Positions 1 through 27,122 of a DNA stretch of 27,122 nucleotides are shown here, piece after piece (positions within the stretch are counted from its first letter, which is position 1; every line of letters starts with the position of its first letter). A program made the translations under genes and the position numbers. The notes under the pieces are model-generated. The model saw only the letters and a list, made by a program, of their open reading frames with translations. It was not told the origin of the DNA and ran no database searches. The stretch is from the IMG/VR virus record IMGVR_UViG_3300042691_032598, positions 1 to 27,122 of that record; one strand, 5' to 3'. The DNA comes from a virus.

Positions 1-613
1 AACCATAAGCAAAGTCAGTTCTTGCTCCATGATGACCCCAACGAATCCACTTACTTGCAAGACGCATGTAATGAGTAATAGACCCACCTGGAGTCTTCAT
101 ATAAGGTTCAATCATCTTCCAATCACCTTCATGCAACATGTAGTCAAGTTGTGCATCCAGTGAAGAAGGATTAGCACCAATACGAGCAGAATGTCTTCCA
201 AGTCCATAGAAACGAGGAGCATTGGTCCATTGGATAAGACCATATCCCCCACCACAGTTAGGATAGGAAGTTCTAGCACCACCTTCGCAAATATTAGGAA
301 CGAAGGTAGACTCTTGTCGGATATTGCCCATAATGGTAGCTAGGGCGTTTTTGTCAGTAATACCACGCTTCTGGAGGAAATCCAGAGTTCGTGATTCATT
401 AGTATTGCATCCTTTACAAACTAATCGTTTTACTTTAGGTTTTTCGGGAACAACCTCTTTGGTCTCTGTCTCTTGTGTATGACCTTCAGGAACAATTGCG
501 AAAGGCGGTTGTTGTACTGAAGATGTTGCCATACTCGGTGCTGGCAGTGTTGCCGCTGATGTTGCAACCGCACCTAGAAGAGCTACGGTCACATTTGTTA
601 GGTTTTTAAGCAT
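1..613 (-). CDS. Secreted phage-tail-lysozyme-like protein (partial, C-terminus off window)
   Basis: The frame stays open from an ATG at 613 to the window edge (204 codons). Residues 1-29 look like a Sec signal peptide: MLKN, a hydrophobic run VTVALLGAVATSA, then small residues with possible cleavage near PSMA. A Pro/Glu-rich linker follows (about 30-60) with a CKGC pair. From about 70 there is a lysozyme-like domain with IMGNIRQES (candidate catalytic Glu) and GGGYGLIQWTNAPRF, the pattern of the phage tail lysozyme family (Phage_lysozyme2). It would cleave peptidoglycan in the periplasm or as a virion part. A sigma70-type promoter and a structured leader lie upstream, so expression may be early, which is unusual for a cell-wall enzyme. 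The domain call is from motif memory; the C-terminus is unseen. Confidence 0.75.
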   Translation of the reverse strand, partial: MLKNLTNVTVALLGAVATSAATLPAPSMATSSVQQPPFAIVPEGHTQETETKEVVPEKPKVKRLVCKGCNTNESRTLDFLQKRGITDKNALATIMGNIRQESTFVPNICEGGARTSYPNCGGGYGLIQWTNAPRFYGLGRHSARIGANPSSLDAQLDYMLHEGDWKMIEPYMKTPGGSITHYMRLASKWIRWGHHGARTDFAYG

Positions 614-743
614 TAATTTTAATTGAATTCGGCATCCGTATAGAAAGGGGGTACACCCTTTTCTCAAAGGGCACTTTCCACGGCTCTAAGTGTCACGGTC
701 ACAGACTCATAACGAATACTCCGCTCATAACGGAGATTTTTTC
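614..743 (-). promoter_or_regulatory. Structured 5' leader of the secreted lysozyme-like gene
   Basis: About 130 nt between the predicted promoter and the ATG at 613 hold several possible RNA hairpins in the minus-strand transcript. One is CTCCG/CGGAG (719-723 with 731-735). Another pairs cccttt 656-661 with aaaggg 666-671, but the same cccttt can instead pair with aaaggg 644-649, so the two hairpins exclude each other. A direct repeat ctcataacg occurs at 706-714 and 724-732. No clear Shine-Dalgarno sequence precedes the ATG. It does not match a riboswitch class that I recognise. Confidence 0.4.
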
Positions 744-772
744 ATAATAAGTTAATATTTAGGATTTGTCAA
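744..772 (-). promoter_or_regulatory. Sigma70-type promoter (TTGACA, 17 bp, TATTAT)
   Basis: On the minus strand TTGACA (772-767) is followed by exactly 17 bp and TATTAT (749-744). It points at the secreted lysozyme-like gene starting at 613. A late-type CTAAATA (762-756) lies inside the spacer, so the site could serve both early and late. The late promoter of the plus-strand genes begins only 27 bp away, making this a divergent regulatory region. Confidence 0.7.
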
Positions 773-790
773 GTGTTCCAGTTTGGAAAG

Positions 791-826
791 TGTCTCAAGA
801 TAAATATTATGTTATGCCTTGAGACA
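791..826 (+). promoter_or_regulatory. Late promoter GATAAATA inside a 9-bp perfect inverted repeat
   Basis: The T4-like late motif GATAAATA lies at 799-806. It is flanked by a perfect 9-bp inverted repeat, TGTCTCAAG (791-799) and CTTGAGACA (818-826), and the start codon of the next ORF is at 828. A transcript beginning upstream would fold the hairpin against the start codon. A transcript beginning at the late promoter (start expected near 812) would lack the 5' arm. Confidence 0.65.
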
Positions 827-827
827 A

Positions 828-941
828 ATGGCAAAATCCGCAAACAAGGGTAAAAAAGGTTCTGCTGGTGGAAAGCAGTCCAAACAAAATTCTGGTAATG
901 CGACTGCTAAAAAAGCAAAAAATGGTGGTAAGAAAAAGTGA
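828..941 (+). CDS. Tiny highly basic Lys/Gly/Ser/Asn protein (37 aa)
   Basis: ATG at 828 directly follows the hairpin/late promoter; the stop TGA is at 939-941. The product is low in complexity (MAKSANKGKKGSAGG at the start, GGKKK at the end), with about one third lysine and no acidic residues. Such a peptide would bind nucleic acid or acidic proteins non-specifically; a role as a DNA- or capsid-associated peptide is only a guess. The next gene starts 6 nt after the stop and has a GAGG that overlaps this gene's end, so the two are probably co-translated from the same late message. I do not recognise a named family. Confidence 0.55.
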   Translation: MAKSANKGKKGSAGGKQSKQNSGNATAKKAKNGGKKK

Positions 942-947
942 GGATGT

Positions 948-1142
948 ATGCCAAGGGAATTCAATACTCCTCATAGAGAACCTTGGAACGCGCCTATACA
1001 TAATATTCTAAAGGCAATAGATAATCACACTCAAGAGTACTTCAAGAGTGGTGATATTTGGCATTTAGAAAAAGCGGATATGTTGAGAAACTATCTACAC
1101 GAACTTAAGACTTGGATACATAAAACAGAAGGAAGGTTATGA
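948..1142 (+). CDS. Conserved-looking small hypothetical protein (64 aa)
   Basis: The start at 948 follows a GAGG at 940-943 with short spacing. The protein begins MPREFNTPHREPWNAPIH and then forms a predicted helical stretch (ILKAIDNHTQEYF, LEKADMLRNYLHELKTWIH). It is rich in His and Trp, soluble, and has no signal or membrane segment. The stop TGA at 1140-1142 overlaps the ATG of the next gene by the ATGA arrangement, so the two are translationally coupled. Codon use and the tight overlap support a real gene; the function is unknown. Confidence 0.65.
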   Translation: MPREFNTPHREPWNAPIHNILKAIDNHTQEYFKSGDIWHLEKADMLRNYLHELKTWIHKTEGRL

Positions 1143-1267
1143 GTGAAGTTGTTTGGAGTGTAAATATATTGTTGGGTGTTGGTCTCATAGGAGTTATTTG
1201 GTGTATCTACAAAATTCTTATCTGGGATAATGAAGAAAAAGATTCTTCCGATACTCATCCTCATTAG
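1139..1267 (+). CDS. Tiny single-pass membrane protein (42 aa)
   Basis: The ATG at 1139 overlaps the previous stop (ATGA). The protein has a short polar start (MSEVVWSVN), one hydrophobic helix of about 20 residues (ILLGVGLIGVIWCIYKILIW) and an acidic tail DNEEKDSSDTHPH. It is probably an inner-membrane peptide with its acidic end in the cytoplasm. Its size would fit a host-takeover or lysis-accessory membrane peptide, but nothing in the sequence decides this. Confidence 0.6.
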   Translation: MSEVVWSVNILLGVGLIGVIWCIYKILIWDNEEKDSSDTHPH

Positions 1268-1409
1268 ATTACTGTCTAATGATGGTTTTTTTAATGAAAA
1301 TAGGAACATCAAAATAAAACAACAACCGCCGGAAGTTCGTTCGGCAATTCGTAGAACCTGGAAAAGAGGTAAGAAAAATGTATCAGTACAAAATAAAAAA
1401 GATCAATAG
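1230..1409 (+). CDS. Overlapping small basic protein with hydrophobic N-terminus (59 aa)
   Basis: An ATG at 1230 opens a frame to TAG at 1407-1409. It overlaps the end of the membrane peptide gene by 38 nt and the start of the nuclease gene by 32 nt, in different frames. The N-terminus MKKKILPILILI looks like a short signal or membrane anchor. The rest is basic and ends in QQPPEVRSAIRRTWKRGKKN followed by a polar tail. Without this ORF the 110 nt between 1267 and 1378 would be empty, which is unusual in this compact genome. No Shine-Dalgarno is clear, so this is a moderate call. Confidence 0.45.
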   Translation: MKKKILPILILIRLLSNDGFFNENRNIKIKQQPPEVRSAIRRTWKRGKKNVSVQNKKDQ

Positions 1410-1716
1410 AGTCATAGATGGTGACACTGTTGATCTAGATATTGATTTAGGTTTTGATATTACAATCTCCCATAGAGTTCGTCTCAAAGATATTAATGCT
1501 CCCGAAACTAGAACTAAAGATTTAGAAGAGAAAACAAGAGGTTTAGCAGCAAAGGTATGGTTAGAAGAACAACTCTCCCGTGAAGGTGAGTGGATCATTG
1601 AGACCTACAAAGAGGACAAGTATGGAAGAATACTTGGCACTCTTTATCTTGTAGGTGATTCAACCACAATTAATGATTGGATGATGAATGAAGGTATTGC
1701 CGAACCTTATTCGTAA
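1378..1716 (+). CDS. Staphylococcal-nuclease-like (thermonuclease) protein
   Basis: A 112-aa protein with the SNase OB-fold signature: VIDGDTVDLDID (residues 12-23), RVRLKDINAPETR with Arg35 and Glu43 as the expected catalytic pair, and KYGRILGTLYL with Arg84 as the second catalytic Arg. Family members hydrolyse DNA or RNA with Ca2+. The length fits a minimal SNase domain with no signal peptide, so it would act in the cytoplasm, perhaps in host DNA degradation or nucleotide recycling. AGAGGT about 10 nt upstream supports the start. The 3' end overlaps the convergent gene on the other strand by 10 nt. Confidence 0.85.
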   Translation: MYQYKIKKINRVIDGDTVDLDIDLGFDITISHRVRLKDINAPETRTKDLEEKTRGLAAKVWLEEQLSREGEWIIETYKEDKYGRILGTLYLVGDSTTINDWMMNEGIAEPYS

Positions 1717-2843
1717 AAGTCAACAGCACCAAAATCATCAGGATAATCAGGAACCTGAAAATCAATAACAAGTGAAGAAATCTGGGGATCATCAAAATTT
1801 ACATTATCATCAAAAGATGGAATGTCTTCATGCCAGTGAGCTCCTGGATTTTCGCTCACGAATCTATCAACATAAGATCCAATTGAATCTTGATCATTTT
1901 CAGCATTATTATGGTCGAGCGAATTACCTGGAGCATCTTGGTCTCCGTTTCCGAATCCATTATTTCCTCCCTTTTCAGGTTTTCCTCCACCTCCTCCATT
2001 ATCATTATCATTTTGAGGATTGTTACCCTGTCCTCCATCGTTCTTTGAATCTCCTGGCGGTTGATTAGTTTCTGGATCTTGTCCATCTTGATGATTTCCT
2101 TTACCAGCATTGTCAGATGCTCCAGTTTCTCCGTCCCAAGGTGAATTACCAACTTCCTTATCATTACCAGGATTTCCTTTGCCAGGATCTTCGGGATCTT
2201 CAGGGTCTTCGGGATCCTCTGGATCTTCAGGGTCTTCGGGATCTTCAGGGTCTTCGGGATCCTCTGGATCTTCAGGGTCTTCAGGGTCTTCAGGGTCTTC
2301 AGGGTCTTCGGGATCTTCAGGGTCTTCGGGATCTTCAGGGTCTTCGGGATCCTCTGGATCTTCAGGGTCTTCGGGGTCTTCGGGAGGATCAACTGGTGGA
2401 ACGGGGGGGTCTGCAGGCGGTTCTTGTTCTGGTAAATCATCAACAATAACGCTATCGTCAACAATATCCCCACTCCCAAAAGATATAGTATTAGGATCAA
2501 AAGAGATGTCATTTTTTTCAACTGGAGTGATGTCTATTCCATAAGATTTAAATGCTTCTGCTGGGGTAATGTTTCTTAAGATCACATTATCTCCAGAAGA
2601 TCCATAAGATTCCAATGCTGGATTAGAAAAATCAATTCCTGCAGTAACTTCAACTTCACCAACGTTACTTGATGGAGCAGTTTCTATTGGAGTATTATCT
2701 ATACCCTCACCTACTGGCGTGTATCCACCAGGAAAACGAGTAGCAGCATTAGGATCATGTGGTATTTGATCCTGAGATTGCTGACTCGTCTTGAGTGTTT
2801 CTTCACCTTGTAATGCTAATTGCTCTTCCATAATTTTACCCAT
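1707..2843 (-). CDS. Acidic protein with 22 Glu-Asp-Pro repeats
   Basis: A 378-aa, strongly acidic protein. Residues 1-150 are non-repetitive with a Pro-rich end. Residues 155-220 are 22 uninterrupted E-D-P triplets. Residues 221-330 are Gly/Asn/Asp/Pro-rich and probably disordered. The last 50 residues (about 330-378) are acidic with more hydrophobic positions (VDRFVSENPGAHWHEDIP). The EDP tract should form an extended, negatively charged rod-like linker. A virion appendage, calcium-binding spacer or cell-surface-directed protein are possibilities; I recognise no catalytic domain. It is the last gene of the lysis-gene unit and its stop overlaps the nuclease gene tail to tail. Start is uncertain: the ATG at 2831 (MEEQ) is an alternative, and neither has a good ribosome site. 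Confidence 0.75.
   Translation of the reverse strand: MGKIMEEQLALQGEETLKTSQQSQDQIPHDPNAATRFPGGYTPVGEGIDNTPIETAPSSNVGEVEVTAGIDFSNPALESYGSSGDNVILRNITPAEAFKSYGIDITPVEKNDISFDPNTISFGSGDIVDDSVIVDDLPEQEPPADPPVPPVDPPEDPEDPEDPEDPEDPEDPEDPEDPEDPEDPEDPEDPEDPEDPEDPEDPEDPEDPEDPEDPEDPEDPGKGNPGNDKEVGNSPWDGETGASDNAGKGNHQDGQDPETNQPPGDSKNDGGQGNNPQNDNDNGGGGGKPEKGGNNGFGNGDQDAPGNSLDHNNAENDQDSIGSYVDRFVSENPGAHWHEDIPSFDDNVNFDDPQISSLVIDFQVPDYPDDFGAVDFYE
2184..2381 (-). repeat. 22 x 9-bp tandem repeat (EDP codons)
   Basis: The 198 bp are 22 perfect-length 9-bp units coding Glu-Asp-Pro. Units vary only at synonymous positions (gtc/atc for Asp, ttc/ctc for Glu, agg/ggg/tgg for Pro on the plus strand). A 27-bp super-unit (agg gtc ttc, ggg atc ctc, tgg atc ttc) recurs three times (units 3-5, 8-10, 18-20), which indicates past slippage or unequal recombination. 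Confidence 0.95.
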
Positions 2844-2849
2844 ATAAAT

Positions 2850-3356
2850 CTATTTATTTTGCCAAAGTTTTCCTTCAGAAATTCTCCTTCTCATTAATCC
2901 CAGTTCTACATTAGTCCCAGGATTACGATAGAGTTTTAATGCTTCAGGTACTTTAGACCATTCCTTATTTTTTAGAACCCCTGTTATCGTATTAAAGTCA
3001 GGGCTTCCGTAAAAATGAGCGCCAAGATTATAAGCAAAGCTAAGAATTGCGCCTTGTTGATTTTCATTCATCTCTCCCCAATAAGGAATTTTTTGTAGTG
3101 CAGGAAGAAATTCAGTTTTAAGTTGTTGTTCTAATAAGAGGTTTGCACTTTGAATATCTATCTTATCCTTAATATTAAATGGTTTCCCATCAAAGTTTTT
3201 AGTACTTCCCCATCCAATTGTTATAGGAAGATTTCCAGTTAGAGGATCATAGTATGCGGTAGAACTAAAGTCTTCAAATTCTTTAATTAAAAAGACACCA
3301 CTTTGAGGAATTTGTGATGTCGTTTCTACTTTTTTGCGTGGAAAATTCGACCCCAA
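2850..3356 (-). CDS. GH24 lysozyme (endolysin muramidase), probably made only as a frameshift fusion
   Basis: The lysozyme domain shows the GH24 pattern: LIKEFED with the catalytic Glu, AYYD nine residues later, then ITIGWG, and near the end GLMRRRISEGKLW, typical of phage lysozymes. It would cut the glycan strand of peptidoglycan during lysis. The frame contains no ATG or GTG before the domain; the only possible initiator is TTG at 3356, inside the upstream peptidase gene and without a ribosome site. The frame is -1 relative to the peptidase frame, and a slippery A AAA AAG plus stem-loop sits at the junction. Translation by -1 frameshifting would give a 393-aa peptidase-lysozyme with the lysozyme catalytic residues at about E253, D262 and T271. 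A homopolymer sequencing error is the alternative. Confidence 0.85.
   Translation of the reverse strand: MGSNFPRKKVETTSQIPQSGVFLIKEFEDFSSTAYYDPLTGNLPITIGWGSTKNFDGKPFNIKDKIDIQSANLLLEQQLKTEFLPALQKIPYWGEMNENQQGAILSFAYNLGAHFYGSPDFNTITGVLKNKEWSKVPEALKLYRNPGTNVELGLMRRRISEGKLWQNK
3294..3335 (-). promoter_or_regulatory. Predicted programmed -1 ribosomal frameshift signal
   Basis: Reading the minus strand: the slippery heptamer A AAA AAG (3335-3329) is in the correct phase (GCA AAA AAG) and is followed at once by the zero-frame stop TAG (3328-3326). A 7-nt spacer (3328-3322) leads to an 8-bp stem GACATCAC/GTGGTGTC (3321-3314 with 3301-3294, one G-U pair) with a 12-nt loop. The -1 frame after slippage is exactly the lysozyme frame. 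The slip site has the same GCA AAA AAG context as E. coli dnaX. Confidence 0.75.
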
Positions 3357-4030
3357 CCAGTCTTATCCTTTGTACTTTCTAACCAACGATATTGAAGATC
3401 TGATCTCTTATAAACTGCACCTTTACCATTTGTTACTGCACCCGTATATCCATCATTTAGAGAACCATATGGATCATTTACAACGTAGTCACTTCCTTTC
3501 TTACCGACCACTACACACATGTGCCCACCAGTAGGAGCAGATAAAGTGCCACGGTGAAGAATACCGATAACAACGGGTCTCCCAGCAGCAAGCTCACGAT
3601 CAAGATCAGAAAACCCAAGATTATACCTAAACTCAGACTTAAGTCCATAAGAAGCAAGAACACTGGTTTGAACTGAATGATCAGTCGTGTCCCCAGTTGC
3701 GAGAACTTTTTTAAGGTAGGCATCATCGCCCTTTTCTCCTGGAAGTGTGCCCGGTTTAAAGTACTCAAGGCACATTGCACAGGAAGAAGAATTACAAGTT
3801 CTATCTGGTTGAGTATAGTTATCTACCTGAGGAAAATAAGGAACGTTTAGAATTCCTGGTTGTTCAGGAGGTGCTTGTTTAGTTCTAAAAATACTAACCC
3901 AAACACTAGAGTCATCCATTAACTCAGGTGCTTTAGCAAGTAAATCCTTTTCAAGTTGCTCTACTGCTGCAACATGATTTGGATTTTTTTCATCATAATA
4001 TTGAAAAAAATTATGAAGATCAATCTGCAT
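3326..4030 (-). CDS. C39-like (papain-fold) cysteine peptidase, N-terminal half of a bifunctional endolysin
   Basis: A 234-aa protein with the Peptidase_C39_2 arrangement: ILNVPYFPQVDNY (about 60-72), a Cys region TCNSSSCAMCLEYF with Cys79 in the catalytic position, GGHMCVVVG with His170, and VVNDPYG with Asp186. Such domains cleave peptides, including peptidoglycan cross-bridges. Residues 1-55 are helical and polar with no signal peptide, so a holin would be needed to reach the wall. It stops at TAG directly after a slippery heptamer, with a GH24 lysozyme in the -1 frame, so two products (peptidase alone and peptidase-lysozyme) are expected. Its ATG overlaps the previous small ORF by 11 nt. 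Confidence 0.8.
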   Translation of the reverse strand: MQIDLHNFFQYYDEKNPNHVAAVEQLEKDLLAKAPELMDDSSVWVSIFRTKQAPPEQPGILNVPYFPQVDNYTQPDRTCNSSSCAMCLEYFKPGTLPGEKGDDAYLKKVLATGDTTDHSVQTSVLASYGLKSEFRYNLGFSDLDRELAAGRPVVIGILHRGTLSAPTGGHMCVVVGKKGSDYVVNDPYGSLNDGYTGAVTNGKGAVYKRSDLQYRWLESTKDKTGWGRIFHAKK

Positions 4031-4217
4031 CTTTTTCGTCTCCTAAGTATTCAAGTGAAAAAACATCATGTTCGGGAATATCGGGATCCATCCATTCATT
4101 AAACTCTGCCTGAATTGCATGAGCGTCCTCAATACTCTTATTTTCACACAAGGTATGTATGCGGTCAATTGCCCAATCGTGAGAATTTCTAAGAGTCTGT
4201 TCCAGTAGCGTCATCAT
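4020..4217 (-). CDS. Small acidic hypothetical protein (65 aa)
   Basis: The start is set at ATG 4217 (MMTLLEQTLRNSHDW). A longer reading in the same frame to 4283 lies wholly inside the upstream gene and is less likely. The product is acidic and helical: IHTLCENKSIEDAHAIQAEF, then acidic EWMDPDIPEHD and an ending GDEKDAD. It has no membrane segment. It overlaps the upstream gene by 29 nt and the peptidase gene by 11 nt, so it is translated from the same late message as the lysis genes. Function unknown. Confidence 0.6.
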   Translation of the reverse strand: MMTLLEQTLRNSHDWAIDRIHTLCENKSIEDAHAIQAEFNEWMDPDIPEHDVFSLEYLGDEKDAD

Positions 4218-4632
4218 AATAATCTTTTCGAAAATATCTAGAGAGAATATTGCTATTGTAGTACGCTGGAACTCCAGAGTCAAGTGATTCAGTCAGTACA
4301 TTATTTAGAAAAAGTTGTCTTGTTTCCTCAAAGTTACATTTACCTTTGGTCTTATGAAGACTTATAATGTCTCTACCGAAGAACTCTTTGCCATATTTAA
4401 TTACATCTTCCTTTAGTTCAGGGCAAGAACCATAATAATTTTTCCAATCAGATTCTGACTTTACTTTTCTCTTCTTTCCTTTTGGGGTTCTGAATTGCCA
4501 AAAGTACTTCCTTCCCAAATATTTCCGATTCGTTGTAGAGCAAGAAATGAGATATACAAAACCAAAATAATCTTGAATATGAGAAGACTCAAAAACTTCT
4601 CCATTATATTTCCAAGGGTTCTCATAGCTCAT
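4189..4632 (-). CDS. GIY-YIG-like (Seg-like) putative endonuclease
   Basis: A 147-aa protein with a degenerate GIY-YIG-type start: FGFVYLISCSTTNRKYLGRKY (YLI and YLG in place of GIY and YIG, about residues 24-44). The basic KGKKRKVKSESDWKNYYGS and the block ELKEDVIKYGKEFFGRDI are typical of a small family widespread in T4-like phages. The Glu/Cys/Asn segment KGKCNFEETRQLFLNNVLTE may supply the metal-binding Glu. No homing-type DNA-binding modules (NUMOD) follow, so it is probably a phage housekeeping nuclease rather than a mobile one. It is the first gene after a terminator/promoter relay and a late promoter GATAAATA 23 nt upstream. Confidence 0.65.
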   Translation of the reverse strand: MSYENPWKYNGEVFESSHIQDYFGFVYLISCSTTNRKYLGRKYFWQFRTPKGKKRKVKSESDWKNYYGSCPELKEDVIKYGKEFFGRDIISLHKTKGKCNFEETRQLFLNNVLTESLDSGVPAYYNSNILSRYFRKDYYDDATGTDS

Positions 4633-4654
4633 ATAAAGTAATCTTATGAGCTAT

Positions 4655-4662
4655 TATTTATC
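4655..4662 (-). promoter_or_regulatory. Late promoter GATAAATA
   Basis: A T4-like late motif on the minus strand, 22 nt upstream of the ATG at 4632. It would start the late message for the GIY-YIG-like protein, the small acidic ORF, the lysis genes and the EDP-repeat protein. Confidence 0.6.
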
Positions 4663-4680
4663 TTCAACGGAGACAAACCT

Positions 4681-4709
4681 AGTCTAGCAATAAAAAAGCA
4701 CCTCGTCAA
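4681..4709 (-). promoter_or_regulatory. Weak sigma70-like promoter overlapping a terminator
   Basis: TTGACG (4709-4704) lies in the terminator loop and arm and is followed after exactly 17 bp by TAGACT (4686-4681). The spacer contains the terminator T-tract. The layout copies the much stronger composite element at 26752-26802. Confidence 0.4.
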
Positions 4710-4719
4710 GAGGTGCTTT
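4695..4719 (-). terminator. Intrinsic terminator of the 6839-4744 late unit
   Basis: A perfect 10-bp stem AAAGCACCTC/GAGGTGCTTT (4719-4710 with 4704-4695) has a 5-nt loop. On the minus strand it is followed by more T (TTTTTT counting the arm), then ATTG. It lies 25 nt beyond the stop of the gene ending at 4744. Confidence 0.85.
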
Positions 4720-4743
4720 GAGTTATGTTAGAATACTTAAGTT

Positions 4744-5610
4744 TTATGGTCTTCTTTTATTAATCATTTGTTGATTCTTTTCAGGACCAACACTTAAAAA
4801 ATCTTTAACTGGTTTAGCAACTACATTTAGACCTTTGGCAATACTACCGACCGCTTTTTTTTCCTGCTCTGGAGTTTGATTGGCAGGTTTTAAAACAGTG
4901 TTAATAGCGTTAGCAGCACCAGTTACTATGCCAGAACCTTCAACAATACTTTTAATAGTTTCATCATCCATTTCCATCATCACATAAAGAGCTTCGTCTA
5001 AGGTCTCTACATGCCCCGCTGAGGTTAGGTATTCTAGTACTAAGTCGAATGCATCCATCTTTTCCTCCTTTGTAATAAGTGGTCTTGGTGCTGGCATAGG
5101 TGCAGATCCACCAGACTGAGCTGCCCTAAGAATTTCTCTCTGAGATTTTGTTCCAACCTTGTCGATCATTGCCTTATTTGCTAAAGCCCAGGTTGTTAAA
5201 TCTTTTGTTCTATCTCCCGTTTGCATAGATACTGAACGAGTAGGTGTTGGGCGAGCAGCAGATGGTCGAGCAGCTGGTGCTGGAGCAGCTGGACGGGCAG
5301 ATGGTACTGCTGGAGCAGCTGGACGGGCAGATGGTGCTGCTGGAGCAGCTGGACTGGTAGGTGTGGAAGATTGTGCTCTTGGAGCTTGAGATCCAGAATT
5401 AGATCTCCCAGGTGCTGGTTTTGGTTTTAAGGAGGAAATATCTTTTTTGATTTGTTCCGTTCCTCTCATTCTTCCATATCTTTCAATCTCAGTCTTAAGA
5501 CCCTCAGATCCTAAATCTTTCGAATCAACTGGATACCATTTACCATTTACAATATATCCCGGTTTTCCACCTTTAGGAGCAAAAACTGCCTTTTCGTAAA
5601 TTATTTCCAT
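4744..5610 (-). CDS. Probable virion protein with Ala/Pro-rich linker (288 aa)
   Basis: Residues 1-60 form a compact basic domain (KGGKPGYIVNGKWYPVDSKD). Residues 62-125 are an Ala/Pro/Ser/Arg-rich linker with near repeats of AAPSARPAAPA. Residues 185-222 carry KMDAFDLVLEYLTSAGHVET followed by LDEALYVMMEM and DDETI, a helical block that I recall from many small cyanophage virion-associated proteins. The C-terminus is helical and basic. The ATG at 5610 shares one base with the stop of the upstream gene, so translation is coupled. It is the last gene before a strong terminator. A scaffold or internal-core role is plausible but not shown. Confidence 0.7.
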   Translation of the reverse strand: MEIIYEKAVFAPKGGKPGYIVNGKWYPVDSKDLGSEGLKTEIERYGRMRGTEQIKKDISSLKPKPAPGRSNSGSQAPRAQSSTPTSPAAPAAPSARPAAPAVPSARPAAPAPAARPSAARPTPTRSVSMQTGDRTKDLTTWALANKAMIDKVGTKSQREILRAAQSGGSAPMPAPRPLITKEEKMDAFDLVLEYLTSAGHVETLDEALYVMMEMDDETIKSIVEGSGIVTGAANAINTVLKPANQTPEQEKKAVGSIAKGLNVVAKPVKDFLSVGPEKNQQMINKRRP

Positions 5611-6194
5611 TATCTTCTTATTCTAATAGTTCCTTGTGGAGTTAAATCTAAATTGGGTTTTTTATCTGAAGCAGCAGGAACTGCTTCACCTTTAGCAGCT
5701 CGAATTGCTCGATCAGCGGCAGTTATAGGTCCACCACCAGTTGGTCGTGTAGCACCTTCATAACCACCTTTAACTGCTCCGGTAACTGTTCCAGTAGCAG
5801 TATTAAGAATTCTTTGTGGAACTTCAGGTTTAACTATTGAAGCACCTGTAACAGCAGCTGTCGCTAGCTTTTGCCCTTGCCTTACTTTTGCTCCCAATGC
5901 TGTTGTTGGTTTTGTTCCAAATCCTGTTACTTGTTTAACAACAGGTTTAACTATTCCTTTAATTACATTCCAGGCAGCTGCCAATTTTCCTTCTTTAATA
6001 GTAGTTTCAGTTATAATTTCACCTTCTAACAACCCTGCTTCAATCAGAGCATTGCAAATTTCAATTGATAAAATGTCACAAAAATCTTCCTCTGTTATAG
6101 TTTCTGTAGTTTCTGCAGTTTCTTGTTTCTCTTGATAAATGTTTTCATACAAAGATTCAATTTGCTGTATTTGTTTTAGCGATAAATTATCCAT
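5610..6194 (-). CDS. Probable virion-associated protein (194 aa)
   Basis: The N-terminus MDNLSLKQIQQIESLYENIY is a helical element like those at the start of several cyanophage structural proteins. An acidic segment follows (ETAETTETITEEDFCDIL), with the same type of helical block as its neighbour (EICNALIEAGLLEGEIITE). The second half is Ala/Gly/Thr-rich and basic (TGASIVKPEVPQ, TGTVTGAVKGGYEGATRP). The helical blocks ending in LLEGE and IITE resemble T4 prohead-protease target contexts (hydrophobic-x-Glu), so processing in the prohead is possible. A TATAAATA late promoter lies 31 nt upstream. No enzyme motif seen. Confidence 0.65.
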   Translation of the reverse strand: MDNLSLKQIQQIESLYENIYQEKQETAETTETITEEDFCDILSIEICNALIEAGLLEGEIITETTIKEGKLAAAWNVIKGIVKPVVKQVTGFGTKPTTALGAKVRQGQKLATAAVTGASIVKPEVPQRILNTATGTVTGAVKGGYEGATRPTGGGPITAADRAIRAAKGEAVPAASDKKPNLDLTPQGTIRIRR

Positions 6195-6224
6195 TTTTAT
6201 TTTTATAAAATTTTTTCTTAAAAA

Positions 6225-6232
6225 TATTTATA
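6225..6232 (-). promoter_or_regulatory. Late promoter TATAAATA
   Basis: Exact T4 late consensus on the minus strand, 30 nt upstream of the ATG at 6194 and just after the stop of the small membrane protein gene at 6244. It would drive the 6194 and 5610 genes to the terminator at 4695-4719. Confidence 0.75.
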
Positions 6233-6243
6233 ATAAAAAGCAA

Positions 6244-6417
6244 CTAAAAAACAAAATGCAAAACAAGTCCAATTACCAGTCCAAGAATAAAATAACGTTC
6301 AGTCAGTACTTTTTTGAATAATCTGATAATATCATCACAAATGTAAATAATATCTGAACGAAGTTCACGCATCTCTTTACTCAAAAAAGAATTAGTTTTT
6401 TTAACAAAAGTTTTCAT
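6244..6417 (-). CDS. Small membrane protein with C-terminal anchor (57 aa)
   Basis: The start is set at ATG 6417 (MKTFVKKTNSFLSKEM); a GTG at 6444 would add nine residues but no ribosome site supports it. Residues 15-40 are amphipathic and charged, and the last 18 residues (YFILGLVIGLVLHFVF) are one hydrophobic helix ending at the C-terminus, a tail-anchored layout. Such proteins can be holins or membrane-tethered effectors; nothing here decides. The first four residues match the MKTF start of neighbouring virion-type proteins. Confidence 0.55.
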   Translation of the reverse strand: MKTFVKKTNSFLSKEMRELRSDIIYICDDIIRLFKKVLTERYFILGLVIGLVLHFVF

Positions 6418-6470
6418 AATAAAATAACGTATGGTATCCCGCACTATACTAGCATACTTTCAAAAAAATT

Positions 6471-6839
6471 TCACCTGTTTAAAGGTCTGATTTGAGCGGG
6501 TTTTCCTGAAACGCCAGGTCCTCCAGATGGAACTAACTGATATAATCTTTGTTGTTGCGCTTGTCTTCTTTGCTGAGCAATCTTAACTGCTGCAGGTGCT
6601 AAAACTTCTTTTCCTAATGTATATCCAGCAGCTGCTGGTCCTAGTAGACGACCAAGACCAACTCCAGAAGTTGCAACATCAACTACTTTTCTTACAATTG
6701 AATTATTTCCACTTGCTTTTTTAATAACCTCTCCAGCAATCTCAGCACCTGCAGATCTACCAATTTTTCCTGGAACTGATTTAACATTAAATTCATTCAA
6801 TTGATAAGCATTTTCACAAAATTGTTGAAAAGTCTTCAT
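6471..6839 (-). CDS. Putative internal virion protein with capsid-targeting-like N-terminus (122 aa)
   Basis: It begins MKTFQQFCENAYQLNEF, close to the T4 internal-protein capsid-targeting sequence (MKTYQEFIAEA) and ending in a possible prohead-protease site (QLNE). The rest is Gly/Ala-rich and basic, with a hydrophobic segment VGLGRLLGPAAAGYTLG and a Gln/Arg tail (QQRRQAQQQRLYQ). An encapsidated, DNA-bound or ejected protein is the inference. It lies right after a terminator/late promoter relay (TATAAATA 6859-6866), so it is the first gene of a late unit. Confidence 0.65.
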   Translation of the reverse strand: MKTFQQFCENAYQLNEFNVKSVPGKIGRSAGAEIAGEVIKKASGNNSIVRKVVDVATSGVGLGRLLGPAAAGYTLGKEVLAPAAVKIAQQRRQAQQQRLYQLVPSGGPGVSGKPAQIRPLNR

Positions 6840-6858
6840 TTATTTCTACATTTTTAGA

Positions 6859-6866
6859 TATTTATA
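6859..6866 (-). promoter_or_regulatory. Late promoter TATAAATA fused to a terminator T-tract
   Basis: Exact late consensus on the minus strand, 20 nt upstream of the ATG at 6839. The preceding terminator T-run (6873 down to 6866) leads directly into the motif. Confidence 0.8.
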
Positions 6867-6872
6867 AAAAAA

Positions 6873-6890
6873 GAGGGTACAAAGACCCTC
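6873..6890 (-). terminator. Intrinsic terminator of the primase-nrd unit
   Basis: A 6-bp stem GAGGGT/ACCCTC (6890-6885 with 6878-6873) with a 6-nt loop is followed by seven T on the minus strand. The stop codon of the 53-aa ORF (6889-6891) lies in its 5' arm. Confidence 0.75.
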
Positions 6891-7050
6891 AAGAAACATC
6901 ATTATTTTTATCATTTAACCATACTTCAGTATAATCAAAATCACCAAACATAAATTGATCATACTCTGCAGCATCTTTATATGCATTTAAAATTTCTTGC
7001 TCACACCATTCATCATAGTTGGAATCCTGAGAAAGTATCTTTGGTAACAT
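6889..7050 (-). CDS. Small acidic protein (53 aa) starting inside a duplicated nrdB tail
   Basis: ATG at 7050 overlaps the stop of the previous gene (TAATG). The first 13 codons (MLPKILSQDS and on) lie in the second copy of the nrdB 3' end, read in a shifted frame. The rest is acidic and aromatic (YDEWCEQEILNAYKDAAEYD, then FGDFDYTEVWLND). The true nrdB copy also contains ATGTTA in the same shifted frame, so this gene probably once overlapped the end of nrdB and kept its start when the insert arrived. The stop lies in the terminator stem. Function unknown. Confidence 0.6.
   Translation of the reverse strand: MLPKILSQDSNYDEWCEQEILNAYKDAAEYDQFMFGDFDYTEVWLNDKNNDVS
7012..7050 (-). repeat. Second copy of the nrdB 3' end (39 bp)
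   Basis: 35 of 39 bases match 8115-8153. Read in the NrdB frame it encodes VTKDTFSGFQL and a stop, identical in protein to the real NrdB tail. All four base differences are synonymous in that frame (ACC for ACT, CAA for CAG, CTA for TTG). It marks the distal border of the inserted segment. Confidence 0.85.
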
Positions 7051-7463
7051 TAGATTATATTACAACCTGGTTCTAATATTTTATAAGTGTTTCCATCATA
7101 GACAACACCAGAGTAATATTCTGTATTATTAAAGACGGAAAACATATTATATTTTCTTTTATCTTCAAAAGGTGTTATATCTATCAAATTTCCATAAGTA
7201 TTTTTCCAAATACTATGATATATTGCACACCCATAAGTTTTATCGTCAACATCCGTGATTAGATAATATCCACTTATTTTTTCTCCACCATAAGTATTCA
7301 CATAATGATTTACATTATTGTGGCAGTTTGCGTCAGCACATAATGGTTTAGATACTACAGGAACTTTTAACAAAGTATTAGAGAACTTACAATACTCCTT
7401 AAGTTTTACCACGCACTCATCTTCTGGTAGTGATATTCTAAACTTTCTCAATACTCCATCCAT
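7050..7463 (-). CDS. Uncharacterised protein riding with the GIY-YIG insert (137 aa)
   Basis: The start is placed at ATG 7463 (MDGVLRKFRISL), overlapping the endonuclease gene end by 26 nt; longer readings lie in that gene. Visible parts are a Cys/His/Asn segment LCADANCHNNVNHYVNTYGG, a beta-rich core GYYLITDVDDKTYGCAIYHS, and NTYGNLIDITPFEDKRKYN. The order CHNNV, GY-x-L, HS-x-W, LIDITP resembles a family that I recall from phages and bacteria without a known function. Its stop overlaps the 53-aa ORF start (TAATG). It is probably cargo of the insert or a neighbour moved with it. Confidence 0.6.
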   Translation of the reverse strand: MDGVLRKFRISLPEDECVVKLKEYCKFSNTLLKVPVVSKPLCADANCHNNVNHYVNTYGGEKISGYYLITDVDDKTYGCAIYHSIWKNTYGNLIDITPFEDKRKYNMFSVFNNTEYYSGVVYDGNTYKILEPGCNII

Positions 7464-8058
7464 TCTTTCTTGGTCCTTTTCTATCATAAAAAATTGCTGC
7501 GTGCATAGTTGCGTATGATATTTTATTTTGGCTACAAAACTTTTTAAGTTCTCCAAACACCTCAGTTTTTTCTCCAGAAGGACTTGTTATAAGATAAGTT
7601 ACTGATGATGCAGATTTAAAACCTTCAGCAAATCTTTCTTTTGCTTTTTCACTTATTTTTCTTTTTCGTTCTTCACTGCAAGGAACACCATAACTTGGAT
7701 TATTTTTTCCTGCTACCTTTTCACTTATTTTTTTCTTTGCTTCTTCGGTGTGCTTTCTACCACTAAACCCCCTTGTTCTTTGTCCTCCTGGTTTTCCTTC
7801 ACCACCAAGATTTTGATTTAATAAAACTCCACCATCACATTTTCTTTTCCAGAGTGCTATATGTTTGATCTCAAGTTCTATTGCTTCCTCTTTTGATAAC
7901 CCAGATTTTACAATCCACCTTCTTTCTTTTGGTGGAAGTAAGTTCGCTCCGTTACTTCTAAGATGTTTTGCGTGTAATCTTCTTGGTTTTCCATAACCAA
8001 CATAAAAGGGAGAACAAAAGTCCTCCCTCAAATAATAATAAAGAATATAGGTATTCAT
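7438..8058 (-). CDS. GIY-YIG homing endonuclease with NUMOD-type DNA-binding modules
   Basis: A 206-aa protein. The N-terminal GIY-YIG-type domain has YILYYYL at the start, FYVGYGKPRRLHAKH (residues 18-32) and the metal-binding Glu in EAIELEIKHIALW. Residues 95-145 hold NUMOD3-like repeats (RGFSGRKHTEEAKKKISEK and PCSEERKRKISEKAKE). The end (TEVFGELKKFCSQNKIS) resembles the NUMOD1/helix-turn-helix tail of I-TevI-type enzymes. It would cut nrdB of related phages lacking the insert and so spread by recombination. Expression is predicted to be late only, from TATAAATA in the loop of a 12-bp hairpin just before the ATG. Confidence 0.85.
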   Translation of the reverse strand: MNTYILYYYLREDFCSPFYVGYGKPRRLHAKHLRSNGANLLPPKERRWIVKSGLSKEEAIELEIKHIALWKRKCDGGVLLNQNLGGEGKPGGQRTRGFSGRKHTEEAKKKISEKVAGKNNPSYGVPCSEERKRKISEKAKERFAEGFKSASSVTYLITSPSGEKTEVFGELKKFCSQNKISYATMHAAIFYDRKGPRKNGWSIEKV

Positions 8059-8110
8059 TTTAAGACCGAACTCTAATATTATTTATATAATACTATATTT
8101 CAGTCTTAAA
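8059..8110 (-). promoter_or_regulatory. Late promoter TATAAATA inside a 12-bp hairpin (timing switch)
   Basis: On the minus strand the arms TTTAAGACTGAA (8110-8099) and TTCGGTCTTAAA (8070-8059) can form 12 bp with one G-U pair. The loop holds TATAAATA (8087-8080), and the ATG at 8058 directly follows the 3' arm. Read-through from nrdB would mask the start region; RNA from the late promoter lacks the 5' arm. The same logic is known for I-TevI in phage T4. Confidence 0.75.
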
Positions 8111-8114
8111 GTCA

Positions 8115-8153
8115 ATCACAACTGGAATCCTGAGAAAGTATCTTTAGTAACAT
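8115..8153 (-). repeat. nrdB 3' end, first copy (39 bp)
   Basis: The true C-terminal codons and stop of nrdB. It matches 7012-7050 at 35 of 39 positions and marks the proximal border of the insertion. Confidence 0.85.
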
Positions 8154-9306
8154 CCTGCTTGATTCCACCAACAATATATGACTGTACTTGAGTTTGTTGA
8201 GGTGCCACTTGGAGACCCTTGGAGGAAATCCAGTGCTCAGTCCATGGAAGAGGATTATTCTTAGCGGGAATATCATAAAGTGGGCGAAGTCCAATTGCCT
8301 TCATTCTACGATTCGCAATCCACTCAACATACTGCTGCAACAGCTTGTCATTTAAACCAATCATAGATCCATCTTTGAACAAATACTCTGCCCAAAGTTT
8401 TTCTTGATTGACAGCATTCTCAAAAGTATTATAGACCCACTGTTCTTCTTCTTTAGCAATACGTGCCATTTCTGGGTCATCACCTTCTTTCCATTTGTTA
8501 AGAATATTTTGAGTGATGACAAGGTGCTGATTCTCATCTCTGGCAATTAGTGAGATGATTTTTGCACTTCCTTCCATAAGTTTGAGTTCGCCAAATGCAA
8601 AACTGCAAGCGAAACTGACATAAAAGCGAATACCTTCAAGAATATTAACGTTTGCAACTGCTCTAAAGAGTTTGCGTTTGAGTTCATATCTTGCCTCTAA
8701 TGCGGTTGGAACTTGTTCTTGAGCATACTTCCAGTCATTAGTTATCCCATAATGCTGAGCACTATTAATGAAATCATTGTACGCCTCAGTTACACTGACA
8801 GCACGTTCCATGATACGATCCTCCCTGAGAATCGTATCAAAAACTTCAGATGGATCCGAATAAACATTTTTAATGATATAAGTATAAGACCTAGAGTGAA
8901 TCATTTCCATGAATTCCCAGACCTTCATACATGCTTCTAGTTCAGGAAGAGAGCAGTATGGTGCAAATGCCATACCAGGACCTCTTCCCTGAACCGAATC
9001 AAGCATTACCTGATACTTTAGGTTACTAGTAAAAATATGTTTTTGTTCGGGACGTAGAGATTGATAATCTCCACGATCTTTCTGTAAAGAAACCTCTTCA
9101 GGTCTCCAAAAATAACCTAATTGTTGTGTCGTGAGTTTATCGAAAATAGGATACTTATAAGAATCATAACGCTGAATACCCAGAGGTTGTCCAAAGAACA
9201 TTGGAGATTTTTTTGTATCAACTTCTTCAGAGTTAAAAACTGTCATACCTCCGATATGTTGCATATTAACACTGTCCATATTCCTCTTAAAATTGAATTT
9301 GTTCAT
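8116..9306 (-). CDS. nrdB: Ribonucleotide reductase class Ia, small (beta) subunit
   Basis: It builds the diferric-tyrosyl radical used by NrdA to reduce NDPs to dNDPs for phage DNA synthesis. Iron ligands and radical Tyr are all present with E. coli spacing: D103, E134, H137, Y141 (HSRSY), E224, E258 and H261 (DENQH). The C-terminal tail DTFSGFQL should dock on NrdA. The reading uses ATG 9306, which overlaps the HNH gene (ATGA). Residues 1-20 are not typical, and the usual cyanophage start may be Met21 (MTVFNSEEVD, 9246); Met10 follows an AGAGGA. The gene is complete although bracketed by two homing endonucleases. Confidence 0.95.
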   Translation of the reverse strand: MNKFNFKRNMDSVNMQHIGGMTVFNSEEVDTKKSPMFFGQPLGIQRYDSYKYPIFDKLTTQQLGYFWRPEEVSLQKDRGDYQSLRPEQKHIFTSNLKYQVMLDSVQGRGPGMAFAPYCSLPELEACMKVWEFMEMIHSRSYTYIIKNVYSDPSEVFDTILREDRIMERAVSVTEAYNDFINSAQHYGITNDWKYAQEQVPTALEARYELKRKLFRAVANVNILEGIRFYVSFACSFAFGELKLMEGSAKIISLIARDENQHLVITQNILNKWKEGDDPEMARIAKEEEQWVYNTFENAVNQEKLWAEYLFKDGSMIGLNDKLLQQYVEWIANRRMKAIGLRPLYDIPAKNNPLPWTEHWISSKGLQVAPQQTQVQSYIVGGIKQDVTKDTFSGFQL

Positions 9307-9872
9307 AGGTGTTTAATGTGCAAATTACCGTGTCCTCTTTTCCATCCACTTGGAATCTCTTCTTTTGAAGAAATTCTTTTACCAACAACTCCGTTATTTA
9401 TCCAGAAAAAGGTGCCTTTATTTTTACATCCTTTTTTATTACCTATTTGTGCTGAAGACATTTTTTTTCTAGTTTCTTCAGTTTTTGGTTTGGACATTTT
9501 TCTTTTTGTTTCTTCACTTTTAAGAACACCTTTTCTAGTTTTAGACATTTTTTTCCTAATGTCTTTTGATAATTTTGTTCCCATTTGATATTCTGAAATA
9601 AATTTTCTACTTTGCTCAAACAGTTTGGAAGAAAAATTACACCTAGTCCCCATAGCGTTATATGCTCTATGAATGCTTATATTATCTGGATACATTTTAA
9701 CTAATAATCTATGACATATTAAATGTTCTCTAGCAGTTAATTCTACTAAATTATCATTACAGTTAGACCCACCCATACACTTTGGTGTGATATGGTGGGT
9801 TTCTGTGTATATTTCCGTGATTCTTTTTTTCGCTCTACTAATAATTAAATTATATTGGCGAAAATAATCCAT
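9303..9872 (-). CDS. HNH homing endonuclease between nrdA and nrdB
   Basis: A 189-aa protein. The HNH fold is seen in YTETHHITPKCMGGSNCNDN (His26, His27) followed by LVELTAREHLICHRLL (His50, His54). Residues 95-140 carry three NUMOD3-like Lys/Ser modules (KDIRKKMSKTRKGVLKSEET, KRKMSKPKTEETRKKMSSAQ). The C-terminus (FFWINNGVVGKRI, IPSGWKRGHGNL) is a typical DNA-binding tail of phage HNH homing enzymes. It probably cuts at the nrdA/nrdB junction of relatives. Unlike the GIY-YIG gene it has no TATAAATA hairpin upstream. Its stop overlaps the nrdB ATG (ATGA), so nrdB may now depend on its translation. Confidence 0.85.
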   Translation of the reverse strand: MDYFRQYNLIISRAKKRITEIYTETHHITPKCMGGSNCNDNLVELTAREHLICHRLLVKMYPDNISIHRAYNAMGTRCNFSSKLFEQSRKFISEYQMGTKLSKDIRKKMSKTRKGVLKSEETKRKMSKPKTEETRKKMSSAQIGNKKGCKNKGTFFWINNGVVGKRISSKEEIPSGWKRGHGNLHIKHL

Positions 9873-9911
9873 AGAAATTTTTGTCTGTATTTCCTATTTT
9901 AACATATTTCG

Positions 9912-12212
9912 TCAAATCTTACAACTTTCACAATCATCTTCATCAGAACTCATAATGTCATTCAAAATTGATTGAAGGTTTTCTTTTGATTCTTCAACCA
10001 CTTCATCGGTCTTAATGTCATAAGTATTTTGGTAATATGCAGTCTTGTGACCCAACTTAAAGCAAGTAAGCATATCCTGTGCCATTACCGACACAGGTAC
10101 TTCATTATTGGGATAATTCTCTGGATTATAGGACCAGTTTCCAGAAATCGCTTGATCAAAGAACTTTTGCATAACAGCAACAATATTAATATAACCACTA
10201 TTGCTAGGCATATCCCAAAGAAGCGTATAATTGTTCTTAAGTGTTTGGTACTGTGGAACAATTTGCTTAAGAGGACCTTTCTTCGACTTCTTAACGGACA
10301 AGTACCCACGAGGCGGTTCAATTCCGTTTGTTGCATTTGACACAACGGAACTGCTCTCCGAAGGCATCTGTGCGGACAGAGTGCTGTTCCGTACTCCATA
10401 TTGCTTGACACGCTCCCGAAGTGATTCCCAATCATAGTTAAGTTTATTAGGTACGATTTCGTCTACATCCTTTTTATACGTATCTATGGGAAGAATACCT
10501 TGTCCATATTTTGTTCTATGTGAGTATTCACACGCACCTTTTTCTTTAGCAAGATTAACTGTGGCATCAATCAAATAATATTGAAATGCTTCCGTTAAGT
10601 CATGAACAAGTTTCCATGCACCAGGATCACTGTAATTTTCACCGTGCTTGGCAAGATAGTGCGCAAGACCAATATAACCTACCCCAAGAGAACGACGTGC
10701 TCTAGTGGCAATTTCTGCTGCTCTAACTGGATATCCTTGAAAATCAATGAGTTCATCAAGACTCCTAACAGCAAGATCACAAAGAACTTCAAGATCTTCA
10801 TTATCCCTAATTTTTCCAACATTAATAGCACTAAGAATGCAGAGAGCAATTTCCCCATTTGGATCATCAATATGTTGAATAGGTTTTGTTGGGAGAGTGA
10901 TTTCCTGACAAAGATTGCTCATCTCAACTTTATCCATAAAGGAAGAGTGAGAGTTGCAGTGGTCAATATTCATAATATAAAGACGACCAGTTTCTGCACG
11001 TTCCTTTAGGAGGTCCAGAAAGAGATCTTGAGCTCCGATAGTCTTTCTAGAAACAGACTCATCTCGTTCGTAACGTACATATAACTCGTCAAAAGAATCA
11101 GTTCCAAAAGCATCATATAAACCAGGAACTGAGTGGGGTGAGAAGAGAGAGATTTCTTCGTTTTTGATGAATCGCTCATAGAACAGTTTAGAGATTTGGA
11201 TACTGTAGTCTAACTTACGAACACGATTATCCTCAGTTCCCTTATTATTTTTCAATACTAAAATGTCTTCTATTTCTTGGTGCCAGATAGGAAAGTGAAC
11301 TGTAGCAGAACCACCTCTGATGCCGTTCTGAGTGCAGCATCGGACAGTTGCCTCAAACTTCTTAAGGAAGGGGACAACGCCTGTGTGCTGTACCTCTCCG
11401 CCTCTGATTTTAGCGTTGATACCACGGATTCTACCAGCGTTGATGCCGATGCCAGCCCTTTGTGCGACATATTTACCAATAGCCATATCGCTGCTAAAGA
11501 TACTATCGAGGGTGTCATCAACATCAACGAGAACACAAGATGCATATTGGCGAAGTGGGGTTCGCACTCCTGCCATAATCGGCGTTGGGATGTTGATTTT
11601 GTGCTTACTGATTGCGTCATAATACTTCTTAACGTAATCTAAACGTGTTTCTTTTGGATATTTTGAGAAGATAGTAGCGGCAATCAAAAGGTACATAAAT
11701 TGTGGCGTCTCATAGAGAGCACCAGAACTCCTATCCTGAACAAGGTACTTATCAACTACCTGACGAAGACCTGCATAAGTGAACAGATAATCACGCTCGT
11801 GGTCAATAAAAGATTGAAGTCTATCAAACTCCTCATCATTATAAAGACTTAAAATCTCAGCATCATAAACACCTCTACCAACACAACGCTCTACGTGCTG
11901 CTTGACAGTTGGACACTCGTGCATACGACCAAACAACTGCTTGCGGAGAGCGAACAGAAGGAGGCGAGCAGCAACGAACTGATAATTAGGATGATCTAAA
12001 TCAATTAAGTCAGAAGCAGAACGAATCAAAATTTCTTGAATTTCTGCTGTTGTAATACCATCATAAAATTGAATACCAGACTGCATTTCAACCTGCGATG
12101 CAGACACACCAGCAAGATCTTTACATGCCTCTTCCACCATTACATGAAGTTTATTTAAATCAAGGGGTTCAGTTTTACCATCCCTCTTAACGACTTTTGT
12201 TCCGTTGCTCAT
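9912..12212 (-). CDS. nrdA: Ribonucleotide reductase class Ia, large (alpha) subunit
   Basis: A 766-aa catalytic subunit. An ATP-cone-like N-terminus (VVKRDGKTEPLDLNKLH) precedes the barrel. Active-site residues are Cys226 (YASCVLV), Asn433, Cys435 and Glu437 (NLCQE), and Cys458 (ALCILSAIN); the 23-residue gap between Cys435 and Cys458 equals the E. coli gap. The tail DCESCKI supplies the CxxC pair that is re-reduced by a thiol donor. Its ATG overlaps the primase stop (ATGA), so both lie in the early unit driven from 13204-13232. An HNH gene separates it from nrdB. Complete and intact. Confidence 0.97.
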   Translation of the reverse strand: MSNGTKVVKRDGKTEPLDLNKLHVMVEEACKDLAGVSASQVEMQSGIQFYDGITTAEIQEILIRSASDLIDLDHPNYQFVAARLLLFALRKQLFGRMHECPTVKQHVERCVGRGVYDAEILSLYNDEEFDRLQSFIDHERDYLFTYAGLRQVVDKYLVQDRSSGALYETPQFMYLLIAATIFSKYPKETRLDYVKKYYDAISKHKINIPTPIMAGVRTPLRQYASCVLVDVDDTLDSIFSSDMAIGKYVAQRAGIGINAGRIRGINAKIRGGEVQHTGVVPFLKKFEATVRCCTQNGIRGGSATVHFPIWHQEIEDILVLKNNKGTEDNRVRKLDYSIQISKLFYERFIKNEEISLFSPHSVPGLYDAFGTDSFDELYVRYERDESVSRKTIGAQDLFLDLLKERAETGRLYIMNIDHCNSHSSFMDKVEMSNLCQEITLPTKPIQHIDDPNGEIALCILSAINVGKIRDNEDLEVLCDLAVRSLDELIDFQGYPVRAAEIATRARRSLGVGYIGLAHYLAKHGENYSDPGAWKLVHDLTEAFQYYLIDATVNLAKEKGACEYSHRTKYGQGILPIDTYKKDVDEIVPNKLNYDWESLRERVKQYGVRNSTLSAQMPSESSSVVSNATNGIEPPRGYLSVKKSKKGPLKQIVPQYQTLKNNYTLLWDMPSNSGYINIVAVMQKFFDQAISGNWSYNPENYPNNEVPVSVMAQDMLTCFKLGHKTAYYQNTYDIKTDEVVEESKENLQSILNDIMSSDEDDCESCKI

Positions 12213-13180
12213 ATTTTTTTCCAGTTGTTAAACTTAATTTTTGCTTCTAAACCTGAGTATGTATTTGATTTTAACACATCCATAACATTAAGTCCAGCGA
12301 GCACCATATCATTGATATCTTTTTGCTCGATAGTTGTTGGCCAAATAATTACCTTATCTCCCCTGTTAATGGTTTTTGATATTCTGTTGACGATTTCTCG
12401 ATTACGTGGTTCGTTATCATAAACGTAAATATAATCGCACCAACCAAACGACCCAATATCAACGTCGGACCCACACATAGCAACAGCATTTTGTACAAAC
12501 GTGGAGTCGAAGGGTCCTTCAACAATGTAAATGGGTTCCGAAGAATCCACTTGATCGAGACCATAAACTTTTGGTGCATCATCAGCAAGCATTACAGTGA
12601 TATATTTATTTTGCGAATAACCAAGTGCTCTGCCCTGAAATCCAATTAAATTACATGCAGTATCGTATAATGGTATGATAATACGACTCTCATCTCTACT
12701 GATAGTGTCGAATGTTTGTTTTTGAGTATTCACCCACTTCTTAAAATTGTCAGTAAAATAAAACTTTTCTGGATTTAGTTTTCTTTTTTCCAAATATTCT
12801 TTGGCAATTAGAACTTCTGTTGCTTTAGGTAAATCTAATTTTTTTTTAAAAACCGGTTTTACAAAGTCAAATTTTGGTTCTTCGACTACAAAATTTCTAC
12901 CAGTATGCCCCTCTTTAAATTTTTCTAAAGTATATTGCTTATGTAGTATTGGATCTAGTTCTTTAAGAAAATTATTAAATGATAAACTAGCACCACAATT
13001 ATGACACTTAAAGTTTGTATTGTTTTTAACTGGATAGATATATCCTCTTGCCTTACTTTTATTTCTCTGGGAATCTCCACAAATAGGGCAGCGGAAATTG
13101 TAGAGATCTGCTTTAACCCTTTTAAATTTTTGTAGGCGTGACGAAACTAACCCAATATACTTGGAATCAATCAAATCCAT
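12209..13180 (-). CDS. 61: DNA primase (T4 gp61 type)
   Basis: A 323-aa primase that makes RNA primers for the lagging strand with the gp41 helicase. The zinc ribbon is CPICGDS (Cys31, Cys34) and FKCHNCG (Cys59, Cys62). The Toprim core follows with IYIVEGPFDS (catalytic Glu) and the acidic DNE in YIYVYDNEPRN, about 35 residues further on. Length is close to T4 gp61 (342 aa). ATG at 13180 is the first gene after a sigma70-type promoter (13204-13232) with about 24 nt of leader. The gene ends overlapping nrdA, linking primer and dNTP supply in one early message. Confidence 0.93.
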   Translation of the reverse strand: MDLIDSKYIGLVSSRLQKFKRVKADLYNFRCPICGDSQRNKSKARGYIYPVKNNTNFKCHNCGASLSFNNFLKELDPILHKQYTLEKFKEGHTGRNFVVEEPKFDFVKPVFKKKLDLPKATEVLIAKEYLEKRKLNPEKFYFTDNFKKWVNTQKQTFDTISRDESRIIIPLYDTACNLIGFQGRALGYSQNKYITVMLADDAPKVYGLDQVDSSEPIYIVEGPFDSTFVQNAVAMCGSDVDIGSFGWCDYIYVYDNEPRNREIVNRISKTINRGDKVIIWPTTIEQKDINDMVLAGLNVMDVLKSNTYSGLEAKIKFNNWKKI

Positions 13181-13203
13181 AATTAAAGTCCGTTCATTTG
13201 GTC

Positions 13204-13232
13204 ATTCTACATGAATACGCCCAACATGTCAA
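13204..13232 (-). promoter_or_regulatory. Sigma70-type promoter (TTGACA, 17 bp, TAGAAT)
   Basis: On the minus strand TTGACA (13232-13227) and TAGAAT (13209-13204) are separated by exactly 17 bp. Transcription would begin just upstream of the primase gene and run through nrdA and nrdB. A 12-bp AT palindrome (aataaatttatt, 13236-13247) lies just before it. Confidence 0.8.
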
Positions 13233-13245
13233 TAAAATAAATTTA

Positions 13246-13692
13246 TTATCTTTTAGTTTCTATTCTATAATTTGGTTGATTATCTGGTGTCAAAACATCT
13301 ACAACCATGCCTGACTGAGAAAATACAAAGGAAACTATTACTAAAGCACCCACAACTAACCAACGAAACTTTGTTACTTCATCAACTTTTTTATCCACCG
13401 CTTCTATACGCCCATCTATCTTTTCTTCTAGTGCTTCAAATCTTTCTATTACTCTACCATGTTCTTCTGTATTTTTAGATTCCATTGATCTAATTCTATC
13501 AAATATTGCTTCATCATTTTTATTACTATTTTCTAATTTTTCTTCATGAACTGCCAACATCTTTGAAATATTTTGACTTGTCTTACCCATTATTTGAATG
13601 GCCTCATCTATCTTTTTCATCATAACCTCATAGGAAGTAAGACGTTCTTCAAGAACCGCAATTTTTGTTTCGTTGGATGATTTGCTAAACAT
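13246..13692 (-). CDS. Coiled-coil protein with a C-terminal membrane helix (148 aa)
   Basis: Residues 8-105 are long, charged, heptad-like helix (VLEERLTSYEVMMKKIDEAI, IERFEALEEKIDGRIEAVDK, KKVDEVTKF). Residues 110-126 are one transmembrane helix (WLVVGALVIVSFVFSQS) and a short polar tail ends at KR. It should oligomerise through the coil at the inner membrane; host-envelope, lysis-control or injection roles are all possible. AATAAATA at 13752-13759 lies 60 nt upstream and may drive it late. No named family recognised. Confidence 0.7.
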   Translation of the reverse strand: MFSKSSNETKIAVLEERLTSYEVMMKKIDEAIQIMGKTSQNISKMLAVHEEKLENSNKNDEAIFDRIRSMESKNTEEHGRVIERFEALEEKIDGRIEAVDKKVDEVTKFRWLVVGALVIVSFVFSQSGMVVDVLTPDNQPNYRIETKR

Positions 13693-13750
13693 TTTTTCTT
13701 TGTTGGTAAAATTAATTCCTACGAAACAAAAAAATCAAGTAGTTTTATTA

Positions 13751-13972
13751 TTATTTATTTTTAGTTTTTTTTATGTAATTTAACCAAGGAGTTCTCGATA
13801 AAAGTCCCAAGTAAATATTTTTTTTCTTTTTAAAAGAAACAGGAGGATTTCCTGGGTCTGCTTCTGGTGTGCCCGCAATCTTTCCATCACCAACATTATT
13901 TGTTGGACCAACAGTCATACCTTCTTCTTTAAGAAGTCTAACTGTTTCAATCAGTTTATCTATTTTATTCAT
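13751..13972 (-). CDS. Small virion-type protein (73 aa)
   Basis: The start ATG at 13972 overlaps the upstream stop (TAATG); a longer reading to 13999 lies inside that gene. The protein has a helical start (MNKIDKLIETVRLLKEEG), a Gly/Pro-rich middle (TNNVGDGKIAGTPEADPGNP) and a basic end (WLNYIKKTKNK). I recall this layout (helix, then GTP-x-ADPGNPP) from small conserved cyanophage genes in structural clusters. It sits with the 14343 and 15133 genes in one late unit. Confidence 0.65.
   Translation of the reverse strand: MNKIDKLIETVRLLKEEGMTVGPTNNVGDGKIAGTPEADPGNPPVSFKKKKNIYLGLLSRTPWLNYIKKTKNK
13752..13759 (-). promoter_or_regulatory. Late-type motif AATAAATA
   Basis: A one-base variant of TATAAATA on the minus strand that overlaps the stop codon of the 73-aa gene and precedes the coiled-coil gene (start 13692). 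Position is right; the sequence alone is weak in AT-rich DNA. Confidence 0.4.
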
Positions 13973-14343
13973 TAGATGGCTTGCAACTGTTCTAAACAAT
14001 AAACATCTTCTTCAATATTATGAATTTGAGTTTTTGGATAATCCGGAAATCTATTTAAAAAGATCAGAAAACTTTTAATAGCAGACCATAATTCACTATC
14101 CAAATTATAAAATAATAATGGAACTGCTGCATCATTAAATACATTAAACAACACTATCAAATGATTTAAGATAAGGTGTGTTTTTAATTCACCAGTATTC
14201 TTATATTTTTTCAATAATCTTTTAACATAGCGAATTCTTTTCAAATCAGTTTCAAAATCCTCCATCGTTAATGATTGAGGATTGTCATAGAATTTTATAG
14301 CAAACAACAAATAATTATTTTCATTCAATTCATCAAATCTCAT
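13972..14343 (-). CDS. Conserved-looking all-helical hypothetical protein (123 aa)
   Basis: The product is almost wholly helical with mixed hydrophobic and charged faces: MRFDELNENNYLLFAIKFYD, a basic LKRIRYVKRLLKKYKNTGEL, then ILNHLIVLFNVFNDAAVPLL. I recall similar proteins (about 120 aa, starting with a M-x-F-E-x-L-x-E-x-N pattern) in other T4-like cyanophages near structural genes, without known function. It begins 7 nt after the stop of the 15133 gene and is coupled to the next gene by TAATG. No membrane segment or catalytic motif is clear. Confidence 0.7.
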   Translation of the reverse strand: MRFDELNENNYLLFAIKFYDNPQSLTMEDFETDLKRIRYVKRLLKKYKNTGELKTHLILNHLIVLFNVFNDAAVPLLFYNLDSELWSAIKSFLIFLNRFPDYPKTQIHNIEEDVYCLEQLQAI

Positions 14344-14350
14344 ATATTAA

Positions 14351-15133
14351 TTATTGTGCGGTATAGTATAAAATGCCTTCAGATCCTGTAGAAATACCAG
14401 ATCCAGCAACAAGGATTTCGCTCTTAACTCTAAGATTTCCGTGAGTATCAATATAAGTTGTTACTCCTACCCAACCTGCCCCACTAGTTCTATAAACTGT
14501 TGAGGTGCTTCCATATGAAGTGGCAGTTGTGCTACTAATTCCATATACTTGCTTATCATAACCTCCAGTGAGTCTCTTAAATGTAAGAGTATCTCCTGTG
14601 GAAATTCCAGCAGAAATAGTTGAAGCTAAAGAAACACTTGTAGTGTTAACTACTGAAATACGAATATCATTTCCACCATTCAATAAGGTATCACCAACAA
14701 TAATATCTTTATTGGTAGTTATAACAGAAACTATATTAGTACCAATCCCAGCATTTGTTGTTGCAGTTCCAGTTACACCGAGATTCTTAAGTGTAGGTGC
14801 TGTATCCAATTTATTACTATAGCTATAATCCCCTACAGTATAAAGAGGAAGTTCACTAATATAAAAACTTGTTCCTGAAATAGAAGCGTTACTTAAACCT
14901 GAAGTAGATCCAATTGTTAATTGAGTTGTACTTGCAATACCTACAATAACTGCGTCCCCATAGTAAGTTCCCCCATTGCCACGAATACCAAATCGAATTA
15001 CGTCCCCAGTCACTGCAGCACCAACTTGCCCAAAAGTAGTGCCAGATCCAGTTACAATCCAATTATCTCCAACAAGAGAAAGACTTACGGTTCCTCCAGA
15101 ACCAACATTATCATTGTTTCCCCAGAGTGCCAT
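14351..15133 (-). CDS. Beta-rich virion structural protein (260 aa)
   Basis: It begins MALWGNNDNVGSGGTVSLS and is rich in Gly, Ser and Thr with alternating beta-strand patterns (VTGSGTTFGQVGAAVTGDVI, IRFGIRGNGG). Two internal stretches resemble each other (VIVGIASTTQLTIGSTSGLS and IRISVVNTTSVSLASTISAG), which suggests repeated beta domains. Cyanophage genomes carry related proteins annotated as structural, some as VrlC-like; that name is from memory only. An appendage or capsid-decoration role fits. A TATAAATA late promoter lies about 34 nt upstream and makes this the first gene of a late unit. Confidence 0.7.
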   Translation of the reverse strand: MALWGNNDNVGSGGTVSLSLVGDNWIVTGSGTTFGQVGAAVTGDVIRFGIRGNGGTYYGDAVIVGIASTTQLTIGSTSGLSNASISGTSFYISELPLYTVGDYSYSNKLDTAPTLKNLGVTGTATTNAGIGTNIVSVITTNKDIIVGDTLLNGGNDIRISVVNTTSVSLASTISAGISTGDTLTFKRLTGGYDKQVYGISSTTATSYGSTSTVYRTSGAGWVGVTTYIDTHGNLRVKSEILVAGSGISTGSEGILYYTAQ

Positions 15134-15166
15134 TCTTTTTACCTGATAAATTTCTTTTTATATTGA

Positions 15167-15174
15167 TATTTATA
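15167..15174 (-). promoter_or_regulatory. Late promoter TATAAATA fused to a terminator T-tract
   Basis: Exact late consensus on the minus strand, 33 nt before the ATG at 15133. It directly follows the T-run of the terminator at 15178-15206. Confidence 0.8.
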
Positions 15175-15177
15175 AAA

Positions 15178-15206
15178 AAAAGAGACCTTAGGTTTAGGTC
15201 TCTTTT
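15178..15206 (-). terminator. Intrinsic terminator after the 61-aa membrane protein gene
   Basis: A 10-bp stem AAAAGAGACC/GGTCTCTTTT (15206-15197 with 15187-15178) has a 9-nt loop. On the minus strand the run of T continues to 15174 and merges with the late promoter. Confidence 0.85.
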
Positions 15207-15223
15207 ATAAATTTAAATTACAA

Positions 15224-15409
15224 TCAAGGAGTTGGGTCTACTGCACCCTTTTTCTTAAGATGTGTTTGAATCTGAAGAATAACAAAAGAAGCAATTCCAT
15301 TTGCTTTAACCTTAGGAATTGCACCAAGAAGTTCTGAAATAACTAAAAGAATAGTAGCAACTGCTGCTTCATTCGCAACAATCCAAGCCCAAATAAGTCC
15401 TGCAGACAT
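15224..15409 (-). CDS. Small hydrophobic membrane protein, holin candidate (61 aa)
   Basis: MSAGLIWAWIVANEAAVATI leads into a hydrophobic helix (ILLVISELLGAIP), then an amphipathic helix (GIASFVILQIQTHL) and a polar tail KKKGAVDPTP. One or two membrane helices and a basic C-terminal end fit a small holin, but also many other phage membrane peptides. GAGGT 7 nt before ATG 15409 is a good ribosome site, better than most genes here, so expression may be strong. A CTAAATA late-type motif lies 30 nt upstream and a strong terminator 18 nt after the stop, so it is a one-gene late unit. No other holin candidate in the window is better placed, though it is far from the lysin genes. Confidence 0.7.
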   Translation of the reverse strand: MSAGLIWAWIVANEAAVATILLVISELLGAIPKVKANGIASFVILQIQTHLKKKGAVDPTP

Positions 15410-15438
15410 AATTTACCTCGTGTGAAGAGTTCTGTTTT

Positions 15439-15445
15439 ATTTAGG
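15439..15445 (-). promoter_or_regulatory. Late-type motif CTAAATA
   Basis: CTAAATA on the minus strand, 30 nt before the ATG at 15409, between this gene and the stop at 15448. It is the shorter late variant also seen before the genes at 19380 and 27007. Confidence 0.45.
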
Positions 15446-15447
15446 AA

Positions 15448-17085
15448 TTATCCTCTCTTTTTTCTTGCTGCTTCTCTTGCTAGGTTTCTTGCTAATTGCG
15501 CTTTAGCTCTCTTAGCAGCTGCTTCTGCTGCTGCATTTTCTTCCCTTTCTTGTTGTGGTGTAGCAGAACCCATATAACGGTTTCTTCCGCTATTTTTATC
15601 TGCTCTACCAAGACTCCTAAATTCATCTCTTGCCTCATCAACCAATTTACCTTCCGGTCTATAAGATTGATTCAACAAATCATTAAGTTGCTGATTTCTT
15701 GTCTGAATATTTGATTTAATGGTTTCTGGTTTTGCCTTAAGAGTTGGGGGAGATGTAACATCATTTCTATCTTTTTGCATTCCTTGACGAACTCTATCCA
15801 ATAGATAAGCACCTGTACCTAATGCAGCAGCTCCAGCAACTAGTGGAGCAACTGGAGCAATTTCGTCAATTTTCTCACCTTCAGCCTCATATCCAGCAGT
15901 CATTACAATAGGATTTTTCATTCCCATTGATCTCAGTTTATTTTTTACCATAGCAACTTTTGCATAATCTCCACGAGAATCTTTTTCCTTTTCTTCTTTA
16001 CCAGAATTGCATTCAGATTCTTCTTTATGAACTGGAAGACCCTCATGCTTCGTTTTAGCAAACTTCTTTGCTTCCTTTTTACTCATTCCAGCGGCTACTT
16101 TTGCAACCTCAGGAGATGCTGGAGTTTCACCCTTCTTAGCAGCATAAACCATTCCCATGAAACGCTGCTGAGATTTACTTTTTGCTTTTTCTGTTAGAAT
16201 TTCACCATCAACCTCATAATGGGCAAATTGCATGGAAGATCTTGCACTTTGAGCACTACCAGGAAGTTCTGGGTTAATTTTAACAACATTTTTACCTTTC
16301 ATTACATCAATAGTTTTTTTATTTTGATCATCAGATTCATCATTTATTTCACCAAGAAATTCTTCTTTCATTCCAGATCTTTTTGCAATCGCAGATCCAC
16401 GAACATCTCTACGGTTCTTTAAATATTTGTCAGTTTTATCTACTTTACCATCATTATTTACATCAGAGTCTTCTTTTCCAACTGGATCTAATTTATCTCC
16501 ACGCTTTGCCTTTGCAGTCAATTCTCCCTTATTTTTTTCACCCTCATAAGGTTGACCATATCCAGTCATTTCAACTGATTCAATGTTTGGATTTGCTCGA
16601 AGAGCACTAATTTTTTCACGAGTAGCGTATCTTACATAAGAAGTCCCATTTTTATCAGTTACTCTCACTTTATATTTGTGTTCTTCAGCGGTCTCCAACT
16701 TTTCCATATAAGTAAGAACCATTGGTTCTTCTTCTTTAACTCCATCAATAAAAACTTTATATAAAGCACTAGCTACATGATCAAAAGCAAAATCTTCAAT
16801 ATTAAAATCTTCTGCTTGAATTCCAGCTTTGCTGAAAAGTTTTTGTTTGACAAGAGTTTTTTCTTGCTGACTCATATTACTATTCTGTAAATATTGGGAG
16901 TATGCCTGACGAAGAGGAAGTTCTTCTCTCCTAGCTCTGTAACGAATGTCATATACTGCCTGCCTTACTCTTGCTTCGGGAGACTTACCACCCTTATCGT
17001 CTCCCCCCTTATCGTCTTTAGCAGCAGGAGCAGCAGCAGGAGCGTGTTTCCTTTCTGGAAGACCCTCAGAAATATGTTTTTTCAT
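15448..17085 (-). CDS. Large probable virion protein with a calcium-loop and DUF3008-like segment (545 aa)
   Basis: A basic, modular protein. Residues 13-35 are Ala/Lys/Gly linker. Residues 208-219 ([12 protein letters not shown]) match a dockerin/EF-hand calcium loop. Residues 302-346 ([18 protein letters not shown], then [18 protein letters not shown]) match the pattern of DUF3008. Around 390-415 an Ala/Gly segment ([16 protein letters not shown]) may be a membrane-active helix, and the end is an Ala/Arg helix ([18 protein letters not shown]). Hydrophobic-x-Glu sites (EGLPE region, GEILTE, EEFLGE) could be cut by a prohead protease. It starts MKKHISEG and sits 15 nt after the nucleotidyltransferase-domain gene. 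A structural or ejected protein is likely. Confidence 0.7.
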
Positions 17086-17100
17086 AAGAAAACTCTAATT

Positions 17101-18408
17101 CTACTTTTTCTTTTTTCTATATTTATTTATGAATTCAATTCCGTATGCTCTTCCACCATACTGAAGATTTTCTTTTCCCTTTCCAATAGCACCTGGAGTC
17201 ATATTTGCAAAATGCTTAAAAGCTCCTAAAGTCCCAGTAAGAGTATTTGGATGAATTTTATCTCTCATAGAACTATCCATCTTTACTTCGGTATATTCTC
17301 TTAAATCTTTAATCCAAGATTTAAACATCTGCCCGGTCTCTGTTACACAAATGAGATAGTTTGTTCCTCTACGAATAATGCGACCAACAATTCCAGTATT
17401 AAGATTTTCAACCAATTCACCAATTTTAAAGATTGTCTCTGCTAGATAATTTTCACGAAGATTTTGATAGTCAAACTTTGGAGCAAGTTCCCAAGTATTC
17501 CACCCCTCTTTAATGTTCATTGAACCTCTAAGAATATTAAAAAGTTCTTTTGCCTCCGATGGTTTTACTTCTGGAGGAAGTCCAGATCTAAATGTCTTAA
17601 AATCTCCTTCTGCTACAGCAAGTCTCATTCTAGAAGCAGACATTCCTTCTACTCCCTTTGCATCTGGATCCCTATCTCCAGCAGAAACTACTTCAATATT
17701 GTCAAAATTATAAAGTTGCCCATTATATTGATTAGAAAGTTTTTCAAATTCTTTAACTCTATCTCCACCACCTATAATTCTCACACCAGCATATCCATTA
17801 TTATGCGCCATTTTTAAAACATCGAAAATAGTTTTAGTATTGGCATCATTTACAATGTTACCTGCATGATTTGGATAAAATTTTTGCATATAAGCAATCT
17901 TTGTATCAGGATCAAGAGGATTTTTTTTCTTATCTTGACTACGTGATGGGAAAATTAAATACTGACCATCCTTATCTTGAGATGCAGACTGTGCTGCAAT
18001 ATCCATTAATTGTTGATGACCAATAGTTGGTGGATTAAAACGCCCGAAAGCAACAGTAAGAGTTCCTTTTGTTTTAGGAACTGGAAGATACTGAGCTGGT
18101 GGTTGTTCTTGTGCAACTGCTTGTTGCTCTGGCGCAGGGGATTGCTGCTGAGGTTCTACCTGCTGCTGAACTGATGCTGGATCATTGTATTGTGAAGAAG
18201 GAATATTTTTTTCTTTTTCAGTTTGTTTTGGATCTTGTGCTCCAACTCTTTGACGCTTATTATAAAATTTTAATGTACCACCTTCTGTTTTAGCAACAAA
18301 TTCACCTTGACGATCATACCATCCACCATGCCCATCTCCAACAAGACCTAGGCGCTGAGCTTGTTGAGATGCGTTTGCTTCTGTTAAGAACTGGAAAAAA
18401 CTTTTCAT
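17101..18408 (-). CDS. Virion-type protein with an NMN-adenylyltransferase-like nucleotidyltransferase domain (435 aa)
   Basis: Domains in order: MKSFFQFLTEANAS, a capsid-targeting-like start; residues 20-50, a small beta module (LVGDGHGGWYDRQGEF); a Gln/Pro linker (85-112); then a cytidylyltransferase/NMNAT fold at about 114-285 with GRFNPPTIGH (HxGH-type motif T128-H131) and GMSASRMR (257-262, the ISTSR-type motif). Such domains transfer AMP or CMP from NTP, for example onto NMN. A C-terminal region (300-435) includes GIVGRIIRRGTNYLICV, a beta barrel seen in virion proteins. The enzyme may travel in the virion or salvage NAD; which substrate it uses cannot be read from sequence. AATAAATA lies 41 nt upstream. 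Confidence 0.75.
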   Translation of the reverse strand: MKSFFQFLTEANASQQAQRLGLVGDGHGGWYDRQGEFVAKTEGGTLKFYNKRQRVGAQDPKQTEKEKNIPSSQYNDPASVQQQVEPQQQSPAPEQQAVAQEQPPAQYLPVPKTKGTLTVAFGRFNPPTIGHQQLMDIAAQSASQDKDGQYLIFPSRSQDKKKNPLDPDTKIAYMQKFYPNHAGNIVNDANTKTIFDVLKMAHNNGYAGVRIIGGGDRVKEFEKLSNQYNGQLYNFDNIEVVSAGDRDPDAKGVEGMSASRMRLAVAEGDFKTFRSGLPPEVKPSEAKELFNILRGSMNIKEGWNTWELAPKFDYQNLRENYLAETIFKIGELVENLNTGIVGRIIRRGTNYLICVTETGQMFKSWIKDLREYTEVKMDSSMRDKIHPNTLTGTLGAFKHFANMTPGAIGKGKENLQYGGRAYGIEFINKYRKKKK

Positions 18409-18448
18409 TATCTACTTTAAAGTATGACTCAATACTCTTTAATACTTA

Positions 18449-18456
18449 TATTTATT
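18449..18456 (-). promoter_or_regulatory. Late-type motif AATAAATA
   Basis: A one-base variant of the late consensus on the minus strand, directly after the stop of the 307-aa gene (TAG at 18457-18459) and 40 nt before the ATG at 18408. Confidence 0.5.
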
Positions 18457-19380
18457 CTATACAAATCTTGAAATAGTTCTTCCACCAATTGGTTGAATAA
18501 TTACTCTTGCACCCCCTATCCCATGATCACTTCTATCTCCTTTATAAACACCCAAAAATACTGGTTCATAAGTTCCATTTATTCTATCACCATTATTGAG
18601 TTTGTGTCCAGAACAAGTTAATTCATAATATCTACCTCTATTTTGAATATTCAACATTCCTTGCATTGTAACATCAACATTACTTTCCCCCTTCGGTCCA
18701 CCATATCCACTCCCATACACTGCCATTTTTTTTAAATTTTCATCCTGAATTCTTCTCCCAACTGTTGTAGATCCAGGCATACCATTTGGAAACATTGATT
18801 GCAACGTAGATATAAATGCTTGTGTTTCCGGATGATTATAAATTAGTGGTTCTACTCGTTGAGATGTTCCAGACCATTGTTGAAATGCTTTTGGACCATC
18901 GCCAGCTTTATGAGAAACATGCCCAACATACCCAGAAATTCCCCTAAAATGAAAATCACATTTTGGTGTACCAGGAGTACTTTCACATAAACCAACCTGA
19001 TATGTTGTTGCACCAACTTTTAGAGGTATAATCTCAGTACCTAGTTTATCAAATATTCCATTTAATTGCTGATTGATCCTTACAATTTGAGCATCTTCTT
19101 GCGCTGTAGTTGCCTGTGTTCTTCCAGAAAATTCAGAATCTTTATAAATTGAGGTAATGTTAATATATTGACCAGCAGTAGTGGGAAGCATTATAGATCT
19201 TCCACTCTTGAATCTATCAAAATGACTGATTGAACTTAACTGACTTAAAATAGATTTATCTAGTTTTACTTTAGATCCATTAGATTCTGCTAAAGTAAAA
19301 TCTACACCTGCCCTAATTCTAGTTAGAAAAATATTAAAATTATTTCTTTTTGCTAATTCATTGGGATTTAATGTAGCCAT
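18457..19380 (-). CDS. Conserved-looking hypothetical virion-type protein (307 aa)
   Basis: It begins MATLNPNELAKRNNFNIFLT. Visible features are FSGRTQATTAQEDAQI (about 84-99), CESTPGTPKCDFHFRG (a Cys pair), a His/Lys/Gln core GYVGHVSHKAGDGPKAFQQW and a Gly/Arg-rich end (GDRSDHGIGGARVIIQPIGG, RTISRF). I recall the NNFNIF, SGRTQ, GH-x-SHK and FQQW blocks from other T4-like marine phages, where the family is uncharacterised. The GHVSHK motif could bind metal or nucleic acid, but no known catalytic set is complete. CTAAATA lies 11 nt before the start and the two tRNAs lie upstream. Confidence 0.65.
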   Translation of the reverse strand: MATLNPNELAKRNNFNIFLTRIRAGVDFTLAESNGSKVKLDKSILSQLSSISHFDRFKSGRSIMLPTTAGQYINITSIYKDSEFSGRTQATTAQEDAQIVRINQQLNGIFDKLGTEIIPLKVGATTYQVGLCESTPGTPKCDFHFRGISGYVGHVSHKAGDGPKAFQQWSGTSQRVEPLIYNHPETQAFISTLQSMFPNGMPGSTTVGRRIQDENLKKMAVYGSGYGGPKGESNVDVTMQGMLNIQNRGRYYELTCSGHKLNNGDRINGTYEPVFLGVYKGDRSDHGIGGARVIIQPIGGRTISRFV

Positions 19381-19390
19381 TTTTTATTTT

Positions 19391-19397
19391 TATTTAG
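19391..19397 (-). promoter_or_regulatory. Late-type motif CTAAATA
   Basis: CTAAATA on the minus strand between the tRNA-Leu gene and the ATG at 19380. The gap to the start codon is only 10 nt, so the leader would be very short; low confidence. Confidence 0.35.
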
Positions 19398-19400
19398 AAG

Positions 19401-19481
19401 TGCCCAAGAGAGGACTCGAACCTCCACATCTTACGATATATGCTCCTAAGGCATACGTGGCTACCATTACACCACTTGGGC
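19401..19481 (-). tRNA. tRNA-Leu (anticodon UAG)
   Basis: An 81-nt class II tRNA. Acceptor GCCCAAG pairs with CTTGGGC and the discriminator is A. The D-loop contains GG, the anticodon arm is TATGC-CTTAGGA-GCATA with anticodon TAG, the variable arm has a short ATC/GAT stem, and the T-loop is TTCGAGT. The 3' CCA is not encoded. It reads CUA and, by wobble, other CUN codons. Confidence 0.95.
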
Positions 19482-19485
19482 AGAG

Positions 19486-19558
19486 TGGAGAATAGCGGAC
19501 TCGAACCGCTGACATCCTGCTTGCAAAGCAGGCGCTCTACCAACTGAGCTAATTCCCC
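19486..19558 (-). tRNA. tRNA-Ala (anticodon UGC)
   Basis: A 73-nt tRNA. Acceptor GGGGAAT pairs with ATTCTCC (one G-U), the D-arm is GCTC/GAGC, the anticodon arm is CCTGC-TTTGCAA-GCAGG with anticodon TGC, and the T-arm is AGCGG-TTCGAGT-CCGCT. Discriminator A; CCA not encoded. It lies 4 nt from tRNA-Leu, so both are probably processed from one transcript downstream of the metallopeptidase gene. Confidence 0.96.
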
Positions 19559-19574
19559 CAGTAAAAGAATTATA

Positions 19575-19973
19575 TCACCTAATTGACATCAGGTCAAACA
19601 ATTCTGGATAAAGTTGTCCATATTTTCTCATTATCTCACCTGCCTTAGCATTTGCTTGATTTTCAATTACACCACCAGGAAGTGAACTCATTTTTTTACC
19701 TTCCATAACTTGCTTATAATGAATAACCTCATGTGCGAAGGTTCTTAAAATATCCATAGGATGACGATTAATAATACTTACATAAATGAATTGATCATTC
19801 ATCATACCGAATGTTTTTTTATTTTTTGCAAAATCAGCATCATCAATTAAAATGTAAGGAACATCATAAGTAAGACGCAACTCTCTTTTTAAGAAGACAA
19901 TGAATCTTTTGAGAATTGCGTCAAACTGAATTTTAGTAGTTGGTCTTCCTTTTCTTTTACCAAGAAGAGACAT
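19575..19973 (-). CDS. Putative zinc metallopeptidase (HEVIH motif, 132 aa)
   Basis: The HExxH zinc motif is seen as FAHEVIHYKQ (His81, Glu82, His85) in the right helical context, with a basic start (MSLLGKRKGRPTTK) and two beta-rich stretches before it (VPYILIDDADFA, FIYVSIINRHP). The likely third ligand lies in the C-terminal helix ENQANAKAGEIMRKYG (Glu or Asn). It resembles the SprT-like or minigluzincin type of small cytoplasmic protease. Neighbours are the MazG-like and helicase genes upstream and the tRNAs downstream; AATAAATA overlaps the previous stop and may add late expression. The target is unknown. Confidence 0.75.
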   Translation of the reverse strand: MSLLGKRKGRPTTKIQFDAILKRFIVFLKRELRLTYDVPYILIDDADFAKNKKTFGMMNDQFIYVSIINRHPMDILRTFAHEVIHYKQVMEGKKMSSLPGGVIENQANAKAGEIMRKYGQLYPELFDLMSIR

Positions 19974-19984
19974 ATTTTTTAAAA

Positions 19985-19992
19985 TATTTATT
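19985..19992 (-). promoter_or_regulatory. Late-type motif AATAAATA
   Basis: On the minus strand it overlaps the TAA stop of the 62-aa gene and lies 12 nt before the metallopeptidase ATG. A short-leader late promoter is possible. Confidence 0.35.
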
Positions 19993-20176
19993 GTTGATCA
20001 AGAACTCCTTGAATTTTATCATCAAGGTCCTTAATTACAGAACGAATATCACTAATACGAGGAGGAACAGAAACCTCATCATAAGTGTAACCTTTTTGAT
20101 TTTCAAAAAGAATTTGGCGAACTGCAGCGGCAGTACGAATATCCAGTTTAATTGTTACTTGTTTTTCTTTAGTCAT
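19988..20176 (-). CDS. Small conserved-looking hypothetical protein (62 aa)
   Basis: It starts MTKEKQVTIKLDIRTAAAVR with ATG at 20176 overlapping the previous stop (TGATG). The pattern, a beta-strand (VTIKLDI) then helix (TAAAVRQILFENQ) and a second helix (DIRSVIKDLDDKIQGVLDQ), resembles a ribbon-helix-helix or small coiled regulator, but no residue set proves DNA binding. It lies between the MazG-like and the metallopeptidase genes in the replication unit. Confidence 0.65.
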   Translation of the reverse strand: MTKEKQVTIKLDIRTAAAVRQILFENQKGYTYDEVSVPPRISDIRSVIKDLDDKIQGVLDQQ

Positions 20177-20586
20177 CAGATGTCTCCCTCTTCACGATTT
20201 TCGCTATAGTACACGTCAAAAAATCCGTCTGGATAACGCTTCATTAGTTTATCAATGTTAGTTTGAATCACTTCATCAAACGAAACTTCAAGAGCAATAC
20301 AAGCCTGGGCAACGTACCAGAGAGTATCACCAAGTTCCTTAATTAAGTGAGTACGGGTTTCATCATTCCAAGATTTACCTTGGAAAACCATCTTCTTTAC
20401 AATCTCCATAAACTCACCACCTTCGGCATTAATACCAACAGCGGCAGTCAGAAGACGTTCAATATTAGCACCTTTCTCATCCAACTGAACCATACGGTCA
20501 GAAAGAGCAAGGAAATCTTTGGATGCGTCAGAAGTTACTGCATCTACAAAGTTTTGATATTTATCAAAATCAACTCGTTGTGTCAT
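20176..20586 (-). CDS. mazG: MazG-like nucleotide pyrophosphohydrolase (136 aa)
   Basis: An all-helical NTP-PPase: EGGEFMEIVKK (E55 and the ExxE pair E58/E61) and KELGDTLWYVAQ (ExxD, E84/D87), 23 residues apart, form the Mg2+-binding motif of the MazG/dUTPase superfamily. It would hydrolyse NTPs or dNTPs to monophosphates, or act on (p)ppGpp as has been proposed for cyanophage MazG. The single domain length fits viral forms. ATG at 20586 overlaps the helicase stop (ATGA), so it is coupled to gp41. Substrate is not readable from the sequence. Confidence 0.85.
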   Translation of the reverse strand: MTQRVDFDKYQNFVDAVTSDASKDFLALSDRMVQLDEKGANIERLLTAAVGINAEGGEFMEIVKKMVFQGKSWNDETRTHLIKELGDTLWYVAQACIALEVSFDEVIQTNIDKLMKRYPDGFFDVYYSENREEGDI

Positions 20587-21965
20587 GAAAATTTAAATCC
20601 TTCAAATGATTTTTTGGGTTTTTTGTCTTCTTCGTAATTATACTCGTCTTCTTGTCCAGAGTCAAGTATATCCTTTTGTGCTGTCTGCTCACAATCATAC
20701 AATCTCATTTTAGCACGATCAATACCCACAATAAAACGCTTGTAGATGGTGGGATCATTATAACGGTTCTTCAATTGTTTTACCATAATCTGCCCAAGTT
20801 GTTCCAACTCTTCAGTGCTAATAAGGGCAAACATAAGATCAGCAGTAGCAGGGAGACCAAAGGACTCACTAGTATCAGTAAGTTCAACATCAGAGTTCCC
20901 ATAACCACTGCGGGTAGTCTGGGTAGCAGAGACAATGGGAACATTGAATTCCACTGCCAAACCGCGAAGTTCTTCAGCAATTGATTTGATGTATGAATAA
21001 GAATTGATAGAACTATTTGCCTTATGTCTGGAGGACGCACAAATATTTAAGTAGTCAATGAAAATAATATCGGGTCTGAACGATTTCTTAAGAGCAAGTT
21101 CGTTAAGAAGTGCCTTGAAATGCCCCGAGTGTGCTGAAGCAGTTGGGTACTCTTTAATGATTAGAGTTCCTTGCGTTTTCTTTGAGAGGTTTGTAACTTT
21201 GTTTTCAAACATTTGGCGTGGCAAATCAACCAATTGCTGAATCGGGACATTGAGAAGGTTTGCATCAATTCTTTCTGCAATTCTTTCTTCCGCCATTTCA
21301 AGAGTGATGTAGAGCACGTTCCTACCCTGTAACAGGGCGGAGCTAGCCACATGGCACATGAACAACGATTTCCCAACACCGGTTCCAGCGAGAGCAATAT
21401 TGAGAGTCTTATTAGGTAAACCACCTTTCGTGATTTTGTTGAAGTATTCCAAATCAAATTCGATCTTATCTTCTTTACGATGGTAAAATTCATATCGCTC
21501 CTCATAATTTTGAAGGTAATCGTGTCCTATATTATTATCAAAAGATACTGCTAGAGCACTTGAAAGAATATTTGGAATAGCATCACGATTCTTCTTTTCA
21601 TCCTTTCCATCAGCAATATGAATTGATTCCATGAGTGCCAGATAAATTGCACGGTCACGGCACCATTTTTCAGTAGTATCAAGTAACCATTGCTTATCAG
21701 CTGGGGAATCATTCAATAAAGAATTAATTTGGCGAATTTCTTTTATATCAGTCTCTGTAAGATCTGTGCGATTTTCTATTTCAATATTGAGTGCTTCAAT
21801 TGTGATTGCAGATCCATATGAAACAATAAATTGAACAATCTCCTCAAAAATAACTTTTTCTGATCTCTGCTCAAAATAATCTGGTTGTATGAAAGGTATG
21901 ACTTTACGGGAATAATCTTCATTAAATACTAAATTTCTTAAAATAGTTGTTTCAATTTTTTCCAT
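20583..21965 (-). CDS. 41: Replicative DNA helicase (T4 gp41, DnaB-type)
   Basis: A 460-aa hexameric 5'-3' helicase, close to T4 gp41 (475 aa). The start ATG 21965 ([18 protein letters not shown]) is fixed by TAATG overlap with the oxygenase gene; a longer frame to 22043 lies inside that gene. The N-terminal domain is about 1-150. RecA-like core: Walker A GTGVGKS (194-200), Walker B region DIIFIDYLNI, and SATQTTRSG motif 3, then AKMRLYD near the end. It works with gp61 primase and gp43 polymerase. It lies in the early replication operon. Confidence 0.95.
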   Translation of the reverse strand: MEKIETTILRNLVFNEDYSRKVIPFIQPDYFEQRSEKVIFEEIVQFIVSYGSAITIEALNIEIENRTDLTETDIKEIRQINSLLNDSPADKQWLLDTTEKWCRDRAIYLALMESIHIADGKDEKKNRDAIPNILSSALAVSFDNNIGHDYLQNYEERYEFYHRKEDKIEFDLEYFNKITKGGLPNKTLNIALAGTGVGKSLFMCHVASSALLQGRNVLYITLEMAEERIAERIDANLLNVPIQQLVDLPRQMFENKVTNLSKKTQGTLIIKEYPTASAHSGHFKALLNELALKKSFRPDIIFIDYLNICASSRHKANSSINSYSYIKSIAEELRGLAVEFNVPIVSATQTTRSGYGNSDVELTDTSESFGLPATADLMFALISTEELEQLGQIMVKQLKNRYNDPTIYKRFIVGIDRAKMRLYDCEQTAQKDILDSGQEDEYNYEEDKKPKKSFEGFKFS

Positions 21966-22522
21966 TATTTGTAATGCAAATATGTGCTCATAATATACTT
22001 TGGTCCACTCATAGGAGCCTCCCCACAATGAGGGTACATCCAAAGTGGGGGAAAAATTAGTAATGTTCCCTTTTGAGGACGGATACTCATACTACTAAAA
22101 ACTGTACTGCCCCCATTTTCTACAGTGTTCAAATACCACATAAAAGATAAAAATCTACGTGAAGAATCATGATTAGTTACATCCACATGAGTATCAAAAC
22201 GATCCTCCCCACCAGGATTATATCTTTTTATACGAAATTGTTCGAGAGAATGTTCTTTTGGAAATATACAATCATTAGCAAACTCATAATACTTATCACG
22301 ATACTCAAAAATTTTTCCAATAATATAATTATGGACTTGATTAACCTCTGGTATTAATTCACGATTTTCTGTGAGATTAAATTGCGTAAAGTTAGGTTTT
22401 CCATCATTGCTATGATGTTCATGTTTTTGTGGAATCTTATCAAATAAGTTAATCAAAAAATCACAGACATCAGATTCTAGAGCATTTTCATAAATGTGAA
22501 TAAAATCCTTAAGATCACCCAT
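21965..22522 (-). CDS. 2OG-Fe(II) oxygenase, prolyl-4-hydroxylase-like (185 aa)
   Basis: The jelly-roll domain has the full ligand set: His112 and Asp114 (FDTHVDV), His165 (MYPHCGE) and Lys175 ([12 protein letters not shown]) for 2-oxoglutarate, with GGSTVF and KGTLLIFPP between. It would hydroxylate a protein or nucleic-acid substrate using O2 and 2-oxoglutarate, both host metabolites. Start ATG 22522 ([13 protein letters not shown]) overlaps the uvsX stop by 8 nt; a TTG further up is unlikely. Such enzymes are common in T4-like cyanophages and here one is embedded between uvsX and gp41, so it is co-expressed early. Confidence 0.85.
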
Positions 22523-23516
22523 AAGAAAATTCTTTTTTAGCAATCACATCAAGCTTTTCCATTACCTCTGGAGTAAAATATTCTTCAGGATTGGTAAGAA
22601 TTTGTTTTCCATAAATTTTCTTACCATCAATTTCATAACGTCCTGCTACATTCTTCCAGAGTCCACCAATCTCACCAAGTTCCAGAAGACCGTAATAACG
22701 ATCAAGGCCGCGCTCATCATAATACAAACGGACTTCAACATCTTGATTCTCCTTGCTTAAACGTGATTTGTGAGTCTTTGCCTTGATAATGTTTCCAATG
22801 ACATCTGTTCCATCCTTTTCCTTTTTCTTGCTGAGATAAATGATAGTAGAAGCGGCATACTTAAGACCACTGCCGCCACCCATTTCTTTTGTGGGGACAT
22901 AAGATCCAATAACATCATAAGTGTGATTAGTAACAATCATTGGAATATTTGCCTGACCCAATTTAAGAGTTAACATGCGGAATGCACCCTTAATCAGTTG
23001 GGATTTGGTCATGTCCCTAACTTCCTTATCATTTAAGGCATCATTAATCTCTTTACTAGTAGAAAGCATTCCCAGAGAATCTAACACAAACATGCAAGGA
23101 TTGCGTTCTCCTTCGGGTTTCTTCATATAAAGGTCAACTGCCTTGAGTGCCTTTCCTCGAAACTCTTCTACGGTAACAACATTAACCACGACAAGCCTTG
23201 ATGTGTCGATGCCGCGACTCTCCAAGAGAGATTTTGTAATGGCAGCTTCAGTATCAAAGTAGAGACAATAACCATCGGGATTATTATCAAGGAAATTCTT
23301 AACCACAGCGAGAGAGAAAAAAGTCTTTCCAGTAGAAGACTCTCCAGCAATAGCAGTAATCTTATTCCCAGAGACACCACCAAAAATGCTACCTGAAACC
23401 AGTGCATTAAAGATGTACGAACCTGTGTCCACAAAAGTTTCAGTTTCATCAATCTCTGATGCAAGTTGGGTGTATTCTCCACCAATTTCTTTTACAATAT
23501 CTTTTAAAAAATCCAT
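22515..23516 (-). CDS. uvsX: UvsX recombinase (RecA-like)
   Basis: A 333-aa strand-exchange ATPase. Walker A is GESSTGKT (58-65), Walker B is [11 protein letters not shown], and loop regions follow with [14 protein letters not shown] and [14 protein letters not shown], as in phage UvsX. It is somewhat shorter than T4 UvsX (391 aa), usual for cyanophage forms. It directs recombination-dependent replication with gp41 and gp43. ATG at 23516 overlaps the stop of the 54-aa gene (TAATG). Confidence 0.95.
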
Positions 23517-23680
23517 TACACTATCATCCCGTATTGTTCACGAAGTATTTTTTTATAAGGTAAACCCTGTTCTTTGAGATCTTTTACCAATTTAAGTTTT
23601 TGATATAAAGCAGTGTCCCCACCAAGAGCCATTGCTTTCACAATTGTATTCAGTTCTTGATCATTAATAGGCAGATCCAT
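23516..23680 (-). CDS. Small protein between gp43 and uvsX (54 aa)
   Basis: ATG at 23680 overlaps the polymerase stop (TAATG) and its own TAA overlaps the uvsX ATG (TAATG), so it is coupled at both ends. The sequence [20 protein letters not shown] continues as [19 protein letters not shown] and ends [13 protein letters not shown], basic and helical. It is too short for a known enzyme. Its fixed place between polymerase and recombinase suggests a replication accessory, which is inference only. Under 60 codons it is easy to miss. Confidence 0.75.
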
Positions 23681-26181
23681 TAGGCAAAAAATAGTTCAAG
23701 GTTTACAGTTTTTTCTACATTCCACCCTATAGAATCAAGAATTGATTTAAGTGGATCTACAAAACTCTTTTCAAATTGTAATTCATAATCAATGTATTTG
23801 TCAAGACCAAGTTCTTTAGGGAAATCTTGAATAAATGAAATTACATTTTCTTGAATTATATTTGGTTTTTTGAGGAAAATAAATTTAACTTTCTCACCAT
23901 TAGCAATAAGAGAATACTTGTTAGTAAGTTTTTTCTCCTTTATGTAATGATTAAAAAGAAGTGCTCCACGAATGTGAATCGGTGTTTTATGAGCATATAT
24001 TGTTGAGGAAGAATGGTATTTACGAACATCGGAAGCAGTTCTTGGGAAGGCAATTTCTTCTGGAGGAAGATTCTTAAATTCTTCACGACATTTATCAATA
24101 AAGTTAATTACATCTTCTTCAGTACCATTCATCATCAATTTAAGACCATCCTTAATCATTTTACGACAAGGGGCGGGAGTTGAAGATTTGACTGCTTCAA
24201 TACCCATCATCTTAAGTTTAGGTTCTTCATAACGAACTCCTTCACTATCCCAAACGTTAAGAATATAACGTTTTTTTGCAGTCCATATTCCACGGTCGGC
24301 AATATTTTCCCGCTTCATCTGCATCTTTTGGTCATAAGCGTTCATGTATTCAGCCAGTTCTTGGTAGCAACCTTCAATATACTTTTCAAGTTCCACCTGA
24401 CAGACCTTATCAAGGAACGAAACAATGCCTTCAGTAGTTTTCTCTCTTCCCTTGAATATAGTTTTAACCAAAGGACCCATATTAAGATAAACAGAATCAG
24501 TATCTGAAGCAATAACATAATCTACATCCTTTGTTTTAAGAATCTTATTTAAATATTGATTAAGTTTATTTTCAATCCAACGGATAGCAACCTGTCCAGA
24601 GAGAGTAATTGCCTCAGCGTTTGCTAGTTTGTAATAACGGAAATACTGATTGCCAATAGCACCATAAGCAGAGTTAAGTTGAATCTTCCTTGCCATTTGG
24701 ATGTTATTACATCTTGCAATTTCTTTTTCCAATTCTTTCGTTTTTTTCTTTTCATATGCTTGTTTTGCGACTAGCATTTTCTTTTTATAAATGGTGCGAT
24801 CCTGATAGATTTTATCCATCAGTTCTGGTAAAAACCCACGAACATCCTTTCTATACATTGCTCCATTAGGAGCAACAGCATAGTTTTTATACATTTCAAA
24901 TGTAATATCCTGATTTAGAATTTTATCTACACTCACTGTTGGATGTCTTTCTTCTACAAGAGTTTCCGGACTCACATTAAATTGCATAATCAAATGTGGA
25001 TATAGAGAGTTTAAGTCAAAATTAACAACCCAATCATACATTCCAGGCACGGGTTCCTTTACATAAGCACCAGCATACTTGGAATCTTTATCTGATTTTT
25101 CTTTAGGAGGAATAACAATATTCCTTTTCTTGAGGTAGTTGTAAATAATCGTATCCCACATCCGCACTTGCGAAAACACATCAGCATAGTTTGCTTTTGC
25201 GTCATATGCCATCGTGATTGCAAGTTCAATCAGTTTCATCTTGTCTTCCATACGGTCAACAAGTTCCACGTCAATAATGTTATATTCTACAAACTTTTGC
25301 CAACCTTTGGTATAGAAGTCCTTGAAGGTATCGAATTCAGAGTGATCAAGTTTTTTTTGCCCCAATTCAACACTTGCAATATAATCTAGACGATAAGACT
25401 CTTGCGCTTTATAAGTAAACTTTTTATAAAGATTCAAATAATCAAGTTGAGTAATACCACCAACATCGTAAGAAATATGTTTACGACCAGAAATATAAAT
25501 TTCAGATTCTGTTACCAGACCCCAAGGAGACATACGCTTCATTAACTTTTCACCTAGAACACGATCTAGACGACGTACAAGATAAGGAATATCATACAAT
25601 TCAATATTCCACCCAGTCACAACTTCGGGGGTATTGCCCTCAACCATCCACCAATTGATAAAATCCATCAAAAGATCTCTTTCAGTTGTGAAAGATCTAT
25701 AAATTACATTGTTTTGATTATTTTGAAATGGACCCAACCCCCAAGTACGAATTTGTTTAGAAGAATAATCCTGAATTGTAATCAACAGCACTTCCTCTGC
25801 AGCACTTTCTACATCTGGGAATCCATTTTCGGAAGCAACCTCAATATCAAGAGTTGTAATTTTAATTTTACTAGCATCAAATTTAATTTCTTCTTCTGGA
25901 TATAATTCAGAGATATATTGATAGATGTATATGGTATTTCCGTAAATTTTAAAGTTTTCTACACCATCATACTTCTTAATAAATTCACGACAATCACGGA
26001 CAGAACCCGGTTGTACGGATTCGACGTACTCCCCATTTAGAGTCTGGTATTTAGTTTTTTTTTGAGAAGGGACAAAAAGAGTCGGGTTAAACTTCTCACG
26101 AGTCATGAAGTGTTTGCCATCTTCATAACCACGAACCAAGAAGTGGTCCCCGACCATTTGAACGTTTGTATAAAATCTCAT
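23680..26181 (-). CDS. 43: DNA polymerase, family B (T4 gp43)
   Basis: An 833-aa replicative polymerase (T4: 898 aa). 3'-5' exonuclease: Exo I DIE with Asp112 and Glu114, the same positions as in T4, and GWNIELYDIPYL. Polymerase: motif A DLNSLYP (389-395), motif B KIQLNSAYG (499-507), motif C DTDS (560-563) and KKRY (TAKKRYILNV). All catalytic acids are present. The C-terminal end (NVEKTVNLELFFA) fits the clamp-binding tail. ATG at 26181 overlaps the stop of the 84-aa gene (TGATG). Intact, no intron or homing gene inside. Confidence 0.97.
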   Translation of the reverse strand: MRFYTNVQMVGDHFLVRGYEDGKHFMTREKFNPTLFVPSQKKTKYQTLNGEYVESVQPGSVRDCREFIKKYDGVENFKIYGNTIYIYQYISELYPEEEIKFDASKIKITTLDIEVASENGFPDVESAAEEVLLITIQDYSSKQIRTWGLGPFQNNQNNVIYRSFTTERDLLMDFINWWMVEGNTPEVVTGWNIELYDIPYLVRRLDRVLGEKLMKRMSPWGLVTESEIYISGRKHISYDVGGITQLDYLNLYKKFTYKAQESYRLDYIASVELGQKKLDHSEFDTFKDFYTKGWQKFVEYNIIDVELVDRMEDKMKLIELAITMAYDAKANYADVFSQVRMWDTIIYNYLKKRNIVIPPKEKSDKDSKYAGAYVKEPVPGMYDWVVNFDLNSLYPHLIMQFNVSPETLVEERHPTVSVDKILNQDITFEMYKNYAVAPNGAMYRKDVRGFLPELMDKIYQDRTIYKKKMLVAKQAYEKKKTKELEKEIARCNNIQMARKIQLNSAYGAIGNQYFRYYKLANAEAITLSGQVAIRWIENKLNQYLNKILKTKDVDYVIASDTDSVYLNMGPLVKTIFKGREKTTEGIVSFLDKVCQVELEKYIEGCYQELAEYMNAYDQKMQMKRENIADRGIWTAKKRYILNVWDSEGVRYEEPKLKMMGIEAVKSSTPAPCRKMIKDGLKLMMNGTEEDVINFIDKCREEFKNLPPEEIAFPRTASDVRKYHSSSTIYAHKTPIHIRGALLFNHYIKEKKLTNKYSLIANGEKVKFIFLKKPNIIQENVISFIQDFPKELGLDKYIDYELQFEKSFVDPLKSILDSIGWNVEKTVNLELFFA

Positions 26182-26435
26182 CAGGCAGTTAGTTCAAGAT
26201 ACTTTTCGACAATTTCTAATTTTGGATCTACGATAGTCAAAATACTATCTGAATGTATCATCATTTCTCTTTGATCTGTGGTTTCAGGCCAAGGAGTTAA
26301 ATTTCCATCAGAATCAATTTTATATGGATTGATAAGTTTACAATCTGGTTCCCCAAGTTCAGAACCAATTTCAATAATTTCAGTAATAATTACGTTATCA
26401 ATCTTTAGCAACAGACATTTAACTGTTTTCTCCAT
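26181..26435 (-). CDS. Small beta-rich protein, paralogue of its neighbour (84 aa)
   Basis: It begins MEKTVKCLLLKIDNVIITEI. Elements in order: CKLINPYKI, LTPWPETTDQREMMIHSD, SILTIVDPKLEIVEKYLEL. The next gene upstream shows the same order (CWYLFTKPHVV, LSPWIVLAKDSQIPVPI, VVTILDPIESLKEMYEE), so the two are diverged tandem copies of one fold, perhaps a small beta-barrel. It overlaps that gene by 17 nt and the polymerase by TGATG. A role in replication control or as an RNA/protein-binding barrel is a guess from position. Confidence 0.7.
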   Translation of the reverse strand: MEKTVKCLLLKIDNVIITEIIEIGSELGEPDCKLINPYKIDSDGNLTPWPETTDQREMMIHSDSILTIVDPKLEIVEKYLELTA

Positions 26436-26730
26436 TTACCTTCTCCTCATACATTTCTTTTAATGACTCAATAGGATCTAAAATTGTTACAACCCAATCG
26501 ATTGGAACTGGAATTTGACTGTCTTTTGCCAAAACAATCCAAGGGGACAAAATAACATTAACATCTCCCTTAGGACTTTGATTTTCCTCTACAAGAAGGA
26601 AATTCTTTTCAAGTTCCACAACGTGTGGTTTTGTAAATAGATACCAACAAACTTTATTATCAGATAGTAGTTCTTTTACATCCGAAATAATGTTTTCTCC
26701 AGATTTTAAAATTACTAATTTAATTGACAT
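26419..26730 (-). CDS. Small beta-rich protein, first gene of the replication operon (103 aa)
   Basis: It begins MSIKLVILKSGENIISDVKE, then CWYLFTKPHVVELEKNFLLV, LSPWIVLAKDSQIPVPIDWV and ILDPIESLKEMYEEKVNG. The G-E-x-I-I-S-D-V start and Pro-x-x-V core look like an Sm-like or SH3-like barrel; I recall close relatives in other cyanophages but no function. ATG at 26730 lies about 21 nt after the -10 box of the perfect sigma70 promoter. It is paralogous to the following 84-aa gene. Confidence 0.75.
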   Translation of the reverse strand: MSIKLVILKSGENIISDVKELLSDNKVCWYLFTKPHVVELEKNFLLVEENQSPKGDVNVILSPWIVLAKDSQIPVPIDWVVTILDPIESLKEMYEEKVNGENS

Positions 26731-26751
26731 TTAATTTTCTGTTATTCCATT

Positions 26752-26780
26752 ATTATAGCAATAAAAAAAGGAGGTGTCAA
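26752..26780 (-). promoter_or_regulatory. Perfect-consensus sigma70 promoter of the replication operon
   Basis: On the minus strand TTGACA (26780-26775), 17 bp, and TATAAT (26757-26752), an exact match to consensus in both boxes and spacing. It would be used by host RNA polymerase at once after infection and drives the genes from 26730 to about 19401. The -35 box lies in the 3' arm of a terminator. Confidence 0.9.
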
Positions 26781-26802
26781 CTGGATTTTGCCAGTTACCT
26801 CC
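26770..26802 (-). terminator. Terminator overlapping the -35 box of the next promoter
   Basis: GGAGGTAACTGG (26802-26791) pairs with CCAGTT/ACCTCC (26784-26770) over 12 bp with a 3-nt bulge, loop of 6 nt, then seven T on the minus strand. It ends the MKTFQQF gene and lies inside the composite promoter element. Confidence 0.8.
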
Positions 26803-26827
26803 CTGCGGCGACGATATTCAATAATAT

Positions 26828-27007
26828 TTAGTCCCCACCAGAATCACCAGATCCCCCTCCAGAACCACTATCGGTACTAATAGCGCAGACTTTCTTTTTT
26901 GGTGCCATCGCATATTTTACTGTTCTTCCATAACAATTTTCCTTTGTCGGTAAAGGAGGATTTCCAAAATCCCCAACCTTTTCCATAAATTGTTGAAAAG
27001 TTTTCAT
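26828..27007 (-). CDS. Tiny protein with MKTFQQF capsid-targeting-like start (59 aa)
   Basis: ATG at 27007, TAA at 26828-26830. It begins MKTFQQFMEKVGDFGNPPLP, has a basic centre (KYAMAPKKKVCA) with two Cys, and ends in a Gly/Ser/Asp tail (SGSGGGSGDSGGD). The first seven residues are identical to those of the 122-aa protein at 6839 and match the T4 internal-protein signal pattern, so it may be packaged in the head. CTAAATA at 27028-27034 lies 20 nt upstream and a terminator follows, so it is a one-gene late unit. Short, but the start and isolation support it. Confidence 0.6.
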   Translation of the reverse strand: MKTFQQFMEKVGDFGNPPLPTKENCYGRTVKYAMAPKKKVCAISTDSGSGGGSGDSGGD

Positions 27008-27027
27008 CGCCTAATTAACTTTTTCTT

Positions 27028-27034
27028 TATTTAG
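27028..27034 (-). promoter_or_regulatory. Late-type motif CTAAATA overlapping the hsp20 stop
   Basis: CTAAATA on the minus strand includes the TAA stop of the Hsp20-like gene (27031-27033) and lies 20 nt before the ATG at 27007. Late expression of the 59-aa gene is inferred. Confidence 0.45.
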
Positions 27035-27122
27035 AGATAATCCTTACGACTATGATGTTCAGGAACAATCTTACCTAATCGAATGGTAAGTAATCCATCT
27101 TCAAAGATGACTTCTCGGACTT
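27031..27122 (-). CDS. Hsp20-like small heat-shock protein (partial, C-terminus only)
   Basis: The last 29 codons are visible: VREVIFEDGLLTIRLGKIVP, then EHHSRKDYL and TAA. The block FEDGLLTIRLGKIVPEH matches the end of the alpha-crystallin domain (GLLTI... beta strand) of IbpA/Hsp20 proteins found next to the replication genes in T4-like cyanophages. These hold unfolded proteins as ATP-independent chaperones. The rest of the gene lies beyond the right edge. Confidence 0.8.
   Translation of the reverse strand, partial: VREVIFEDGLLTIRLGKIVPEHHSRKDYL

Follow-up and report, generated by a model that had tools for sequence, protein, structure and literature searches.

The sequence analysed here, referred to as the window, is a 27,122-nt fragment of a T4-like cyanophage (IMGVR_UViG_3300042691_032598). 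Its peptidase-lysozyme locus has nrdA, nrdB, UvsX, a DnaB-type helicase, a primase and a DNA polymerase as neighbours (named by PHROG matches, with the nrd and polymerase names taken from the ORFs). Every part of the locus lies on the minus strand, which a preliminary description of this DNA had left unstated. The following elements were distinguished: (i) an ORF with an ATG start encoding a C39_2-like cysteine peptidase of 234 aa (positions 3326-4030), which sets the zero frame and ends GCA AAA AAG TAG; (ii) a slippery heptamer, A_AAA_AAG (3329-3335), in phase with the peptidase frame; (iii) the zero-frame stop codon TAG directly 3' of the heptamer (3326-3328); (iv) a predicted stimulatory stem-loop (3294-3321), placed after a 7-nt spacer (3328-3322) and composed of an 8-bp core (3321-3314/3301-3294) and a 12-nt loop; and (v) a GH24 lysozyme frame (2850-3335), which is -1 relative to the peptidase, comprises 161 aa from the slip site and remains open until the stop codon at 2852-2850. 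The end of the peptidase frame, the exact -1 phase of the lysozyme, the in-phase heptamer and the 7-nt spacer with its 8-bp stem-loop had all been claimed in the preliminary description and agree with the sequence, the stem-loop also with the predicted fold; the length of 393 aa given there for a joined two-domain product was recovered on recalculation (232 + 161). Its statement that the lysozyme frame has neither ATG nor GTG before the catalytic region likewise holds, but it had missed a TTG in this frame (3356-3354), located 28 nt before the peptidase stop codon behind an AAGGA-like stretch.

Several other ORFs of the minus strand were recorded. Two homing-endonuclease-like ORFs (9303-9872 and 7438-8058) lie beside nrdA/nrdB, and a GIY-YIG-like ORF (4189-4632), labelled NAD synthetase in PHROGs, is found upstream of the peptidase. 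Just after the lysozyme, ORF 1707-2843 encodes a 378-aa protein without a PHROG match and contains a tandem array (2185-2385; 18/45-nt unit) specifying PED/EDP repeats.

The peptidase was assigned to the Pfam family Peptidase_C39_2 (PF13529; E 2e-12). The criterion of conserved catalytic Cys, His and Asp residues was met by C79, H170 and D186, invariant in 73 relatives; the C39-like structure 3erv was among the weaker Foldseek matches, and no relative in the PDB was found by sequence. The product of the -1 frame belongs to the Pfam family Phage_lysozyme (PF00959; E 3e-16), its E21, D30 and T39, invariant in 71 relatives, satisfy the corresponding Glu-Asp-Thr criterion, and its predicted fold matches GH24 endolysins. 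Judged by these sequence features, the lysozyme frame is a GH24 phage muramidase (endolysin), whose ability to lyse the wall of host cells is only predicted. For one related in-frame fusion (L031), the alignment-based fold comprised two domains joined by a low-confidence linker at residues 233-240; the single-sequence fold of the same protein reached a pLDDT of 34.

IMG/VR and phage records, scanned at the protein level, provided 131 distinct peptidase loci for the main classification. These fall into: (i) 84 loci with an in-phase A_AAA_AAG and the lysozyme at -1; (ii) 22 restart loci, in which the lysozyme start overlaps the peptidase stop (21 ATGA and one GTGA) and no heptamer is present; (iii) 12 in-frame peptidase-lysozyme fusions; and (iv) the remaining one reversed-order fusion, five pairs of separate genes and seven loci without a lysozyme found downstream. 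Every -1 overlap among the 131 loci has at least one of two features, the heptamer or an overlapping start codon (ATG or GTG). Later scans, outside the main classification, added further A_AAA_AAG loci and the group of phage S-CAM7. Two A7 in-frame fusions (L031 and L154) may be real or homopolymer errors, and no conclusion rests on them. In S-CREM1 (L212) and L030 the lysozyme and the peptidase are fused in the reversed domain order within one frame. The preliminary description had proposed an alignment of the locus in related phages as a check, and this was passed, the heptamer and the -1 phase recurring in 84 loci and a covarying hairpin in nearly all of them. Relatives with one uninterrupted frame, or with a lysozyme having its own ATG, which it had named as refuting the idea, do exist, but they form distinct architectural classes; the own-ATG class has neither heptamer nor hairpin, and the existence of uninterrupted fusions means that the joined protein is viable.

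The motif AAAAAAGTAG is expected 0.28 times by chance in the window and was found once, so that taken alone it could be fortuitous; it is its conservation in relatives that places it beyond chance. The A run consists of exactly six A in 83 of the 84 heptamer loci, and the same A6 junction occurs in a 9.9-kb contig (IMGVR_UViG_3300008117_001224) with 100% protein identity over both stretches; the run in the window is therefore not a sequencing error. A stop codon adjoins the heptamer in 74 loci (64 TAG, 7 TAA and 3 TGA), and one sense codon separates the two in the other 10. Codon invariance at the heptamer was discarded as evidence because the loci had been selected by the heptamer, which makes the argument circular, and weight was therefore put on the class counts and on the Lys-Lys codon pairs elsewhere in these peptidases, of which just 12 of 79 are AAA AAG. 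An upstream SD-like stimulator, optional as in dnaX, was seen at 14 of the 84 loci, without enrichment over the restart class.

The stem in the window is formed by a 5' arm, GACATCAC (3321-3314), and a 3' arm, GTGGTGTC (3301-3294), with one G-U among its 8 bp, and the 45 nt from the slip site fold at -12.3 kcal/mol (z = -4.2). Helices with 8 or more contiguous bp, beginning 3-10 nt downstream, were found at 75 of 79 distinct sites; the figure was 13% in shuffled sequences and 4-20% at control offsets within these genes, apart from one offset that reached 51%. The arms of relatives are unrelated in sequence (GTTCTACTCC/GGAGTAGAAC, AGTTCTATTCC/GGAATAGAACT, CAACACCAC/GTGGTGTTG and GCCAACTAAC/GTTGGTTGGC are examples), and stem positions mostly show two to four Watson-Crick pair types, compensating changes keeping the pairing intact. 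In a frameshift site, structured RNA should follow the heptamer at about 5-8 nt, a criterion met by the 7-nt distance in the window and by the covarying stems located 3-8 nt downstream in relatives. After dereplication, the helix was present in 69 of 73 frameshift types vs. 0 of 18 restart types. Only four sites have less than 8 bp. Three of them (L047, which is S-SRM01, L093 and L188) combine the heptamer with an overlapping ATG or GTG, which suggests that the hairpin decays following the gain of a start codon; in the fourth (L005), a 6-bp core extends past a mismatch.

No ATG, GTG or TTG precedes the catalytic region in the -1 frame of 52 of the 84 heptamer loci, and many of those found in the other 32 are situated downstream, inside the linker. 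At 71 of 84 loci, upstream stop codons keep the -1 frame closed up to a point 10-13 nt ahead of the peptidase stop. Median dN/dS equals 0.14 for the peptidase and 0.20 for the lysozyme (counted from the slip codon), which indicates purifying selection on both frames and fulfils the criterion of a conserved overlapping -1 frame.

What the sequences show is an in-phase heptamer that is conserved, a -1 phase that does not vary, a covarying hairpin, a lack of start codons and selection on both frames. On these rests the reading that we prefer, with a probability of roughly 0.93: the locus is a site of programmed -1 ribosomal frameshifting, of the dnaX/IS-element kind, through which the endolysin would be expressed, although neither protein nor ribosome data support this as yet. 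A separate lysozyme could instead be initiated at the TTG (3356-3354) or another weak start and be translationally coupled to the peptidase, the heptamer being incidental. The AAGGA preceding this TTG in the window, and the use of restart by relatives with ATGA overlaps, speak for such coupling. The TTG, however, stems from the codons of a conserved Gly-Trp-Gly, and a stop closes the -1 frame between the position of such a codon and the heptamer in most relatives, the close relative L003 among them, for which reason the TTG was judged incidental; initiation there would moreover leave the fixed heptamer and the covarying hairpin unexplained, and the restart class has neither. We regard coupled initiation as very unlikely.

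Slippage of RNA polymerase on the A run, yielding mRNAs one base shorter or two bases longer, would also give a fusion, in that case from altered transcripts. Six A make a short run for transcriptional slippage, the run keeps its length and is always followed by a G in phase, and a conserved hairpin 3-8 nt downstream suits ribosomes better than a slipping polymerase. Even though the same products do arise in this way in Thermus thermophilus dnaX (PMC5009743), this origin seems more improbable still than coupled initiation. A frame break that was introduced into an ordinary fusion gene by faulty assembly or sequencing, or that marks decay into a pseudogene, can for practical purposes be dismissed: homopolymer runs are error-prone and related phages do have in-frame fusions, but the recurrence of the junction at 84 distinct loci, and its presence in both genome records of the cultured phage S-PM2, refute error for the family, and the purifying selection on both frames, together with the invariant catalytic residues, argues against error and pseudogene alike. 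A tail-chaperone frameshift of the lambda G/GT type was also considered and rejected, since the frames encode a peptidase and a lysozyme and the neighbours are the GIY-YIG-like ORF and nrdB/nrdA, not a tape measure gene.

Under programmed frameshifting, most ribosomes would stop at the TAG and release the 234-aa C39-like peptidase. Some ribosomes, held up by the hairpin 7 nt further on, would slip back one base on A_AAA_AAG and continue, producing a peptidase-linker-GH24 muramidase fusion of 393 aa. The slip would serve to couple production of the lysozyme to that of the peptidase, at a reduced ratio, and the overlapping ATGA start or the in-frame fusion of relatives may represent alternative ways of tying both enzymes. 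That the slip occurs and the fusion is made, as well as the efficiency of the slip, the product ratio and its importance, and the timing, are inferred only. In Escherichia coli, a sole tRNA-Lys with the anticodon UUU has been linked to high slippage on A_AAA_AAG (PMC5009743). The host-type genome G020 (a single large contig, from the family of a Cyanobium MAG) encodes one tRNA-Lys, with the anticodon UUU, and one tRNA-Lys was shown for the Cyanobium MAG itself; a second tRNA-Lys (CUU) was detected in 3 of 41 host-family members, its absence elsewhere resting on similarity search only. The predominance of a single UUU tRNA-Lys in host-type genomes speaks for frameshifting. The three genomes with a CUU tRNA count against frameshifting, as do the TTG with its SD-like stretch in the window, the starts present in 32 of 84 loci, the lack of an upstream SD-like stimulator and the 51% of helices at one control offset.

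The locus resembles E. coli dnaX in the heptamer, the downstream stem-loop and, by inference, the simultaneous tRNA-Lys slip (PMC5009743). In dnaX, however, the slipped ribosome soon meets a stop codon and the product is shortened, whereas the cyanophage slip would add a whole enzyme; dnaX also has an upstream SD-like element, which the cyanophage locus lacks. A short and a longer, frameshifted product are likewise made from lambda G/GT, the T3 capsid gene, and the capsid and tail genes of Listeria phages (PMC5009743), but these are structural or assembly proteins, while the cyanophage pair encodes lysis enzymes. The closest fused counterpart is the protein of Synechococcus phages ACG-2014f (PHROG 3617, whose profile spans both window proteins), with the same two domains in the same order; it is encoded in a single frame without a zero-frame stop, and only the fused form is expected. 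The lysA gene of mycobacteriophage Ms6 likewise yields two lysis enzymes that differ in length, but the embedded second endolysin arises from an in-frame internal start, without a change of frame (PMC3111421). The PRFect publication counts lysins with the genes in which a frameshift is known, and cites for this a Lactococcus phage paper from 1994. No description of a frameshift-encoded cyanophage endolysin was found in the open-access papers searched (mostly titles and abstracts, with most subscription journals outside the search); the passages seen in some of the papers with both frameshift and endolysin terms concerned tail chaperones, other proteins or reference lists. The mechanism is already known; its use for a cyanophage endolysin appears to be new.

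Cultured phages carry comparable sites. Phage S-PM2 has A_AAA_AAG TAA and, behind it, a stem of 11 bp, a site on which its two genome records (AJ630128 and LN828717) agree fully. Its annotated putative lysin starts 93 codons into the lysozyme frame, without the catalytic N-terminal part. The annotated lysin of S-CAM7 is truncated likewise; the zero frame of the S-CAM7 group reads GTT TTT TTT CCA CAG TAG, with a predicted T_TTT_TTT slip into a lysozyme frame devoid of a start and a strong hairpin about 5 nt later (z -5.0). A frameshift would account for the annotated lysins of both phages being such fragments. PHROG 10457, an endolysin family of 95 positions, covers the C-terminal part only and, by inference, may have been built on truncated fragments of this kind. 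In cultured S-CRM01 (L213), lysozyme homology at about 1840-1880 is distributed over two frames across the annotated endolysin genes g113 and g112, near an A-rich run, and may represent a break or another recoding site.

On the peptidase tree, the frameshift label requires 19 changes vs. 33.6 in shuffles, and restart and fusion types are interspersed. For this reason the junction device appears, as far as the tree can tell, to have been switched more than once (no more than 7 changes are required by branches with strong support). Judging from relatives with natural fusions, from those with restart and from the alignment-based fold, the two enzymes may not need to be covalently linked; the feature that seems to be preserved, by inference, is the dependence of lysozyme synthesis on ribosomes fresh from reading the peptidase. 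We propose, tentatively and at somewhat less than even odds, that cyanomyoviruses hold the lysozyme tied to and below the peptidase by three interchangeable devices at a single junction, repeatedly gained and lost (a -1 frameshift with either of two heptamers, an overlapping restart codon and an in-frame fusion), and that host lysis is dosed through the frameshift. Most known examples of programmed frameshifting in phages come from genes for tails and capsids; here a frameshift would join two predicted lytic enzymes in viruses whose hosts are abundant picocyanobacteria. Restart, fusion and frameshift would provide natural variants for studying how phages set the dose of their lysis enzymes.
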